NCBI GenBank assembly: GCA_016208975.1
Contig: JACQXA010000004.1
Span: forward strand, 1,303,015 to 1,367,014
Direction of reading: 5' to 3'
Length of the DNA stretch: 64,000 nt
Source of the DNA: Nitrospinota bacterium
GTDB lineage: Bacteria > Nitrospinota_A > UBA7883 > JACRLM01
Shown here: in pieces, positions 1-64,000 of the stretch
Numbering within the stretch: the stretch's first letter is position 1
Layout: the number at the start of each line of letters is the position of its first letter
Made by a program: the position numbers and the translations under genes
The notes under the pieces: generated by a model
Told to the model about the DNA's origin: nothing
Databases searched by the model: none
Seen by the model: the letters and a program-made list of their open reading frames with translations, nothing else

Positions 1-99
1 GCGCTTCGCCCAGGATGACAACGTTATCAACGGCTTTTATATTGTCATTCTGGGCGTAAGTGAAGAATCTCCCATGTACTTTCAAACTGGGATACTACC
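1..99 (+). repeat. MITE copy 1, cut by left window edge
   Basis: Last 99 bp of a 151-bp palindromic element found three more times in the window (14415-14565, 15067-15217, 46910-47060). It starts at the point corresponding to element base 53 and ends with the terminal inverted repeat TTCAAACTGGGATACTACC, which differs at two or three bases from the other copies. The candidate 3' target duplication is bases 100-107, but the left flank lies outside the window so it cannot be verified. Same orientation as copies 2 and 4. Confidence 0.85.
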
Positions 100-131
100 C
101 TGTAACGGCGTGGATAGAGATTCGCTCTTCG

Positions 132-154
132 CCGTGGCCGCAGACCACGGTTTT
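132..154 (+). terminator. GC hairpin followed by T4
   Basis: Perfect 6-bp stem CCGTGG/CCACGG with 7-nt loop CCGCAGA, followed by TTTT on the plus strand. A near-identical hairpin (same arm and loop lengths, two base changes) occurs at 8246-8269. It lies downstream of the minus-strand gene ending at 190, but its T-run reads in the plus direction, so it would stop transcription coming from the left rather than from that gene. Confidence 0.4.
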
Positions 155-189
155 CCATTGGCGGTTGGAAGACTGGGGCCGGGCGACCC

Positions 190-1830
190 CTACCTTACCG
201 TTGGCCACATGAAATAGAAGGGTTTCCCGTCTTTCATCACCCGGTAACATTCCGCCGATGGGCCCACCTCCACCCGTTCGGCGGTGGCAAGGTTGGCCCC
301 GGCCAGCGTCCGGGCCATCAGGGCGTAGGTATGATAGGCTGGTTTTAGATCCGCCCGGCCATCGTTGGCTGGGTTGTGGATGATACCAGCGGAATCGAAA
401 AATCCATGCCTCCCGCCGAACATGTAATGGTCGGTCACCGCCGCCCAGAAAACCTTTTTCACTCCCGCCGCGTAGGCCGTAACATAGCGTCTCACCACAT
501 CCGCCGCCTGCGCCGCGTCGGAGGTGTTAGGGTCGCCGCTCATGGCGGAGGGGGAGGCGGTCTCGGTCATCCATATTTCCGCGTCCCTGTACCCGTACCG
601 GTCTAGCATGTTCCGCGCGGCGCGGTATTCCTCTTTAATCCGGCGATACTCGCCGTAATAGCCGAACACATGCCGCATGTCGAAATGGTCGAAAGCCCGT
701 TTGCCTTTCAGGGCGGCGAGCGCCTGCTCGAAATACGCGGCGCCGTTATCGTTCAGATAGCCGCTGGTGACAAGGGAACAGGCCGGGCACGACTCTTTCA
801 GCGTGTCGTAGGTCACCTTCAACGCCCGGGCGTAATCCTCGGCGGCCATGTAATTGTCCGCCTCGTTGCCCAGCGAATAATATTTCACCATGGGCAGTTT
901 GGCGAATAGCTTCCGCAGGAAATTTGTGTACTCCTCGCTCTGATGGTCCTGGAACGCCACCCGCCGGGTTTTCATGTCTATGGAGGTAGCTACTTTCGTG
1001 CGTTTTTTCTCCTGCATCGGTTCTATGATGAGCAGGACGTTCAAACCGGCTTGGGCCGCTTTTTCCGCGTTTCTGCGGATGGACTCCAGATACGCCTCGC
1101 CGGTTTCCATTCCCGGCGCGCCATGCAGGTAAACGGACCAGTTGGCCCCTTTCAGCCCGGAAAGTTTCACCCATCCGAAATTCAGCTCCGGAGTGTGGCG
1201 CGTGGCGGCGTCCAGATCATCCGCCAAGAACCCGAAGGACTGGTTGCGAAGGGCCGGGTCTTTGCTTTTCTCCAACGGGTCCTGTGTGACTATCGCCGGG
1301 GAACCGTGAAGGGTCACGGTGAGGATACCCCTGTTAAGCCCCGCCATTATGGCCCCATCGGCGGGGTCGTTCACCAAGGGCATTATGTAATACCCGGCGT
1401 AAGGATATGGGATGGACAGGGTAACGGGCGCCGTGGGATATTGCCTGCCCATGGCGGATTGCCCCAGCCCCGGACCAGCAGGGGTTGAAACACCCGCTAC
1501 GCCCGCAAGGCGTTTTATGGAAGCGTCGATTTCCTTGACGGCCATGGCCCGGTCGCTTTGTAACAGGCCCCGGATGCGCATCATGTCGTTCTGGTCGAAT
1601 ACCTCCCGCAGGTGAACACCCTTTTCCCGAAGGCTGAACGCCCAGTTGGAGACAGCCTGAAAACGCTCATCGGCGTTTTCCATTGTGGTGGGGGAGGAGA
1701 GCAGATAGTCGTAATTCACGTTCCCGCCCCGCGCCATACCCCCTCTGCCCCTGCCCATGGGTTGTGCCAAGGAATCCACGGCGCACAAGGCGATAAACGC
1801 GGCCAATAACGGGAAAACGGCTTTTTTCAT
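190..1830 (-). CDS. secreted glycoside hydrolase-like (clan GH-A type) protein
   Basis: 546 aa. Residues 1-22 form a Sec signal peptide (hydrophobic core FPLLAAFIALCAV, likely cleavage after SLA), followed by a Gly/Arg-rich linker and a predicted helical segment to about residue 110. From about 140 the protein resembles a TIM-barrel glycosidase. The motifs YSLGNEADNY (Glu323) and WMTETASPS (Glu423) are placed like the acid/base and nucleophile of clan GH-A enzymes, at the usual spacing of about 100 residues. No family is assignable by eye. It lies 10 bp downstream of the O-antigen ligase-like gene on the same strand, so it probably trims or processes the polysaccharide in the periplasm. The substrate is unknown. 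Confidence 0.6.
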   Translation of the reverse strand: MKKAVFPLLAAFIALCAVDSLAQPMGRGRGGMARGGNVNYDYLLSSPTTMENADERFQAVSNWAFSLREKGVHLREVFDQNDMMRIRGLLQSDRAMAVKEIDASIKRLAGVAGVSTPAGPGLGQSAMGRQYPTAPVTLSIPYPYAGYYIMPLVNDPADGAIMAGLNRGILTVTLHGSPAIVTQDPLEKSKDPALRNQSFGFLADDLDAATRHTPELNFGWVKLSGLKGANWSVYLHGAPGMETGEAYLESIRRNAEKAAQAGLNVLLIIEPMQEKKRTKVATSIDMKTRRVAFQDHQSEEYTNFLRKLFAKLPMVKYYSLGNEADNYMAAEDYARALKVTYDTLKESCPACSLVTSGYLNDNGAAYFEQALAALKGKRAFDHFDMRHVFGYYGEYRRIKEEYRAARNMLDRYGYRDAEIWMTETASPSAMSGDPNTSDAAQAADVVRRYVTAYAAGVKKVFWAAVTDHYMFGGRHGFFDSAGIIHNPANDGRADLKPAYHTYALMARTLAGANLATAERVEVGPSAECYRVMKDGKPFYFMWPTVR

Positions 1831-1840
1831 GGAACCCTCA

Positions 1841-3304
1841 TTAATTGACGGCTTTTTTATTAGCGCCGCGCAGTTTGAAAATAATGTTCACCATGGCCAC
1901 GTTCATGGCCAGGTACAGCAGGGGATACCTGCCCAGCATGGAGGTGTACTCATATTCGATAAGCCCATGCACATACACCTCGCCGATGGTAACAGCCAGC
2001 GCTCCGGTAAGTAACAGGCGCAACCTGCGGTCATCTTCGCAAAGGGCCCAAGCCTTATGGGAACTGGTGGCCATGAAGTAGAACGCAAATAGCAGAATGA
2101 CAAGCCCGGCCAACCCGATATCAAAAAACAGGGAAAGATAAACGCTATGGACCTCCGGCGCCTCGGAATAGTGGACGAACCCTCCTGGCCCCAGGCCGAA
2201 AACAAGCTTTAGGGGGTGATGGTTCATTTCCGCAAAGCCTTTCTTCCACCACTCCACCCTGGCGCCTATGCCTGTGGAGCTGTCTTCCCCCTCGGAGCTG
2301 GTATCAACTTTTTTGTCGCCGGAGAAAAAGAGCGTGCCGGTATAGCCGAAACCGGTGAGGATACGGTCTATAAAACCCGGTTTGGTTGCCAGTATCATAA
2401 CTACGGTCAATAACCCGAACACAGTCATGGAGGTGAATACCCATTTCCTGGTCCGGTTATGCAATATGATGAACGCGGCAATCCCGGCCACACACCCCAC
2501 CAGGGCTCCCCTGGCGGTGGTCAGCAACATGCCAGTGAAAACATAAAGGCCCGCCACAACGTAATAATATTTTTTCCATTTGGAGATAACATCAAAAAGC
2601 CTGGTGAACGCCAGAATGAATCCAGCGGCCAGGAAGCCCGCAGTTTGGTCCACCCCGCCAAGGCCGCCTGGGCGGTTCTCAACCTCCACAAGGCCATAGG
2701 CGTACCCGATCGTTTTATTGATGAAAGTCCGTTCGGTGAAACCCTCGTCATACGCCGTCCAAAAAAGGAAGGAGGCGGCGATGACGCCGGAAATAATCAC
2801 AAGATCGAAAAACCTGGACATGTCCCGCGGGGAACGAACCGTAAGCGTGACGATGAAATAAAAGGCCACGTTCATCACGAACAATGAAAGGCTTGTGGCG
2901 CCGAAGAAAAAGTTTGGCGCCCATACCAAAGCGGTGGCTTCCAGCGCCAGTACCAGCAGAAGGCAAATATCCATGGGGTGGGCCACCAGCGGCCCGAAAC
3001 CCGAAGGCCGCCAATACAGGAAAATCGCCACGCATATCAGGATGGCCAGGAAAAAATAGACAGGGAATTTTACAGTGTAAATGCCGCTAGCCAGGAATAT
3101 CTGGGCGGTTTCAATTGGAAGGCAAAGCATGAGGATTACAAGGCCGAACCGCCAGAAAAACAGGGTTGCGGCGAGAAAAGCGCCACCGGCCAGGGTGTAG
3201 GCGAAAGTTTCCAGTGGAAGCAAAACGCCCATCAACCCGGCAAGAGCGGAAATGGCGATAAAAATGGCCGGAGCCACGTCGCGGCGGCCTAACGTATATT
3301 CCAT
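1841..3304 (-). CDS. O-antigen ligase / polysaccharide polymerase (Wzy_C family)
   Basis: 487 aa, inner-membrane protein with about 11-12 hydrophobic segments and a large polar periplasmic loop at about 320-390 containing an HPLKLVFGLGPGGF segment, typical of the O-antigen ligase/Wzy_C family (PF04932 type). Such proteins ligate or polymerise lipid-linked glycans on the periplasmic face. The start is the ATG giving MEYTLGRRD. It is transcribed together with the glycosidase-like gene and divergently from the SGNH gene; the 218-bp divergent region (3305-3522) presumably holds both promoters. Whether it is a ligase or a polymerase cannot be told from sequence. Confidence 0.8.
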   Translation of the reverse strand: MEYTLGRRDVAPAIFIAISALAGLMGVLLPLETFAYTLAGGAFLAATLFFWRFGLVILMLCLPIETAQIFLASGIYTVKFPVYFFLAILICVAIFLYWRPSGFGPLVAHPMDICLLLVLALEATALVWAPNFFFGATSLSLFVMNVAFYFIVTLTVRSPRDMSRFFDLVIISGVIAASFLFWTAYDEGFTERTFINKTIGYAYGLVEVENRPGGLGGVDQTAGFLAAGFILAFTRLFDVISKWKKYYYVVAGLYVFTGMLLTTARGALVGCVAGIAAFIILHNRTRKWVFTSMTVFGLLTVVMILATKPGFIDRILTGFGYTGTLFFSGDKKVDTSSEGEDSSTGIGARVEWWKKGFAEMNHHPLKLVFGLGPGGFVHYSEAPEVHSVYLSLFFDIGLAGLVILLFAFYFMATSSHKAWALCEDDRRLRLLLTGALAVTIGEVYVHGLIEYEYTSMLGRYPLLYLAMNVAMVNIIFKLRGANKKAVN

Positions 3305-3522
3305 GCGACCCGCAAATTAATAGTCAAATATCCAACCCCGCAAGAAAATCCACCAAAAGTTTATCATACTGGCCATATGTCCTGGTTTGGCGTGGATGCA
3401 TAACGGTAGCATGGTAAAATACCACTTGCTAGGTTCCATAAGGGCTTGTTGAAATGGTTGCGCCACAAGGGGAAGGCGCTCCGGGTTGAAGGATTGATGG
3501 GGGGGGCTTGTAGCTTCGAAAG

Positions 3523-4548
3523 ATGCGGCAAGATAAACATGGGCTGGCCGTCAACATTTCACTATGTCTTGTTAGCGCCGTGTTGGCGCTATCCGCTGGC
3601 GAATTAACTTTACGCGCCAACGAAATCCTCAAGGATATTAAAAAGGGCGGCAAGCTGAGGCTGAGCGAGAACAAGGTGATAGGTTATGAATTCAAGCCGA
3701 ACTATCGCTCCCAGGGTTTTATAACCAACAGTTTCGGGTTCCGGGGGCCCGAAATCGAAAAAGAAAAGAAAGAAGGGGTTTTCAGGGTCGTGGTGATGGG
3801 GGATTCCATCGCCGCCGCGCCGAACATCAAAGAGGCTGAGACCTATGCGTCTGTTATCAGGACATCGCTCAACAGGCCTGATGACCACCATCACAGATAC
3901 GAGGTGATAAACACCGGGGTGATGAGTTATAGCGTGTGGCAATACCTGGAGGTATACAAGGTGAAGGTCCGCCCGCTTAAACCGGACCTTGTGATATTGG
4001 GCATATGCCAAAATGATTTTGTGAGGCACTTGAATTTCTACACGGACATGTTCGGCGTTGTGAGAAGCGATATGGAGGTAAAACCTCACGAAATGGACCT
4101 GCAAGGCGAAGGGTTTGTAAACTCCCTTCTACTTGTTCAAAAACTGCGCGCGGCGGCGCGGATAACCCGCACGTCCCATGCGGAAGAGAGGGCTCCAGCG
4201 CAATTAGCCAAGTCCATCCCCACTTTACATGGTCGGTGGGACGAGGGTGGCGGGGCCACGCTGACCAGGCTTGCGCGGGAGTTGAAGCGGGACGGTGTGC
4301 GGTTTATTTTCGTTATTTTCCCCTACCGGTTCCAGCTGTTGGATACAAATGCCATCGCCACCGACGAGCGTTTCAGCCGGTTCTGCGCCGATGAAAATGT
4401 GGAATGCCTGGATCTTATGGAGCCTTACAGGAAAGCCGGTCCGGGGCTTTACCCTGTAAACGATCCGTTGCATCCTGACGCGGAGGGCCACGCCATCGCC
4501 GCCCATGAGATAGTCGCGCTCATTGCCGGGAAAGACATGTCGCAGTGA
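3523..4548 (+). CDS. membrane-anchored SGNH/GDSL hydrolase
   Basis: 341 aa. N-terminal uncleaved anchor (ISLCLVSAVLALSAGELTL). The SGNH signatures are in order: block I VVMGDSIAA (Ser95), block III GICQND (Asn164), and block V DPLHPD (Asp314-x-x-His317). Enzymes of this family deacylate or acylate extracytoplasmic glycans. Its stop overlaps the GTG start of the next gene by 4 bp, which indicates translational coupling with the two genes leading to the Wza-like exporter. The likely role is modifying the exported polysaccharide. The substrate is inferred from neighbours only. Confidence 0.75.
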   Translation: MRQDKHGLAVNISLCLVSAVLALSAGELTLRANEILKDIKKGGKLRLSENKVIGYEFKPNYRSQGFITNSFGFRGPEIEKEKKEGVFRVVVMGDSIAAAPNIKEAETYASVIRTSLNRPDDHHHRYEVINTGVMSYSVWQYLEVYKVKVRPLKPDLVILGICQNDFVRHLNFYTDMFGVVRSDMEVKPHEMDLQGEGFVNSLLLVQKLRAAARITRTSHAEERAPAQLAKSIPTLHGRWDEGGGATLTRLARELKRDGVRFIFVIFPYRFQLLDTNAIATDERFSRFCADENVECLDLMEPYRKAGPGLYPVNDPLHPDAEGHAIAAHEIVALIAGKDMSQ

Positions 4549-5063
4549 TCCTTGGCCACGTCACCAACACCTTCATGCTCCACTCCGTTGGTTCGCATTT
4601 TTTGAAGGACAAATTACCCCCGCTCCCGCCGGTTCTTGCCGGGGCGCTGGCGCCGGACATTCTGGACAAGGCGATAATGGTTACGGGGTTGATCGAAAGC
4701 TATCCGGGGCGGGGCTTGTTCCATTCGCTGGTTACGCTTACCGTTTTGGCCGTACCGGCCATAAGGGCGTTTCCCGCGCGCGCCAAACTTGTCGGGGCTG
4801 TTTATCTTGGCGCCCTCGTCCATCTGGCCCAGGACACGCCGGACCTTAGCGTGATTTTATGGCCCCTGGCCGGGCCTTGGGAGCCGTACCCCTACATGTC
4901 CCTTGTGGAAAAGCTGGTCAATCTGTATATTGGGATGAACCCCTTGCAGGCGTGGCTGGGCGAAATGGCCGGGGCCATTTACTGCGCGGGATATTTCGTG
5001 ACCAGGATTTTAAAATGGCGCGCAAAAAAGAAAAATGACGTTTCGCTGGTTGAAGTCGAATAA
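4545..5063 (+). CDS. YdjM-like membrane metal-dependent hydrolase
   Basis: 172 aa, GTG start inside the preceding stop (GTGA overlap). Conserved histidines near the N-terminus (GHVTNTFMLHSVGSHF), then GLFHSLVTL and a HLAQDTPD motif followed by hydrophobic helices, resembling the YdjM/DUF457 group of membrane-bound putative metal hydrolases. The His/Asp set could bind metal. The 3' end overlaps the Wza-like gene by 29 bp, so the three genes form one tightly packed operon. The biochemical function of the family is not established, so a role in polysaccharide export is only context. Confidence 0.6.
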   Translation: MILGHVTNTFMLHSVGSHFLKDKLPPLPPVLAGALAPDILDKAIMVTGLIESYPGRGLFHSLVTLTVLAVPAIRAFPARAKLVGAVYLGALVHLAQDTPDLSVILWPLAGPWEPYPYMSLVEKLVNLYIGMNPLQAWLGEMAGAIYCAGYFVTRILKWRAKKKNDVSLVEVE

Positions 5064-5847
5064 CCGCCGCTGGGCGGTTTTATTGCCTGTGGCGGCGGTT
5101 GTAACCGCCTGCGCCTCCAGCGGTCCCCAAACCACGGAGCAAACGCCAAAAGGCATGCGGAACGCCCAAACCTCCATGTCGTTGCCAAAGCCGCCATTGC
5201 CGCCGGTTGAGGACGTTAACCCCACCGTTGGGCCGGGGGATGACTTGAACATCCTCGTTTACCGGCATACGGACCTTACTTTAGGAACCGTTCCGGTGCG
5301 CACAGACGGCAATATCACCATGCCGCTTATCGGCGATGTGAAGGTTGAGGGCCTCACCATACCCCAGCTTAGGGAAACGCTGGAGACCCGGTTTGCAAGA
5401 TATATCGTAAACCCGCAGATAGTGATCTCGTATAACAAGATAAACAGCCAGAAAATCTTTGTGCTCGGCGAGGTGACCACCCCTGGCATCATAAAGCTGG
5501 ACGACAGGCTCACCCTGCTTCAGGCTATTTTAAAGTCTGGAGGCATGACCCACGACGCAAGGTCCAGCCAGGTCCTGCTGATAAGAAAGAGCAAGGCCTA
5601 CGCGCTTAGCGTGGATTCCATTTTCAATGGCGACCCGACCCAGGATGTGCCCATAGTGAACGGCGACATAGTATATGTCCCGTCCACGACCCTTTCAGAC
5701 TTGGGGCGGACATTTTCACACATCACGAAAATACTCTCGCCAATCATCCAGCTGGAAAGCGGCATAGTGCTTTCCCCGCAGGTGGAGGATGTGATCCGCG
5801 GCAACGCGGGCGGCGACGGGGCCAGCCTTTCCATACCCGCCCAGTAG
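5035..5847 (+). CDS. Wza-like polysaccharide export lipoprotein
   Basis: 270 aa. Lipoprotein signal peptide with lipobox VTAC at about residue 26. The poly-export (PES) domain begins at VGPGDDLNILVYRH and covers about 65-145, ending with IVNPQIVISY. An SLBB-type domain follows (KIFVLGEVTTPGIIKL) to about 235. This is the standard layout of outer-membrane capsule/EPS translocons. The start codon is inside the previous gene, and no later Met precedes the lipobox, which supports this start. It faces the convergent Wzz/BY-kinase gene 42 bp away; together they would form the envelope-spanning export machine. Confidence 0.88.
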   Translation: MTFRWLKSNNRRWAVLLPVAAVVTACASSGPQTTEQTPKGMRNAQTSMSLPKPPLPPVEDVNPTVGPGDDLNILVYRHTDLTLGTVPVRTDGNITMPLIGDVKVEGLTIPQLRETLETRFARYIVNPQIVISYNKINSQKIFVLGEVTTPGIIKLDDRLTLLQAILKSGGMTHDARSSQVLLIRKSKAYALSVDSIFNGDPTQDVPIVNGDIVYVPSTTLSDLGRTFSHITKILSPIIQLESGIVLSPQVEDVIRGNAGGDGASLSIPAQ

Positions 5848-5889
5848 CTTAAAATAACCCTCCGGCGGGCGGCGGTTTTTCGAGCGTAT

Positions 5890-8118
5890 TTATCCGGCCG
5901 CAACCGGTTTGCGGAGCGACTTGATCCACCGCGTAACGAAAACCCTGGCGGCTTGGGCGTACTCTTTAACGGTTGGAACCGGGAGATTGTTCAGCGCCAC
6001 CGCCGTTTTACCGACGTTCCATTCCCCGCCCAGCCTGTGGCGCAAAACCGCCAGCTCGTCTTTGGGCGTGGCCCCCACACCGGCCACCAGTAGCGCAGAG
6101 CCCGAAAGCGCCGCCGCCACCATCCCGTCCAGATGGGATGTGGCGGAAGGGGTGTCCACAATCACCATGTCGTACCTGGTTTTCATTTCGGCGAACAGGG
6201 TTTTGGCTTTGTCCGTTTCCATGTAACGCTCCTGCAACGCCGGGTCACGGTCCGCGGTAAGGGCGAAAAGGTTCTCCACCGGCGTGGGTAGCACAGCTTT
6301 CTCCAGCGTTGTTTGGCCTGCAAGGCAAGCGCCCAGGCCGTCACCCATGGGCAGGCCGAGCATGTCGTGGATTGTAGGAGCGTGGGGGTTTGCGTCCACC
6401 AAAAGGACCCGTTTGCCTTCCATCGCCCAAATGGCGGCCAGGTTGGCGGCCACCAGGCTTTTGCCGGAACTTTTCCCGCAGGACAACACCGCCACGGCGC
6501 GGCCATCGCCGGCCACGGCGTTTAAGCCCCGCCGCAAATTCCTGAAAGCTTCCCGGAATGGAGAGCCCACAGGGGTGGAGCTAACCAGTGTTGATCCGGT
6601 GGAAACCGGGATCTCGGCGACCACCGGATCATCCTCCCCCTCTTTCCTTGCGTCCGCCCGGCTGGCTACAGTGTTATCAGCATATTCTGCCAGCAAGCCG
6701 AAGGTGATGCCGAAAAGAACGCCCAGCGCGATGCCAAGCATGGCGTTTATGCTCACCGACGGGTGCATATGGTCGGCGTCGTCCTCTTCCTCCACAATGC
6801 CAGGCTCGGCCACCACCATATTGGAAATGTCGGCGGCCTCGGCCACGTCCACCTGGTGCATGTATTTCAGCAACGACTGGTAAATGTCCTGCATCACCGA
6901 CGCGCCGGTTTTCAGCTGGGAGAAATCGGCGCTCTTGGAAGACAGTTTCAGCGCCTCGGCCATCAGCTTGTCGTAAATCTTCTGGTAACCATACTGCTGA
7001 CCCTCGTACCCGGCCATTTCCGAATACAGGCTTGAGAGTTTTGTCCGGATGTCGGTGTAAACCGGGTCAACGGAAACCGTCTCCTGGAAAAACTCCTTTT
7101 GCGCCTCTTCGGCGATGAGTTTTTTGGCCTCGTCTATCTTCCGCTCCACATCTATAACGGCGGGATGCTCGGAAGTGTATTTCCCGAACATTTCCGCCCG
7201 TTGCAGGTAGTAGTCTTTCAGGTTGTTTTTTAGCGACTGCGCCACGTCGCTCACCTTGATGTCCTCGGCGGTCTTCATCATCGCAGGCATGTTTTTAAGC
7301 CGTGATTCAAGCCTGGATATGGACTGTTTTATCCGGGCCACGCCCAGTTCGGCGTTGACTATGTTTTTCTTCAGCTCGTAGGAAGTGTCAACGTATTTGG
7401 ATATCTCGGAGCTTAAGTCCAACACTTTCTCGGCCTCGTTGTACTCGGCCACCTTTCTGAATGACGCTACGTATTCATCACGGACGGTTTTTAATCGCTC
7501 GTTTAGCGTTTTGCGGATGTTGGCGTATTCGGCGCGCACCCTTACCACCTCTTCGGCCAGGAAAACCCGGGCCACGCCATTCACTATGCGCATGGCCTGT
7601 TCCCGGTCGGTGGAATAGGCGATGAAATCCACAACGTTGGAGTCTTCATACTGCTCGAACTCCACATAGGGGCGCGGGAACACGTAGGAGGTGATCCCGA
7701 AATCCACCAGGTCCTCGGCGGTCATCTTCACCACCGAGCTGTCCACATCCACCCCCAAAAGGCGTAGTGGCGGCTTGAGGAACGGGAGGTATTTGAAGAT
7801 TTTCCCGCGGATCCTTTCCCGGGTGATGTTCTCCTCTTCGATGACTTTTTCGTAAACGGGGCGCATTTCGGCCAGCGCCAGGTAGTTGGCCATGTCCGTT
7901 TCGGAGATGGACTGGCTGGAGCCCAGGGTTTGCATGCCCACCACCGACAGCAAAGAGGAAAGCGCCTGGGATTTGCGGATGAAAACCCTGGCCGTGGAAT
8001 CGTAAGAAGTTGGGACAAGGGCGGTGCCCAGCGTTATCGGAATAAAAGTGGCCAGCAATACCAGGCCCATAAGCCTTCTTCTCCGCCACAGGATCGAGAA
8101 CAGTATCCTAAGTTCCAT
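5890..8118 (-). CDS. Wzz chain-length determinant fused to BY-kinase-like ATPase
   Basis: 742 aa. N-terminal membrane helix (LMGLVLLATFIPITLGTAL), Wzz/GNVR-type periplasmic region with coiled coil (about 50-460), second membrane helix (INAMLGIALGVLFGITFGL, about 470-490), then a cytoplasmic BY-kinase domain. Walker A is CGKSSGKS (about 547-554), Walker A' VLLVDANP (about 572-579), Walker B MVIVDTPS (about 651-658). Homologues control chain length and export of EPS by cycles of autophosphorylation on a C-terminal tyrosine cluster. Here the C-terminus (WIKSLRKPVAAG) is basic and has a single nearby Tyr, so the usual phosphorylation tail is absent. Confidence 0.85.
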   Translation of the reverse strand: MELRILFSILWRRRRLMGLVLLATFIPITLGTALVPTSYDSTARVFIRKSQALSSLLSVVGMQTLGSSQSISETDMANYLALAEMRPVYEKVIEEENITRERIRGKIFKYLPFLKPPLRLLGVDVDSSVVKMTAEDLVDFGITSYVFPRPYVEFEQYEDSNVVDFIAYSTDREQAMRIVNGVARVFLAEEVVRVRAEYANIRKTLNERLKTVRDEYVASFRKVAEYNEAEKVLDLSSEISKYVDTSYELKKNIVNAELGVARIKQSISRLESRLKNMPAMMKTAEDIKVSDVAQSLKNNLKDYYLQRAEMFGKYTSEHPAVIDVERKIDEAKKLIAEEAQKEFFQETVSVDPVYTDIRTKLSSLYSEMAGYEGQQYGYQKIYDKLMAEALKLSSKSADFSQLKTGASVMQDIYQSLLKYMHQVDVAEAADISNMVVAEPGIVEEEDDADHMHPSVSINAMLGIALGVLFGITFGLLAEYADNTVASRADARKEGEDDPVVAEIPVSTGSTLVSSTPVGSPFREAFRNLRRGLNAVAGDGRAVAVLSCGKSSGKSLVAANLAAIWAMEGKRVLLVDANPHAPTIHDMLGLPMGDGLGACLAGQTTLEKAVLPTPVENLFALTADRDPALQERYMETDKAKTLFAEMKTRYDMVIVDTPSATSHLDGMVAAALSGSALLVAGVGATPKDELAVLRHRLGGEWNVGKTAVALNNLPVPTVKEYAQAARVFVTRWIKSLRKPVAAG

Positions 8119-8245
8119 TTAACCCATGCCGTTACGACGATTAATCAAGGAAAAGTCGCAATATCATACCCTTTCTTTGCGGGGCATGGGTAGCCCGGAG
8201 TTTTAAAAGTGTTGAAGCCCGATGAAATGGATATTTCCGCTTCCC

Positions 8246-8269
8246 CCGTGGCCGCTGACCGCGGTTTTT
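8246..8269 (+). terminator. GC hairpin with T5, twin of the one at 132-154
   Basis: Stem CCGTGG/CCGCGG (one G-T wobble), 7-nt loop CCGCTGA, then TTTTT on the plus strand. It sits in the 204-bp gap between the start of the Wzz/BY-kinase gene and the end of lon, both on the minus strand, so no plus-strand gene obviously needs it. It may be a repeated palindrome rather than a working terminator. The rest of the gap shows nothing I can name. Confidence 0.4.
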
Positions 8270-8322
8270 AATTAATGCCAAAAGATGGCGCCGGGCGGCT
8301 ACGGCCAAGCGCTACAGGTATT

Positions 8323-10794
8323 TTAATTCAGCGGCGGGCCGGGCTGGGGGCGCTGGGGGCGCAACCGTTTGCGGACCGGTTTGTGGGGCGGCGCCTTCTT
8401 TTTCGCTCGGGCGCCTATGGGATGGACAAGGGCTATTTTCAAAACCTCATCCATGTTCCGCACCGGAATTATGGTGAGCTTTTCCTTCACGTTGTCCGGC
8501 ACTTCGGCCAAATCCGTCTCGTTTTCTTTGGGGATGAGCACGGTTTTGATGCCCGCCCGGCCCGCCGCCAGAAGCTTTTCCCGCAACCCGCCGATGGCCA
8601 GCGCGTGGCCCCGCAGGGTTATCTCGCCGGTCATGGCCACGTCGCGCCGCACGGGGATGTTCATGAGGGCCGATGTCATGGCCAGCGCCAGCGTGAGCCC
8701 GGCCGAGGGGCCTTCCTTGGGCGTGGCGCCTTCGGGGATGTGGATGTGGATGTCTATCTTGTTCTGGAACCCGCCGGGCAGGCCAAACCGTTTCGAGCGT
8801 GACCGGATGAAAGACAGCGCCGCCTGGGCCGACTCTTTCATCACTTCACCCAGCTTGCCCGTAAGGATAAACTGGCCTTTGCCCGCCAGGATGCTGGTTT
8901 CTATCTTCAATATGGAGCCGCCCAGTTCCGTCCACGCAAGCCCCGTGGCCACGCCCGCCTCATCGCGGCTTTCGGCCAGGTCGTCCTTGAATTTTACCTC
9001 GCCCAGGTAATCCACCAGTTTCTCCGGACCCAGGCTGGTTTTCGTTTTCATCCGCGCGGAAAGGGCTTTTTTAGTGCTGGTGGTCTCGGCGATGTCCCGG
9101 GCCACTTTCCGGCATATGGAGGCTATCTCCCGCTCCAGGTTCCGCACGCCCGCCTCCCGGGTGTAGTTCTGGATGATTTTCAGCAAAGCGCCGTCGTTGA
9201 TGGCCATGGCCTGTTCCGTAAGCCCGTGCTCTTTCACCTGCTTGGACAGAAGATATTTGCGGGCGATGGCCAGCTTTTCGCCGTCGGTATAGCCGGGGAT
9301 GTGGATGACCTCCATCCTGTCCAACAGCGGCCGGGGAATGGTGTGCAACGAGTTGGCGGTGGTTATGAACATCACCTCGGAAAGGTCGTAGTCCACCTCC
9401 AGGTAATGGTCGTTAAAGGCGCTGTTCTGCTCCGGATCCAAAGCCTCCAGCAGGGCAGAGGCCGGATCCCCCCGGAAATCGGACGAAACCTTGTCTATCT
9501 CATCGAGCATGATGACCGGGTTTTTCGTTCCGGCTTTTTTCATGGACTGGATGATGCGGCCCGGCAGGGCGCCGATGTATGTGCGCCGGTGGCCGCGAAT
9601 CTCCGCCTCGTCCCTCACTCCCCCCAAAGAGAATCGCACGAATTTCCTGCCCATGGCCCGGGCGATGGATTTGCCCAAGGAGGTTTTCCCCACACCAGGA
9701 GGCCCCACGAAACAGAGGATGGGGCCTTTCATCCGTTCAACGAGTTTCCGCACCGCCAGATATTCAAGGATGCGTTCCTTCACCTTTTCCAGCCCGTAAT
9801 GGTCTTCCGCCAGTATCTTGCGGGCGTGGGCTATGTCCAGGTTGTCTTTGGTCCCCTGTTTCCATGGAACGTCCAACAGCCAGTCTATGTAATTGCGGGA
9901 TACGGTGCCCTCGGCGGAAAGGGGAGGCATCTGCTCCAGCCGGTCCAGCTCTTTTAGGGCTTTCGCTTCCACCTCTGTTGACATTCCGGCGGCCAGGATG
10001 CGCCTGCGAAGCTCGCCAAACTCCCCTTTTTCCCCTTCGGGGCCCTTGCCCAGCTCTTTTTGGATGGCCTTCATCTGCTCGGTCAGGTAGTAGTCCCGCT
10101 GGGATTTTTCCATCTGCCGTTTCACGCGGTTCTGGAGCCTTCTCTCAATCTGCCCCACCTCTATTTCGTTCTGGAGTTTTTCTATTATTTTCTCCATCCG
10201 GGTTTTCACATCGGCCATCTCCAGAAACTCCTGCCGATCCTCCAGCGCCAGCATAATGGTGGCCGCCACCGCGTCGGCGAACTGGCTGGGGTCTTCAATG
10301 CCGGTTATCTGGCCCGCGGCGTCCCCCGGCAGGCGGCGGTTGAGCTTGATATATTTCTGGAACAGCGTCCTTGCGATTTTGTGAAGCGAATGCGCCGCCG
10401 TGGAAGCCTGGGCGGCCCCCCCGGCCAGGTTGGCGTAGTTGACCAGGAACATCTCGCCGGAGTTTACGAACCCGGTAATGCGCACCCGTTCCATGCCTGT
10501 AAGCAGGGCTTTCACGGCGCCGTCGGGCATCTTGAGGATTTGGCCTATCTCCGCCCGGCACCCTATCTGGTATATGTCTTTTGGGGCCGGGTCGTTCATC
10601 ATGGCGTCTTTCTGGGCGGCCAGGACAACGCTTTTATTTTCCGAAAACGCCTTTTCCAGCGCCTTGATGGATTTCGGGCGGCCCACGAAAAGCGGAGCGT
10701 TCATGCCGGGGTAGAAAACGATGTCCCGCAGGGGCAGAAGCGGCGACGCGGTTTGCGCGGCCTTGTTGCCCGGGGCCTTTTTTGGTGGGGTCAT
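8323..10794 (-). CDS. lon: ATP-dependent Lon protease
   Basis: 823 aa. Lon N-terminal substrate domain ([20 protein letters not shown] at residues 20-39 onwards), coiled-coil region, AAA+ domain with Walker [10 protein letters not shown] and Walker [10 protein letters not shown], then the protease domain with PKEGPSAG containing catalytic Ser697 and Lys740, the 43-residue spacing of the Lon Ser-Lys dyad. It degrades misfolded and regulatory cytosolic proteins. Full length for the family, with an additional basic Pro/Lys/Arg-rich tail of about 25 residues ([17 protein letters not shown]). Last gene of the tig-clpP-clpX-lon series, separated from clpX by 81 bp that contain a strong hairpin. No clear Shine-Dalgarno is seen before the ATG. 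Confidence 0.97.
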
Positions 10795-10818
10795 GGGTGG
10801 CTCTACAACCTGTTATAT

Positions 10819-10853
10819 CCGGGCGTCAACCGCGTTTGGCAGGTTGCGCCCGG
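10819..10853. other. strong hairpin between clpX and lon
   Basis: Arms CCGGGCGTCAACC (10819-10831) and GGTTGCGCCCGG (10842-10853) pair over 12 bp with one bulged T and a 10-nt loop. There is no T-tract on the minus strand, so it is not a classical terminator. In the clpX-lon transcript it could act as a 3' stabiliser, an RNase processing site or an attenuator that sets the clpX:lon ratio. Confidence 0.5.
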
Positions 10854-10875
10854 GATCGTTCTATAAATAAAGCCG

Positions 10876-12126
10876 TCAGCTGGCCTGTTTCTCGTCCTGT
10901 TTTTCGTACAACAGCAGGGGCCGCTCCCGGCGGCTGATGACATCCTCATTTACGATGCACTCTGTTACTTCGCTCAAGCCCGGCAGTTCGTACATGGAGT
11001 CCAGCATGACCTCTTCGAGAATGGCGCGCAGGCCACGGGCGCCGGTCTTGCGCCGCACCGCCTCGCGGGCGATGGCGTGGTATGCCCCGTCGGTGAACTT
11101 CAGCTTCACCCCTTCCATCTCCATGAACTTCTGGAACTGCTTTACTATGGCGTTCTTCGGCTCGGTGAGGATGCGCACCATGGAGCCCTCGTCCAGCTCG
11201 TCCAGCGTGGCCACCACCGGCAGGCGGCCTATGAATTCCGGGATAAGCCCGAACTTCAAAAGGTCCTCCGGCTGTGTCTGCCGCAGAAGCTCGTTCTGGC
11301 TGGTGTCGCGCCTGTCTTTCAACTTGGCGCCGAACCCCATAACCTTTTTGCCGATTCTCTGCTCTATTATTTTCTCCAGCCCAACGAAGGCGCCGCCCAC
11401 TATGAACAGTATGTTGCCGGTGTCCACCTGCAAAAATTCCTGATGCGGGTGCTTGCGCCCACCCTGCGGCGGAACCGAGGCTATGGTGCCCTCGATGATC
11501 TTCAACAGGGCCTGTTGCACGCCCTCGCCGGAAACGTCCCGGGTGATGGAGGGGTTTTCGGATTTTCGGGAGATCTTGTCTATCTCATCTATGTAGATTA
11601 TGCCCTTCTCAACCTTGTCTATGTCGAAATCCGCCACCTGGCAGAGCCTCAGGATGATGTTTTCCACATCCTCGCCCACATACCCCGCCTCGGTCAGCGT
11701 GGTGGCGTCCACAATGGTGAAAGGCACGTTGAGAAGCTTCGCCAGGGTCTGCGCCAGCAGGGTTTTGCCGGAGCCGGAAGGGCCGATGAGCAGGATGTTG
11801 CTCTTCTGGAGCTCCACCCCGTCGGCGTTCAGGTTGGCGTCTATACGCTTGTAGTGGTTATACACCGCCACGGAGAGCACCTTTTTGGCGTAGTCCTGCC
11901 CGATAACGTAATCGTCCAGGAACTTTTTAATCTCGTGGGGTTTTGGAATGTGGGTGGTGGAGGTTGTTTTCTCCTGGTTCCACTCCTCCATTATTATTTC
12001 GTTGCACAGGTCTATGCACTCGTCGCATATGTACACCGTGGGGCCGGCAATGAGTTTTTTCACCTCACTCTGGCTTTTCCCGCAGAATGAACAGCGAAGC
12101 GCCCCTTCCTGCTTATTCTTTCCCAT
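10876..12126 (-). CDS. clpX: ClpX ATPase subunit of ClpXP
   Basis: 416 aa, full length. N-terminal zinc-binding domain with CSFCGKSQ and CDEC (four Cys, residues about 12-37), AAA+ domain with Walker A GPSGSGKT and Walker B IIYIDEID, sensor/arginine region [12 protein letters not shown], and a C-terminal small domain. It unfolds substrates and feeds them to ClpP; the zinc domain recruits adaptors and substrates. Located between clpP and lon on the same strand with 54 bp to clpP, as in many proteobacteria. Confidence 0.97.
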
Positions 12127-12180
12127 TCGCCGCTCCTGTTCTAAAGTTCCGGATTTACTTCAAGCCTTTCGCAACTCTGG

Positions 12181-12843
12181 CTAGTCCAGCCCTTCCGGCT
12201 TTTTCTTCACCTCCGGGCGGGAGACTATCACCTCGTCCACAAGCCCGTACGCCTTGGCCTCTTCGGCCGACATGAAATAGTCGCGGTCCGAATCGCGGCG
12301 CACCGTTTCGGCCTCTTTGCCGGTATGCTTGCCCAGGATCTCCTCCAGCCGGTCGCGCAGTTTTTTAATCTCGCGGGACTGGATCTCGATATCCGTCTGC
12401 TGGCCCTGGAACCCGCCGGATGGCTGGTGGATCATTATCCTGCTGTTGGGCAGGGCGTGCCGTTTGCCCTTGGCGCCAGCCGCCAGCAACACCGCCCCCA
12501 TGGAGGCCGCCTGGCCTATGCAGATTGTCTGCACGTCCGGCTTTATATACTGCATGGTGTCGTAAATGGCCATGCCGGCGGTTACTATGCCGCCGGGGCT
12601 GTTTATATAAAGATGGATGTCCTGCGACGGATCGTCCGCCTCCAGGAAAAGAAGCTGGGCGATGATGAGGTTGGCCACGTGGTCGTCTATGGGGGTGCCC
12701 AGGAACACTATCCGGTCTTTCAGCAAGCGGCTGTAAATGTCATAGGCGCGTTCACCGCGGTTGGTCTGCTCCACCACTACGGGCACCAGCATTTGTGACC
12801 GCTCGGAATAACCGCCGGAGGCGTTCATAACGTTACTTCGCAT
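12181..12843 (-). CDS. clpP: ClpP protease proteolytic subunit
   Basis: 220 aa from the chosen start. Catalytic triad visible as [10 protein letters not shown] (Ser), [10 protein letters not shown] (His) and DSDRDYFMS (Asp). The N-terminus [20 protein letters not shown] is the classical mature ClpP start, preceded by a short propeptide. I chose the ATG at 12843 because GAGGAG lies about 5 nt upstream; it overlaps the 3' end of tig by 11 bp. A longer frame reaching 12885 would run deeper into tig and has no better signal. An alternative ATG at 12828 also exists. Forms the tetradecameric protease chamber with ClpX. Confidence 0.95.
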
Positions 12844-14155
12844 TGGGCTCCTCTTCAAACTTGTCTTCGATTTTAGCTTTTTCAAGCATGGACTTGTAGG
12901 CCTTGTCCTTGAACAGGTGGTTTATCAGGCCGTCTATCCCGCCAGACTGCATAAGCTGGCGCTGGACATCCTCATACGGCTGGCCCATCATCTGGGCCAT
13001 GCGCTGGATCTCGTCGTCTATGTCGTCGTCGGTAACTTCGATGCCAGCGCCGTTGGCGTAAGCGCCCAGCACCGCCTGCTCTTTCAACAGCCATACGGCG
13101 TCTTCCTTGTGCCGTTCCATGGCCGATTCATTGTCCATCTGAAGCTCCGCCATGGAAAGCCCCTGGCTTTGCAGGCGGCGCTCCACCCGCTCGCGCACGG
13201 CGCGGGTCTGCCTCTCCAGCAGGCGCGGGGGAAGCTCGAACGGGTTCATCTCCACCAGTTTTTCCATGAGGGAAATGCGCAAAGTCTCCTCCGACGACTC
13301 GGCGTAACGCTTCTCCAGGGCCTGGCGAATGTCCGCCTTAAGCTCGTCCAGAGTGTCGAACTGGGAGACCTCTTTAGCCAGCTGGTCGTCCAGCGGGGGC
13401 ATTATCTTTTGCTTTATCTCGTTGACCTTTATCTTGAAGACAACTTTGGCGCCAGCCAGTTCCGGGTCGGGGAAATCCTTGGGAAGCTCGGATTCAAACT
13501 CCTTGCCCTCCCCCTTGTTCATGCCGAGGATCCCGTTATAAAGCCCCTCCAGCATGCCTTCTTTGGAGACTAGCACCTGCCGGTTCACGCCGTTGAAGTG
13601 GGGGACGGGCTGGCCGTCCCTTTCCGCCGCGTAGTCTATGATCGCAAAATCGCCATCCTGAACGCCCCGGCCCTCCACGGGCTCCATGCGGGCGGCGCTC
13701 TCCCTGCTCCTTTCCAGGACGCGGTCGATCTCGGCGTCGGTCACTTTGTGGAGTTTTCTTGTAAGGGTAAGGCCGGAAATGTCGCCAAGCGTCACTTCCG
13801 GGAAAAGCTCCACAGTCACCGCGAAGGAGAAGGGCTGGTTATCGTCCATGCGGACATCTTCGAACATCGGGTCGCCCACGGGGCGCAACTTGTGGGTTTC
13901 CAAAGCGGAGCGATAAGCTTTTTCTATGATTCGCTGGCCGGTCTCGTTTTTTATTTTCGAGGAGAACAGTTTTTCCACCATGCCTTTGGGAACCTTGCCC
14001 TTGCGGAACCCGGGAGCCTCGGCGTGTTTAAGGTATTCGCTCACCACGGCGGCCCTCTCCACAGAGACATCCTGGTTGGGCACTTCCACCGTTATTCTTT
14101 TTACACAGGGCCTGATCTCGGCCAGCTCGATCTTCAAAATAAATCCACTCCTCAC
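12833..14155 (-). CDS. tig: trigger factor, ribosome-associated chaperone/PPIase
   Basis: 440 aa. Ribosome-binding N-domain including the signature [11 protein letters not shown] (expected about residues 52-62), central FKBP-type PPIase domain (about 155-240, [16 protein letters not shown]), C-terminal chaperone helices. It binds nascent chains at the ribosome exit. The true start may be the TTG at 14137: the peptide from there ([18 protein letters not shown]) matches the usual trigger factor N-terminus, and an AGGAG lies 10 nt before it, inside the longer ATG frame. Overlaps clpP by 11 bp, so the two are coupled. The 76 bp upstream, up to tRNA-Leu, contain inverted repeats but no obvious promoter. 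Confidence 0.96.
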
Positions 14156-14231
14156 TCTAAATATAACAGCTTAACCCGGGTTGTTATCCCGGCTTTTTTA
14201 TAAACCGTTGGGGTTTTATAACCGCTCCGGC

Positions 14232-14314
14232 TGGTGCGAAAGGGGGGACTCGAACCCCCACGGTTGCCCACTGGATCCTAAGTCCAGCGCGTCTGCCAGT
14301 TCCGCCACTTTCGC
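14232..14314 (-). tRNA. tRNA-Leu (anticodon UAG)
   Basis: 83 nt including an encoded CCA. Acceptor stem GCGAAAG/CTTTCGC, D arm with TGGCGGAACTGGCAGACGC, anticodon stem-loop CTGGA-CTTAGGA-TCCAG giving UAG, class II variable arm, and T arm GGGGG-TTCGAGT-CCCCC. It reads CUA codons. It precedes tig on the same strand with 76 bp between them, a common arrangement. A weak -10 (TAGAAT on the minus strand, 14371-14376) lies about 57 nt upstream. Confidence 0.97.
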
Positions 14315-14414
14315 AGAGTCCTCAAAACCCGGCAAGGCCCTGCGCGGGCATCGCTTAAGTTAACATGAAAATTCTATCACGAGGGGGCGCGGAACGTAAC
14401 TTTTATAAACCCGG

Positions 14415-14565
14415 GGTGGTGTCCCGGTTTGAATCTCAAATAATAGACAGATCCTTCACTTCGCTTGCGCTTCGCCCAGGATGACAATGTGATCAACGGC
14501 TTTTATATTGTCATTCTGAGCGTAAGTGAAGAATCTCCCCTGTACTTTCAAACTGGGACACTACC
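14415..14565 (+). mobile_element. MITE copy 2 (complete, 8-bp target duplication)
   Basis: 151 bp. Ends GGTGGTGTCCCGGTTTGAA and TTCAAACTGGGACACTACC are inverted repeats. Inner arms built on AGATCCTTCACTT / AAGTGAAGAATCT and AGGATGACAAT / ATTGTCATTCT make the whole element an imperfect palindrome. It is flanked by identical 8-bp direct repeats AAACCCGG (14407-14414 and 14566-14573), evidence of transposition. No ORF inside, so it depends on a transposase elsewhere. The TIR and the 8-bp duplication would suit IS1-, IS256- or IS1595-type enzymes, but the family is not determinable here. The remainder of the 14315-14619 gap holds only the tRNA upstream region. Confidence 0.92.
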
Positions 14566-14619
14566 AAACCCGGCGCATTTAACCATGCCGGGCCGACCCG
14601 CCATGGCGCGGGTGGCTGG

Positions 14620-15036
14620 TTATTTTATGGAATCGCCGCCAAAGGGGCTTGGAAGCAGTTCCCTTATGCCCATTCGCGCAGGTTCGCCGCCATCGGCCGC
14701 AATCACTATGGCCACGTCGCCGAACTCGCTTATCACCTGCCTGCAAGCGCCGCAGGGGAACGTTTTTTCGCCGGATGACGATACCACCGCCAGCCGTGTT
14801 ATGCGCGTGAAACCCTCGGACACCGCCTTGAACACCGCCACCCGCTCGGCGCATACCGTTAGCCCGTAGGAGGCGTTCTCCACATTGACGCCGGTAAATA
14901 TCCGCCCGTCGGAGGTGAGCGCCGCGGCGCCAACGCGGAACTTCGAATATGGGGCGTAGGCGTTCTCCATTGCCTGCCGGGCGATGGAGATGAGGTCGTC
15001 ATCGGTAACAAGCGAATCGGGTTTATCGTTGTCCAT
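14620..15036 (-). CDS. cdd: cytidine deaminase
   Basis: 138 aa, typical length of the homotetrameric class. Zinc-site motifs TVCAERVAVF (Cys and catalytic Glu) and PCGACRQ (two Cys); substrate-binding YAPYSKFRVGAA and GVNVENAS. It deaminates cytidine/deoxycytidine to uridine in pyrimidine salvage. The gene stands alone, boxed in by two oppositely oriented MITE copies: one 54 bp beyond its 3' end, one starting 30 bp upstream of its ATG. A TATAAT on the minus strand (15061-15066) remains between the gene and the upstream MITE, so any -35 would have to come from the element. Confidence 0.95.
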   Translation of the reverse strand: MDNDKPDSLVTDDDLISIARQAMENAYAPYSKFRVGAAALTSDGRIFTGVNVENASYGLTVCAERVAVFKAVSEGFTRITRLAVVSSSGEKTFPCGACRQVISEFGDVAIVIAADGGEPARMGIRELLPSPFGGDSIK

Positions 15037-15060
15037 GGGTTTTATTTTAAAGCCTTTCGA

Positions 15061-15066
15061 ATTATA
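15061..15066 (-). promoter_or_regulatory. candidate -10 box of cdd within target duplication
   Basis: TATAAT on the minus strand, 24 nt upstream of the cdd ATG. It belongs to the 8-bp target duplication GAATTATA of MITE copy 3, so a second TATAAT exists on the far side of the element (15220-15225). No good -35 is visible at 16-18 bp spacing inside the MITE end. Confidence 0.4.
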
Positions 15067-15217
15067 GGTAGTGTCTCAGTTTGAAAGTACAGGGGAGATT
15101 CTTCACTTACGCTCAGGATGACAATATAAAAGCCGTTGATAACATTGTCATCCTGGGCGAAGCGCAAGCGAAGTGAAGGATCTGTCTATTATTTGAGATT
15201 CAAACTGGGACACCACC
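15067..15217 (-). mobile_element. MITE copy 3 (complete, inverted, 8-bp target duplication)
   Basis: 151 bp, reverse orientation relative to copies 1, 2 and 4. Terminal repeats GGTAGTGTCTCAGTTTGAA and TTCAAACTGGGACACCACC. Perfect 8-bp direct repeats GAATTATA flank it (15059-15066 and 15218-15225). It is inserted in the divergent upstream region shared by cdd and the plus-strand gene at 15261, so it separates both genes from any original upstream control sequences. Confidence 0.93.
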
Positions 15218-15248
15218 GAATTATAACCTCACGCCGCCGGTTTAAGGC

Positions 15249-15254
15249 TAAAAT
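15249..15254 (+). promoter_or_regulatory. candidate -10 box, leaderless start
   Basis: TAAAAT six bases before the ATG at 15261, with no Shine-Dalgarno between them. This is the spacing expected if transcription begins at the start codon. No convincing -35 is seen, since MITE copy 3 ends 32 bp upstream. Confidence 0.4.
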
Positions 15255-15260
15255 CCCATC

Positions 15261-15575
15261 ATGGAACTGGTTTATGTTCAATGTTCGCTGGACGACGGTT
15301 CGGTTGGCGCATGGTCTTCCACGCGGGGCATCTTAAACACCGAAGAGGTCCATTGGCGGGCCGTGTTTATGGTTCCGGACCTGGCCCCGGTGGAGGCGCA
15401 GGCCAGGGCGCTTATCCATTTTCTGGGGGATGTGGAGGCTGTCCCACAGGACGAGCGGCTGTGGATTCTGGATTCGGCCAAAAGGGCCGGATACGGCATA
15501 GCTCGCATAGAAGATGGGGAGCCGGCGCTGGATCCGGAGGAAGCGTTCGCGCTGTTGTTGTTACCGTTTACTTAA
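15261..15575 (+). CDS. hypothetical protein, 104 aa
   Basis: Not recognised. A short acidic soluble protein with no signal peptide or membrane segment and no Cys pairs or nucleotide-binding motif. It starts MELVYVQCSLDDGS and ends in a hydrophobic EAFALLLLPFT. Possibly leaderless (see -10 at 15249). It lies 29 bp upstream of cinA on the same strand, so co-transcription is likely. Normal GC-rich codon use suggests a real gene, but the function is unknown. Confidence 0.6.
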   Translation: MELVYVQCSLDDGSVGAWSSTRGILNTEEVHWRAVFMVPDLAPVEAQARALIHFLGDVEAVPQDERLWILDSAKRAGYGIARIEDGEPALDPEEAFALLLLPFT

Positions 15576-15604
15576 ACACCGTCCTCGTGTAAAACATCCA
15601 TGTC

Positions 15605-16846
15605 ATGAAAAAGGCGATAATCATCACCGTGGGCAACGAGGTAACCTCGGGCCACATAATAAACTCCAACGCGGCGTGGCTGGCCAAGGCGATAGAGCCT
15701 TTAGGTCTAACGCCGGAGCGGGTGCTAACCCTCCGCGACGAGGAAAAAACCCTGGCCGCCGAAATCCGCCAGGCCATGAATAAATACGACGTGATTTTTA
15801 TCACCGGCGGCCTGGGCCCCACCCATGACGATGTCACAAAACCCGCCATCTGCAAAGCGTTCAACGCGAAACTGGTCCGGGACAGAAAGGCGCTGGGCTA
15901 TGTGCGGGCGCATTTTAGAAAGATAAACAAGCCCATGGGGCCGGTGAACGAAAGCCAGGCCGACGCGCCGGAAGGGTGTGTTGTAATTCCCAACCGCTTC
16001 GGCACGGCGCCCTGCATCCATTTCAGCCGTGGCGGTCACCTTTTATTCGCCATGCCCGGCGTGCCTTACGAGATGAAGGGGATAATGGAAACGGAAGTTA
16101 TCCCAAGGCTTAAAAAAGCGCTACCCAAAAGGACAATCAAACGGGTGGTCATCCATACCTCCGGCATTTCCGAATCGGGTCTTTACTCCAAAATAGAGCA
16201 GGCCGGAGGCGCTCCCAAAGGTGTGGAGATGGCTTATCTGCCTTCGTTGTGGCAGGTGGATTTGCGGCTGACGGCCACGGGCAGAACCCCGCGGGAGGCC
16301 AGCGGGAAGCTGGACAAGGCCGTAAAAACCGTTTTGAAAGTGGCGGGGCCGTACGCTTTTGGGAGGGACGGCGTTTCGCTGGAGGAAGCCATCGGCATAA
16401 AACTGGTGGCCAAGGGGCTTAAACTGGCATCCGCCGAAAGTTGCACCGGTGGGCGGTTCGCCGCCAGGATAACCTCGGTTTCCGGCTCGTCCCTCTATTT
16501 TCTGGAAGGGCTGGTGACGTACAGCAACAACTCCAAAATAAAAAGGTTGAACGTAAAACCCGGCACGTTGTTAAAGTATGGAGCCGTTAGCGCCGAAACC
16601 GCGGCGGAGATGGCCGAGGGGGCGTGCAAATCCACCGGGGCCGACATAGGCATGTCCGCCACTGGGGTGGCCGGGCCTTCCGGCGGCACAAAGGAAAAAC
16701 CCGTGGGGCTTGTGTATGTGGGGATGTGCGCGAAAGGCCGGGTGGAAACCCGCCAGTTCCTGTTCGGCGAGGAGCGCAACCGCAACCAGGATCGCACGGT
16801 GAGGGAAATGTTAAACTGGCTGTGGGCCGTTTGTAACTCCATTTGA
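15605..16846 (+). CDS. cinA: CinA: NMN amidohydrolase / ADP-ribose pyrophosphatase family
   Basis: 413 aa. N-terminal MoaB/MogA-like (COG1058) domain about 1-170 with GNEVTSGHIINSN and FITGGLGPTHDD; linker; C-terminal CinA domain about 255-410 with LASAESCTGG and SATGVAGPSGGTKEKPVG, the family's nicotinamide mononucleotide deamidase signature. The family is linked to pyridine nucleotide salvage (deamidation of NMN) and originally to competence. ATG start after CATCCATGTC. rpe follows after 12 bp, so both are likely in one operon. Confidence 0.93.
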   Translation: MKKAIIITVGNEVTSGHIINSNAAWLAKAIEPLGLTPERVLTLRDEEKTLAAEIRQAMNKYDVIFITGGLGPTHDDVTKPAICKAFNAKLVRDRKALGYVRAHFRKINKPMGPVNESQADAPEGCVVIPNRFGTAPCIHFSRGGHLLFAMPGVPYEMKGIMETEVIPRLKKALPKRTIKRVVIHTSGISESGLYSKIEQAGGAPKGVEMAYLPSLWQVDLRLTATGRTPREASGKLDKAVKTVLKVAGPYAFGRDGVSLEEAIGIKLVAKGLKLASAESCTGGRFAARITSVSGSSLYFLEGLVTYSNNSKIKRLNVKPGTLLKYGAVSAETAAEMAEGACKSTGADIGMSATGVAGPSGGTKEKPVGLVYVGMCAKGRVETRQFLFGEERNRNQDRTVREMLNWLWAVCNSI

Positions 16847-16858
16847 TTTGGGAAAACG

Positions 16859-17515
16859 ATGAACACTCGAAAAACCCTTGTAGCGCCTTCAATCCTTTCC
16901 GCCGATTTCGGCAGGCTGGCCGAAGAGGTGGCCGCCGTGGAGCGCGGCGGAGCGGACTGGATCCACGTGGACGTGATGGATGGCCATTTCGTGCCCAACA
17001 TCACCATCGGCCCGCTGGTGGTGGAAGGTCTGCGCAAATACACCAAACTGCCGTTGGACGTGCATCTGATGATAGAGAACGCCGACAGGTACGCGCGGGA
17101 TTTCGCCTCCGCCGGGGCGGACATCATAACCGTCCACGCCGAGGCGTCGCCCCATTTGCACCGCACCATTTCGCTTATCAAAAGCCTGGGCAAAAAAGCA
17201 GGGGTCTCATTGAACCCCGCCTCCAGCCTGAGCATGCTGGACCATATCATCCACGAGGTGGACATGGTTTTGCTCATGTCCGTAAACCCCGGGTTCGGCG
17301 GGCAAACGTTCATTCAAAACTCCCTGGCCAAGGCGCGGAGCCTGAGGGCCCTGGTGGATGGCATGGGGCTAGCCATAGACATAGAGATGGACGGGGGCAT
17401 AAAAGGGGACAACGCCGCCCCGGTGCGGGAGGCCGGGGTGAACGTGCTGGTGGCCGGGTCCGCCATTTTCAAAAGCGCCGATTACGCGGGAACCATCGCC
17501 ACCATCCGGGGCTGA
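16859..17515 (+). CDS. rpe: ribulose-phosphate 3-epimerase
   Basis: 218 aa, standard length. Signatures APSILSADFGRL, HVDVMDGHFVPNIT (metal His and catalytic Asp), DVHLMIENAD, LLMSVNPGFGGQ and IEMDGGI (second catalytic Asp). Interconverts ribulose 5-phosphate and xylulose 5-phosphate in the pentose phosphate pathway. It follows cinA by 12 bp and ends convergently 46 bp from the pseudouridine synthase gene. Confidence 0.96.
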   Translation: MNTRKTLVAPSILSADFGRLAEEVAAVERGGADWIHVDVMDGHFVPNITIGPLVVEGLRKYTKLPLDVHLMIENADRYARDFASAGADIITVHAEASPHLHRTISLIKSLGKKAGVSLNPASSLSMLDHIIHEVDMVLLMSVNPGFGGQTFIQNSLAKARSLRALVDGMGLAIDIEMDGGIKGDNAAPVREAGVNVLVAGSAIFKSADYAGTIATIRG

Positions 17516-17526
17516 TTAATTCGGCG

Positions 17527-17545
17527 CCCCTCGACAGGCTCGGGG
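17527..17545. repeat. REP-like palindrome between convergent genes
   Basis: CCCCTCGACAGGCTCGGGG, an imperfect palindrome with the TCGACAGGCTC core seen in abundant intergenic repeats of many bacterial genomes. Only one copy was found in this window. It sits between the convergent 3' ends of rpe and the pseudouridine synthase gene, where it may act as a weak bidirectional terminator. Confidence 0.4.
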
Positions 17546-17561
17546 TAACAAAGAAACACTT

Positions 17562-18224
17562 CTATATCTTCGGCCAGCCTTTGGGCGGTTTGGCGCTGAA
17601 AGTCACATCTTCCTTCTTTACGGGATGGTTAAACGTAATCCCCCGGGCAAACAGCATTATGTTCTTGTTTGGCGTGGGGGAGCTGGCGCCGTATTTTAAG
17701 TCGCCCACGATAGGGTGGCCAATGGCCGAGAGCTGGGAGCGGATCTGGTGCGGCCTGCCGGTGATAGGGTTCACCTTCAACACGCTCACTTTCCCATCCG
17801 TCCATGCCAGCTCATAATCCAGCACCGCCTCTTTGGCGTCCCCGTGGGGATGTTTGTACGCCCGCACACGGTTCTTTTCCCGGTCCTTGGCTATGTAATG
17901 GGTCAGCCTATCCCGCTCCTTGTCCGGCGTCCCCTCCACCATGGCGAGATATTCCTTGCGCACCTCTTTCTTCCGGAGCTGGTCCGACAGGCGCGAGGCG
18001 GCCTTGGATGTTTTCGCGAACACCACCAGCCCTCCCACGGGCCTGTCCAGCCTGTGCACAAGCCCAAGGTAAACCGCGCCGGGCTTGTTATAGGTTGTTT
18101 TAAGATGCTCTTTCACCACCGTCAACAAGTCCGGGTCGTTGGAGGCGTCGGACTGGGTGGGCATGTTGAAAGGTTTTAGGACCACGATAATGTGGTTGTC
18201 CTCGTACACTACTTCTATGGCCAT
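17562..18224 (-). CDS. RluA-family RNA pseudouridine synthase
   Basis: 220 aa. Catalytic motif HRLDRPVGGLVVFAKT (Asp in the HRLDR box, about residue 58) and the downstream NPITGRPHQIRSQL motif define the RluA/RluD family. There is no N-terminal S4 domain, so it is of the short single-domain type; the target uridine (23S rRNA or tRNA) cannot be told. AAGGA precedes the ATG by about 8 nt. Divergent from the zinc-ribbon-like gene at 18277. Confidence 0.9.
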   Translation of the reverse strand: MAIEVVYEDNHIIVVLKPFNMPTQSDASNDPDLLTVVKEHLKTTYNKPGAVYLGLVHRLDRPVGGLVVFAKTSKAASRLSDQLRKKEVRKEYLAMVEGTPDKERDRLTHYIAKDREKNRVRAYKHPHGDAKEAVLDYELAWTDGKVSVLKVNPITGRPHQIRSQLSAIGHPIVGDLKYGASSPTPNKNIMLFARGITFNHPVKKEDVTFSAKPPKGWPKI

Positions 18225-18261
18225 TTTGATTCCTTATACAAAGCCGCCTTATGGCCGCAAT

Positions 18262-18269
18262 GTTATACT
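18262..18269 (+). promoter_or_regulatory. extended -10 box, leaderless start
   Basis: TG-T-TATACT: an extended -10 whose last base is 7 nt before the ATG at 18277, with no Shine-Dalgarno in between. Transcription would start at or next to the start codon. Confidence 0.5.
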
Positions 18270-18276
18270 TTAAAGC

Positions 18277-18648
18277 ATGAGCGAGCTAAAAGTCACCCAG
18301 CCTCCTGTTTGCCCCCATTGCGGGGAGACCATGAGCAAGTTCGACACGCCCCCGGTAGCCTTCAGCGACGGGCTGGGCTGGGGCGCGCCGTTCCTGTGGA
18401 TCTGCGATAACGACAACTGCCCTGTTTTCCGCAAAGGGTTCGACACGGTGTTCGGCCAGTACGGGCAAACCGCATCCATGCGGTTCATCGTGGAGCCAGA
18501 CACGGGGCGCGGGTCGGTAACGCCATCGTTCACCTTCGACCCGGCCCATATGGCCAAGTTCCTGGCCACGCGGGACCGCCGGATGAAAGAGATTTTAAGG
18601 GCCCATCCGCCGGATGATGACGATGACTGGACTGAAGAGGACGACTGA
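18277..18648 (+). CDS. small zinc-ribbon-like protein, 123 aa
   Basis: Unrecognised family. N-terminal CPHC and a later CDNDNC give four Cys (about residues 12, 15, 46 and 51) arranged like a zinc ribbon. The C-terminus is strongly acidic (HPPDDDDDWTEEDD). Aromatic segment GLGWGAPFLWIC between the Cys pairs. Probably cytosolic. Its -10 box places the transcript start at the ATG. The J-domain gene follows 39 bp later on the same strand, so they may be co-expressed. A role as an RNA- or protein-binding adaptor is only a guess. Confidence 0.65.
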   Translation: MSELKVTQPPVCPHCGETMSKFDTPPVAFSDGLGWGAPFLWICDNDNCPVFRKGFDTVFGQYGQTASMRFIVEPDTGRGSVTPSFTFDPAHMAKFLATRDRRMKEILRAHPPDDDDDWTEEDD

Positions 18649-18687
18649 CCCCCTTTTACAGGGCATTGACGAGCGGCAGGTTTAGAC

Positions 18688-19032
18688 ATGGGCAACGGAA
18701 AATATCAAGGCGACCAGTTTTTGGATTGGCGCAGTGAGATGTTCGGCCGGGAGTCCGCCGCCCGCAGGATACTGGGGGTGGACGAAGGGGCGGGGATAAC
18801 CGAAATCCGCCGCGCATACCGCCAGCTGGCGTTTAAACACCATCCGGACAGGAATCCGCAAGACCCCTCCGCCCACCGCCGTTTCGCCAACATGACCAAC
18901 GCCTACATAGTTCTGGCCAAGGGACGCCCCATGGACATTGCGGACGATAACGGTTTATTGCCCCGGAAAGCGGACCCGTTACAGACCAGAAACGGTTACA
19001 TGGAGTGGTGGCGCAGGAAGTTCGGGTTTTAA
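18688..19032 (+). CDS. J-domain (DnaJ-like) protein
   Basis: 114 aa. J domain covers about residues 24-75: AARRILGVDEGAGITEIRRAYRQLAFKHHPDRNP is split here as helix II EIRRAYRQLAFKH followed by the invariant HPD tripeptide. No G/F region, zinc fingers or C-terminal substrate domain, so it is a type III co-chaperone that would only stimulate a DnaK-type ATPase. C-terminus NGYMEWWRRKFGF is aromatic and basic and may contact a client or membrane. Downstream of the zinc-ribbon gene. Confidence 0.85.
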   Translation: MGNGKYQGDQFLDWRSEMFGRESAARRILGVDEGAGITEIRRAYRQLAFKHHPDRNPQDPSAHRRFANMTNAYIVLAKGRPMDIADDNGLLPRKADPLQTRNGYMEWWRRKFGF

Positions 19033-19046
19033 TATCAGCCATATCC

Positions 19047-19075
19047 TTGACACGGAATAGCACTTGCGATTGAAT
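19047..19075 (+). promoter_or_regulatory. candidate sigma-70 promoter of HEAT-cyclase gene
   Basis: Perfect TTGACA (19047-19052), 17-bp spacer, TTGAAT (19070-19075, four of six consensus bases). It would give a leader of about 165 nt before the ATG at 19245. Alternative: the gene is read through from the J-domain gene. Confidence 0.4.
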
Positions 19076-19244
19076 AAGCCCATCGGCGGCCCGCCGTTGG
19101 AAAATTCGTAGCGTTTATACGGCGGGGGAGGGCGGAATCCCAGGTCTTGAGCCTCCGCCAGGGGTGTTTTTCCATTTGTGACAAAACTGGTTTTTTGCGC
19201 GCAGGCTCCCCAGCCGGGCCGCGCCAGGACCAATAGCAGGCCGA

Positions 19245-21329
19245 ATGTTCGAGAAAATCAAGGTTGGCGGGTTTCTTTCCAAATATCCCAAAGCGGAGGG
19301 GCCGGAAAGAAAAGGCCTCATCGAAAAACTGGACGCGCTGTGGGAATTCGCCATTCCCATGGCCGCCGACGAGTTGCGCTACAACCGCATGCTCTACATG
19401 GACGCCGCCGAGATTTTCGAGAAGCTTTATAAAAAAGAACGGCTTCCGGTTTACATCAAAGGGCTTGGCGACTCCAAAGACAACGTGCGCGCCCTGTATA
19501 AAGAGACCCTAAAGAAGCAGGGGAAAGCCTCTATATTGCCCAACCTGGCGGACAGCCTGGCCAGCGACGACAATGTTTTGCGCAGGACAGCCGGGGAAAT
19601 GATAGTTGAAATAGGCGACGCTTCGGTGACCTATAAAATTATTCCCCTGCTCAAAAGCGAGAACCGCGACGTAAAGAAAACCGCCATGGACACCCTGGCG
19701 TCCCTCAAATCCGAAAAAGCCTCGGAAGCCATCTTGCCCTTGATGGACGATCCGGACTCCTGGGTGAGGCGCAAGGCGGTGGAGGCGGTGTGCAGGCTTA
19801 AAGACAAGGCCACCCTCGCAAAGCTCCGGCATGTGGCGTTGAACGAAAAAGACGCGGCCATCCTGAAAATGGTCATAGAAACGGTAGGGGAGATTGGCGG
19901 CAAAGAGGACGCCGTGGCCATTCTCGGGCTCATTAGAAACCCGGACATGATGATAAGGCAGATGGCCGCCGGAGCCGTTATAGCGATCGCCGATTCGGAG
20001 ATCGTGCCCAAAGTGGTGGAGCTTCTCATGGATGAGGACGTGAACACACGCAGGACCGCCGTGGATGTTCTCAACGGGCTTAAAGACCCGAAAACCGCCG
20101 GGGCGCTGGTGCGCGCCATAAAAGATGGGGACTGGTGGGTGCGGGAGATAGCCACCGACGCTTTATCCGCCCTTGGAGGCGAGAAGATAAGCCAGATGAT
20201 AATGGGTTTGCTCACCGACCAGGACGAGTACGCCCGGAGGTCCGCGGTGGAGTTTTATTGCCGGGTGAAAGATCCGGCGGCATTTCAAATACTCTTAAAC
20301 CTTCTGGCCGATAAAGACTGGTGGGTGCGCGAAAAAGCCATAACCGCCCTGGGGCTGATAGGCGACCCTGCGGCCATTCCCCACATCGAAAAGCTGGTGG
20401 GGGACAAAGAGGTGAAATGGGCCATACCCTCCGCGCTGGCCGCCATCGGGGGAGCCGCCGCGCTAAAACCGTTGGGCCTGATGCTCAAAGACAGCCAGCG
20501 GGCCATAAGGCTGGAAGCGCTCCGCGCCGTGACGCTGATAGATTCGGACGAGACGGTGGGCCTGCTAAAACGGGCCGCGTTGGACCAGGACGTTGAAGTG
20601 ATGGCCTCGGCCCTGAAACTCCTGCGGGAAAAAACAGGGCAGGTGTGGCTGAAAGAGGACGTTGAGGCGGAACTGGGCAAGGAAGAGAAGGCCCCCGTAA
20701 CCAAAGCCGCCCCTCAAACCGTTACGCCCATAATAAACAGGGTGGATGTGAAACCTGGCGAGATATTCACGGAGGCCATCCTGGTGGCGGACCTTTGCAA
20801 TTCCACAGACATGGCCAACACCTATGGCGACAATTTCGTTTTCCAGCTGGCGTCGGAGTTCTGCAACATAATCCTCGCCGCCGCCGAGGACGAGAAAGTC
20901 AGTTTCTCCAAAAGTACCGGTGACGGATACCTGATGACTTTCCCTTCGGTGGAAAACGCGCTGGGAACCGCCAAGCGGACTCTGGACGAGTTGGCGGCGC
21001 GCAACGCCGCCGTGGAGCCCAAACGCAGGATAGCGTCCCGGTTCGCAGTGAACATCGGGGAATGCCGCGTGGACATGAACGGCGACAGGCAAGGGGTGGC
21101 GGTGAACATGACCTTCCGTGTGGACGGGGTGAAAAGGGACACCATGATCCCGGCGCCGGGGGGAGTGGGCGCGGACGAAATGCCCATGGAAAACAGGATA
21201 TTGCTCACGGAGCCGGCCAGCCTGGACATCAAGGGTAACGCCAGGTTCCCCACCCGGCTGTTGGGCTTTTTCGAGTTGAAAGGGATAACCGGCCTGCACC
21301 GGATATATCAGCTGATGGAGGGCGGATAA
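19245..21329 (+). CDS. HEAT-repeat protein fused to class III nucleotidyl cyclase
   Basis: 694 aa, no membrane segment. About residues 40-470 are consecutive HEAT/PBS-lyase-type repeats with recurring D-x-x-x-x-VR-R-x-A units such as DPDSWVRRKAVEAV and DKDWWVREKAITAL. After a linker, residues about 505-690 form a class III cyclase domain. Visible catalytic set: metal Asp516 (LVADLCNST), Lys556 and Asp560 (KSTGDGY), and Asn621/Arg625 (VNMTFR). The residue three before the Asn, often the purine-choosing Asp, is Val, so cAMP versus cGMP is open. It is followed by a strong terminator. Likely a cytosolic protein-sensing cyclase; the partner is unknown. Confidence 0.8.
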   Translation: MFEKIKVGGFLSKYPKAEGPERKGLIEKLDALWEFAIPMAADELRYNRMLYMDAAEIFEKLYKKERLPVYIKGLGDSKDNVRALYKETLKKQGKASILPNLADSLASDDNVLRRTAGEMIVEIGDASVTYKIIPLLKSENRDVKKTAMDTLASLKSEKASEAILPLMDDPDSWVRRKAVEAVCRLKDKATLAKLRHVALNEKDAAILKMVIETVGEIGGKEDAVAILGLIRNPDMMIRQMAAGAVIAIADSEIVPKVVELLMDEDVNTRRTAVDVLNGLKDPKTAGALVRAIKDGDWWVREIATDALSALGGEKISQMIMGLLTDQDEYARRSAVEFYCRVKDPAAFQILLNLLADKDWWVREKAITALGLIGDPAAIPHIEKLVGDKEVKWAIPSALAAIGGAAALKPLGLMLKDSQRAIRLEALRAVTLIDSDETVGLLKRAALDQDVEVMASALKLLREKTGQVWLKEDVEAELGKEEKAPVTKAAPQTVTPIINRVDVKPGEIFTEAILVADLCNSTDMANTYGDNFVFQLASEFCNIILAAAEDEKVSFSKSTGDGYLMTFPSVENALGTAKRTLDELAARNAAVEPKRRIASRFAVNIGECRVDMNGDRQGVAVNMTFRVDGVKRDTMIPAPGGVGADEMPMENRILLTEPASLDIKGNARFPTRLLGFFELKGITGLHRIYQLMEGG

Positions 21330-21372
21330 GTATCGGCCGGCAAGCGTTTAAACAAGCGCTTGCCTTGAATCG

Positions 21373-21398
21373 AAAAGGGCTGGCGCGCCAGCCAGCCC
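21373..21398 (-). terminator. rho-independent terminator of csp
   Basis: Stem GGGCTGGC (21377-21384) / GCCAGCCC (21391-21398), 6-nt loop, followed on the minus strand by TTTT (21373-21376), about 45-70 nt beyond the cold-shock gene stop. Confidence 0.65.
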
Positions 21399-21409
21399 GT
21401 TCGTGAGAG

Positions 21410-21443
21410 CCGCCGGTAACTGGATACCGGCGGTTTGGTTTTT
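21410..21443 (+). terminator. rho-independent terminator of HEAT-cyclase gene
   Basis: Perfect 9-bp stem CCGCCGGTA / TACCGGCGG with a 6-nt loop, followed by TTTGGTTTTT on the plus strand. It lies 80 bp past the cyclase stop; the T-run touches the convergent csp stop codon. Confidence 0.75.
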
Positions 21444-21645
21444 ACAGCTTCATTACGTTCTTGGCGTGCAGACCCTTAGGGCCTTCAAATATTTCGAATT
21501 GCACCGGCTGGCCGTCTTGAAGGGTTTTATAACCCTCGCCGGAAATGGCGGTGTAATGGACGAAAACGTCCCCATCCCGCTCTTCTTCTTTTATGAAGCC
21601 ATACCCCTTAGCGTTGTTGAACCATTTGACCTTCCCCGTAGCCAT
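21442..21645 (-). CDS. cold-shock protein (CspA family)
   Basis: 67 aa, a single cold-shock domain. RNP1 is KGYGFI and RNP2 is VFVHYTAI; starts [10 protein letters not shown]. Single-stranded nucleic-acid chaperone acting on mRNA structure. GAGGGGGAG lies about 6 nt before the ATG. Transcription appears to start about 265-270 nt upstream (promoter at 21920-21948), so the mRNA has a long leader like those of cold-regulated csp genes. Paralogues elsewhere cannot be excluded, so no letter suffix is given. Confidence 0.95.
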
Positions 21646-21919
21646 TTCAAACTCCCCCTCTAAACATTACAAAGCCAAACCGCATCGCGCATACACCATT
21701 GCAATAACGCATGGCTCCGCTGAAATAGCGGGAAAACGCCGGATGTAATTTGGCGACACCCCTAAAAGTTTAGAACGCAAAAATGCTCTGCGGCCGTCCC
21801 TCACGGCGCGGCAAAGTTTCTATATAAAACCGTAAGATTAGCTACGGATGTGGTTGTAAAAAACGTTGTCTGGCGCAAGAATGCCCCAAACCCTTTTCCC
21901 CCGAATTCTAGCGTTGAAA
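21646..21919 (-). promoter_or_regulatory. long 5' leader of csp mRNA
   Basis: About 270 nt between the predicted csp transcription start and its ATG; no gene on either strand. This accounts for most of the 343-bp gap 21646-21988. Long structured leaders act as cold-responsive switches in known cspA mRNAs; whether this one does is inference. No named RNA motif was recognised by eye. Confidence 0.4.
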
Positions 21920-21948
21920 ATTATATTTAACAAGCGCAAGAAAGTCAA
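21920..21948 (-). promoter_or_regulatory. sigma-70 promoter of csp
   Basis: On the minus strand TTGACT (21943-21948), exactly 17 bp, then TATAAT (21920-21925). Five of six and six of six consensus bases. Confidence 0.7.
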
Positions 21949-21988
21949 CATGGTTTTTTACGGTTTTTATCCGGCTTGCGGAAAAGGG

Positions 21989-23164
21989 TCAGGCGGCGGT
22001 AAGGGTTAACAGGGTTATTTCCGAAGGGGCGCCAAGCCTCAGCGGCGGGCCCCAGTATGCCGCGCCCCGGCTTGTGTAAACGGGCATGCCATTGTATTCA
22101 CTCAACCCCGGCGGCACCGGGTGGAACAGGGGGATGACAAGGTTCCAAGGGAAAAACTGTCCGCCGTGGGTATGCCCGCACACCATCAGCTGGAACCCGG
22201 CGGCGGATACGTATGAGGCGCTTCTGGGCTGATGGGCCATCATCAGCTTGAAATCGCAGGGGGGCGCTCCATGCTGGGCCCTGTCCGTGTCCGGCAGGTG
22301 GCCGGGAATATCTTTTCCGGCGCTGTGGTCTGGTATCCCGGCCAAAAGCATTTTGGAGGAGCCCCGGCTTATCACCCTGTGTTCGTTCACCAGGGTGGTC
22401 ACACCCATCCGGTTTATCTCCCCCAGCCAGTCCAGCGCGCCCCAGTAATACTCGTGGTTTCCGGTAACGAAATAAACGCCGTCGGGAGCGTTCAACCGGC
22501 CCAGCCAACTCATGTCCTCTCTTAATTCGCGGACATAGCCGTCCACCATGTCGCCGGTCACCATTACCATGTCAGCGTGGAGCGGGTTTATCCTTTCCAC
22601 TATCCGTTTAAGGTAGCCGCCCCTCAGGGTGGGGCATAAATGGACATCGGTGATATGGGCCAGCTTGTAACCATCGAAAGCGGACGGCAGATTTTTTATG
22701 GGAATCGTCACCTGTAAAAACGCCGGGTCGCGGCTGGCTTTGTGATATGCCGCCCCGGTGGTGATAGCCGCCGCGCCTGCCACCAATCCGTTGGTGACTT
22801 CAATCAGGAACCGGCGTCTGTCCGGATTGAAATCCAGTTTGAGGTTATCTTCCGCGCCTGCCCGTTCACTGGCCTTTATGGCGATTCTCGCTATAACCCA
22901 GCCCGCGTCGCGGACAACCGTATAGGGGAAAACGATGGTCATAAACCCCGCCCCGATGAACACCATGTTGTATATCCACGGCGTCTCCCACGCCCAGGCG
23001 TTGTTTCGGATGACGAACATGGAAGGGAGGAGCAGTGTGTGAAGCAGAAGGATCACCCATAGGGCGAACTTTCGGGGATGGGCGGTTTTCAACGGTCCGA
23101 TTAATCTGGCCCCCACATAAATATGGGCCCCCAGGTAAACCGAGAACGCGATTAGGAAAAACAT
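21989..23164 (-). CDS. membrane-anchored metallophosphoesterase (YkuE/YaeI type)
   Basis: 391 aa. Four or so N-terminal membrane helices to about residue 120, an RRRFLIEVTNG stretch, then a calcineurin-like phosphoesterase domain: metal motifs ITDVHL (Asp, His), VTGDMVDG (Asp), GNHEYYWG (Asn, His) and GHTHGGQ (two His). Related enzymes hydrolyse phosphodiesters or UDP-diacylglucosamine-type lipids at the membrane; the substrate here is unknown. It begins 19 bp after the end of the next upstream minus-strand gene, so it is probably the last gene of an operon starting at 25197. Confidence 0.88.
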   Translation of the reverse strand: MFFLIAFSVYLGAHIYVGARLIGPLKTAHPRKFALWVILLLHTLLLPSMFVIRNNAWAWETPWIYNMVFIGAGFMTIVFPYTVVRDAGWVIARIAIKASERAGAEDNLKLDFNPDRRRFLIEVTNGLVAGAAAITTGAAYHKASRDPAFLQVTIPIKNLPSAFDGYKLAHITDVHLCPTLRGGYLKRIVERINPLHADMVMVTGDMVDGYVRELREDMSWLGRLNAPDGVYFVTGNHEYYWGALDWLGEINRMGVTTLVNEHRVISRGSSKMLLAGIPDHSAGKDIPGHLPDTDRAQHGAPPCDFKLMMAHQPRSASYVSAAGFQLMVCGHTHGGQFFPWNLVIPLFHPVPPGLSEYNGMPVYTSRGAAYWGPPLRLGAPSEITLLTLTAA

Positions 23165-23182
23165 CTGGCCCTCCGCCTCCAG

Positions 23183-23716
23183 CTATGAATGGCGCTGAAT
23201 CTTCACACTCATGGGGGTCACTATGGCGGCTATGGCCGCGGGGGCCAGCCAACTGAAAGCGAATCCGCCGAAAACGAAACCGGCGAATCCCACGAGCCAG
23301 CCCAGCACAAACCCGTTGTTCTCATGATAAAAGAGCCGGGCGGTTTTTTGGAAGAGATTCCGGTTATCCGCGAAAAACACGCCCGCCCCGGCGCCGGAGA
23401 TGGCCACCATGGACCCATGCGCCCAAATAAGGCTTAAATCGAAAGGATGTGTCCGCAATAGGGCCATGGACAGGTAAAAAGCCCCAAGGCCCGCCGGCGC
23501 CCAGAACCATCTGTTAGTGAAAACCGGTGATCCGGTAAACCGCCCTGCGAACAGACCCAATCCGCTACCGGCCAGCCAGGCGACGGTGACTGTGGCGAAA
23601 CCCTGATATGCGGAGGTCATGTAAACCGCCAGTCCCCAGAAATAACCGGTCTGGAGCAGTGCGAAATAAATCCCCGCCAAAAAGGCGAACCGCGCTCCGG
23701 ATCGTCCGCCGTTCAT
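23183..23716 (-). CDS. hypothetical integral membrane protein, 177 aa
   Basis: Not recognised. Five to six hydrophobic helices with short polar turns, beginning MNGGRSGARFAFLAGIYFAL and containing many small residues (GSGLGLFAG), but no charged catalytic motif. The ATG overlaps the stop of the spermidine-synthase-like gene by 4 bp, so the two are translationally coupled. It may be the detached remainder of that protein's membrane module, since related proteins often have more helices than the neighbour has here. Confidence 0.6.
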   Translation of the reverse strand: MNGGRSGARFAFLAGIYFALLQTGYFWGLAVYMTSAYQGFATVTVAWLAGSGLGLFAGRFTGSPVFTNRWFWAPAGLGAFYLSMALLRTHPFDLSLIWAHGSMVAISGAGAGVFFADNRNLFQKTARLFYHENNGFVLGWLVGFAGFVFGGFAFSWLAPAAIAAIVTPMSVKIQRHS

Positions 23717-25197
23717 TTTCCGGCTCCTTTTGGGGGCGTGAACCAGCCGATGATCCTGTCCATGCTTGTAAGCACAGGGAAACGCACATCGTTCCAGCTT
23801 ATGGGCCGGGCCTGCCCGATAATTTTACGGGCTTGATCCTTGTTCCATGTTTGGGACAGGTCACCGCCAATTTTACGGGCCGCATCATTGAGGGTATCAA
23901 CGGACATTGAAAGGTCATTTCCCGCCAGCGCAAAGCTGTAAGGGGAACCTTTTGGCGTGTAAATCAGCGTTTTGTCAAAGGTGGAAACTATCGCCTGCCC
24001 CACAACCCTGGGCATTAATCTTCCACTTTCCAGCAGGCCGCACAGGGATATGGACAGCGCGCCGCCTGGATTAAGCCGTTCTTTGGCGAGCCGCATGAAT
24101 TCTTCGGAATACAAGAGGCCGGTCTGGATGGTGTACGGCGCCGGGATGTCCACTATTATAAGGTCGAACTTTCCGGTGGCGCTTGCCAGGTAATGCTTGC
24201 CGTCGTCAATTACAAGGTTCCAGCCGGGGAGCTTGTCCACCCGATTTATGTCCGCGAAATATTTCCGGCTGGCGGCTATCACCGCAGGGTCAATCTCCAC
24301 GGTGGTCACTCTCTGCGCCGTGGCGGAAGCGTAAGCCACCGACTGCATGGTTCCAGAGCCCATCACCAAAACATTCCGTGGTTTCAGCGCCTCCACCGGC
24401 AGGCGGGTCAGGTAGAAGTTGAACAGGCTCAAAGATGGGGAGCCATAGAACATCACGCCGTTCAGGAATATATACCGCCGTTTATTGCTGGCGGTAAACA
24501 CATCCACCTTCTGATAGGGGCTGTACACGCTGGAAAGGACATTCTCCACCTCGATGTCCTTAACGGTCCGGTAGTAATAGGCCAGGCTCCGCTTATCCAG
24601 CTCCGGCGAAATGAAACCGTATGCCAGCGCTGATCCCGCCGTTATGGCGTACATCACGGGCCGGTTCAAGATCAGGGCCACCAGAAGCGCCATACCAATT
24701 TGGTAGGCCACCGCCATTACCCAGGCTTGCGTTCCGGCCAGGGCAAAAACGGTTCCAAGCCCAGAAGCGAATCCGAGGATCTCCAGCGCGTAAAAAACCG
24801 GTAACGCCTTGCCGCCGCCAGAGGAGTCTATGAACGCCGGCAAAACCACCGAGAAGAACGAGACAAAGGTGAATATCACCAGGAACAGCAACACTATAAG
24901 CGCCAGCCCCGGAAGGAATCCGGAAAGGTATCCGCTGATGATTCGTAACGAGAAGGGGAACGAAAGATGCAAAATGAAAATCCCCGGCGCCAGCCAGCCG
25001 AGGGCCTCCAGGGAGAGTTTGTCCGCCAGTTTGTACCCCACGGAAAGGCCGGTGAAAAAACTGAGTGTGACCAGCAAGATGACCATTTCCGAACCCATGG
25101 CCAGCGCCGTCACTTCCTGAGCCAGGAAAAACTGGGCCAGCGCCAGGCAGAACCCGGAAAGAAAAACGGCCGCCAACCCTTTTTTATGGATAGTCAT
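23713..25197 (-). CDS. membrane protein with spermidine synthase-like domain
   Basis: 494 aa. Residues 1-210 contain about six to seven membrane helices; residues about 225-460 form a spermidine synthase/SAM-dependent Rossmann domain: NVLVMGSGTMQSVAYA (glycine loop, usually GGGDG, here GSGTM), VTTVEIDPAVI, DDGKHYL and FDLIIVDIPAP. Such fused proteins are common in Deltaproteobacteria and related groups and lack a proven substrate. The altered glycine loop makes true polyamine synthesis doubtful. Coupled to the 177-aa membrane gene; the SUMF1 lipoprotein gene is 10 bp upstream. Confidence 0.75.
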   Translation of the reverse strand: MTIHKKGLAAVFLSGFCLALAQFFLAQEVTALAMGSEMVILLVTLSFFTGLSVGYKLADKLSLEALGWLAPGIFILHLSFPFSLRIISGYLSGFLPGLALIVLLFLVIFTFVSFFSVVLPAFIDSSGGGKALPVFYALEILGFASGLGTVFALAGTQAWVMAVAYQIGMALLVALILNRPVMYAITAGSALAYGFISPELDKRSLAYYYRTVKDIEVENVLSSVYSPYQKVDVFTASNKRRYIFLNGVMFYGSPSLSLFNFYLTRLPVEALKPRNVLVMGSGTMQSVAYASATAQRVTTVEIDPAVIAASRKYFADINRVDKLPGWNLVIDDGKHYLASATGKFDLIIVDIPAPYTIQTGLLYSEEFMRLAKERLNPGGALSISLCGLLESGRLMPRVVGQAIVSTFDKTLIYTPKGSPYSFALAGNDLSMSVDTLNDAARKIGGDLSQTWNKDQARKIIGQARPISWNDVRFPVLTSMDRIIGWFTPPKGAGK

Positions 25198-25207
25198 TTA
25201 ATAAACA

Positions 25208-25951
25208 TCATTTGGCGCAACGGAACCCGTTGTCATACCCGCGCTGGCCGGGTAATAATCCCCAGCGGAAAGAGACCCTAAGGCTTTCCAGCTTGTGATC
25301 CCACGAGCCGCCCCGGATGGAATGCCGCTCGCCGGATGGGGGCCCCTGGGGATTGTAAAGCGGGCTTTGGGAATAATAGTCGTAACCGTACCAGTCGTTA
25401 AGCCATTCCCATACGTTGCCGCAGAGGTCGTATATTCCCAGGGCGTTGGGCGGGAAACTGCCCACAGGTGTGGGGCCGTGCCCATAGTCCCATCCATAAT
25501 TCACGTCGGCGGGTGATACGCTGTCTTTATTGTTGCAGTACAGGCCGTTGCCGGTAAGCTCACGCGCTGAATATTCCCACTCGGCCTCGGTTGGCAACCG
25601 TTTTCCCTGGCTGGCGCAAAAGTCGTGGGCCTCCTGCCACGTGGCCTGGTCCACCGGGCATGTGGGGCAATCGCTGAACCTGGCCGGGTTCGAGCCCATC
25701 ACGGACTGGAACAGGGTTTGGGTAACCTCGTATTTATCCAGGTAGAAACCGTTCAGGCATACCTTGTGGACGGGACGCTCGTTGGGCAGTCCCATGTAGC
25801 GCGTGTCTCCCATTTCAAAACAGCCTTCAGGAATGTAGGCCATGCCTTCGGGAGCATCTGTGCCGTCGCCGCAGGCGGCGATGAAAACAAGCGCCGGGAA
25901 CAAGACAGCCATTAAGAATCGCGCCACGCCAAACCCAGAAAACTGTTTCAT
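25208..25951 (-). CDS. SUMF1/FGE-domain lipoprotein
   Basis: 247 aa. Lipoprotein signal peptide with lipobox IAAC (about residue 27). The rest is a formylglycine-generating-enzyme-like (SUMF1) domain: MAYIPEGCFEMGD, DKYEVTQTLFQ, PVDQATWQEAHDFC, RLPTEAEWEYSAR, LCGNVWEWLNDWYG, GGSWD and C-terminal GFRCAK. Enzymatic members oxidise a Cys of sulfatases; many bacterial lipoprotein members are non-catalytic. No sulfatase gene is in the window. It starts just past a terminator for the multihaem gene and leads the 10-bp-spaced minus-strand run 25951-21989. Confidence 0.85.
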   Translation of the reverse strand: MKQFSGFGVARFLMAVLFPALVFIAACGDGTDAPEGMAYIPEGCFEMGDTRYMGLPNERPVHKVCLNGFYLDKYEVTQTLFQSVMGSNPARFSDCPTCPVDQATWQEAHDFCASQGKRLPTEAEWEYSARELTGNGLYCNNKDSVSPADVNYGWDYGHGPTPVGSFPPNALGIYDLCGNVWEWLNDWYGYDYYSQSPLYNPQGPPSGERHSIRGGSWDHKLESLRVSFRWGLLPGQRGYDNGFRCAK

Positions 25952-25963
25952 GTGTCCATTCTA

Positions 25964-25999
25964 AATAAAAAAAGGGGCGGCCATGAAGACCGCCCCTTT
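25964..25999 (-). terminator. rho-independent terminator of multihaem cytochrome gene
   Basis: Perfect 10-bp stem AAAGGGGCGG (25971-25980) / CCGCCCCTTT (25990-25999), 9-nt loop, followed on the minus strand by a T-rich run (TTTTTTATTT). It separates the cytochrome gene from the SUMF1 gene. Confidence 0.85.
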
Positions 26000-26015
26000 G
26001 AATATCAGTCCAGCA

Positions 26016-26939
26016 TCAGTTGCTGTACAAGAGACCCGACACCCTGTTGTCGTCTCCACCATGGCCGCCTTCATCATCTTCGCCGTCACCGTGCCCGGCT
26101 CCGTCGGCGTGGCAGGCTATACAGTTGGAATTGCTTACGCGGCTGTGGCTATAGCTCCAGCTGATGCCGCTGGTGTGGCACCCCTCGCAGGCGAACCCGG
26201 AGTAGTGGCCGCTGTGGCAACTGGCGCATCCGGAGGATATGCCGGTATGGGTAAAGCTTGCCCCTGCCCAACTGGGGTACGAGTGACAGCTTTCGCAGGT
26301 TGTTCCGTAGTGGTTCGCCGGCATCGTGCTTATGTGACAGCTGGAGCAACCGGATGTATATATATGCGCCCCCCCGCTACTGAAACCCCAGGAGCCGCTG
26401 GAATAGGTGTGGCAGGCCTCGCAAGGCGTGGAGGCGCGCCCGTCGCTGGCGTGGGTGGACGGCGCCCTTCCCGAATGGCACGACAAACAGGAGGTGGTCA
26501 AATAGCTGTGCCACTCCGTATGGCTCACCCTTGAATGGGATGTGAAACTGTCGGAATAATGGCAAGAGTTGCAGTAAGTGCTGATGCTATGGGAAGCGTG
26601 GTTGAAGAGATTGGTGCTGTTATAGTTGGCGGAATGGCACTGGTAACATATCTGGGTGCGGTCCGCCGTGGCGCTGGTATTGCCTTGTACCCCGTCGGTT
26701 CGGGCGGAGGTCCTATTGGTGAGGGGCAAAGCGTGACAAGTGGTACCGCATTCGAAATTGGCGTGGGAACCGGCCATGTAAGATTCGTGCCATGAATAGT
26801 CTGGTGTTTTTTGGATTCCGCTTAAGTTGGCCGTGGAACTACCCCCTGAAAGAGAGGAGCCGTTACTGCCGCCACCGCCATCGCAGGCTGTGAGAGCCGC
26901 CATCGCCAATATCATTAAACCCGCCAGATACTTACGCAT
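26016..26939 (-). CDS. ten-haem cytochrome c lipoprotein
   Basis: 307 aa. Lipoprotein signal peptide (lipobox LTAC at about residue 19), Gly/Ser-rich linker, then closely spaced haem-c sites: nine CxxCH (CYQCH, CNSCH, CLSCH, CEACH, CSSCH, CESCH, CASCH, CEGCH, CIACH) plus one CGTTCH, a CX3CH variant, at the N-terminal end. The C-terminus is Asp/Gly/His-rich (GHGDGEDDEGGHGGDD). Lipid-anchored multihaem proteins of this type wire electrons across the periplasm or outer membrane. No porin or oxidoreductase partner is adjacent. Not homologous by eye to the pentahaem protein at 32865. Confidence 0.85.
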   Translation of the reverse strand: MRKYLAGLMILAMAALTACDGGGGSNGSSLSGGSSTANLSGIQKTPDYSWHESYMAGSHANFECGTTCHALPLTNRTSARTDGVQGNTSATADRTQICYQCHSANYNSTNLFNHASHSISTYCNSCHYSDSFTSHSRVSHTEWHSYLTTSCLSCHSGRAPSTHASDGRASTPCEACHTYSSGSWGFSSGGAHIYTSGCSSCHISTMPANHYGTTCESCHSYPSWAGASFTHTGISSGCASCHSGHYSGFACEGCHTSGISWSYSHSRVSNSNCIACHADGAGHGDGEDDEGGHGGDDNRVSGLLYSN

Positions 26940-27257
26940 ACTCTAAAGCCCCTCACAGCTTAATATGGTCAACTTAATAAATGTTCGTTGCGCCTGAGCC
27001 GGAACAAGAAAAATTTCATTTTCAGTTAAGCAAGCCTTGTGCCTATTCCCAAGCCAGTTTGAGTTGGATGAAAAGAGCTTATAAATCAATATCAAGAGTC
27101 CCTCTGAATAATATAATCCATTTAATTGGAGCTTGTGGGGAAACTTGAAAATGACTGGATTTAGGACAAATGACCGTCTTGATTCGAGTCATCCAGCGGA
27201 TTTTTCCAACAGTATTGAATCATTCTAAATCAACATGGAATGGTAAGATAGTTGACC
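26940..27257. other. AT-rich divergent promoter region
   Basis: 318 bp between divergent genes, clearly more AT-rich than the flanks. It contains a perfect TATAAT at 27112-27117 (plus) without a good -35, a TTGACC on the minus strand near 26970, and TAAGAT 8 nt before the ATG at 27258. A 25-codon frame (27150-27227) has no support. No gene called. Confidence 0.5.
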
Positions 27258-28388
27258 ATGAAGAAGAAAATAGCGTTTGTAGCCGTTGGTTTGGTGGCGC
27301 TTTTCGCCGGGGGGTTCTACTTTTCCGGGGATGGTGGAAACGAGGCGAAAAACCGGATCAAGACCATGGTGACCAAACGGGGCGACCTGGTTTTGTCCAT
27401 TTCCGCCACCGGGGCCATAGAGCCGAATTTCCAGGTGGAGGTAAAGTCTAAAGCCTCGGGCGAGATAATGGATTTTCCCTACGAGCCTGGCGATACGGTA
27501 AAAAAGGGAGACAGGCTGTTAACGCTGGATCCTTCCACGGAACAACGCAACCTGGCCCAGATAGAGGCGGACAGGTGGCGGGCGAAAGCGGATGTGGAAT
27601 CGGCCCAGGCTTCTCTGGATGAAGCCCGCTCCAAATATAACCGGGCCAAGGCGCTGATGGCAGAGGAACTTATTTCCCAGCAGGACATGGAAAGCGCCGC
27701 AAGCCTTTACGCCTCCGCCCAGGCGAAACTGTCGGTGGCGCAGGCGGCGGAACGCCGGGCGGCCATTGCCGTGGAAGAGGCCAAAGACCGGGTGAGAGAC
27801 ACGGTGGTCACTTCTCCCATGGACGGGATTTTGCTGGAGAAGACCGTGGAGCGGGGGCAGATAATATCCTCTGGCATATCATCGTTCACCGGCGGGACGA
27901 AGCTTTGCGTGGTGGCGGATGTGTCCCGTGTATTCATACTCGTCACAGTGGACGAGACCGACATAGGCAAAGTTGCCCCGGGCCAGAGGGCCAGGATAAC
28001 CGTGGACGCCCACCCGGAGAATGTTTTTGAGGGGGTGGTGGAGCGGGTTTACCCCAAAGGGGAAGAGCAGGACAAGATAACCATTTTCAAAGTGAAAGTG
28101 GAGATTATAGGCGAGGGACGCACGTTGTTGAAATCTCAAATGACCGCCAATGTGGACATCATCCAGAGCGTGCGCAAAAACGTTATCGCCGTGCCCGATG
28201 AGGCGTTGAAGACCGATGATGAAGGCAAAACCCGGTATGTGACGCTTCTGGTCAACGGCAAACAGGAGAAACGGTTTGTGAAAACCGGCCTTTCCAACGG
28301 GTTCGACACGGAGATAGCGGAAGGGCTATCGGGGAATGAAACCGTTATTACACGCATGCCAGCGCCCCCTAAAGACGAGGATAAATAA
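27258..28388 (+). CDS. MacA/HlyD-type periplasmic adaptor subunit
   Basis: 376 aa from the ATG (a TTG six bases earlier is possible). N-terminal membrane anchor (KKIAFVAVGLVALFAGGFYF), barrel-sandwich/lipoyl half (GEIMDFPYEPGDTVKKGD), a coiled-coil hairpin about 100-170, second lipoyl half (SPMDGILLEKTVERGQ) and beta-barrel to about 365. Adaptors of this class link an inner-membrane pump to TolC. Neighbour: an ABC ATPase 25 bp downstream, the normal MacA partner type, but the FtsX-like permease is missing from the locus. Confidence 0.88.
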   Translation: MKKKIAFVAVGLVALFAGGFYFSGDGGNEAKNRIKTMVTKRGDLVLSISATGAIEPNFQVEVKSKASGEIMDFPYEPGDTVKKGDRLLTLDPSTEQRNLAQIEADRWRAKADVESAQASLDEARSKYNRAKALMAEELISQQDMESAASLYASAQAKLSVAQAAERRAAIAVEEAKDRVRDTVVTSPMDGILLEKTVERGQIISSGISSFTGGTKLCVVADVSRVFILVTVDETDIGKVAPGQRARITVDAHPENVFEGVVERVYPKGEEQDKITIFKVKVEIIGEGRTLLKSQMTANVDIIQSVRKNVIAVPDEALKTDDEGKTRYVTLLVNGKQEKRFVKTGLSNGFDTEIAEGLSGNETVITRMPAPPKDEDK

Positions 28389-28413
28389 ACGCCAGTCCAT
28401 CGGCGTTACCGCC

Positions 28414-29070
28414 ATGATAGAAATCGACAACTTAAGAAAAGTTTACAGCCTGGACGGGGCTCAGGTGGAGGCTGTGGCGGGCGTCACTTTTGGGATTGAG
28501 CGGGGTTCCTTTACTGCCCTTATGGGCCCTTCCGGCTCCGGCAAATCCACGCTGATGAACATCCTGGGCCTGCTGGACACACCCACGTCGGGCCGGTACG
28601 AGTTGGATGGGCGGGACGTTTCCAACCTGGCCGACGACGAACTGGCCCTGGTGAGAAACCGCCAGCTGGGTTTCGTTTTCCAGAGCCATAACCTGCTACC
28701 CAGAAACACTGTGCTGGAGAATGTGTGCCTGCCCCTGTATTACCGGGGGGAGGCGGAGCCTATGGAAAAAGCCCGCCGCGCCCTTTCGCAAGTGGGGTTG
28801 AGCGCCCGCGAGAACCATTATCCGGGGCAGATTTCCGGCGGCGAGTCCCAGCGGACAGCCATTGCCCGCGCCATTGTGGGGAACCCGAAAGTGATTCTGG
28901 CGGACGAACCCACCGGCAACCTGGATTCCAAAACCGGCGCCCAGATAATGGACATACTGGTGGATTTAAATAAAGAAGGGGTGACCATTGTGGTGGTGAC
29001 CCACGATTCCGAGATAGCCTCCCACGCCCACAGGATTATAAGAATGCGGGATGGAAAGCTGGTGGATTGA
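28414..29070 (+). CDS. MacB/LolD-type ABC transporter ATPase subunit
   Basis: 218 aa. Start set at the ATG giving MIEIDNLRKVY; the frame extends further upstream but would overlap the adaptor gene. Walker A GPSGSGKST, Q-loop FVFQSHNLLP, signature SGGESQRTAIARAI (SGGES instead of SGGQQ), Walker B VILADEPTGNLDS and H-loop VVTHD. It has the ATPase half only; MacB normally carries this fused to, or next to, a four-helix FtsX permease. A terminator-separated minus-strand gene follows instead, so the permease must be encoded elsewhere or has been lost. Confidence 0.92.
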   Translation: MIEIDNLRKVYSLDGAQVEAVAGVTFGIERGSFTALMGPSGSGKSTLMNILGLLDTPTSGRYELDGRDVSNLADDELALVRNRQLGFVFQSHNLLPRNTVLENVCLPLYYRGEAEPMEKARRALSQVGLSARENHYPGQISGGESQRTAIARAIVGNPKVILADEPTGNLDSKTGAQIMDILVDLNKEGVTIVVVTHDSEIASHAHRIIRMRDGKLVD

Positions 29071-29084
29071 AAAGCGCGGGCGGG

Positions 29085-29116
29085 AAAAAAGAAGCGGGGC
29101 CTTCTGGCGGCCCCGC
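29085..29116 (-). terminator. rho-independent terminator of the 56-aa gene
   Basis: Stem GCGGGGCC (29094-29101) / GGCCCCGC (29109-29116), followed on the minus strand by TTCTTTTTT. It also serves as a hairpin after the convergent ABC ATPase gene. Confidence 0.75.
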
Positions 29117-29130
29117 CAGATGAAAACAGG

Positions 29131-29301
29131 TTAGTTGGCGGCCTTTTTGGCCTTCTCGGCGGTGGCGCGGGAATAGTAGGCGCAACAGCCTTTCTTGGCG
29201 TCCGCGGCCAACCCGGCGGCCTTGATGGCGTCTTTCAGCTTTTTCTCCGGCATACCCAGCTCTTTAGCCCAGTTGCCCGCGGTTTTCAGTTCGTCTGCCA
29301 T
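29131..29301 (-). CDS. small basic protein, putative HTH-like, 56 aa
   Basis: Start ATG at 29301 chosen because AAGGAGAGG lies about 10 nt upstream; the frame is open further but without a signal. Sequence pattern WAKELGMPEKKLKDAIK then AYYSRATAEKAKKA looks like a small helix-turn-helix or winged-helix DNA-binding unit, with an unusual adjacent Cys pair (KKGCCAYY). Lys-rich and Ala-rich. I know similar short stand-alone proteins only as hypotheticals; DNA binding is inference. Own terminator downstream; hicBA starts 145 bp away divergently. Confidence 0.65.
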   Translation of the reverse strand: MADELKTAGNWAKELGMPEKKLKDAIKAAGLAADAKKGCCAYYSRATAEKAKKAAN

Positions 29302-29445
29302 ATTTAAAAAACCTCTCCTTGCGAAAAGTTGTGGATATAATCGGGAATGATAACATAAATGATCGTAACCCAAATCAGCCAGAAGCCCATCCAGAGGGAT
29401 TAAATGTATAATATCTTTGAAAGGCATTGCTGAAAGGGGTATGAA

Positions 29446-29661
29446 ATGTTATTCAATGTGATTCTTGAGCCCGCAGAGGAGGGTGGATTTAACGTGACCG
29501 TTCCCGCGCTGGACGGGTGTTTTACCCAGGGGGATACGGAAAGCGAAGCATTGGAAAACGCCAAAGAAGCTATCCGTTGCTATCTTGAAGGTCTTTCAAA
29601 ACTGAACCAGATTAAAACTTCACCCAGCGCAGTTGTCGAGGAGGTGGAGGTCACGTTTTGA
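29446..29661 (+). CDS. hicB: HicB-family antitoxin
   Basis: 71 aa. HicB partial RNase-H fold: [29 protein letters not shown] is broken here as [14 protein letters not shown] and [21 protein letters not shown], the diagnostic motif set. Short form lacking an added HTH/RHH DNA-binding tail. AAGGGG precedes the ATG by 6 nt. Its TGA overlaps the toxin start by 4 bp. It neutralises HicA by binding it, and in this short form autoregulation may be weak. Confidence 0.9.
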
Positions 29662-29873
29662 GCAAAACTTTCTCCGGGAAAGAGTTGGTGAAAGCTTTGC
29701 GCCGGATGGGATTTTATGTGGACCATCAGCGGGGCAGTCATATTTTTATGCACAACCTGGGAAAGGGGATATCTGTAATTGTTCCGTTGCACAGCGAGAT
29801 CAAAAAAGGAACACTAAATAGCATTATCAAAAAGGCTGGCATTACAACCGATGAGCTAAAGAAGTTACTATGA
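29658..29873 (+). CDS. hicA: HicA-family mRNA interferase toxin
   Basis: 71 aa, TTG start inside the antitoxin stop (TTGA). dsRBD-like fold: [29 protein letters not shown] with the catalytic His of the G-S-H motif, and [17 protein letters not shown]. It cleaves mRNA independently of ribosomes. Antitoxin-first order is the less usual hicBA layout. No plasmid or phage genes surround it. Confidence 0.92.
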
Positions 29874-29961
29874 AATATTAAATTTCAAGATTCGCAAGTT
29901 CTTACCCCAACGGCCAAATTTCCAAAAACCAAAATTAAACGGGGGCTTACCCCCTCATTTG

Positions 29962-29991
29962 TTCTTAACAGGGCCGGGGCCATGCTATAAT
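29962..29991 (+). promoter_or_regulatory. promoter of tRNA-Cys
   Basis: Perfect -10 TATAAT (29986-29991) and a weak -35 TTCTTA (29962-29967, 18-bp spacing). The predicted start is about 20 nt before the tRNA. Just upstream, GGGGGCTTACCCCC (29941-29954) is a palindrome. Confidence 0.55.
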
Positions 29992-30018
29992 CCACCGGTG
30001 GTCCGCGCAAATAAACCG

Positions 30019-30093
<75 letters not shown>

Positions 30094-30127
30094 TTTTCCC
30101 GCAATACATCACCAGATAAATCCGCCA

Positions 30128-31387
30128 ATGAAAATTCGGGATTTAGCGGTAGCCGGGGGGGTATGGCCTTTCATCCGCTCCACCGCCATTCTCTTCAACA
30201 GGTTCGACTGCCTTAACTATTCCGCCTCGCTGGCGTACACCACGCTCCTGTCGCTGGTGCCCATGGTGGCCATGTCGCTGTCGGTCCTGTCGTCGTTCGA
30301 CGTTTCGCGGACGGCGGTGATGAAATTCTTCTTCAACTGGTTTCTGCCCAACGAAGAATTGGCGGGGGTAATCCAGAAAAACATCAACATTTTCGCGGAT
30401 AACGTGGCGTCGGTCTCCATTTTCGGCCTCATCACCCTGACGGTTTTCAGCTTGTGGGTGGTCAGCGCCATGGAGTCGGCCTTCAACATGATATGGGGCG
30501 TCCGGGGAAACCGTTCGGTGTTCAACCAGTTCGTGGCCTACTGGAGCGCCCTGACTTTCTCGCCGGTGCTCATCGCCGCGTCCATCATAATCACAGCCCA
30601 GATACGCTCGCTGGTGCTAAGCGACGCCTGGAGGGATTATTCGTATGCCCAGGGGATGACCCTGAAAGCCATTCCGGTGATACTAACCTGGACCGCGTTT
30701 TTCCTGATATACAAACTGATCCCTTTCACCACCGTGAACGCCAGGCCCGCCTGGGCCGGTGCGGCGCTGGCGGGAAGCCTTTTCGAGCTGGCCAAGCTGG
30801 GGTTCGACTATTACCTCCGCAACTTCGCAAACTATAACGAGGTGTATGGCGCCCTGTCGGTCATCCCCATATTCCTGTTATGGCTTTATGTGGTTTGGGT
30901 CATCGTGTTGTTGGGCGCGGTGATAACAAGGGTGGCCCAGCATGGCCCCGTAAACGCCATGGCCAAAGAGGAGAAATTGCGGGCCCGGAACACCCTGCTC
31001 CTGTTGTTGGAAACGGCCAGACTGTTCGAATCGGGCGGTGGCGCAATGACCCGCAAAATGGCGAAGCGGATTCTGGGCCTGGCGCCGGACCAGTTTTCCC
31101 GCCTGTCACAAGAGTTGCGGGATATGGGGTTGGCGGAGATAGTGGACAGCGGCGGGATTATGCTCTCCCGCCCGCCGGAGCGGATTTATATGGGCGAGGT
31201 GGCGCTGGCTTTGAGCGACCGGGTTTTTGGCGGGTTTCAGGGCGGCGCTGGAGTTTCAGGGGCAGTGGAGGAGTTCATCATCCGCGCCGGGCAGGCCATT
31301 GAACAGGGTTTGAGCGACATAACCCTTAAAAGCCTTTTGGCCTGGAATCTGGAAGAGTTGGAATCCGGCGAAAAACCCGCGTCATGA
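30128..31387 (+). CDS. YihY/BrkB family membrane protein with C-terminal winged-helix-like domain
   Basis: 419 aa. Residues about 20-275 contain six membrane helices with the family pattern ASLAYTTLLSLVPMVAMSL and VYGALSVIPIFLLWLYVVWV. The family (formerly called RNase BN) is a putative inner-membrane transporter of unproven substrate. Residues about 285-400 form a soluble tail resembling a winged helix (LLLLETARLFESGG, LSQELRDMGLAEIVDSGGIML). The stop overlaps the NFACT gene's ATG by 4 bp, so the two are coupled; no functional link between the two families is known to me. Confidence 0.85.
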   Translation: MKIRDLAVAGGVWPFIRSTAILFNRFDCLNYSASLAYTTLLSLVPMVAMSLSVLSSFDVSRTAVMKFFFNWFLPNEELAGVIQKNINIFADNVASVSIFGLITLTVFSLWVVSAMESAFNMIWGVRGNRSVFNQFVAYWSALTFSPVLIAASIIITAQIRSLVLSDAWRDYSYAQGMTLKAIPVILTWTAFFLIYKLIPFTTVNARPAWAGAALAGSLFELAKLGFDYYLRNFANYNEVYGALSVIPIFLLWLYVVWVIVLLGAVITRVAQHGPVNAMAKEEKLRARNTLLLLLETARLFESGGGAMTRKMAKRILGLAPDQFSRLSQELRDMGLAEIVDSGGIMLSRPPERIYMGEVALALSDRVFGGFQGGAGVSGAVEEFIIRAGQAIEQGLSDITLKSLLAWNLEELESGEKPAS

Positions 31388-32838
31388 ACATATCCGCCGA
31401 AGAGCTTGGCGCCATCGTGGCGGAGCTTAAAACCGTATTGCCCGGCGCCCGGCTGAAAAAGATGACAAAACCCTCATCGCTGGAGTGGCTCCTGCGTTTC
31501 CGGAAAGGGGCGGAGGAATATTCGTTACTCATCAGCATGTCCCCGGAAAATTGCCGGGCGCATCTTGCCTTTCACGAATACGCCGGATTCGCGCCGCCTT
31601 GCCACCTCGTAAGCACGCTTAAAAAACTGGCCGAAGGGGCCCGGGTGGAGAGCGTGGAGCAGATAAACGGCGACAGACTGTTTTCGGTGGCGTTTGGTTA
31701 TGGCGCCGAAACGGTTTCCCTGGTGGCGGAGCTGATGGGGCCGCGGGGGATAGTTTATCTTCTGGACGGAACGGGAAAAGTAATCGCCATGGGGCCTAAT
31801 AGGAAATCGCGGTTGATGCCGGGGGTTCCATACGCTCCGCCACCGCCGAGGGAGGGGGTATCGCCGCCAGTGGAGCAGGACGCAAGCGTATCACCCGGTT
31901 TGACCGCCAACCGCGCCATGGATGGAAAATACTATGAGCCATCGGAACTGGAGCGTCTTGCGGAGGCGAAAAAAGCGCTGACAGCGCCGTTGAAGGCGGA
32001 GTTGAAGAAACTCTCCAAATCCCGCGTTGAAATCGCCCGCGCCCGCCAGGAGCTTGCCCGGTACGCTGGACATAAGAAACTGGGCGACACACTCCAGGCC
32101 TCTTACCACCAGTTGAAAAAAGGTGAACGTGAGGTCACCGTGCCGGACATCTATACGGGGGAAGGGGGGGACATCACAATCCCGCTGGATCCGGCGTTAG
32201 CCCCCGCCGCCAACGTTCAGCGCTATTACAAGCTGTACAGAAAATACGAGAAGGGCCTGCCGCGAACCGATGAGGAACTGGCGGCGGTGGAAGCCAGGGA
32301 AAAGAAAGTCTCGGAAAAGCTGGAGTTGATCATGTCGGCGGCCACGCCGGCCGAAATTTTTAACCACTTCCCGCCACCAGGGGAACCACACGCCAAACAA
32401 GCCCAAGCCACGGCGAAGAAACAGCCCGCCGGGGCGAAATACCGCCGGTTCATAGCCTCCGACGGGAGCGAGATATTGGTGGGCAGGACCGACCGGGAGA
32501 ACGACGAGATTACCTTCAAGGTAGCCAACGGGCGGGACCTGTGGTTGCACGCCCGGGATTATCCCGGCTCCCACGTGGTGGCGCGGGTTCAAAAGGGATC
32601 GGAACTTTCCCGCGCCACATTAATAGAGGCGGCAATGCTGGCCGTCCATTTTTCCAAAGCGTCGGCTTCCGGAAAGGGGGAGGTGGTGTGGAGTCATGTA
32701 AAGGATTTGTCGCGTCCAAAGAACGCCCCACCTGGAAAAGTGTTCGTTCGAGGCGGCGGTAATACGGTACAGGTGAAAGTGGACGAGGCCGTTATCAAGC
32801 GGATGAAACAAAAGGCGGCCGGGGACTCCGTTGCATAG
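31384..32838 (+). CDS. NFACT-domain ribosome quality control protein (RqcH/Rqc2-like)
   Basis: 484 aa. NFACT-N domain about 1-150 including the Asp-Arg pair (INGDRLFSVAF) that Rqc2/RqcH need for tRNA-dependent C-terminal tailing; long coiled-coil middle (about 190-340); NFACT-R domain about 370-480 with DLWLHARDYPGSHVVAR. RqcH binds obstructed 50S subunits and adds Ala tails to stalled chains. The region between NFACT-N and the coiled coil is short and Pro-rich (YAPPPPREGVSPP), with no clear helix-hairpin-helix module, so the protein is shorter than classical RqcH (about 570 aa). Alanine tailing is therefore probable but not certain. Confidence 0.82.
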   Translation: MNISAEELGAIVAELKTVLPGARLKKMTKPSSLEWLLRFRKGAEEYSLLISMSPENCRAHLAFHEYAGFAPPCHLVSTLKKLAEGARVESVEQINGDRLFSVAFGYGAETVSLVAELMGPRGIVYLLDGTGKVIAMGPNRKSRLMPGVPYAPPPPREGVSPPVEQDASVSPGLTANRAMDGKYYEPSELERLAEAKKALTAPLKAELKKLSKSRVEIARARQELARYAGHKKLGDTLQASYHQLKKGEREVTVPDIYTGEGGDITIPLDPALAPAANVQRYYKLYRKYEKGLPRTDEELAAVEAREKKVSEKLELIMSAATPAEIFNHFPPPGEPHAKQAQATAKKQPAGAKYRRFIASDGSEILVGRTDRENDEITFKVANGRDLWLHARDYPGSHVVARVQKGSELSRATLIEAAMLAVHFSKASASGKGEVVWSHVKDLSRPKNAPPGKVFVRGGGNTVQVKVDEAVIKRMKQKAAGDSVA

Positions 32839-32864
32839 AGCCCACCGGCCGCCCGGCGCAGGAC

Positions 32865-34034
32865 CTACTTTGCCGCTGTGGAACCCAGGGGTATCCTGAT
32901 GTTCTCCACCGAAGGCACTTCCGGAGAATAAGACAAGAAAGCCGTGGCCGAGATCTCCGGGTCTTTCGGCACGGTGTTGAACATGAAACGGGTGGCGCGG
33001 GTTTCCATCGGTTTTATGGAAGTGTTCTCCGCTATTTTCTTTCCTTCAACGCAGGCTTTCCAGCCGGGGCCCAAAATCTTCCCGTCGGGCCCGGCGATTT
33101 TCTTTCCAAAACCCTTTCGCTGGGTTTCAGAACGCCCGTCGGATCCCTTTATTGTAACCTCCAGCGTCAATTCCCGGGGTTGGGAGCCAGTGGGTATGCT
33201 GTGCCCGGCGCGCACATTGGTTACGCCAAGCTCCACCACAAACCTGTCACCCATGGTTTTTTCCGCCCGGATGACGTCAATCCTCACCGCCCCCTTCATG
33301 AGCTCCACATTGTGCGACATGCCGTGGTCATGAATCTTGCCCGAGGATTTCCCCGTTACATCCGCCACCCTGCCAGAAACCTGGGGCATGTGGCAGTCCT
33401 GGCATTGCACCCCTTTTTTGGAGTAGCCGGAAGCTTTCCACTCTGAAAACGTGGTGGCGGTTTTCACGCCATAGGCGCTGGTGACCTCGTGGCATGGGGC
33501 GCACATTTCAGATTTTTTAAACCACTCGGCGTAAGATGCCGCGTGTGCAGGGGACGAGGCGTTCTGCATGGAGCCCCGCTTTTTCCCGGCCACATCCAGC
33601 CGGAAGGGTTGGGCGGCGGAGATGTCCACCGACTCCACCGAATGGCAGAAATCGCAAGTGACCCCTTCGGCGGTGATTGGCAGACGGCCCTCGTGGTCTT
33701 TAGTTATAAGGGTTGTGGGGGCGTGGCATTTGCCGCACATGTCCTTGGCCGCGCCCTTGGTTTCCCGGTATGCCCTGTCGAACGCCAGGCTGAAGATGGG
33801 GTTTGTAGACGAAATGGCGTGGAGCGACCTGGAGAAACCATCGTAAATTTCCTTGTGGCATTCGCCGCAGGTTTTAGCGCTTGTGAACCCATGCTGTTCA
33901 AGCTTGGTTTCGGCCCCGGCTGAAGACAGCGCCGGAACGGACAGCAGGAGAGCCGTTATGACCATGATAAATTTGGCGGAAAGCCCCCATGCCTGTAGTC
34001 CGGAACTTTTACAACCTGCCATGCCAGCCCCCAT
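32865..34034 (-). CDS. periplasmic pentahaem cytochrome c
   Basis: 389 aa. N-terminal signal segment (KFIMVITALLLSVPALSSAGA) after a rather long leader of about 20 residues, so the true start may be later than the ATG used. Five CxxCH sites: CGECH, CGKCH, CDFCH, CAPCH and CQDCH, with dispersed His that could be distal ligands; resembles the cytochrome c-554/NrfB-like multihaem group. From about residue 225 the rest is an Ig-like beta domain (FVVELGVTNVRAGHSIPTG). Probably carries electrons in anaerobic respiration; no redox partner adjacent. Confidence 0.85.
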   Translation of the reverse strand: MGAGMAGCKSSGLQAWGLSAKFIMVITALLLSVPALSSAGAETKLEQHGFTSAKTCGECHKEIYDGFSRSLHAISSTNPIFSLAFDRAYRETKGAAKDMCGKCHAPTTLITKDHEGRLPITAEGVTCDFCHSVESVDISAAQPFRLDVAGKKRGSMQNASSPAHAASYAEWFKKSEMCAPCHEVTSAYGVKTATTFSEWKASGYSKKGVQCQDCHMPQVSGRVADVTGKSSGKIHDHGMSHNVELMKGAVRIDVIRAEKTMGDRFVVELGVTNVRAGHSIPTGSQPRELTLEVTIKGSDGRSETQRKGFGKKIAGPDGKILGPGWKACVEGKKIAENTSIKPMETRATRFMFNTVPKDPEISATAFLSYSPEVPSVENIRIPLGSTAAK

Positions 34035-34202
34035 ACATGTAAAACCCGCAGACGGGAAATTCCACTGTTAGATGCCTGAACAGCTTAATGGAATCGGCTC
34101 AATGCGAAAAAACTTACCCCCCGGTTCGTTCTTTTACAGCCATGCCGCCGCAAATCCGCCATGGCTATCAACTCCCCCTTTCATGTTATCCGCCGTTTTG
34201 GT

Positions 34203-34232
34203 TTTACCTGGCTGAAACATGTAAGCTATATT
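34203..34232 (+). promoter_or_regulatory. candidate promoter of receiver-GGDEF gene
   Basis: TTTACC (34203-34208), 18-bp spacer, TATATT (34227-34232). Predicted leader about 30 nt, without a clear Shine-Dalgarno before the ATG at 34270. Confidence 0.4.
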
Positions 34233-34269
34233 ATAGGCCATAAAACAGGGATTTGCTCTCAAATGACTT

Positions 34270-36342
34270 ATGGTTGAAATCATCGAGCCTTCTCCGCGCC
34301 CTCAACCGAGGGTGCTGATATTGGATGACGAGGATTACGTCCGCGCGTCGCTGGTGAGGATCCTTGCCGGCGAAGGCTACCAGACGTTCTCCGCCCCCAC
34401 CGGGGAGGAGGCGTTAAAAATGCTGGAGTCGCAAGAGGTGGACGTGTTCCTGTTCGACTACCGCCTGCCCGGGATGAACGGCATAGACGCCATTGTGGAG
34501 GGCAGGAAAATTTCGCCCGACACCTCCGCCGTCCTTATCACCGGCGTGGGGACGGACCAGGTGATAATCGAAGCCTTCACCAAGGGGCGCGTGGATTATT
34601 ACCTTACGAAACCGTTCACGGTGCACGAGCTGAAAAAGGTGATGTCCATGGCGCTCAAATCGGCGGACGTGCGCCGGATGGAGCGCATGTTCCATGACGA
34701 GCTTCAGAAGAAGATAAGAGAAGCCACCGCGGAGCTATTAGAGAAGAACAGGTTGTTGAAGGCCCGAGAAAGCGAATTGGCCTCCGTAAACGACAAGCTC
34801 CGGGAAGAGCAGGACCAGTTAAAATCCCTCAACGAAAAACTGGAGACCCTCTCCATCACCGACGGGCTCACGGGGCTTTATAATTTCCGCCATTTTTCAT
34901 TGCGTCTGGCCGAGGAGTTTTATAGGTCCTCCCGTTACAACGGCAGGCTGTCGTTGCTGATGATAGACCTGGACGATTTCAAGAACGTAAACGACCAGTA
35001 CGGCCACCTTATGGGGGATGAGACCCTGAGGCGGGTGGCGGAGGCGCTCCTGGTGTCCAGCCGCCATGCGGACCTGGTGGCCCGGTACGGCGGCGAGGAG
35101 TTCGCGCTGATCCTGCCGGAGGTGGGGCTGGAGGGCGCCGCCTTCCGCGCCGAGCGGTTGAGACAATCCATATCGGAGCTGGAGATGGAGCATGACGGCG
35201 CGAAAGCCAAGATAACCATATCCATCGGCGTGGCCACCTGCGGCTCATCGGAAATAAATTCCCCCCAGGAGCTGGTGCGCGCGGCGGACCTGGCGCTGTA
35301 CCACGCCAAGGAGATAGGCAAGAACTGCGTGGTGCTTTTCCGCGACGGGTCGTTAAAAGCCCTGGGCAAGGAAAACATAATGACCGAAAGCCAGAAAGAC
35401 CACATCATGCAGACCCTGTCCCGGTCCGCCCTGGCCGCCCACTCGGCCGGGGAGGTGATGGACGGGTTCCTGCGCGAGTTGAAAGATGTGTATGGAGACG
35501 CTGGTGAGGGGCTGTACCTGTCGGTGAGGAGGAAAGACCCGAAAGGGAACCTGGTGGAGGCCGCCAGGCTAAACCAGTACCGTGGAAAGCGGGACGTGGA
35601 GGGGATCGTATCCCACGTGATGGAAACGGGCTGGATGAAAATAATCAGCGACGCGCAGGATCCGTTCGCATGTTTCCCCCTCCGCTCCAGAGACCAGGAG
35701 GGCGCCAGCCGCGTGTCCGGAGTTTTGATGATGAACCGCTCCCCGGCATATCCGCCTTTTCTGGCGGAGCTTCTGGACGAGTTGTCCAGCGTGCTGATGG
35801 AGGTGGAGGAGCGGAACATTTTAAAAGGGATGGCGGAAAAAAGAAAAATCCTGGACGACACCATGCGGCGGATGCTGGCGGGGAGGGAGTCCCTGACGCC
35901 GGAGGAGGCGTTCTCCCTGGCGGGGCCGGTGATACTGGATATCTTCCGCGCTGAGCTGGCGGCGGTCTATTCGGTAAAAAAGGGGAAGGCCGTCCCACTG
36001 GTCAGGTTCACGGGAGCCGAAGGGCTGGACAGCTCCACGGAAAACGCCGTGGAACAGGGATTGGCCAAGGCCATGGCCCATGCCAATGAAGGCGGCCTTT
36101 GGAACGCCTGCGTCGAGGAGGCCTCCAGCGGCTCCGCGTACATCATAGCCCAGGTGGACGCGGGAAAGGCCGGGCAGGGTTTCCTGTTGATGGCGGCCTC
36201 GAAGGGGAACACCCTCACGCCGGAAGACGCCAGCCTGGCGGAAAGCCTTGCCCTAATGGTTTCCGTATTGCTTTATAATGGCAAGTCCGTTTCGACAAGG
36301 CGAAGCCGTAAAGAAGGAAAAATTGAGAACCCAAATGACTGA
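34270..36342 (+). CDS. response regulator with GGDEF diguanylate cyclase and GAF-like domains
   Basis: 690 aa. Receiver domain about 13-125 with acidic pocket LDDED, phospho-acceptor Asp63 (LFDYRLPG) and Lys in LTKPF; coiled coil about 140-200; GGDEF domain about 200-365 with YGGEEF active site near residue 275 and an RHAD inhibitory I-site five residues before it, so an active, feedback-inhibited c-di-GMP synthase is expected. The C-terminal 310 residues look like one or two divergent GAF domains. No histidine kinase is adjacent. The 3' end overlaps the probable alaS start by 8 bp. Confidence 0.88.
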   Translation: MVEIIEPSPRPQPRVLILDDEDYVRASLVRILAGEGYQTFSAPTGEEALKMLESQEVDVFLFDYRLPGMNGIDAIVEGRKISPDTSAVLITGVGTDQVIIEAFTKGRVDYYLTKPFTVHELKKVMSMALKSADVRRMERMFHDELQKKIREATAELLEKNRLLKARESELASVNDKLREEQDQLKSLNEKLETLSITDGLTGLYNFRHFSLRLAEEFYRSSRYNGRLSLLMIDLDDFKNVNDQYGHLMGDETLRRVAEALLVSSRHADLVARYGGEEFALILPEVGLEGAAFRAERLRQSISELEMEHDGAKAKITISIGVATCGSSEINSPQELVRAADLALYHAKEIGKNCVVLFRDGSLKALGKENIMTESQKDHIMQTLSRSALAAHSAGEVMDGFLRELKDVYGDAGEGLYLSVRRKDPKGNLVEAARLNQYRGKRDVEGIVSHVMETGWMKIISDAQDPFACFPLRSRDQEGASRVSGVLMMNRSPAYPPFLAELLDELSSVLMEVEERNILKGMAEKRKILDDTMRRMLAGRESLTPEEAFSLAGPVILDIFRAELAAVYSVKKGKAVPLVRFTGAEGLDSSTENAVEQGLAKAMAHANEGGLWNACVEEASSGSAYIIAQVDAGKAGQGFLLMAASKGNTLTPEDASLAESLALMVSVLLYNGKSVSTRRSRKEGKIENPND

Positions 36343-38998
36343 AGACATTTACATGACCGGCGCCGAGGCCCGTAAAAAATTTGTGGAGTATTTCGTGTCC
36401 AAAGGGCACATGGCGGTCCGCTCGGCCCCGCTGGTGCCCGCTAACGACCCTACTCTGCTATTCACCAACGCTGGCATGGTGCAGTTTAAGGATGTGTTCC
36501 TGGGGTACGACAAACGCTCTTACAAACGGGCCGTATCAGCCCAGAAATGCCTCCGGGTTTCCGGCAAACACAACGACCTGGAAACAGTGGGCCGCACGGC
36601 CCGGCACCACACATTCTTTGAAATGCTGGGCAACTTTTCCTTTGGCGACTATTTCAAGGAAGGGGCCATAGAGTTCGCCTGGGATTTCATGACCAACGTG
36701 GCGCGCCTGCCCAAAGACCGGCTTTATATCACCGTGTATAAGGACGATGACGAGGCCGCCAGGATATGGGAAACCAAAATGGGCATCCCGGCGGACAAGA
36801 TACACCGGTTCGGCGAGAAGGACAATTTCTGGAGCATGGGTGACACCGGCCCCTGTGGCCCCTGTTCGGAGATCCATTATGACCGGGGCGAGGAGTACCG
36901 TTGCTCCAACCCCAATTGCGGCATTGATTGCGAGTGCGACCGGTTCCTGGAGCTTTGGAACCTGGTGTTCATGCAGTACAACCGCGACACGGAAGGGAAA
37001 CTTACCCCTCTGCCCAATCCCAGCATAGACACAGGGATGGGGCTGGAGCGGCTGGTTTCCGTTATCCAGGGGAAACACACCAATTTCGATACGGACCTTA
37101 TCCTACCCGCCATCCGCCACATGGAGCGTTTTACCGATTTCAAATACGGGGAAAACCCGGCGTCAGACGTTTCCTTCAGGGTGATTGGCGACCATGTGCG
37201 GTCGGTGGTGTTTTTAATAGGGGATGACATCCACCCCTCCAACGAGGGGCGCGGTTACGTTTTGCGGCGCATTTTGCGGCGGGCCCTGCGGCATGGGCGG
37301 ATGCTCAACGTGAAAGAGCCGTTTCTGCACAGGCTCACCGACACGGTGATAGAGGTGATGAAAGAGGCTTACCCGGACATCGCCAACTACTCAAAGGTGA
37401 TAAAGCAGGTTACCCTGGCCGAGGAGCGGGGGTTTGGCGCAACCCTGGAGTTCGGCATGAACCTCATCGGCGAGTTTGTGGACAAAGCCAAAAGCTCCGG
37501 CGGCGTCATCCCGGGGAACGACGCGTTCCGGCTGTACGACACATACGGATTCCCCATGGACCTGGCCACGGAGATAGCCCACGACGCTGGCGTATCCATA
37601 GACATGGCCGGGTTCAACGAGCAGATGAACGCCCAGCGGGAAAAAGCCCGGGCCTCCTGGAAAGGAGCCGCCGGCGAGAGCGCCATGGGCGCCATGTACA
37701 AACAAGTGGCCGGGAAAATACCCGCCACGGTTTTCATGGGATACGACAACCCCATCGCCAAAACCAGGATTGCGGCCATTTTGAAGGGCGGCGCAATGGT
37801 GGAGACGGCGGCGAAAGGGGACGAGGTGGAAATATTCCTGTTGGCCACGCCGTTCTACGCCGAGTCCGGCGGGCAAAGCGCCGACACCGGGGCCATTTAC
37901 CATGACGCGTTCCGCGCCGAGGTTTACGACATCTCAAAACCTGACGGCACCCATTGGGTTCACAAGGCCCGGGTGGAGTCTGGCGCCGTAAAGGTGGGCG
38001 AAACCGTCACCGCCCGCATAGACGTGCCACGGCGCGAGGACATCCGGAAAAACCATACGGCCACCCATCTTCTCCACGCGGCGCTCCGGGACACTTTAGG
38101 TTCCCACGTAAAACAGGCCGGGTCGCTGGTGGCGGCGGACAGGTTGCGGTTCGACTATACGCATTTTACCGCGCCGGGCGCCGATGAGCTTATGGCCATA
38201 GAGCGGCTGGTGAACGAAAAAGTCATGGAAAACCTCAACGTGCAGACCGAGGTGAAAGGGTTGGAGGCGGCCACCGCGTCGGGAGCCATGGCCTTGTTCG
38301 GCGAGAAATACGGGGACAAGGTGCGTGTGGTGGCCATGGGGGATTTCTCCAAAGAGCTTTGCGGAGGCACCCACACCAAGGCCACCGGCGACATCGGGCT
38401 TTTCAAAATAGTCTCCGAGGGTGGCGTTGCCGCCGGTATCCGCCGCATAGAGGCGGTTACGGGGTTTGGGGCGCTGGAGTACGTCAAAAACCTTTCTGAA
38501 GAGCTTTCGGCGGTGGGCGCGGCGTTCAAGTCGCCTCCGGTGGAACTGGCGGAGAAGGCCCGGCGCAGTTTGGAACGCATAAAAGAGCTGGAGAAAGAGA
38601 CACGGAAGCTTAAAGAAAAACTTTTCTCCGGCAAAGGCGCCCAGGACGCGGAGGTAAAAGAAGCGGCAGGGATAAAATATCTGGCCGAGGAGTTGCCCGA
38701 AGCCGATGAAGAGGCGCTCCGCTCTTTTGTGGACAACAGCAAGAACCGCCTGGGCTCCGGAGTGGTGGTGGCCGCTTCGGCCCTGGCCGGAAAAGCCCTT
38801 ATCGCCGTAGGAGTCACCAAAGACCTGTCGGGGGTGTTCCACGCGGGCAAAATTGTAAAAGAAGTGGCGGGCATCGTTGGCGGCGGCGGCGGCGGGCGGC
38901 CGGATTTCGCCCAGGCCGGCGGTAAAAACCCCGAGAAACTGGGGGAGGCCATGGGCGCCGTTAAAACCATTCTGGAAAAATTCGCCGCCGGTAAATAA
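36335..38998 (+). CDS. alaS: alanyl-tRNA synthetase
   Basis: About 887 aa from the ATG at 36335 (TTG at 36323 with AAGGA just upstream is an alternative; the frame is open to 36278 inside the previous gene). Class II catalytic core: VRSAPLVPANDPTLLFTNAGM as motif region, RHHTFFEMLGNFSFGDYF and GMGLERLV; a Cys-rich insert (CSNPNCGIDCECD) in the core; editing domain with HTATHLLHA and CGGTHTKATGD zinc ligands; C-Ala domain ending GGGGGGRPDFAQAGG. Charges tRNA-Ala and hydrolyses mischarged Ser/Gly. The overlap with the GGDEF gene suggests co-transcription, though an own promoter may lie inside that gene. Confidence 0.95.
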   Translation: MTEDIYMTGAEARKKFVEYFVSKGHMAVRSAPLVPANDPTLLFTNAGMVQFKDVFLGYDKRSYKRAVSAQKCLRVSGKHNDLETVGRTARHHTFFEMLGNFSFGDYFKEGAIEFAWDFMTNVARLPKDRLYITVYKDDDEAARIWETKMGIPADKIHRFGEKDNFWSMGDTGPCGPCSEIHYDRGEEYRCSNPNCGIDCECDRFLELWNLVFMQYNRDTEGKLTPLPNPSIDTGMGLERLVSVIQGKHTNFDTDLILPAIRHMERFTDFKYGENPASDVSFRVIGDHVRSVVFLIGDDIHPSNEGRGYVLRRILRRALRHGRMLNVKEPFLHRLTDTVIEVMKEAYPDIANYSKVIKQVTLAEERGFGATLEFGMNLIGEFVDKAKSSGGVIPGNDAFRLYDTYGFPMDLATEIAHDAGVSIDMAGFNEQMNAQREKARASWKGAAGESAMGAMYKQVAGKIPATVFMGYDNPIAKTRIAAILKGGAMVETAAKGDEVEIFLLATPFYAESGGQSADTGAIYHDAFRAEVYDISKPDGTHWVHKARVESGAVKVGETVTARIDVPRREDIRKNHTATHLLHAALRDTLGSHVKQAGSLVAADRLRFDYTHFTAPGADELMAIERLVNEKVMENLNVQTEVKGLEAATASGAMALFGEKYGDKVRVVAMGDFSKELCGGTHTKATGDIGLFKIVSEGGVAAGIRRIEAVTGFGALEYVKNLSEELSAVGAAFKSPPVELAEKARRSLERIKELEKETRKLKEKLFSGKGAQDAEVKEAAGIKYLAEELPEADEEALRSFVDNSKNRLGSGVVVAASALAGKALIAVGVTKDLSGVFHAGKIVKEVAGIVGGGGGGRPDFAQAGGKNPEKLGEAMGAVKTILEKFAAGK

Positions 38999-39042
38999 TG
39001 GCGGCTCTCCATTTCACCCGTTCTGGAAGGCTGTAGTTTTTC

Positions 39043-39813
39043 ATGAGAGTTCTGATTATTTTCGCCAAGGCCCCCGTGGCCGGGCAGGTAAAAACCAGGC
39101 TTATAGAAGGCACCCCCCTGTCGGGCGAACAGGTGTGCGGGCTGTACGAGGCTTTCTTGAAAGACGTGATGACCGTGGCGGCCCTTACCACCGCCGAGAC
39201 CATAGCGGTGCATTACGCCCCCGCCACGGGCGAAAAACAGATGCGTTCCATCATGCGGGGGCTTAACCTTGGGGCGCGCAACGAACGCCGGTTTATTTTC
39301 ACCCCCCAGGTGGAAGGGTCTTTCACCGAGCGGGTGGCCGCTTCTTTCGAAGCCGCCTCCAAATTTGCGCCAGAGGCCACGCTGATGATAGGCTCCGACG
39401 CGCCCATATTGAAGCCGGAGATAATGGACTCGGCTTTCGATTTTATCTCAGCCAGGGCCGGCATGGCCCTAGGGCCATCGGGCGAAGGCGGGGTGTATCT
39501 CATAGGCGTACCCGGCGACGCCCAGCTGGATTTTTCCGGAGTTTTCACGGAAGGCTCGGAGCTGGAAAACCTTTTGTCGCTGGCGAAACGCGGGAACATG
39601 CCGTTGAAAATACTGCCGCAGATACTGGATGTGGACGTGGAGGCGGACCTGGTGACGCTGATAAGCGTCATGCGGGCGCTAAACTACGAGCGCAAGTTCG
39701 ACAGCAAGGTGTTTCCCATGAACACCTTTAAAGCCATCGAGGAACTGGGGCTTGCCATCGTCCGCAACGCGGAGAACACCCGCCATAAAAAGATAGCCTT
39801 CGTTCAGGAGTAA
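39043..39813 (+). CDS. DUF2064/TIGR04282-type GT-A glycosyltransferase-like protein
   Basis: 256 aa. Nucleotide-binding start [18 protein letters not shown] (the conserved G-x-VKTRL), then [12 protein letters not shown] (metal-binding Asp motif) and [14 protein letters not shown]. Matches the TIGR04282 group, a Rossmann-like GT-A protein related to nucleotidyl/glycosyl transferases and found in diverse glycolipid or arsenosugar contexts. Neighbours alaS and queC give no pathway hint. queC begins 5 bp after its stop, so it is in the same operon. Confidence 0.8.
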
Positions 39814-39818
39814 GCGAC

Positions 39819-40514
39819 ATGGCCGCGCCGGGAAAAGCCGTGGTTCTACTGTCCGGCGGGCTGGACTCCGCCACGGCGCTGGCGGTGGCGGCAAGCCGTG
39901 GTTACGAGGTTTATACCCTAAGTTTCGATTACGGCCAGCGGCACCGGGTGGAGCTTTCCCGGGCGGAGACGGTCTCTAAAACGCTGGGGGCCAAAGCGCA
40001 CAAGGTTGTGAAGGTTGACCTGTCATCCATAGGCGGATCCGCCCTTACGGCGGATATCGCCGTGCCCAAAGCCCTTCCCGGCGCGCCTGTGGAGGAGGGG
40101 ATACCCGTAACTTACGTTCCAGCCCGTAACACGGTGTTCCTTGCCATTGCGTTAGGCTACGCGGAAACCCTTGGCGCCGGGGACATTTTTATCGGCGTGA
40201 ACGCGCTGGACTATTCCGGCTATCCCGATTGCCGCCCGGAATACATAAAAGCTTTCGAGACCATGGCCAATTTCGCCCTTAAATCGGCGGTGGAGGGGAC
40301 TGTGAAAGTGAAAATCCACACCCCGCTTATAGCCATGACCAAAAAGGAGATAATCCAGACAGGTTTGAAACTGGGGGTGGACTATTCCATCACCATTTCC
40401 TGCTACGACCCAGCGCCAGACGGAACCCCCTGCGGCGGGTGCGACTCTTGCCGCCTCCGCGCCAAAGGGTTCAGCGAAGCCGGGGTGGAAGACCCGTCCA
40501 TAAAAAAACGTTAA
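39819..40514 (+). CDS. queC: 7-cyano-7-deazaguanine synthase
   Basis: 231 aa. PP-loop [14 protein letters not shown] at the N-terminus, [13 protein letters not shown], and the zinc site near the C-terminus, CYDP...[10 protein letters not shown] (four Cys). Converts 7-carboxy-7-deazaguanine to preQ0 with ammonia and ATP in queuosine synthesis. queD, queE and queF are not in the window. Lies in a plus-strand run from 39043 to 41883 with gaps of 3-17 bp. Confidence 0.95.
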
Positions 40515-40530
40515 GGAGAAAGTTTGCGCC

Positions 40531-40962
40531 ATGCCAGTCCATGAATATAAAACCGGCGATGTGATAATGGGCTCCATCCCCCACGGGGCGGACCTTTTGG
40601 ACGCGCTTACGCGGATATGCGAGGAGCGCGGCGTTACGGTGGGGCTGGTGTCATTGATAGGGTCGGTGTCGTCAGCGGCGCTGGCGTTTTACCACCAGGA
40701 CATAAAGACCTACGAGAACCTGGCGCCGGTGGAAATACCGATGGAAATAGTCTCGGCGATGGGGAACGTATCGCTTAAAGACGGCAAACCCATGGTCCAC
40801 CTTCACATGATTTTAAGTAGTTCTGCGGGGTTATGCGTGGCAGGACATTTAATCAGGGGCACGAAGGTTTTCGCGCTGGAGTTTTCCATAACGAAACTTT
40901 CCGGCCCGGCGCTGGAACGGGGCATGGACAATTTGACGGGGCTGAACCTCTGGAAAGAATGA
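40531..40962 (+). CDS. PPC-domain (DUF296) protein
   Basis: 143 aa, the whole protein being one PPC/PCC domain: LLDALTRICEERGVTVGLV at residues 22-40, then the conserved block VHLHMILSSSAGLCVAGHL and KVFALEFSI. In plants the domain is attached to AT-hooks; bacterial free-standing forms are trimeric with a potential metal site made by the His residues, function unproven. AAGGAGAAAG about 8 nt before the ATG is a good ribosome site. The lipoprotein gene starts 3 bp after its stop. Confidence 0.85.
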   Translation: MPVHEYKTGDVIMGSIPHGADLLDALTRICEERGVTVGLVSLIGSVSSAALAFYHQDIKTYENLAPVEIPMEIVSAMGNVSLKDGKPMVHLHMILSSSAGLCVAGHLIRGTKVFALEFSITKLSGPALERGMDNLTGLNLWKE

Positions 40963-40965
40963 GCC

Positions 40966-41883
40966 ATGAAAAATCTGGCCATGACCGCTGTCGCTCTTCT
41001 TCTTGCGGCTTGCGGCGGGGCTTCTGGCGTATCGTCTGATACGGCCACAGCCGAATCCACCCGGCTTATATGGGCTGAAGAGGGGCTAGTCCTTTCGAAC
41101 ACCACCTCCACCTGCACATTGACGGAAGGCGCGACGTACAGGATGTATTATCTGGACAGGGAATTGGTCAGCGCCGTTTCAGGGAACGGCCAAATTTTCA
41201 GCGCGTCCCAAACCACCGGAATAACACACCAAGGCTCATCGGACCTTCTAAGCAACCCCTCTGTCATAAGACTTGGCGAAGGGCGTTACGTAATGATCTA
41301 CAACGGCGTATCCGGGAATATTTCACGGTTCCACCGGGCCACTTCCGCCGACGGGGTGACGTTCACCAAATATACCGGCGCTTTTATCAACGGCGCGGTG
41401 ATGGAGCCCAATGCCGAGGAGAACAGCTTTATCAGCGTGCCGGAGCTTGTTTTGTTCAACGGAGCCCTGCACATTTATTACGTGGGGAACGCCAGCGTGA
41501 ACAGGATTTTCCACGCTGTATCCCAAGACGATGGGGTCACGTGGGAACGCACGGGACAGATAGTTTTAAACGGCGTACGGGCCGATGACAAAATAGTGGA
41601 TCCGGAAGTGGTAATCACCCCGGACGGCGGGCTGAAACTTTTCTTTGCCCACAGCTTGGCAGGCGATATGGGGTTTGGAATAAGGGGTATAAAAACCGCC
41701 GTATCAAACGACGGGGTGAACTTTACGGCGGAAGAGGGTTACGCCTTAACCCCTTCCGGCGGGTTTTTGATAGACCCGGACGTGGTAGAGCTTATCGGCC
41801 AGCCAGGCAAGTACCGGATGTATTTCGGCAAATCGGCTGATGGCGGAACCGGGATAAACCTGTATAGCGCCGTATCGAACTGA
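40966..41883 (+). CDS. lipoprotein with beta-propeller (GH43/sialidase-like) fold
   Basis: 305 aa. Lipobox LAAC at about residue 16. The remainder shows repeated blade-like strands with BNR-like/DPxV motifs (SNPSVIRLGEGRYVMIY, SVPELVLFNGALHIYY, VDPEVVITPDGGLKLFF, IDPDVVELIGQPGKYRMYF), as in five-bladed propellers of GH32/43/68-like or sialidase-like proteins. No catalytic triad can be assigned with confidence, so binding rather than hydrolysis is possible. Its stop directly abuts the convergent fmdB-like stop. Confidence 0.65.
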   Translation: MKNLAMTAVALLLAACGGASGVSSDTATAESTRLIWAEEGLVLSNTTSTCTLTEGATYRMYYLDRELVSAVSGNGQIFSASQTTGITHQGSSDLLSNPSVIRLGEGRYVMIYNGVSGNISRFHRATSADGVTFTKYTGAFINGAVMEPNAEENSFISVPELVLFNGALHIYYVGNASVNRIFHAVSQDDGVTWERTGQIVLNGVRADDKIVDPEVVITPDGGLKLFFAHSLAGDMGFGIRGIKTAVSNDGVNFTAEEGYALTPSGGFLIDPDVVELIGQPGKYRMYFGKSADGGTGINLYSAVSN

Positions 41884-42135
41884 TTAATCGCCGGAAGAGC
41901 CGCTTTTCGGTTCGGCTTTTTTGCTGGCGCCAGAGGAAGACGAGCCGCTTTTGGCGTAGTCGGTTTTATACCAGCCGGTGCCTTTGAGATGGAACGCGTT
42001 GGAGGAGATTATCTTCTTAAGCTCCCCCCCACATTTGGAACCATCGCTATGTTTGGTCAGCGGCTTGTCTGAAATCCGCTGGTTAACCTCCAGATGCGCG
42101 CCGCATTTCTGGCAGATATATTCGTATATGGGCAT
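41884..42135 (-). CDS. FmdB-family zinc-ribbon regulatory protein
   Basis: 83 aa. Starts MPIYEYICQKCGAHLEV, the hallmark of FmdB (PF09723 type). First Cys pair C-x2-C is intact; the second knuckle has only one clear Cys (DGSKCGGELKK), unlike the usual C-x-C/C-x2-C pair. Then GTGWYKTDYAK and a low-complexity Ser/Lys tail, both usual. Family members are small predicted regulators first noted near formamidase genes; the real function is unknown. Confidence 0.88.
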   Translation of the reverse strand: MPIYEYICQKCGAHLEVNQRISDKPLTKHSDGSKCGGELKKIISSNAFHLKGTGWYKTDYAKSGSSSSGASKKAEPKSGSSGD

Positions 42136-42224
42136 TCTAGTAACTACTCCAAATCACGCGGAATCATTCCGCATGTCACATTTCTAATTTAAAGAACCGG
42201 CCCGGGCAAAGTCAAGGCGCGGGC

Positions 42225-43145
42225 CTAAACAAAGCCCAACCACTTCTCAAACTGGTTGTCTTTACCGTGAATTACGTTGAAATAGGCCTTTTGAAGCCTG
42301 CGGGTTACAGGCCCCATGCCATCTTCCCCGATAATCCTGCCATCCACCGAGCGGATGGGGGTAAGCTCCGCCGCCGTGCCTGTGAAAAACGCCTCGTCGG
42401 CGATGTACAGCTCGTCCCGGGAGAAGTATTGTTCAATTACGGGTATCCCCATGCCGTCGGCTATTTTTATGATGGAGTCACGGGTGATGCCTTCCAGCAC
42501 CGATGTTAACGGCGGGGTTTTTAACCTGCCGTCGCGCACGATGAATATGTTTTCACCGCTTCCTTCGGCCACATGGCCGGAGGGGTCCAGCATGATAGCC
42601 TCGTCGTACCCGTTGCGCACCGCTTCCGTTTTGGCGAGGATGGAGTTCACATACGCCCCGCAAATTTTGGCCTTGGTCATGAAAATGTTCTCATGGTGGC
42701 GGGTAAAGCTGGATATTTTCACGTTAATGCCTTTTTCCAGCGCCTCTTCGCCCAGATAAGCGCCCCACGGCCACACGGCGATGGCCACCCGCACAGTGGC
42801 GCCGATGCAGTTTAGCCCCCGCTTGTCGTCTCCCAGGAAAACCAGCGGTCGGATATAGCCCGATTTGAGCTTGTTCACCCGCACCGTTTCCTTGATTGCC
42901 TCGTTTATGGCTTGCTGGCTGAAAGGTATGTCCACGCCGATTATTTTGGCGGAAGTGAACAACCGCTTGGTGTGGTCCTCCAGCCGGAATATGGCCGGGC
43001 CTTTTGGGGTGTCGTAACAGCGGATTCCCTCAAAAACGCCAAACCCGTAATGAAGGGTATGGGTAAGTACGTGAACCTGGGCTTTGTCCCACTCCACGAA
43101 ATTGCCGTCTAACCAGATTTTTTCGGACCTGGGCGCCTGGCTCAT
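42225..43145 (-). CDS. ilvE: branched-chain amino acid aminotransferase
   Basis: 306 aa, fold-type IV PLP enzyme. HTLHYGFGVFEGIRCY, catalytic Lys in MTKAKICGAYVNSILAK, GYDEAIMLDPSGHVAEGSGENIF, VLEGITRDSII phosphate-binding loop. Transaminates branched-chain 2-oxo acids with glutamate; with cimA and lysC in the same window it belongs to isoleucine/branched-chain synthesis. GGAG 5-6 nt before the ATG. The 261-bp gap on its upstream side carries the divergent sigma-28-like promoter. Confidence 0.95.
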   Translation of the reverse strand: MSQAPRSEKIWLDGNFVEWDKAQVHVLTHTLHYGFGVFEGIRCYDTPKGPAIFRLEDHTKRLFTSAKIIGVDIPFSQQAINEAIKETVRVNKLKSGYIRPLVFLGDDKRGLNCIGATVRVAIAVWPWGAYLGEEALEKGINVKISSFTRHHENIFMTKAKICGAYVNSILAKTEAVRNGYDEAIMLDPSGHVAEGSGENIFIVRDGRLKTPPLTSVLEGITRDSIIKIADGMGIPVIEQYFSRDELYIADEAFFTGTAAELTPIRSVDGRIIGEDGMGPVTRRLQKAYFNVIHGKDNQFEKWLGFV

Positions 43146-43325
43146 AAATACTCCAACAGTTAATTTACGGGGAAATTTAACATTTTAGTTTATTTGGGCG
43201 CCAAGGTGTCAAGGTTGTTAGTGGGAAAGAGTTTGTATCGCCAATCGGCGATTATAATGATTTAATAATATGGACACAAAGGAAACGGTGGGATTGTCTT
43301 ACCCAGGTGAGTGTCAAATAAAAGC

Positions 43326-43353
43326 TAAAGCTTTCTATGGAACATTCCGATAA
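43326..43353 (+). promoter_or_regulatory. sigma-28 (FliA)-like promoter
   Basis: TAAAGCTT (43326-43333), 12-nt spacer, TCCGATAA (43346-43353). The enterobacterial consensus is TAAAGTTT-N11-GCCGATAA, so each box matches seven of eight. Predicted start about 43360, 47 nt before the small gene at 43407. An alternative sigma-70 -10 TATAAT lies at 43253-43258, overlapping the inverted repeat TCGCC-AATC-GGCGA. Confidence 0.5.
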
Positions 43354-43406
43354 CAGACGATTAAGAGGCATATTCCCCCTCAATCATAAACAGGAGTGGC
43401 AGGCAG

Positions 43407-43613
43407 ATGGATACACAAATGAGCATAGACGGCGCCGGGGCCGCAGGCGGAGCAAAAGCTGCGAAAATGGAAACCTCCAACAATCCCACCGCTCCGGCCG
43501 CCATGGATCCGGATAACGATCAAGACAACGAAAGCGCGGAAAGCGCCGCCACCGCCAGGGCCGAGGCAATGAAAAGCCAGGGCAAAGGCGGGGGGATAAA
43601 CGTTTCAGCGTAA
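43407..43613 (+). CDS. small disordered protein, 68 aa, C-terminus GINVSA
   Basis: Not recognised as a family. Gly/Ala/Lys-rich start (GAGAAGGAKAAKMETS), acidic middle (DPDNDQDNESAES), and a C-terminal GKGGGINVSA. The 107-aa protein at 62964, next to flagellar-type genes, ends GHGTNINVVA, so the two share a short C-terminal signature. AGGAG precedes the ATG, a sigma-28-like promoter lies upstream and a clear terminator follows, so this is a single-gene unit. A motility-related role is inference from the promoter and the shared tail. Confidence 0.6.
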   Translation: MDTQMSIDGAGAAGGAKAAKMETSNNPTAPAAMDPDNDQDNESAESAATARAEAMKSQGKGGGINVSA

Positions 43614-43634
43614 TACCGTCCGGTTCTTTTGTTG

Positions 43635-43664
43635 GGCGCGGGTCCTATGGCCTGCGCCTTTTTT
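43635..43664 (+). terminator. rho-independent terminator of the 68-aa gene
   Basis: GGCGCGGGTCC / GGCCTGCGCC imperfect stem with a TAT loop, followed by TTTTTT. It lies 20-50 bp past the stop codon. From here to 43850 no gene or recognisable element is visible except the palindrome CCGGAGC-ctctacc-GCTCCGG. Confidence 0.75.
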
Positions 43665-43850
43665 GTTTGCGGCGCTCTTCAACCGGAAATCCAATCAATA
43701 TTCCCAGCATGTGGATGGGTGATGGGAATTTATGGATGGGAAGGATGGCCTGTAATTCGTAAATACTGCGGTTGGCCCGGAGCCTCTACCGCTCCGGCGG
43801 AAGGAACCGTTAACATAAGCGCCCTCCGCCAAAGAATGCCGGTTACATCT

Positions 43851-44003
43851 TTACGCCGTGTAGGATATTCCGAGAACGATGAAGAGCATCAACGCGGCCG
43901 CCCCCCCGGCTAATCCAAAAACTACCCCCAGCACACCCCAGCTGTCATTCCTGTGGGTGATAAGATCCATGCGCTGGTCACTACTTTGGAGCAACGTCGC
44001 CAT
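43851..44003 (-). CDS. small single-span membrane protein, 50 aa
   Basis: Short frame with strong support: AGGAGG lies about 10 nt before the ATG on the minus strand. The product has a charged N-terminal half (SSDQRMDLITHRNDSW) and one clear membrane helix (GVLGVVFGLAGGAAALMLFI) before the short end VLGISYTA. No known family recognised. It is encoded divergently from marR; a TATTA-type -10 may be present about 100 nt upstream. Could be a small stress or envelope protein under the neighbouring MarR regulator, which is speculation. Confidence 0.6.
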   Translation of the reverse strand: MATLLQSSDQRMDLITHRNDSWGVLGVVFGLAGGAAALMLFIVLGISYTA

Positions 44004-44250
44004 AAATACATCCCTCCTAGTGATGGGTAATAATCATTTAAATATACGTCCCTATTTAAGGGAAAACCCCGGAAGCGGTAAGAATAAAACACAACATGCT
44101 GATAATTAAGGCGTAATAATACGAATCCCGATTTGACAAAATACTTATACAAGGCGTTGGGCGATATTGGGGGAGCATGGCGGGCGGCATCCGGCCCAGG
44201 TAATCCATAGGGCCTGATACCACACATAAATTCTTCGTAGCGGCTCCCTG

Positions 44251-44280
44251 TTGACTAATTATAGTTAGCGTGCTAACTAT
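44251..44280 (+). promoter_or_regulatory. marR promoter with overlapping operator
   Basis: TTGACT (44251-44256), 17-bp spacer, extended -10 TGC-TAACTA (44274-44279), start codon ATG six bases later. Within it lies the palindrome ATAGTTAGC-GT-GCTAACTAT (44261-44280), a 9-bp perfect inverted repeat of the size bound by MarR dimers. Its position between the -35 and -10 elements means bound repressor would block polymerase. No Shine-Dalgarno, so the mRNA is probably leaderless. Confidence 0.65.
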
Positions 44281-44285
44281 GTTGC

Positions 44286-44714
44286 ATGAGTTTCAATCTG
44301 GACGAGAGCCTTGGATTTCTGCTGAACCGGGCGGCGCATTCCATGAAATGGGCGCTGGAGAAAAAGCTGGCCAGGCATGGCCTTACTCCGCCGCAATGGG
44401 CTTCGCTTGCAAGGTTGTGGGAGGAAGATGGCCTACCCCAGAGCCAGCTGGGCCGCCGATTGCATTTCGACAAACCCACCATATCCGGCATCATAGACAG
44501 GCTTGAAACAAAAGGCCTTGTGCGACGGGAGCGGGACGGGGAGGATAAGAGGGTTGTTCGCATTTTCCTTGCGCCGAAAGGGAAAAAACTCGAGAAGACC
44601 CTCGCCGGACTGGCCACCGGGGTGAACCAGAAAGCGGGAGCGGGCCTGTCTCCAGCGGGCCTGGAGAATCTGAAAGCCATGCTTACCCGGATTTTCACGA
44701 ACATGCGGGAGTAG
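44286..44714 (+). CDS. MarR-family transcriptional regulator
   Basis: 142 aa winged-helix protein. LTPPQWASLARLWEEDGLPQSQLGRRL at the entry to the HTH is best read as recognition region QSQLGRRLHFDKPTISGIID, followed by the wing LVRRERDGEDKRVVRIFLAP, which has the D-x-R pair of MarR proteins. It binds the palindrome at 44261-44280 by expectation and so represses itself. The membrane-protein gene follows 63 bp downstream with a half-site GCTAAC at 44751-44756, and is the likely regulated partner. The ligand is unknown. Confidence 0.9.
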   Translation: MSFNLDESLGFLLNRAAHSMKWALEKKLARHGLTPPQWASLARLWEEDGLPQSQLGRRLHFDKPTISGIIDRLETKGLVRRERDGEDKRVVRIFLAPKGKKLEKTLAGLATGVNQKAGAGLSPAGLENLKAMLTRIFTNMRE

Positions 44715-44777
44715 TTTTTTGACAATGGTTTGCATTCTAAACAGTAGGCCGCTAACGTACACGGAAGGGGACCGGGA

Positions 44778-45245
44778 ATGAGAACGGCATTAAAATACGT
44801 CCACATCATAGCTTTCGCCGGGTTTTTGGGGAGCATCGCCGTTTATACCGCCATTTCAATTGTCTCAGAAGGCGCTGGTGTGGTGGAAACCGCTTTCGCC
44901 AGAAAAATAATTAGTGTTGGAACGGCGTATATCACCATTCCCTGCATGTGGTTTGCGGTATTGTCCGGATTGGCGATGGTGGCGGCCAAACCGAAACTTA
45001 TGCGCAACACCAGGCTTTGGGCAAAAATGCTTATTGGCCTGTTGGTGGTGGTGAACACCTATACCTTTATCGCACCGGCAATAGACCAGCTGTTGGCCGT
45101 TACCGCCGCCGCTATAAGTGGGGCGGATGTCGCAAACGAAGTGAAGTCCGCTTATATGCGGGAATCGGTGGCGGGCGCTATCAACGTGCTGATGATTCTC
45201 ACAGCGGCCTTTTTGGGGCTACGGTTGACGGCCCCAAAGTCTTGA
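44778..45245 (+). CDS. four-helix membrane protein next to marR
   Basis: 155 aa. Four hydrophobic helices: HIIAFAGFLGSIAVYTAISI, VGTAYITIPCMWFAVLSGLA, KMLIGLLVVVNTYTFIAPAI and GAINVLMILTAAFLGLRL; conserved-looking His in the first. The layout resembles small DUF2269/CopD-like proteins, but I cannot assign a family safely. A TTGACA (44719-44724) and a MarR half-site precede it. Probably regulated by the MarR protein and concerned with the envelope or detoxification; this is context only. Confidence 0.65.
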   Translation: MRTALKYVHIIAFAGFLGSIAVYTAISIVSEGAGVVETAFARKIISVGTAYITIPCMWFAVLSGLAMVAAKPKLMRNTRLWAKMLIGLLVVVNTYTFIAPAIDQLLAVTAAAISGADVANEVKSAYMRESVAGAINVLMILTAAFLGLRLTAPKS

Positions 45246-45254
45246 AAAGCGGTT

Positions 45255-46784
45255 TCAGGTAGCCTCCCGGTCCAGCGAGCGGTACTGTACCGCCTCCCCC
45301 ACATGCTCCGCGCGGATAGCGGCGGCGCCTTCCAGATCGGCTATGGTTCTGGCCACCTTCAGCGCTTTTTCGTGCGCCCGGGCGGAAAGGCCAAGTTTTT
45401 CCACGGCGGCTTTTAATATGGCTTTGGAGGCGGTGTCCAGCGCGCACACGCTTTTAATCTGCCTGGAGCCCATCTGGGAGTTGCAATATATGCCGCTCCC
45501 GTTGAACCGCTGAAGTTGCAGAGTCCGCGCCCGGTTCACCCTATCGCGGATGGCGGCCGAAGGCTCCGCCTCCCCATCGCCCATCATCTCCTGGTGTTTC
45601 ACGGCGGGCGCGTCTATATGGATGTCTATCCTGTCCATAAGCGGGCCGGAAATCCTGCTACGGTATTTGCGGATGTTGAGGGTGGAGCAAACGCATTCCC
45701 GGCCCGGGTCGGTAAAATACCCGCAGGGGCATGGGTTCATGGCCGCCGCCAGCATGAACCTGCTGGGGAACGTGAGCGCCATCACCGAGCGGGAGATGGT
45801 CACTTTCCCGTCTTCCAGCGGCTGGCGCATGGCTTCCAGCGTGCTTCGGCGGAACTCCGGCAGTTCGTCTAAAAACAGCACGCCGTTATGGGCCAAAGAC
45901 ACCTCGCCGGGGGTTGGGGTGGTACCGCCACCGATAAGCCCCGCGTCTGAAATTGTATGATGAGGCGCCCGAAAAGGCCGCCGTGTTACAAGGGCGGCGT
46001 TCAGCCCCAGCTTGCCGGAGACTGAGTGGATGCGGGTGGTCTCTATGGCTTCGTCAAAAGTCAGGTCCGGCAAAATGGTTGGAAGCCGCTTGGCCATCAT
46101 GGATTTGCCGGAGCCGGGGGGGCCTATCATAAGCAGGTTGTGGCCCCCGGCGGCGGCTACTTCCAGCGCCCGTTTAACGTGGCCCTGGCCCTTCACTTCG
46201 GAAAAATCCGCGTCGTCCCACTCGCCGGGGTGGAAAACATCCGTCACCGTAACGCGGGTGGGCTCTATCCGCTCGTTGCCGTTTAGATACTGGATGGCCT
46301 GGGGTAACGACACGATACCTATCACCTCCACCCCTTCCACCACCGCCGCTTCGCGGGCGTTTTCTTTTGGGAGGATTATGCGTTTAAACTTTTCGTCCCG
46401 GGCCAGCATGGCGGCGGAAAGGGCGCCACGGATGGGTTTTACGCGCCCGTCCAGCGCCAGCTCGCCCAACACCATGGCGTCCGTCATTTCATCGGACACC
46501 AGATTTTCCGCCAGCAGTATGGAAAGCGCGACGGGCAGGTCGAAATTGGAGCCTTCCTTGCGCAGGTCCGCCGGGGCCAGGTTAACGGTGATCTTTTTCA
46601 CCGGCGCGTCGAACCCGCTGTTTTGAAGGGCGGCCAATACACGCTCTTGCGACTCCCGCACCGCCGCGTCCGGCAGGCCCACGGTGGAATAACCGAAAGT
46701 GCCCGCCAGGGTGTTCACCTCCACCTCCACTTTATAGGCGTGGATACCGTATATGGCCGCGCTGTGAGTTTTCGAGACAGGCAT
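45255..46784 (-). CDS. YifB/ComM family AAA+ Mg-chelatase-like protein
   Basis: 509 aa, full length. N-terminal Lon-protease-like (ChlI) domain (AIYGIHAYKVEVEVNTLAG at residues 10-28; GLPDAAVRESQERV), AAA+ core with Walker A MIGPPGSGKSMMAKRLP and Walker B LFLDELPEF, Cys-rich MNPCPCGYFTDPGRECVCS loop, and the C-terminal Mg_chelatase_C domain. ComM is a hexameric helicase that promotes branch migration in natural transformation; in others the role is unclear. The ribosome site AAGGGG before the ATG lies inside an inverted repeat. Confidence 0.92.
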   Translation of the reverse strand: MPVSKTHSAAIYGIHAYKVEVEVNTLAGTFGYSTVGLPDAAVRESQERVLAALQNSGFDAPVKKITVNLAPADLRKEGSNFDLPVALSILLAENLVSDEMTDAMVLGELALDGRVKPIRGALSAAMLARDEKFKRIILPKENAREAAVVEGVEVIGIVSLPQAIQYLNGNERIEPTRVTVTDVFHPGEWDDADFSEVKGQGHVKRALEVAAAGGHNLLMIGPPGSGKSMMAKRLPTILPDLTFDEAIETTRIHSVSGKLGLNAALVTRRPFRAPHHTISDAGLIGGGTTPTPGEVSLAHNGVLFLDELPEFRRSTLEAMRQPLEDGKVTISRSVMALTFPSRFMLAAAMNPCPCGYFTDPGRECVCSTLNIRKYRSRISGPLMDRIDIHIDAPAVKHQEMMGDGEAEPSAAIRDRVNRARTLQLQRFNGSGIYCNSQMGSRQIKSVCALDTASKAILKAAVEKLGLSARAHEKALKVARTIADLEGAAAIRAEHVGEAVQYRSLDREAT

Positions 46785-46790
46785 TAATTA

Positions 46791-46805
46791 TTACCCCTTG
46801 GGTAA
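46791..46805 (-). promoter_or_regulatory. hairpin covering the yifB ribosome-binding site
   Basis: TTACCC-CTT-GGGTAA, perfect 6-bp arms. On the mRNA (minus strand) it reads TTACCC-AAG-GGGTAA and includes AAGGGG, the only Shine-Dalgarno candidate, about 10 nt before the ATG. Folding would hide the site; alternatively the palindrome is an operator. Confidence 0.35.
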
Positions 46806-46909
46806 CAATGCTATGAGGCGAGGGTGGATAAGTCAAGAAGCGATGAGGGCAATTGGAGCTACACATGATAATTGCGCGGCTCAGCGCTTATCAAATAGAT
46901 GGGCTTGTA

Positions 46910-47060
46910 GGTGGTGTCTCAGTTTGAATCTCAAATAATAGACAGATCCTTCACTTCGCTTGCGCTTCGCTCAGGATGACAATGTTATCAACGGCTGTTA
47001 TATTGTCATTCTGAGCATAAGTGAAGAATCTCCCCCGTACTTTCAAACTGAGACACTACC
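46910..47060 (+). mobile_element. MITE copy 4 (complete, imperfect target duplication)
   Basis: 151 bp. TIRs GGTGGTGTCTCAGTTTGAA / TTCAAACTGAGACACTACC differ from each other by one base, the best-preserved pair in the window. Flanks GGCTTGTA (46902-46909) and GACTTGTA (47061-47068) match in seven of eight, consistent with an older or mutated 8-bp duplication. No ORF. It fills most of the 352-bp gap between yifB and the MNT gene; the rest is the MNT promoter. Confidence 0.92.
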
Positions 47061-47123
47061 GACTTGTACCATCGCTTTGCTAATTGCAGTATAACAGGGG
47101 AATTAAGGCCACGCTTTTTAAGC

Positions 47124-47129
47124 TATAAT
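47124..47129 (+). promoter_or_regulatory. -10 box of MNT gene, leaderless start
   Basis: Perfect TATAAT with its last base 7 nt before the ATG at 47137 and no Shine-Dalgarno between. A -35 is poor (TTAAGG at 15-bp spacing). Confidence 0.5.
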
Positions 47130-47136
47130 CTTTCAC

Positions 47137-47454
47137 ATGTCCAATGTAGCAGGGATCATCACTGACGCCGCGAACCACATCGCGGAAGAAAAGCGTCCGG
47201 AGAAAATAATTCTGTTTGGCTCCCGCGCATGGGGTGAACCGGCCCCGGACAGCGATTGGGATTTACTCATTATCGTGCCCAGTTCGGACGAGCCACCCTA
47301 TCGGCGCGCGAGGAATGTTTATAAATGCCTCCGCGGCCTTGGGGCAGACGTAGAAGCCATTGTGCTGACCCATGACGAGGTTGAACAAGCCGCTCAGGTA
47401 TCCACATCCATTGTGAGATCCGCCTTGAGCAAGGGCATTGTGCTTTATGGATAA
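47137..47454 (+). CDS. MNT-type nucleotidyltransferase (minimal)
   Basis: 105 aa. Pol-beta fold nucleotidyltransferase motif ILFGSRAWGEPAPDSDWDLLII with GS and the D-x-D pair, split here as LFGSRAWG and DSDWDLL. In MNT-HEPN toxin-antitoxin pairs the MNT protein neutralises the HEPN RNase, in studied cases by adding AMP to it. The HEPN gene overlaps its end by 8 bp. GC content and codon use look slightly different from the core genes, and a MITE lies directly upstream, so recent acquisition is possible. Confidence 0.88.
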   Translation: MSNVAGIITDAANHIAEEKRPEKIILFGSRAWGEPAPDSDWDLLIIVPSSDEPPYRRARNVYKCLRGLGADVEAIVLTHDEVEQAAQVSTSIVRSALSKGIVLYG

Positions 47455-47824
47455 CGCTAATGCCCAAGAGGCCGGGAAATGGCTGTACAAGGCTTATCGT
47501 GACCTGGGCGCGGCGAAACGCTTGATATATGGAGATGATAAATATCCCGATCTGGCGGTTTACCTTTGCCAGCAAGCGGTTGAAAAAGCGTTAAAGGCTT
47601 TCCTGACCCATAATGGCGCATCATTTGGAAAAACCCACAACCTGTCAGTTTTAACCGAACAGCGCTCCAAGCTGGATACCTCATTTGAAGAGCTATATAC
47701 AGCTTCGGAAATTCTAACACCCTATGCCACATCTTTCCGATATCCATCGGAAGTCATGGAGCCTTATGAAGCCGATGTGGCGGAGGCTTTGAATTTGGCC
47801 ACAAAAGTTGTTTTGAAAATATGA
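47447..47824 (+). CDS. HEPN-domain protein (probable toxin of MNT-HEPN pair)
   Basis: 125 aa from the ATG at 47447, which overlaps the MNT stop by 8 bp (ATGGATAA). All-alpha HEPN fold with the conserved PDLAVYLCQQAVEKALKAFL helix (residues about 34-53), KTHNLSVL, and FRYPSE. The canonical R-x4-6-H catalytic motif is not obvious: a His in KTHNL is present, but no Arg stands at the expected distance. It may thus be the non-RNase, substrate-binding variety. The glutamine amidotransferase gene begins within its stop (ATGA overlap). Confidence 0.85.
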   Translation: MDNANAQEAGKWLYKAYRDLGAAKRLIYGDDKYPDLAVYLCQQAVEKALKAFLTHNGASFGKTHNLSVLTEQRSKLDTSFEELYTASEILTPYATSFRYPSEVMEPYEADVAEALNLATKVVLKI

Positions 47825-48606
47825 TCAAATCCAACACACCCATCATCGGCATCACCGTGGATACCAACTACGGGCAGGAAACTAAAACGCTCAACAGCGG
47901 CTTTGACCCCAAAGGCAACGCCATATTCTGGCTCAAGAAAGCTTACACCGACGCGGTGGAAAAATCGGGCGGCGTACCGTTGCTTCTCCCCCTGGTGTCA
48001 TCCCCGGCCAAGGCGGCGCTTTATCTTACGATGATAGACGGCCTGATAATATCCGGCGGGGAGTTTGATATTGACCCGGCCCTTTACGGCGAAAAACCCA
48101 TCCCCCAGTGCGGCGCGTTAAAGCCGGACCGCACGATAATGGAAATGGCTTTGCTGAAAAAGGCGCTTAAACTATCCATGCCGGTGCTGGGAATTTGCGG
48201 GGGGCATCAGGCCATCAACGTGGCGTTTGGCGGCTCGCTGTATCAGGACATTCCCACACAGGCCCCCGCTGGTTTAAAACACGAACAGAAACCCGTCCCC
48301 GCCACCCAGCCAAGCCACGATGTGGATGTGGCCAGCGGCACGATATTGGGGAAAATAGCGGGCCAGCCGAAATTGCGCGTAAACTCCACCCATCATCAGG
48401 CCATCAAGAAAATAGGCAAGGGCCTGTCCCCTTGCGGCGTTTCACCGGACGGCATTATAGAGTCGGTGGAAAAGAAGGGGGCAAGCTTCCTGTTAGGCGT
48501 CCAGTGGCATCCGGAACAGCTTTATAACAACGACGAAGCGAGCAGAAAAATATTTAAACGGTTTGTAGCCGAATCCAGGAAATACAGAAAAGCCAGCCGC
48601 CGCTAG
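47821..48606 (+). CDS. class I glutamine amidotransferase (PuuD-like gamma-Glu hydrolase)
   Basis: 261 aa. Triad visible: nucleophile in VLGICGGHQAINVAFGGSL (Cys), and GVQWHPEQL (His, Glu); RVNSTHHQAIKKIG is typical of the peptidase C26 group that hydrolyses gamma-glutamyl-GABA and related amides. Catabolises gamma-glutamylated amines in putrescine use; the spermidine-synthase-like protein is elsewhere in the window but no puu genes are. Translationally coupled to HEPN by a 4-bp overlap, an odd association. The stop overlaps the convergent flippase stop by 4 bp. Confidence 0.88.
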   Translation: MIKSNTPIIGITVDTNYGQETKTLNSGFDPKGNAIFWLKKAYTDAVEKSGGVPLLLPLVSSPAKAALYLTMIDGLIISGGEFDIDPALYGEKPIPQCGALKPDRTIMEMALLKKALKLSMPVLGICGGHQAINVAFGGSLYQDIPTQAPAGLKHEQKPVPATQPSHDVDVASGTILGKIAGQPKLRVNSTHHQAIKKIGKGLSPCGVSPDGIIESVEKKGASFLLGVQWHPEQLYNNDEASRKIFKRFVAESRKYRKASRR

Positions 48607-49649
48607 TTGTCCTCTTCCTGCTCGGCCAGCTTTTGCATATGGGTTATGGACACGAGGTTGTCCCTTCGCGAAAAAACCAGATACACAAGCCCGCCCAGCC
48701 CCAGCGCCAGCGCGAAAGATACCGCGTGATACAGCACCGCCAGTTCCACCCCCTTGTTGGAGGCGAACAGGGCGAACACCGCGCCAAATGCCATCTCGCC
48801 CACTCCAAGCCCGCCGGGCGACACCGGGATGGAGTTTATCAGCAGGCACACCGGCAGAACGAAAAAGTATTGCCCCACCGATAACCCGGTAATGTTGAGC
48901 GCGGCGGCCAGAATCCATATGGAGCCGTACAGCGCCAACTGGGAAAGCAATGAAAGGAAAAAAGCGTAAATCGTGTGGCCGGACTGGCGCCCGATGCTTT
49001 TCGTGGCCGCGTGGATTTTCCTTATCTTGTCCTGCATGGGCAAGGCGGATATGACCCGGTTCACAAACCGCGATTCGCTTATCCTCCGCTCCAAAAATAT
49101 AAGCGCCCCCAGGTTTGCGGCCACGAAAAGGGCGGCGATGAACATAACCAGCGCCTTGGTGGATGAGTTCCACCATGCCGGAGCCTCGCCGGAGGTCGCG
49201 AACATGGCCGCCACGGCGCCCGCCACGGCGGCGACGAATATCATGGTGTATAGCCCCAGCACCCTGTCGAACACCACGGTTGTCACCAGGGCGGCTTTGT
49301 TCTGCTGGCCCCGGGCAAGGTAGTAAGCCTTCACAATGTCACCACCCACGGCGCCGGGGAACACCACGTTGAAAAACGACCCGATAAGCGTAAGGTTCAA
49401 TGCCGGTTTCATGTCCACCGAGATGTCCACGGCCCTCAACAGCGTGCGCCAGCGTTCCACGGAGATAAGCATTGCAAGGAAGGTGAGAAACAGGCTGATC
49501 ACCACATAACCCGGTTTGGCCAGCGCCACGGACAGCGCGTTCAAGTCAAGCTTTCCGCTTTTATAAAGGAATACGAACACCACTATCACAAACAGCAGTT
49601 TGGCCGCGTCCAGCAGATAGCTTTTAAAGCCGCGTTTTTGGGAGCCCAA
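48603..49649 (-). CDS. YbhN/AglD2-type (LPTM, UPF0104) membrane protein
   Basis: 348 aa, about eight membrane helices. Typical family text: VVFPGAVGGDIVKAYYLAR, then SIPVSPGGLGVGEMAFGAVF near the end, as in the lysylphosphatidylglycerol synthase transmembrane region family. Members act in lipid or polyprenyl-glycan transport or synthesis. The start is a TTG; GAAAGG lies about 10 nt upstream, and no ATG exists before the first helix. Divergent from the epimerase gene with a 121-bp gap. Confidence 0.85.
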   Translation of the reverse strand: MGSQKRGFKSYLLDAAKLLFVIVVFVFLYKSGKLDLNALSVALAKPGYVVISLFLTFLAMLISVERWRTLLRAVDISVDMKPALNLTLIGSFFNVVFPGAVGGDIVKAYYLARGQQNKAALVTTVVFDRVLGLYTMIFVAAVAGAVAAMFATSGEAPAWWNSSTKALVMFIAALFVAANLGALIFLERRISESRFVNRVISALPMQDKIRKIHAATKSIGRQSGHTIYAFFLSLLSQLALYGSIWILAAALNITGLSVGQYFFVLPVCLLINSIPVSPGGLGVGEMAFGAVFALFASNKGVELAVLYHAVSFALALGLGGLVYLVFSRRDNLVSITHMQKLAEQEEDN

Positions 49650-49702
49650 CTCCTTGAAGCCTTTCTAAAAAAACGGGCGGAACTGGCCTAAGCCATCCGC
49701 CG

Positions 49703-49731
49703 TTGTTAGTGAAACCGCATCATTCTACAAT
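49703..49731 (+). promoter_or_regulatory. sigma-70 promoter of epimerase gene
   Basis: TTGTTA (49703-49708), exactly 17 bp, TACAAT (49726-49731). Start predicted near 49738; AAGGAG ribosome site 8 nt before the ATG at 49771. Confidence 0.6.
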
Positions 49732-49770
49732 ATTGGTAATGGTCTCCCCAACAAATAAGGAGTATCGGCC

Positions 49771-50688
49771 ATGGCTATGAAGGTTTTCGTTACCGGCGGA
49801 ACGGGGTTTGTGGGCAGTTATGTTCTGGAGGCCCTAAGGCTGGCAGGCCATTTGCCATACGCCCTTGTCCGGAGCGGGTCGGAAAATAAACTGCCCTTCA
49901 GGGAAGGGCTGGTGATAATCAATGGCGATGTCCATGACCCAGTCTCATATTCCACGTTTCTCAAAGATATGGACGCGGTGATCCACCTGATAGGCATTAT
50001 CCGCGAGTTTCCTGGCAGAAGGATAACTTTCCAGCGGATGCATGCCGGGGCCACAAGGAAAATCGTGGAGGAATCGGTAAAACAGGGGGTGAAACGGTTC
50101 ATCCACATGAGCGCCAACGGCGCCAGCGAATCCGGCGTATCCGGCTATCAAACCACCAAGGCCGAAGGGGAGAGGATAGTTATCTCCTCCGGCATGAGAT
50201 GGACCATATTCCGCCCCTCTGTGATTTTCGGCGATCCCCGTGGCCGGATGGAGTTCGTAAGCGAACTGGCCAAACCCATAAAGCTTGCGCCTATTGTGCC
50301 AGTGTTCGGCGACGGGCAATATAAGCTGGAGCCGGTGGCGGTGGAAGACGTGGCCAAATGTTTCACTGGCGCCATAAATAATCCGGCGGCGGAGGGCAGG
50401 GTGTTCCATTTGGGCGGCGGAACCGTAATGACGTACAATGACGTGGTGCAGACCATTGGCAGGGCTGTGGGTCGCCAGTCCACCCACATGGTGAAAGTCC
50501 CGTTCGGGCTTATGATACCCTTGGCCAATGCGCTGGGCGGATTTTCGTTTTTCCCCGTAACCGGCGACCAGTTGAAAATGCTGGGCGGAGGGAATGTTTG
50601 CCCGGAGCACGATTACCAGAAGGTTTTCGGCGTAACGCCAAAACCGTTTACTAAAGACAACCTGGCTTATTTAACGCCGCGCCGTTAA
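49771..50688 (+). CDS. NAD(P)-binding epimerase/dehydratase-like protein (NDUFA9 type)
   Basis: 305 aa. Rossmann start VFVTGGTGFVGSYVLEAL (GxxGxxG), then RFIHMSANGASESGVSGYQTTKAEGE (atypical SDR; the usual YxxxK is partly retained as Y-Q-T-T-K), WTIFRPSVIFGDPRGRM. Matches the complex I NDUFA9/NAD(P)H-binding atypical SDR group, which often has no proven catalytic activity. Own promoter and ribosome site; the next gene starts 23 bp downstream. Confidence 0.85.
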   Translation: MAMKVFVTGGTGFVGSYVLEALRLAGHLPYALVRSGSENKLPFREGLVIINGDVHDPVSYSTFLKDMDAVIHLIGIIREFPGRRITFQRMHAGATRKIVEESVKQGVKRFIHMSANGASESGVSGYQTTKAEGERIVISSGMRWTIFRPSVIFGDPRGRMEFVSELAKPIKLAPIVPVFGDGQYKLEPVAVEDVAKCFTGAINNPAAEGRVFHLGGGTVMTYNDVVQTIGRAVGRQSTHMVKVPFGLMIPLANALGGFSFFPVTGDQLKMLGGGNVCPEHDYQKVFGVTPKPFTKDNLAYLTPRR

Positions 50689-50711
50689 AGCCCGGTTTGG
50701 AGTGGAAGGTT

Positions 50712-51317
50712 ATGAGGTTCACCAGCGAAGACCATTTTTTGTCCGCCATTGCCCCAGCGGGTCTGGCGCAGGACCCTGAAGGGCGATACCTGCGATTCAC
50801 CGACGAGGATTCGGTGCTGGGTTTCGACTTTACCAACCTCACCATGCCAGACTCCCCCGGCGCATTTGACATAGCAGGCGGGATGGACAATTCGGTTGAA
50901 AGGTCCATGGTGGAAACGGTTGTCCGCTTGATGGAGGATCTGGATCTTTTCCCCCTTTACCTCTTCGCGTCCGACAACGAATGGCTGGACGAGGACGCGG
51001 ACGCGCTGGCCAAACGGGGCCTCATCCGCGAAAGCGAGCGGGATATATTAAAGGCCATACAAACGGCGGGACACAACATGGACGTGTTGATCGTGGAGAA
51101 AAGCGAGGCGGGCAGGGCGGTGGACATCCTTACGCCCCAGTTGACCGAACTGGGCGCCACCTGTTTCGCGGTAAGCGAGGATGGCTCCACCTACGCCCTC
51201 ATTTCGCAGGACGATGAAGTGTCCTTCAACACCACCGATGAAGGAATCTACCGCCGCGCCAGGGAAACCGTAAGGTCGCTGGAAAGCCTATCCTTCGACA
51301 TCATCTGGGGGGAGTGA
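50712..51317 (+). CDS. hypothetical acidic protein, about 201 aa
   Basis: Not recognised. ATG at 50712 chosen because GGAGTGGAAGG precedes it; a TTG at 50697 is possible. Strongly acidic, no signal peptide or membrane helix. Segments LMEDLDLFPLYLFASDNEWL and IYRRARETVRSLESLSFDII suggest a mixed alpha/beta soluble protein. It follows the epimerase gene by 23 bp and overlaps the convergent engB 3' end by 30 bp. Confidence 0.65.
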   Translation: MRFTSEDHFLSAIAPAGLAQDPEGRYLRFTDEDSVLGFDFTNLTMPDSPGAFDIAGGMDNSVERSMVETVVRLMEDLDLFPLYLFASDNEWLDEDADALAKRGLIRESERDILKAIQTAGHNMDVLIVEKSEAGRAVDILTPQLTELGATCFAVSEDGSTYALISQDDEVSFNTTDEGIYRRARETVRSLESLSFDIIWGE

Positions 51318-51920
51318 CCTTTTTCCACCGCCAGCCGCTTTCGAAATAGCGTGCCATAGCTCTTTTTTGCCCTCGCCTGAAAGGGCAGAGTACATCACGG
51401 TATGAGGCGCTGTCCCGCCGAACACTTCAGCCAATACCTTTTTGGGCTCTTTCAACTCCCGGAGTCTGTGGGTCTTGGGTATCTTGTCTATCTTCGTGAA
51501 AACCGGTATGGCGGGTATGCCGAACTCGGAGAGCCAGCCGAGCAGGTTCAAGTCATCGTCGTTGGGGATCCTTCTGCAATCCAGCAGGGCAATCACTGCC
51601 TGCAACTCCGCGCGGCTTTTCAGATAGTTTTCCACCATGTGCCCCCAGCTTTGCCGGAGTTTTTCGGGAACGCTGGCGAATCCGTACCCGGGCATGTCCA
51701 CGAACGACAATGAATCGTTCACGGTGAAAAAATTCAGCGCCTGGGTTTTGCCGGGGCTTTTGCTGACTTTCACCAGCCCTTTTCTTCCCAGCAATGAGTT
51801 AATGAGGGAGGATTTGCCCACGTTGGAGCGGCCGGCGAAAGCTATCTCCGGCAGGTTCAGTTTCGGGTAATGCTCCGGCTTAATGGCCGATTTTACGAAC
51901 TCGGCCTTGAAAACCCTCAT
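51288..51920 (-). CDS. engB: EngB/YsxC ribosome-biogenesis GTPase
   Basis: 210 aa. G1 GRSNVGKSSLIN, G3 DMPGYGFA, G4 TKIDK, G5 SALSGEGK: the complete TRAFAC EngB set, with starting context FVKSAIKPEHYPKLNLPEIAFAG trimmed here to PKLNLPEIAFAGRSNVGKSS. Needed for assembly of the large ribosomal subunit. Start overlaps the stop of the DUF1015 gene by 4 bp. Downstream the 3' end overlaps a plus-strand gene by 30 bp. Confidence 0.95.
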   Translation of the reverse strand: MRVFKAEFVKSAIKPEHYPKLNLPEIAFAGRSNVGKSSLINSLLGRKGLVKVSKSPGKTQALNFFTVNDSLSFVDMPGYGFASVPEKLRQSWGHMVENYLKSRAELQAVIALLDCRRIPNDDDLNLLGWLSEFGIPAIPVFTKIDKIPKTHRLRELKEPKKVLAEVFGGTAPHTVMYSALSGEGKKELWHAISKAAGGGKRSLPPDDVEG

Positions 51921-53224
51921 TCCAGCGGATTAAACACCAGGCCCGATATGAGCTTGGGGTAAAAATAGGTGGATTTTTGCGGCATCACACCGCCAGCGGT
52001 GGCCACTTCAATCACCTTGGCCACGTCGGTTGGGTTGAGCAGAAACGCTATTTTAACCGGACCTTCCAGCACGCCCCGGGCGGCCTCCGACGGGTCTATG
52101 GTGTAGTTTATGACCTTCTTGTCCGCCACCATTTCCCGGGATATGCCCAGGGCCTTTTCGAAGATCACCTCTTGCAGGATGGTAACGTCCAGCATTTTAA
52201 GCGCCGCCGAAAGCCCCTCTCCAATCTGGGCCTGGTAAATATCCTTTTTCAAAGTTAGCAGGTATGATTTCCCTTCCGCGATCATGATGAAGCTGGGGGC
52301 TTTCAACCCGGCTTCGCGCAATGCGGTCACCTGCGGCTCCATGTTTTGCGCGTCCAGCGGCGCCTGCGTGGCCGTAAAAAGACCGCCGAGGAGGGAGAGG
52401 ATTTTATCCACCCCCGGCGTGGCGAATTCTTTCACCAGCCTGTGGGTGGGAAGCACAGTGAACCCCTCGCCATGGGAATTGGAAAGGTACATAAGGGCGT
52501 AATCGTAATTTTGCGGCCCCTTGGGGTTTTCCGCGGCCCGCCGCTCGTTGCGGTAGTTGAGCGCCGTTTCGTACCGGTGATGCCCATCGGCGATCACTAC
52601 CGGCTTGTTCTCCAGCAATGTCTGGATTTCGGAGATGGCCTCACGGTCGGTAAGTATCCACATGCGGTGGCGCACCTGCTCATCATCCGTGGCGTCCACG
52701 TCGGCGGAAACCAGGTTCATGATGGATTTTAATATGCCATCCACCTTTCGTTCCGGGTCGGAATAAAGGCCGAACACCGGGGAGAAGTTCATTTTGCAGG
52801 CGCGGGTGAGCATAAGCCTGTCCACCTTTGGGCCGGAGAGGGTGCGTTCATGGGGGTAAATGGACTGCCCCAAAGGCTCGATGAGCCTTCTGCAGATGAA
52901 CCCCACCCGCTGAAGCTTTTTGCCGTCTATAAAGTAATCCTGCGCATAAACATAAAGGGCAGGCTCATCTTCCCTGATAAGGGTATGGTCGCCCAGCCAG
53001 CTTGATAGCGTCTTCGCGGAGCGGGTGTAGCGGTTATTGTCATCGGTATCGCCATCTCTTATGACGCCGAGAATCAGCCGCACCACGTTCCGGTCATGCC
53101 GGTCATAAAGGCTTTTCTGAGCCTCCGGAGAGATAACGTCATAAGGGGGCGCCAAAGCGTCTATGGCGTTTGGAACCGCCTTGGGATTGTAACGGACGCC
53201 CCTAAAAGGATTTACTTTTGCCAT
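51917..53224 (-). CDS. DUF1015 family protein
   Basis: 435 aa, full length for the family. Signatures RYNPKAVPNAIDALAPPYDV, QRVGFICRRLIEP, VIADGHHRYETALNYR and HGEGFTVLPTHRLV. The family is widespread, predicted to be an enzyme related to SerC/serine kinase-like folds, but with no firm assignment known to me. Coupled to engB by a 4-bp overlap. The 53-bp upstream gap to the FimV-like gene shows no clear promoter. Confidence 0.85.
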   Translation of the reverse strand: MAKVNPFRGVRYNPKAVPNAIDALAPPYDVISPEAQKSLYDRHDRNVVRLILGVIRDGDTDDNNRYTRSAKTLSSWLGDHTLIREDEPALYVYAQDYFIDGKKLQRVGFICRRLIEPLGQSIYPHERTLSGPKVDRLMLTRACKMNFSPVFGLYSDPERKVDGILKSIMNLVSADVDATDDEQVRHRMWILTDREAISEIQTLLENKPVVIADGHHRYETALNYRNERRAAENPKGPQNYDYALMYLSNSHGEGFTVLPTHRLVKEFATPGVDKILSLLGGLFTATQAPLDAQNMEPQVTALREAGLKAPSFIMIAEGKSYLLTLKKDIYQAQIGEGLSAALKMLDVTILQEVIFEKALGISREMVADKKVINYTIDPSEAARGVLEGPVKIAFLLNPTDVAKVIEVATAGGVMPQKSTYFYPKLISGLVFNPLE

Positions 53225-53277
53225 TCTTCAACTTTCAAGTGGAAAACGAAAACTTATACCGGATGGAGCCCGGAAAA

Positions 53278-55338
53278 TCAAGGCTGGGCCGGGGCGGAGC
53301 CTTGCGGCAGTCCTTCTTGCGCGGCCGCGGCCGCCTCTTGTTCAGTAAGGTACGCGCCGGAATAAACCGCCGCTTTGTCGCCATCGGCTACCACATAAGC
53401 GGAAACGCCGCTGGCGGCCAACTGGGCGGCTTTGGCCCGGGCCTCGGCCACTGGGGCGGGGGCGTTCACAAGCACAGAGTACGGAAGCTTTAAAGCCCTG
53501 CCAGACCTGGCTATGCCCTGCCCGGAAAGTTTCCCGGCAAGAGCGACGGCTTCCCCGGCGCTTTTAAACCGGTCCACCGCCACGCGGCTTACGGTTCCGC
53601 CGGAGCCGTCCGGCCCTGTCATTTCAAAAGCGTTCACCCCTTTATCCCGCAGGATCTTTACCAGGGAAATGGCCTGGCCTTTATCCCGGAAGGTGGCTAC
53701 ATGCAATGTGAAAGGTTTGTTTTTAGAAACGGCGGCCTTGTCTTTGGCCACCGGTTTGGATTTAGGCGCCGGTATGGCCGTTTCGCCACTTACCTTGTAA
53801 CCGGTTTTCCCCTTCTCCATGGTCACTGTGGACTCTTTCGGGCCGTTAGCGGTTTTCCTTACAACCTTCGCTTCCACGCGGCCGGTTTTTTCATCCACGA
53901 CTTTTACGGAAACGATCTCTATATCGCCACCTTTCACGCCATTCCTGGCCTTCCACTCGGCCAGGGCTTTAAACCAGCTCATCTGGGGAGTAACCACCTT
54001 GGCTGGCGCGGGAGCGGGTTGAGCCACGGGCGCCGGCGCAGGGACGGGAACAGGCGTTACCCTGGGCTCCACTTTCTTTGCGACTTGTTCTTTAACCGGG
54101 GGCGCCACTATGGCTGGCGGGGCGGAAACCTTTACTGTCAATTTTTCCCAGGCCGCCCACTGCTGGCGGACAATCTTTCTGGCCTCATTTGCACTTATGG
54201 AGTCCGCCATTTCCTCCGCCAGCGCCCAATCCAGCACAGCGCCTTTTTTAATGCCGTGCAGGTTGCCATGGGCGAACAGTTTTTTGTTGCTCCTCCAGAG
54301 CGCCACGATCAGCCGGTCCGCATCCTGGCCACCGGTCATTTTCCTTGTGACGGCGTATAGGGTATCGCCGTGTTTAACCTTGTAAGCACCCTCGCCAACA
54401 ATTCTGGCCGGGGTGGCGCCAGGAGCGGATACAGGCGCCCGCATAGCCTGTTTGGGGGCCGGGGCGGGCTCCGAATTCACGAACGTCTCATCCCCGTGTA
54501 TAACGATCTCCACCGGTTCCCCTGCTGATTTGGATGGCGCTGGCGGCGCCGATGCCTCGGGCTCCTGGCTGGAAGCGGTTATGACGGGGGTTTCAGCGGT
54601 CATTACCGGGGCCGGGCCCTGCTCGGCATCGGCTTCCGAGGCGCGGATGGCTTCCAGCGTGGCTTTATCATCCGAAGAGGGGGCCATGGGTTGGGCCACC
54701 TTGGGTTGTTCACCTCTTAAGGCCGAGCGCACCGCCATCTCATCTTTGGAAAGATGCTCCTCCTCTTTTTTCATGTCGGCTATGTCCTGCCGGGCCGGGA
54801 CTTCGCCGGACCGGGGTTGGCCCCCCATTTCACGGGCCACCGCCTGCATGTCTTCCTGCTCCTGTTCTTTGGACGATGACGCCTCCAAAGCCAGGTTCTT
54901 TTGGAAATCTATGGCTATGAAATAGTTTTCAAGAATTTGCCCGCCGTTGATGAAGGCCTTGATTATCAGATTGAAAGAAGGCTGATAAATAGGGTCGGCG
55001 CTGGTGATATATATGATTTTCTGCCCTTTGGCCGCGGGATGATCCGCCACTTGCAGGGAGAGGTTGTCCAAAAAATCCGGCCGTTTCAACCCAAGCTTGC
55101 TGTAATCCGCCGGGGAGCCAAAAGCCACCACAAGCCCTTCAGGTTTGGCCGCGCTTTCAAGGGGTATTTCAGCCTTGAATAGGGTGTTATAGGCGCTGGT
55201 GACCCGGATTTTGCCAAAAGAAAATGCCCAGGCGGGTTGTGATAAAGCCAAAGCGGCCACCACCGCCAGGATTATGGGATAAACGGCGCGGCGGAGCTTT
55301 ATCAACTCGCGTAGCCGGGAAGTTCCATTTAAAAGCAT
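53278..55338 (-). CDS. FimV-like N-domain, LysM and SPOR domain protein
   Basis: About 686 aa. I start at the ATG at 55338, 16 codons before the membrane/signal segment (YPIILAVVAALALSQPAWA); the frame continues upstream to 55503 but adds sequence without signal character. Order: FimV-type N-terminal domain just after cleavage (FSFGKIRVTSAYNTLFKAEI), long Ala/Pro/Glu-rich acidic linker, LysM (YKVKHGDTLYAVTRKMTGGQ), Pro-rich linker, SPOR-like repeat near the C-terminus (FTLHVATFRDKGQAISLVKI). FimV scaffolds polar type IV pili in pseudomonads; SPOR and LysM bind septal or general peptidoglycan. Likely a cell-pole or division-site scaffold. Confidence 0.75.
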   Translation of the reverse strand: MLLNGTSRLRELIKLRRAVYPIILAVVAALALSQPAWAFSFGKIRVTSAYNTLFKAEIPLESAAKPEGLVVAFGSPADYSKLGLKRPDFLDNLSLQVADHPAAKGQKIIYITSADPIYQPSFNLIIKAFINGGQILENYFIAIDFQKNLALEASSSKEQEQEDMQAVAREMGGQPRSGEVPARQDIADMKKEEEHLSKDEMAVRSALRGEQPKVAQPMAPSSDDKATLEAIRASEADAEQGPAPVMTAETPVITASSQEPEASAPPAPSKSAGEPVEIVIHGDETFVNSEPAPAPKQAMRAPVSAPGATPARIVGEGAYKVKHGDTLYAVTRKMTGGQDADRLIVALWRSNKKLFAHGNLHGIKKGAVLDWALAEEMADSISANEARKIVRQQWAAWEKLTVKVSAPPAIVAPPVKEQVAKKVEPRVTPVPVPAPAPVAQPAPAPAKVVTPQMSWFKALAEWKARNGVKGGDIEIVSVKVVDEKTGRVEAKVVRKTANGPKESTVTMEKGKTGYKVSGETAIPAPKSKPVAKDKAAVSKNKPFTLHVATFRDKGQAISLVKILRDKGVNAFEMTGPDGSGGTVSRVAVDRFKSAGEAVALAGKLSGQGIARSGRALKLPYSVLVNAPAPVAEARAKAAQLAASGVSAYVVADGDKAAVYSGAYLTEQEAAAAAQEGLPQGSAPAQP

Positions 55339-55514
55339 GGGGGTTATTCTATTCGGTAGGCTGTAATTTTTCAATTTGCAATAGGCTTTGCTGAACGCAA
55401 AAAACGCGATCATGAAAAAACAGTCCCCCATCGCCAGGATTTTATTCAGTTTTGCCCGATCCCCACAAGGATTGGAGCTCCAGAAGAGCATACCCAGCGG
55501 CATACCCCTTCAAT

Positions 55515-55557
55515 CAAAAAAACCGGCGGAGGAGAGGAATCCTCCCCCCCCGCCGGT
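55515..55557 (-). terminator. rho-independent terminator of H1-like gene
   Basis: Outer stem ACCGGCGG (55522-55529) / CCGCCGGT (55550-55557) with an inner GGAGG/CCTCC pairing, followed on the minus strand by seven T (55515-55521). It lies 64-106 bp past the stop. Confidence 0.8.
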
Positions 55558-55620
55558 CTCAAAACCCTAGAAGCAACCCGCCGAAACGGGCCACCGTGCC
55601 TGAAATCGCGATTAAGAAAG

Positions 55621-56061
55621 TTATTTCTTTTTCGCGGCTTTCTTGGCGACCTTTTTGGCAGCCGGCTTTTTAGCGGCGGCCTTCTTGGCGGGTTTTTTAG
55701 CGGCAGATTTCTTCGCAGCAGCCATTACTTTCTCCTTCTGTTTGTCCTTTTTGACTGGTACACCTTTGATTTCCATCACTTTAATATCCCATGTTGAAAA
55801 CACGGGATACATCTGGACCAATTGGTTAACAAGAGACGCTGTCTTATAGTTTGTCTGTAGGACGATCCGGCCGCCATACCGCATTTCGGGCCCTTCTTGC
55901 ATGGACTGCACCTGGGCGTCTGAAATGACCTGATGAAAGTTACCAAGATCTATCCCCGCATATTTCGAGTACAAAATCAGTTCCGATAAATGCTCCTTAA
56001 GCTCCCGGTCTGGATACCGGGAATTTTTCATTTCCACTTTTACAGGAGCGGAGCCTTTCAA
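55621..56061 (-). CDS. protein with histone H1-like Lys/Ala/Pro tail, 146 aa
   Basis: N-terminal about 105 residues form an unrecognised alpha/beta domain (ELKEHLSELILYSKYAGIDL; GGRIVLQTNYKTASLVNQL). From about residue 107 the sequence becomes a low-complexity basic tail of KKPAAKK/KKAAAKK units, like eukaryotic H1 tails and bacterial AlgP/HctA-type nucleoid proteins. Such tails bind DNA or RNA non-specifically. The gene has a terminator and faces a strikingly AT-rich 470-bp upstream region. Role as a nucleoid-associated protein is inferred from the tail. Confidence 0.7.
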   Translation of the reverse strand: MKGSAPVKVEMKNSRYPDRELKEHLSELILYSKYAGIDLGNFHQVISDAQVQSMQEGPEMRYGGRIVLQTNYKTASLVNQLVQMYPVFSTWDIKVMEIKGVPVKKDKQKEKVMAAAKKSAAKKPAKKAAAKKPAAKKVAKKAAKKK

Positions 56062-56531
56062 GAAGTTCCTCCAGCTTTTACGGCTGATTTGGGTTAATTG
56101 CCCATTAACTTGATTAAACTGCTATGTTCTTACTACATCTTAGCAAATCAAATTATAGACATTATAAGAACATTAAATGATAATTTCAACAAATTTTTTA
56201 AAATTAACCAACTTTTTTCATTCGGCGAAACTATTGTAAATATAAGTATTTACGGCAACATATGTAAATTAGCGAATATTTTCTGAAAAAAATGTTTGGG
56301 GGGATTTTTCAAATTGGGCCTTTTTTAAACGGAATTTTGCCGCGCTCGATACAGATGGAATCCCGCTCACTTCAACCGCTCAAAAGGGAAGATGGACTCT
56401 AGACGATGTTGTCTTTAATCCTACCCCGTGCGATAATTCACCGTTTGCCGGAAATGCCGCTATCGTTTGAATTACCGGCGCTTTTTTACGCCAGCCGCCT
56501 GTTTGCGGCGGTTTGATGGAATATATAAGTA
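56062..56531. other. AT-rich intergenic region
   Basis: 470 bp between divergent genes. Roughly 56095-56330 is extremely AT-rich for this genome (runs such as CAAATTTTTTAAAATTAACC and CTGAAAAAAATG). It must contain the promoters of the H1-like gene and of the carboxylase subunit gene, and could be a binding site for a nucleoid protein. A 62-codon plus-strand frame at 56098-56286 is A/T-driven and has no ribosome site. No DnaA boxes of the TTATNCACA type were seen. Confidence 0.6.
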
Positions 56532-58256
56532 ATGGCGAAGAAACCGATAAAAATCACCGAGGTTGTCCTGCGGGACGGACATCAATCCCTTCTGGCCACG
56601 CGGATGAAAACCGAGCACATGCTCCCCATAGCCGAGAAGCTGGACAAGGTTGGATTCTGGTCGCTGGAGATGTGGGGAGGGGCCACGTTTGACTCCTGCA
56701 TAAGGTTTTTGAACGAAGACCCCTGGGAGCGTGTGAGGCTGTTGAAGAAAGCCATGCCCAACACCCCGTTCCAAATGCTCCTGCGCGGCCAGAACCTGGT
56801 GGGATACCGCCATTACGCCGATGACCTGGTGGAGAAATTCATAGACCTCTCCTGCGACGCGGGGATAGACGTGTTCCGGGTGTTCGACGCGTTGAACGAC
56901 CTGCGCAATTTAAAAACATCCATCGCACGCATAAAGAAAAACGGAAAACACGCCCAGGGCGCCATTTCGTACACCACAAGCCCAGTCCACAACGTCCGGC
57001 TTTTTGTGGAGCTGGCTAAAGGGCTGGAGCAGATGGGGGTGGACAGCATTTGCGTGAAAGACATGGCCGGATTGCTGGCCCCGTGGCCCGCCTATGAGCT
57101 TATAGCTGGCATCAAGAAAGTGGTGGAGGTTCCTGTGCATCTGCACACCCACACCACCGCAGGGTTTGCCCCCATGTCCATCACCCGCGCCATAGAGGCC
57201 GGGGTGGACGGGCTGGACACGTGCATGTCGCCCCTTTCAATGGGCACAAGCCACAGCCCCACGGAAACCATTGTGGCCGCCTTGAAAGACACAGATAACG
57301 AAACCGGGCTGGACCTGGTGGCGCTGGCGGATATAGCGAATTACTTTGTGGATGTCCGCAAGGAATATTCCGCTTTCGAGTCTTCGTTCACCGGGGTGGA
57401 CGTGAACATATTAAAGTCGCAGGTGCCTGGCGGGATGATCTCCAACCTGGAGTCCCAGCTTCGCCAGCAAAACGCTTACGACCGGTTACCCGAAGTGTTG
57501 GAAGAGCTTCCCCGGTGCAGGAAAGACCTGGGCTATCCGCCGCTGGTGACACCAACCTCACAGATTGTGGGTTCGCAGGCGGTGATGAACGTTTTGATGG
57601 GGCGGTACAAGGTTGTTACCAAAGAGACCCAGGCGCTGATAGAAGGCAAATACGGCAAAGTGCCCGGTGAGTTGGACCCGGAGCTTATGAAGCGGGTTTG
57701 CGGCGAGAACGCCTGTTTAACCGTGCGCCCTGCCGACTTGTTGGAGCCTGAGTGGGAGAGGCTAAAAAAAGAGGTGGCCGCCAAAGCCACCCGTGACGAG
57801 GATGTGATAATCTTCGCGTTGTTCCCCCAGGTGGCCGAGCAGTATATGAAGAAGCGCGGCACGCCGCCCGATGAAGTTTTCAAGAAAGAAGCGGTAGCTC
57901 CAGCGGCTACCGGCAAACCCCAGCCAAACGCCTTCCGCGTGACGGTGAACGGCAAGGCTTTCGACGTGCGGGTGGACGAGTCCACCGGTGTTTCCACCCC
58001 TGCGGCGGCTCCAGCCCCAACACCGACGGCTCCGTCGGCTGGCGGTTTCACTTTAAAGTCGCCGCTGGCGGGCGCCATTTTCAAGATCAATTGCCAGGTG
58101 GGCCAGCCGGTGAAAGAAGGGGAGCTTGTGATGTTGCTGGAAGCCATGAAAATGGAGACGGAGGTATTGTGCCCCCGATCTGGCGTAATCACTTCGGTTA
58201 TGGTAAGACTGGGCGACAAGGTTGCCAGCGGCGACCCGTTGCTAATGATAAGCTAG
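56532..58256 (+). CDS. biotin-dependent carboxyltransferase: pyruvate carboxylase B / oxaloacetate decarboxylase alpha
   Basis: 574 aa. HMGL-like carboxyltransferase domain about 1-300: VVLRDGHQSLLATRM, LEMWGGATFDSC, carboxylated Lys in CVKDMAGLL (about 176), HTHTTAG metal ligands; PYC/OADA conserved domain about 300-450; Ala/Pro linker; biotinyl domain ending with LLEAMKMETEV (biotin Lys540). Whether it works with a biotin carboxylase (two-subunit pyruvate carboxylase, making oxaloacetate) or with a sodium pump (decarboxylase) cannot be told: neither partner is in the window. It stands alone with a bidirectional terminator. Confidence 0.92.
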   Translation: MAKKPIKITEVVLRDGHQSLLATRMKTEHMLPIAEKLDKVGFWSLEMWGGATFDSCIRFLNEDPWERVRLLKKAMPNTPFQMLLRGQNLVGYRHYADDLVEKFIDLSCDAGIDVFRVFDALNDLRNLKTSIARIKKNGKHAQGAISYTTSPVHNVRLFVELAKGLEQMGVDSICVKDMAGLLAPWPAYELIAGIKKVVEVPVHLHTHTTAGFAPMSITRAIEAGVDGLDTCMSPLSMGTSHSPTETIVAALKDTDNETGLDLVALADIANYFVDVRKEYSAFESSFTGVDVNILKSQVPGGMISNLESQLRQQNAYDRLPEVLEELPRCRKDLGYPPLVTPTSQIVGSQAVMNVLMGRYKVVTKETQALIEGKYGKVPGELDPELMKRVCGENACLTVRPADLLEPEWERLKKEVAAKATRDEDVIIFALFPQVAEQYMKKRGTPPDEVFKKEAVAPAATGKPQPNAFRVTVNGKAFDVRVDESTGVSTPAAAPAPTPTAPSAGGFTLKSPLAGAIFKINCQVGQPVKEGELVMLLEAMKMETEVLCPRSGVITSVMVRLGDKVASGDPLLMIS

Positions 58257-58276
58257 CCTTCACGCCCTATTAAATT

Positions 58277-58313
58277 AAAACGCGCCTGGGGATAAAAACC
58301 CGGCGCGTTTTTT
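58277..58313. terminator. bidirectional rho-independent terminator
   Basis: AAAACGCGCC-T-GGG ... CCC-GGCGCGTTTTTT: 11 GC-rich and several A-T pairs with one bulge, flanked by A- and T-runs so that it works for both convergent genes. Confidence 0.85.
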
Positions 58314-58319
58314 ATTCGA

Positions 58320-59600
58320 TTATCTGGTTGGTGTAATAGGCGGAGCCCAGCTCGTTACCCCTGGCGCCGCGCTACCTGTCCTATCCAGATAAAACGATGG
58401 TTTGGTAGTCAGGTATTTAATGGTAAGCCGCTGAACAAAGTTCATGGCGGGAGCCATGGCGTGAAATCCGGCGACCTTGGCCAAACCCCAATCGATCACA
58501 TCCATCCCGAAATCACCCATGGATACGCACACCAGGTTGTTCTTGCTTAAAAACCCGGGCACGGCCCCCAGGAAGGGTACGGAGCCGTCACCGGTGTTGT
58601 TTGGATTTGGCCCGTCTGGCCATTGGTTGACCTTTGGCTTATATTCAAACCGCACATTGCCCTTATTGTCCCGCTTTGAACCCATGCTCACGAAAGTGCT
58701 CTCCCCTAAGCCCACAATAGCCATCCAACCGCCGCTATTGCCGGTGAGGTTGGTGAGAACCTGTGCGCTGTTGGCCATGGCGCGGGTATTGCTCGCTCGC
58801 TGGAGGAAAGTGGACAGAAGGTTCCTGGGATTTATATTGGCGCTGTATTTGTCTATAAACGTCTGGAGGGTGTCTTCCACGCTTGGTTGCCATGAATTCG
58901 GGTCAAACAAATTTTTAAGGCCTTCATCGGCGGCGTCCACCGCGTCAGCATAATCTGGCAGGAGTTGATAAACAGATGGCAATGAGCGGGCCGCTTCACG
59001 CTCCCGCGCCGGGCCGGGCATTAATGAGGACTGGCCCGTGGTGAGTTTCCATACCGCCTCCACCGCCCCATTGAACGGGGCGCAGATGGAAACAACCTTT
59101 CTGAACAATTTTTCCGCGCCGTATTTGTTCACGGCAATAGCGGTTATCAACCCGCCCATGGAATGGCACACCACATCCACCGGGCCGTCATAACCTTTAT
59201 AATCCCCGGGTATCAGCGCCACACGGTTTTTCACTTCTTTTGCGAAGGCGTATAGCGTGTCGGCGATGTTCTCTATATCCTGCCGCCAATCGTAAGGGAA
59301 CGGGAAAACAGGATGGGAGCCGGTTACGGCAAGTTCATGACGCAATTCCGACACCATTTCACCATAAGCCGCCGCATGGGGGCTAACGGAGCGGATTGCC
59401 GCAGGCTCCCTGGCTTCAAATACTCTGCTATCAGGGTGTAAGGCCAGCCTGTCGTGCTCTTCTATGGGTGAGATGTTCCAAAAAGAGTTTTGAAGCCGAA
59501 GCCTCCAAATCTCATCCGGTGGGATGTTGTAGTAATCGGAAAGGCTGGTACCTTGAATACCAGGCACTACAATAACCGGCGGTTGTAAATCTTGCGCCAT
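58320..59600 (-). CDS. LCAT-like alpha/beta-hydrolase lipase
   Basis: About 426 aa from ATG 59600, preferred over the upstream ATG 59651 because GGGGGGAT lies 6 nt before it. Begins PPVIVVPGIQGTSLSDY (oxyanion region), nucleophile motif VDVVCHSMGGLI (Ser), and a late GDGSVPFLGAV Asp motif plus GFHAMAP-type His, as in lecithin:cholesterol acyltransferase/phospholipase A relatives (PF02450 type). No signal peptide from this start, so cytosolic or exported by an unknown way. The 137-188 bp upstream, towards cimA, contain nothing recognisable. Confidence 0.75.
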   Translation of the reverse strand: MAQDLQPPVIVVPGIQGTSLSDYYNIPPDEIWRLRLQNSFWNISPIEEHDRLALHPDSRVFEAREPAAIRSVSPHAAAYGEMVSELRHELAVTGSHPVFPFPYDWRQDIENIADTLYAFAKEVKNRVALIPGDYKGYDGPVDVVCHSMGGLITAIAVNKYGAEKLFRKVVSICAPFNGAVEAVWKLTTGQSSLMPGPAREREAARSLPSVYQLLPDYADAVDAADEGLKNLFDPNSWQPSVEDTLQTFIDKYSANINPRNLLSTFLQRASNTRAMANSAQVLTNLTGNSGGWMAIVGLGESTFVSMGSKRDNKGNVRFEYKPKVNQWPDGPNPNNTGDGSVPFLGAVPGFLSKNNLVCVSMGDFGMDVIDWGLAKVAGFHAMAPAMNFVQRLTIKYLTTKPSFYLDRTGSAAPGVTSWAPPITPTR

Positions 59601-59788
59601 TTTCGATCCCCCCGTCAAACCCCCATACCCGATTGTAGCCGCCAGCCCCAACTCATGACGGCATGAAAATCCAGACGGTATATTTTTATGCTACCAAGGG
59701 GATTGTTGGCAACGGAAAAGTGGGGGCGGGTTTCAATCCCACGCCTGACGGATGAGTCGCAGTCAGCGGCCAGGCGGGAACATGCGGG

Positions 59789-61414
59789 CTATTTTTTCTT
59801 CCCCTTACGGGCTTTGCCGGGCTTCTTGCCTTCAGCGTCTTTCTGCAGTTTATACTCCAGGCTGTCCACGAGGGCCTGCCAGCTGGCTTCTATCACGTTG
59901 GGCGAGACCCCAACCGTACCCCACCGGCGCGTCCCGTCGCCGGACTCTATAAGAACCCTGGTTTTAGCGGCGGTTTTTGATTGCTCGTCTAAAATGCGCA
60001 CCTTGAAGTCGTGCAGTTCCACGTTGCCAAGTTGCGGGTAAAACTTCACCAGCGCTGAGCGCAACGCCTTGTCCAGCGCGTTCACCGGGCCGTTGCCCTC
60101 CGCCACGGAATGGGTGGTGGAGCCGTCTGGCATTTTAAGTTTTATCACCGCCTCGGCCCAGTTGGCCCCGCTGGTGTCGGAAAAGTTGGAGACAACCCGC
60201 GCCCGTTCCACCTCGAATTTCTTCTTCCACTGGCCCAGGGCTTTGCGCATGAGAAGTTCAAAAGAGGCCTCGGCCCCCTCAAACTGGAAACCGGCGTTTT
60301 CAAGCGTCTTCAGCTGGTTAAGGATATTTTGCGTGGCCTCTGCCTTGCTGTTTAAGTCTATGCCGAACTCCTCGGCCTTGGTAAGGATGTTGCCGCGCCC
60401 GGACAGGTCGGAAATCAACACCCGCCGCCGGTTGCCCACCAGCTCCGGCTGGATATGCTCGTAAGACAGCGATGTCTTGCGCACCGCCGCCACATGGATG
60501 CCGCCCTTGTGGGCAAAAGCAGATTTGCCCACGTATGGCTGGTGAGGCCTGTGGGACATGTTCGCCAGCTCGTAAACAAGGCTGGACAGGTCTTTCAGTT
60601 TTTTCATGTTCGCCGAAGGGACGCATTTGTAACCCATCTTCAGCTGGAGGTTCGGGATGATGGAACACAGGTTGGCGTTGCCGCACCGCTCGCCGATACC
60701 GTTGATGGTGCCTTGCGCCTGCCGAGCGCCTGCCCGCACAGCCGCCAGAGTGTTGGCCACGCCGTTGTCGGAATCGTTATGGCAATGGATGCCCAACAAC
60801 GCGTCCGGGAAAGTTTCGCTCACCCGCTGAACCACAGCCTCCACCTCGAAAGGCAGGGCTCCGCCGTTGGTCTCGCACAGGCAGAGGCATTTTGCGCCCC
60901 CATCCAGCGCGGCCCGCAACGTTTCGATGGCGTAACCGGGGTTGCTTTTGTACCCGTCGAAAAAATGCTCCGCGTCGAAGAACACTTCATACACCCGCTT
61001 GGACAGGTAGGCTATGGTGTCGCGGATTATCTCCAGGTTGCGTTTCAGGTTTATCCCCAGCACCACTTCGGCCTGCATGTCCCAGCTTTTGCCCACCACG
61101 GTTACCACCGGCGCGCCAGAATCCAGCAACAGGCGCACGTTATGGTCATCCCCCGGTTTGTTCTTGTGGTGATGGGTGGAGCCGAAGGCCGCTATTTTGG
61201 CTTTTTGGAGGCGCAGTTTTTTCACCGCCTTGAAGAAAGCCTCGTCCCTGGGGTTGGAGCCGGGCCAGCCGCCCTCGATAAAGCCCACCCCGAAATCGTC
61301 CAGCGCCTCGGCGATGCGGAGCTTGTCGTCCAGCGAGAAGCTTATCTCCTCGGCCTGGGCCCCATCCCTAAGGGTGGTGTCGTAGATTAAAACCCTGCCG
61401 CTGTCTTTTTTCAT
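59789..61414 (-). CDS. cimA: (R)-citramalate synthase
   Basis: 541 aa. HMGL-like domain: [34 protein letters not shown] (the GGWPG motif separates CimA from LeuA), [14 protein letters not shown], and [15 protein letters not shown] metal/catalytic signatures; C-terminal LeuA-type regulatory domain about 400-520, giving isoleucine feedback control in characterised enzymes. It condenses acetyl-CoA with pyruvate, starting the threonine-independent isoleucine route. Lys-rich C-terminus ([13 protein letters not shown]). Its ATG overlaps the lysC stop by 4 bp. Confidence 0.94.
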
Positions 61415-62664
61415 TTCTTCAATGAATGGTAAGAGCGCTCTTCCGGCGCCCGGCCCAGCTCAAAAGCATCGTGCAATATCCGAACGGCCCTGTCCACCTC
61501 TTCGGCCGCCACCACGCAGGAGACCTTTATTTCCGACGTGGAGATCATCATTATGTTTATGCCACCGTCAGCCAGCGCCTTGAAGGCCTTGGCCGCCACG
61601 CCTGAATGGCTTCTCATGCCCACACCGATGATGGATACCTTGCCTATCTGGTCATCAGCGGCCACCTCGCGGGCGCCTATTTCCCTCAACGTGGGTTCTA
61701 TAAGAGAGATGGCCTTTTTCACCTCGTTCTTGGGCACGGTGAACGATATGTCCGTAAGCCCCTTTTCAGAGACGTTCTGGATTATCACGTCCACGTTTAT
61801 CTCCTGTTCGGCCACCTTGCCGAAAATGGTGGCGGCCACGCCGGGTTTATCCGGCACGCCGGACACGGTTATTTTGGCCTGGTTCCTGTCGTGGGCCACG
61901 GCGGCCACCAGCACGTCTTCCATTTCCTTCACCTCGGATGTGACTAATGTTCCTTTTCCATCAGAGAACGTGGACTTCACCCATATTGGCATGTTGTATT
62001 TCTTGCCGAACTCCACAGACCGGATCTGCAAGACCTTGGCGCCCAGGCTGGCCATCTCCAGCATCTCGTCGAAAGAGATGCAGTCTATCCGCCGGGCGTT
62101 GGGCACTATGTTCGGGTCCGTGGTGTACACGCCATCCACGTCTGTATATATCTCGCAACAACCGGCCTTCATGGCCACGGCTATGGCCACCGCCGAAGTG
62201 TCCGATCCGCCGCGGCCCAGGGTGGTAACGTTGCCCGTAGCCTCGTCCACCCCCTGGAAACCCGCCACCACCGCCACCTTGCGGGCGGCCAGGGCGTCTT
62301 TCAGTTTTTCACCAGTGATCTTTTTGATGCGGGCCTTCATGTGGAACGAGTCGGTGATCATGCCTATCTGCCGTCCCGTGAAGGATACCGACGGCACCCC
62401 CGCCTTGTTGAGCGCAATGGACAACAGGGCGGAAGATATGCGTTCCCCGGAACTCATCAAAAGGTCCATTTCCCGCTCGGGCGGGTCGTCATTCAGATCC
62501 TTAGCCTGGTTTATCAGCCCGTCGGTGACTCCGGACATGGCGGATACCACCACCACCACGTCGTGCCCCTGTTCGTAAACCTTTTTAACCTTGGCGGCCA
62601 CGTTGCGGATACGCTCCAGCGAACCCATGGAAGTGCCGCCATATTTCTGGACGATGAGAGCCAC
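61411..62664 (-). CDS. lysC: aspartate kinase
   Basis: 417 aa. Start at GTG 62664 (gives [15 protein letters not shown], the normal N-terminus); a TTG three codons earlier is possible. Kinase domain with [23 protein letters not shown] and [14 protein letters not shown]; two ACT domains from about 265 with [16 protein letters not shown] and [18 protein letters not shown], which bind lysine/threonine for feedback inhibition. First step of the Lys/Thr/Met pathway. Translationally coupled to cimA, so aspartate-family and isoleucine precursors are made from one transcript. Confidence 0.95.
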
Positions 62665-62826
62665 GTTTAGCAAAACCCCAAAATTTTGATTTTACAGGAA
62701 AAGCGGGATTTTTGGCAAATTGGGGAGTGGCCAGCGCCAAAGTGGATTCCCATAACTACGGCCAAAAAACAGGCGCCCGGCGGAATATCAGGCCATAGCT
62801 TCATGGACGGCAAAACCCGGAACCCC

Positions 62827-62853
62827 TAATGTTATTGATAATTATGCCGATAT
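62827..62853 (+). promoter_or_regulatory. sigma-28-like promoter
   Basis: TAATGTTA (62827-62834), 11-nt spacer, GCCGATAT (62846-62853): six and seven matches of eight to the FliA consensus with exact spacing. A sigma-70 alternative, TTGGCG-N18-TATAAT, lies at 62892-62921. Both point to the gene at 62964. Confidence 0.45.
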
Positions 62854-62886
62854 ACCATATGAGAGAGCGCCAGGAGGCTTTAATCC

Positions 62887-62928
62887 ATGATTTGGCGTAT
62901 AAACCTCTTATGCGCTATAATAAAGTGA
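62887..62928 (+). CDS. possible 13-codon upstream ORF
   Basis: AGGAGG (62872-62877) stands 9 nt before an ATG whose frame encodes MIWRINLLCAIIK and stops at 62928, 35 bp before the next gene. The ribosome site is the best one in this part of the window, which is why it is listed. It could be a leader peptide, a vestige of a longer gene, or chance. Confidence 0.3.
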   Translation: MIWRINLLCAIIK

Positions 62929-62963
62929 AATTAAGAGCCTTGGGTCAATAGAAAGGTTAGGCC

Positions 62964-63287
62964 ATGGTTCAATCTGTTGGAATGCAACAGGTTCTGAATT
63001 ACTCCAATGCGGTGGAGCGGACGCAACACGCCGTGCAGGGGCAGGCGGAGGAGGTGGCCCGCGCTTTTGCCAAAGAGCTGGAAAAGACCGCGGAACATCA
63101 GCTGAGCCAGACCCACGCCACCCAGGAGACGGAGCAGACAGGCATCCGCGACTCGGACCAGCGCAAGAAGAAACATTACGCCCGCCACCTTCCAACCCCT
63201 GGCGCCAAAAGCGAAGAGGAAAAGAAGGAAGAGGTAGCGCCTCCGGCTGAAACGGGGCACGGCACAAACATCAACGTTGTGGCGTAA
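62964..63287 (+). CDS. small protein, 107 aa, C-terminus NINVVA
   Basis: Not a named family. Predicted N-terminal long amphipathic helix (VLNYSNAVERTQHAVQGQAE, AFAKELEKTAEHQLSQTHAT), then a polar, Lys/Glu/Pro-rich disordered part and the C-terminal GHGTNINVVA. It sits upstream of a DUF6115/DUF2802-like membrane protein and a FliK-like gene, an arrangement I associate with flagellar clusters. The tail is shared in form with the 68-aa protein at 43407. A sigma-28-like promoter lies upstream. Likely a flagellar accessory protein, by context. Confidence 0.7.
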   Translation: MVQSVGMQQVLNYSNAVERTQHAVQGQAEEVARAFAKELEKTAEHQLSQTHATQETEQTGIRDSDQRKKKHYARHLPTPGAKSEEEKKEEVAPPAETGHGTNINVVA

Positions 63288-63334
63288 CGCCCTCCCTAGG
63301 GCAAATTCAATAGCCCGCCGCGGTTCAATACCCG

Positions 63335-63340
63335 TATAAT
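63335..63340 (+). promoter_or_regulatory. -10 box, possible leaderless start
   Basis: Perfect TATAAT with its last base 7 nt before the ATG at 63348; the intervening TCCCAGG offers only a poor ribosome site directly against the start codon. No clear -35. Confidence 0.4.
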
Positions 63341-63347
63341 TCCCAGG

Positions 63348-63815
63348 ATGAACGAACTGATTTTAATCCAACTGGCGGTGGACGTTTTGCTGTTCGCCAT
63401 CGTCATCATCTATGTCATCCGCGACGGCAAATCCAAAGCCATGCAGGAGCATGACGAGCTTATCCGGCAAATTGAAAACCAGACACCACCATCCCAGGCG
63501 GACGTGGAAGCCATAAACACCCTGATGAACGAACTGGCGCGGCTTGTAATGCGCGCGGAGAAGGTGGCCGACAGGCTGGAGAAAGGCGCAACTAATGCGA
63601 TGACGGCGGAGCCTGCGCCCGCAAGGGCGGGGCAGGGGGCGAAGCCTGCGCCCATTCCCCCGGCTCCGGTAAATCCGCCACAATCCATGCTGGATGAAGA
63701 CACTTACACAAAAGCCGCCAAGCTGATAAAAAAGGGCCTGCCCGACGACGAGATAGGTAAAAAGGTGGGTCTGCCGCCCCATGAAGTGAGCCTCATCCGC
63801 AAGATGGCCACCTAG
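63348..63815 (+). CDS. DUF2802/DUF6115-like membrane-anchored protein
   Basis: 155 aa. One N-terminal membrane helix (ILIQLAVDVLLFAIVIIYVI), then a coiled coil (about 30-90), Ala/Pro linker, and a C-terminal helix-turn-helix-like segment (TYTKAAKLIKKGLPDDEIGK, KKVGLPPHEVSLIRKM). This architecture is common for genes next to fliK and flagellar basal-body operons in several phyla; the function is unknown. The next gene starts 8 bp after the stop. Confidence 0.75.
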   Translation: MNELILIQLAVDVLLFAIVIIYVIRDGKSKAMQEHDELIRQIENQTPPSQADVEAINTLMNELARLVMRAEKVADRLEKGATNAMTAEPAPARAGQGAKPAPIPPAPVNPPQSMLDEDTYTKAAKLIKKGLPDDEIGKKVGLPPHEVSLIRKMAT

Positions 63816-63823
63816 CCTGACCA

Positions 63824-64000
63824 ATGTACATCAACCAGCTCCCGCAAACGCTTCTATCGGCCGCGTTAAAAGCTTTGGGCCAGCGGGACCTGGACGTGCT
63901 TTTCTCCAAAGGCGACGTGGTGGAGGGCAAGGTTTTAAAAAACCTCCAGAACAACCAGACGTTAGTGCGTCTTCGCGGGGTGGAGATGGTGGCCGTCTCC
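63824..64000 (+). CDS. N-terminal part of FliK-like (flagellar hook-length control) protein, cut by window edge
   Basis: 59 codons visible, open at the right edge. Starts MYINQLPQTLLSAALKAL; then GDVVEGKVLKNLQNNQTLVR and LRGVEMVAVS, a G-x-VV-x-GKVL...LRG pattern seen near the beginning of many FliK-type or related flagellar proteins. The assignment depends on the upstream DUF2802/DUF6115-like gene and would need the rest of the gene. Confidence 0.5.
   Translation, partial: MYINQLPQTLLSAALKALGQRDLDVLFSKGDVVEGKVLKNLQNNQTLVRLRGVEMVAVS

Follow-up and report, generated by a model that had tools for sequence, protein, structure and literature searches.

The window, a 64,000-nucleotide stretch of a Nitrospinota bacterium genome (GCA_016208975.1, contig JACQXA010000004.1), encodes a protein in which a solenoid of HEAT repeats is joined to a C-terminal class III nucleotidyl cyclase domain, and to judge from the sequences this HEAT-cyclase and the cNMP-binding (CNB) protein encoded adjacently in most of its relatives look like a little-known signalling pair. 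The reading that we favour, and hold to be reasonably probable, is a soluble class III purine cyclase, probably adenylyl, that is controlled by the HEAT solenoid through a partner docking on a conserved patch, with the cAMP read by a single-domain CNB protein. Of more interest than the argument over the product of the fusion are the HEAT patch, which is invariant, and the receptor encoded beside the cyclase in most relatives.

Architecture, fold and active site

A sequence-only reading had proposed a HEAT-type array fused to a class III cyclase, and this stands, as the protein is a single 694-aa frame (Table 1), both folds are predicted and the fusion is kept across three phyla. The HEAT repeats were confirmed by Pfam (HEAT_2, E 4.3e-67, eight stretches) and AlphaFold2, although they extend over ~480 residues and not the ~430 first given. 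The full-length AlphaFold2 model, from an alignment of 33 sequences, had a mean pLDDT of 91.4, mostly >90 in the solenoid, where 30 helices spanning residues 2-479 make about 15 repeats; pLDDT is <50 at residues 481-494, an alpha/beta domain begins at about 505, and the relative orientation of the domains is uncertain (full-length pTM 0.58). Using Foldseek, the solenoid matched PP2A PR65 and artificial alphaRep HEAT proteins, and the matches listed for the fold search with the full-length model were all solenoid proteins. Tandem DNA repeats were looked for and none were found.

Table 1. Coordinates of the HEAT-cyclase gene, its parts and related features (window positions unless a locus or genome is named)
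Feature	Coordinates	Strand	Basis or remark
HEAT-cyclase CDS, 694 aa, single ORF	19245..21329	+	ATG start aligns with MFE start of orthologues
HEAT solenoid, residues 1-480, ~15 helical-hairpin repeats	19245..20684	+	Pfam HEAT_2, AlphaFold2, Foldseek
Conserved patch, residues 261-372: DVNxRR / DxDWWVR / DxxxxRR / DxDWWVR	20025..20360	+	Alignment of 35 sequences
Variable linker, residues 481-504 (481-494 disordered)	20685..20756	+	Top-residue frequency, pLDDT
Predicted class III nucleotidyl cyclase domain, residues 505-694; Me1 D516, K556, Me2 D560, D614, N621, R625	20757..21326	+	Alignment and fold match
17-residue insert, residues 633-649, between Asn/Arg helix and strand NRILLTE	21141..21191	+	Subfamily alignment
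114-aa protein with DnaJ domain, upstream of cyclase	18688-19032	+	Domain scan
Convergent cold-shock-like gene	21442..21645	-	tblastn
CNB protein closest to linked receptors, 154 aa	G000:C4:1815282-1815740; L089 1405-1866	-	E 8e-50
Stand-alone HEAT solenoids with Trp-Trp patch	L144 3287-4729; L145 3743-5146 (-); L146 3299-4717

As a single sequence the window C-domain gave no Pfam cyclase match even at E<=10, yet PF00211 matched 14 of the 39 relatives' domains scanned (best 1.7e-7, the window protein not among them) and the model aligns to Ma1120 and Rv1900c, so on its predicted structure the domain is a true class III cyclase, though a divergent one. The profile search of residues 505-694 that the sequence-only reading had suggested did match class III cyclases, namely 3mr7 (E 4.3e-5) and Ma1120 4wp9 (E 0.012) using phmmer against cyclase structures, and LipJ in NCBIfam (9.9e-6). 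Modelled alone as a monomer from 39 sequences, the catalytic domain had a pLDDT of 95.5 and a pTM of 0.91, and its ferredoxin-like catalytic fold aligned with Ma1120 5d0e (Z 23.4, rmsd 1.6 over 164 residues) and Rv1900c 1ybu (Z 22.6); it is therefore predicted to lie within the cyclase fold, and not outside it as it would if the original proposal were wrong. These mycobacterial adenylyl cyclases, Ma1120 and Rv1900c/LipJ, are the nearest solved catalytic folds and have the same catalytic residues, but their N-termini differ from that of the HEAT-cyclase, and a LipJ-like row in our alignment (L074) is without the insert at residues 633-649.

In a full-length alignment of the window protein and 34 relatives (35 rows, L050 being excluded because it is cut), D516, K556, D560, D614 and R625 are each present in 35/35, and N621 in 31/35 with Ser in L040, L047, L048 and L067, all Desulfobacterota-type. 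Asp516, Asp560, Lys556, Asn621 and Arg625 are located where the initial reading had placed them, and the metal residues are not lost in orthologues. However, its claim that Val replaces the purine-selecting Asp was wrong: Val618 is the N-3 position and not the purine-selecting site, while Asp614 of GDRQGVAVN, at N-7, is matched in the phmmer alignment with the GDIFGDAVN Asp of 3mr7, as in solved cyclases, and this register together with the invariance of D614 rules out Val at the selecting position. According to the excerpt of PMC7384201 used here, ATP is selected by Lys and Asp (or Thr) and GTP by Glu and Cys or Ser. The window protein has the ATP-type Lys/Asp pair (K556, D614), both residues being invariant, and the suggestion of a product other than cAMP therefore finds no support in the purine site. 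Because Asp614 is kept with Asp516, Lys556, Asp560 and Arg625, the expected product is very probably cAMP.

The HEAT patch and the cyclase family

Across the 35 sequences, mean top-residue frequency is 0.49 for residues 1-104, 0.53 for 105-260, 0.70 for 261-372 and 0.52 for 373-480, compared with 0.17 in the linker and 0.68 in the cyclase domain. The four HEAT repeats at 261-372 are conserved as strongly as the catalytic domain, with 20 of 112 positions invariant, and their motifs, which follow one another in successive repeats, include two invariant Trp-Trp pairs (W297/W298 and W359/W360). In a HEAT paralogue from the same genome (L002), single Trp residues stand at such positions and no pair is present. 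Stand-alone solenoids of 468-481 aa that keep the patch and have no cyclase occur in three genomes (G003, G007 and G009), so by its sequence the solenoid is a module. A CNB-looking frame was also seen near the stand-alone solenoid of L145.

The patch is most simply taken as the place where one conserved partner docks, and a protein-binding input via these repeats is plausible because they are conserved like the catalytic domain. As described in the excerpt of PMC11514114, the bacterial HEAT protein Cpc7 of Myxococcus xanthus binds a signalling protein, the single-domain response regulator CheY7; that system as described has no cyclase, unlike the window protein. The disorder of the linker speaks against transmission through a rigid helix.

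A genome scan with the single window cyclase domain as query gave no match, whereas an alignment query (A1) found 51 loci in the genome contigs, 35 of which (L034-L068) are HEAT-cyclases, 34 of full length and one cut (L050), with 12 from the window's class or Nitrospinota, 14 from Nitrospirota and nine of Desulfobacterota-type, as assigned by record title and by matches to the class's genomes. The survey across genomes that the sequence-only reading had called for thus recovered a real family, present in 14 of the 23 genomes of the window's class (the G002 copy being truncated by contig ends) and in two further phyla, Nitrospirota (8/198 genomes) and Desulfobacterota. With wider sampling, 22 of 385 relatives matched at 1e-25 and only two lay outside the window's class, of which L138 is a TPR-cyclase and L139 an FHA-cyclase; in the phylum of G073, 3/247 matched, one of them having a frame of HEAT length. 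The family is patchily distributed and mostly environmental. A literature search that covered open-licence PMC papers turned up no account of a HEAT-cyclase.

The remaining 16 loci (L069-L084) are not HEAT-cyclases and include generic cyclases, a cut locus (L073), FHA-cyclases (L069 and L071) and cyclases with a membrane-like N-terminus (L070 and L072). In the window's class, 11 loci (L018-L023 and L029-L033) encode TPR solenoids fused to a cyclase of this subfamily, and these form one clade (support 99/92). These TPR-cyclases are sometimes in tandem, two on one contig. An insert of 17-18 residues (window residues 633-649), present in 10 subfamily rows and absent from eight generic class III rows, is common to HEAT, TPR, FHA and membrane members, so a single cyclase subfamily has acquired several input modules, two of them solenoids. 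The tree leaves HEAT and FHA or membrane members unseparated as clades (support 67/41), with the HEAT row L065 apart. The view that a HEAT input is unusual needs tempering, given these TPR solenoids and a Xanthomonas TPR-cyclase that also has a receptor (excerpt of PMC3770947).

The linked CNB gene and genomic context

A CNB gene adjoining the solenoid-cyclase fusion on the same strand was found in 27 of the 35 relatives (24 by neighbour clustering, with profiles of both CNB types giving the final number) and is absent at the window locus. There are two arrangements: a downstream gene of ~155 aa in 15/35, with gaps mostly under 45 bases (one of 207, some overlapping or touching), and an upstream gene of ~130 aa in 12/35, with gaps of about 140-590 that are upper bounds, being measured to the first ATG. 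By group, the linked gene is present in 6/11 of the window's class, 13/14 Nitrospirota, 8/9 Desulfobacterota-type and 0/1 for L065. The loci without it are the window, L034, L035, L036, L050, L063, L057, L058 and L065 (L050 and L065 being short contigs), and the window's order has it at 0/5 loci. Longer frames matching the receptor profile in L052, L053, L058 (where the frame is convergent) and L066 resemble kinases, and the one scanned comprises Pkinase and cNMP_binding. In the window's class, receptor-group genes occur in 12/12 tested carriers vs 2/7 tested non-carriers (Fisher p 0.002, kinship uncorrected; 19 genomes given, omitting G006, G008, G011, G017 and G022). As it counts loci as independent, the estimate of linkage by chance is a guide only, and the two separate gene arrangements are a firmer argument for linkage than the Fisher estimate.

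The linked CNB protein matched Pfam cNMP_binding at 1.7e-22, and the linked proteins, of about 128-162 aa, are of single-domain size with no room for a TIR domain. In a receptor alignment that left out the near-copies L041 and L048 and the upstream type, G86, E87, R96, S97 and A98 are invariant (14/14), in line, for G86, E87 and R96, with the Gly-Glu and Arg of CNB domains named for ribose and phosphate in the excerpt of PMC11224242. Opposite CRP Ser128, a register inferred from alignment end coordinates, there is Ser or Thr in 7/13 linked receptors, Gln in five and Asn in one, the Gln being that of linked receptors of the window's class.

The window genome encodes 10 frames with 12 cNMP-binding stretches between them, and six PF00211 cyclases besides the HEAT-cyclase, so crosstalk among its cyclases and CNB proteins is possible. 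The CNB protein closest to the linked receptors (E 8e-50 against the downstream profile, the next best in this genome being 2e-23) is encoded 0.49 Mb from the HEAT-cyclase, inside a purine-synthesis operon whose order (purC-like, purS-like, CNB, purQ-like; pur genes named by eye) recurs in other genomes of the class. This protein has Ser or Thr opposite CRP Ser128. That it serves the HEAT-cyclase in the window's organism is a guess, because the cyclase has no adjoining receptor and the CNB of the pur operon is a separate paralogue that occurs in G020 too, a genome without a HEAT-cyclase. The cold-shock-like neighbour matched in the window, L034, L035, L036, L050 and L063 and in none of the other 30 loci; its conservation is thus confined to the window's order, which lacks the linked receptor gene, and it was rejected as a cyclase partner on that ground. 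Likewise, no link to the HEAT-cyclase emerged for the DnaJ-domain protein or a pseudouridine-synthase-like gene.

Type II/IV secretion ATPase genes (PilT/PilB type) flank 6/35 loci (L037, L050, L053, L060, L065 and L066), and one lies beside the FHA-cyclase L139, with none in L069-L084 or L138 (flanks unequal in length). In several loci the cyclase is accompanied by a cluster of kinase, PP2C and FHA genes, and this context hints at surface motility or phospho-signalling as output, but at no more than that. Kinase, PP2C, FHA and PilT-type genes were seen near the HEAT-cyclase in L053 (4724-10321), L060, L066 and L044 (367-4438), one kinase having its own CNB domain; L044 contains a CHASE2-kinase. 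A magnetochrome domain over cut-off was found in 8/8 Nitrospirota carriers (G067, G075, G076, G078, G081, G144, G165 and G181) vs 3/190 non-carriers among 198 genomes. However, the window's class has it in 1/14 carriers vs 2/9 non-carriers and the window's genome has none, so magnetotaxis was rejected as the function and shared ancestry is the likelier explanation for the co-occurrence in Nitrospirota.

Proposed mechanism and known systems

In the mechanism that we favour, a protein partner would dock on the Trp-Trp/Arg-Arg surface that is invariant in repeats 261-372, and the solenoid would gate catalysis by bringing two cyclase domains together or covering them; with so short, disordered and unconserved a linker, it would not act by pushing through a rigid coiled coil. 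The product, probably cAMP, would then be read by the single-domain cNMP-binding protein encoded adjacently in most relatives. More tentatively, and with rather less confidence, the HEAT surface may sense a specific protein, such as a CheY-like receiver or a type IV pilus ATPase, and switch the purine cyclase, whose signal a one-domain receptor reads, making a compact cAMP relay common to Nitrospinota, magnetotactic Nitrospirota and Desulfobacterota, with the same sensor also acting in trans as a stand-alone protein.

The solenoid could instead be a mere scaffold or localisation arm, for example to pili or the cell pole, attached to a constitutive enzyme that it does not regulate, and the flexible, unconserved linker, the stand-alone paralogues and the pilus-type ATPase genes are consistent with this. 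However, the fusion and patch are kept over three phyla and class III cyclase input domains usually regulate, and we regard an unregulated enzyme as unlikely. That the protein is a catalytically dead relative used for binding is most improbable: PF00211 misses the window domain and N621 is Ser in four relatives, but all the catalytic residues are present in the window protein and five of the six are invariant in 35/35.

The product might also be cGMP, from the same machine working as a guanylyl or mixed cyclase. The closest characterised architecture, XC_0250 of Xanthomonas campestris, is a TPR-class III guanylyl cyclase with a linked cNMP-binding GGDEF effector, XC_0249 (excerpt of PMC3770947), and the Gln opposite CRP Ser128 in the window's class points the same way, but guanylyl cyclases have Glu and Cys/Ser (excerpt of PMC7384201) where K556 and D614 are invariant here, and Ser/Thr occupies the receptor position in 7/13 linked receptors and the pur-operon CNB, making cGMP a doubtful product. 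The two systems share an alpha-solenoid N-terminus on a class III cyclase and an adjacent cNMP-binding gene; they differ in that the window family has HEAT and not TPR repeats, an ATP-type Lys/Asp pair and a place in other phyla, and its linked receptors are a bare CNB domain whereas XC_0249 carries GGDEF (as described in the excerpt of PMC3770947). By analogy, the HEAT-cyclase and its receptor would work like XC_0250/XC_0249 but are not the same family. The two-gene layout is also that of the Pycsar anti-phage systems, in which PycC and a CNB protein (PycTIR or PycTM) stand side by side, and PADLOC gave weak matches to PycC (0.00097, cyclase domain) and PycTIR (9.3e-15, linked CNB). However, Pycsar has pyrimidine products and a toxic effector domain on its receptor (excerpt of PMC11224242), whereas here the purine pair is intact, the PycTIR match covers the CNB domain only, and the 27 linked CNB genes are of single-domain size and so not fused to a TIR or TM toxin. 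The conserved neighbourhoods with FHA/PP2C/kinase and pilus genes likewise argue against an anti-phage system, which we consider very unlikely.

For the HEAT-controlled purine cyclase that we favour, Pseudomonas aeruginosa CyaB-Vfr is a further comparison, as a class III cyclase and CNB receptor tied to type IV pili, cAMP and twitching, although CyaB is a membrane sensor and Vfr, its receptor, a transcription factor. Of the bacterial cyclase inputs that have been studied, most respond to small ligands, light or lipids. Here the residues of the patch and the adjoining receptor genes make this cyclase's input approachable by pull-down, and a solenoid that reads a protein through a defined, invariant surface, beside its likely receptor, would give a testable path leading from a protein event to cAMP in phyla whose cyclic-nucleotide biology is almost unknown.
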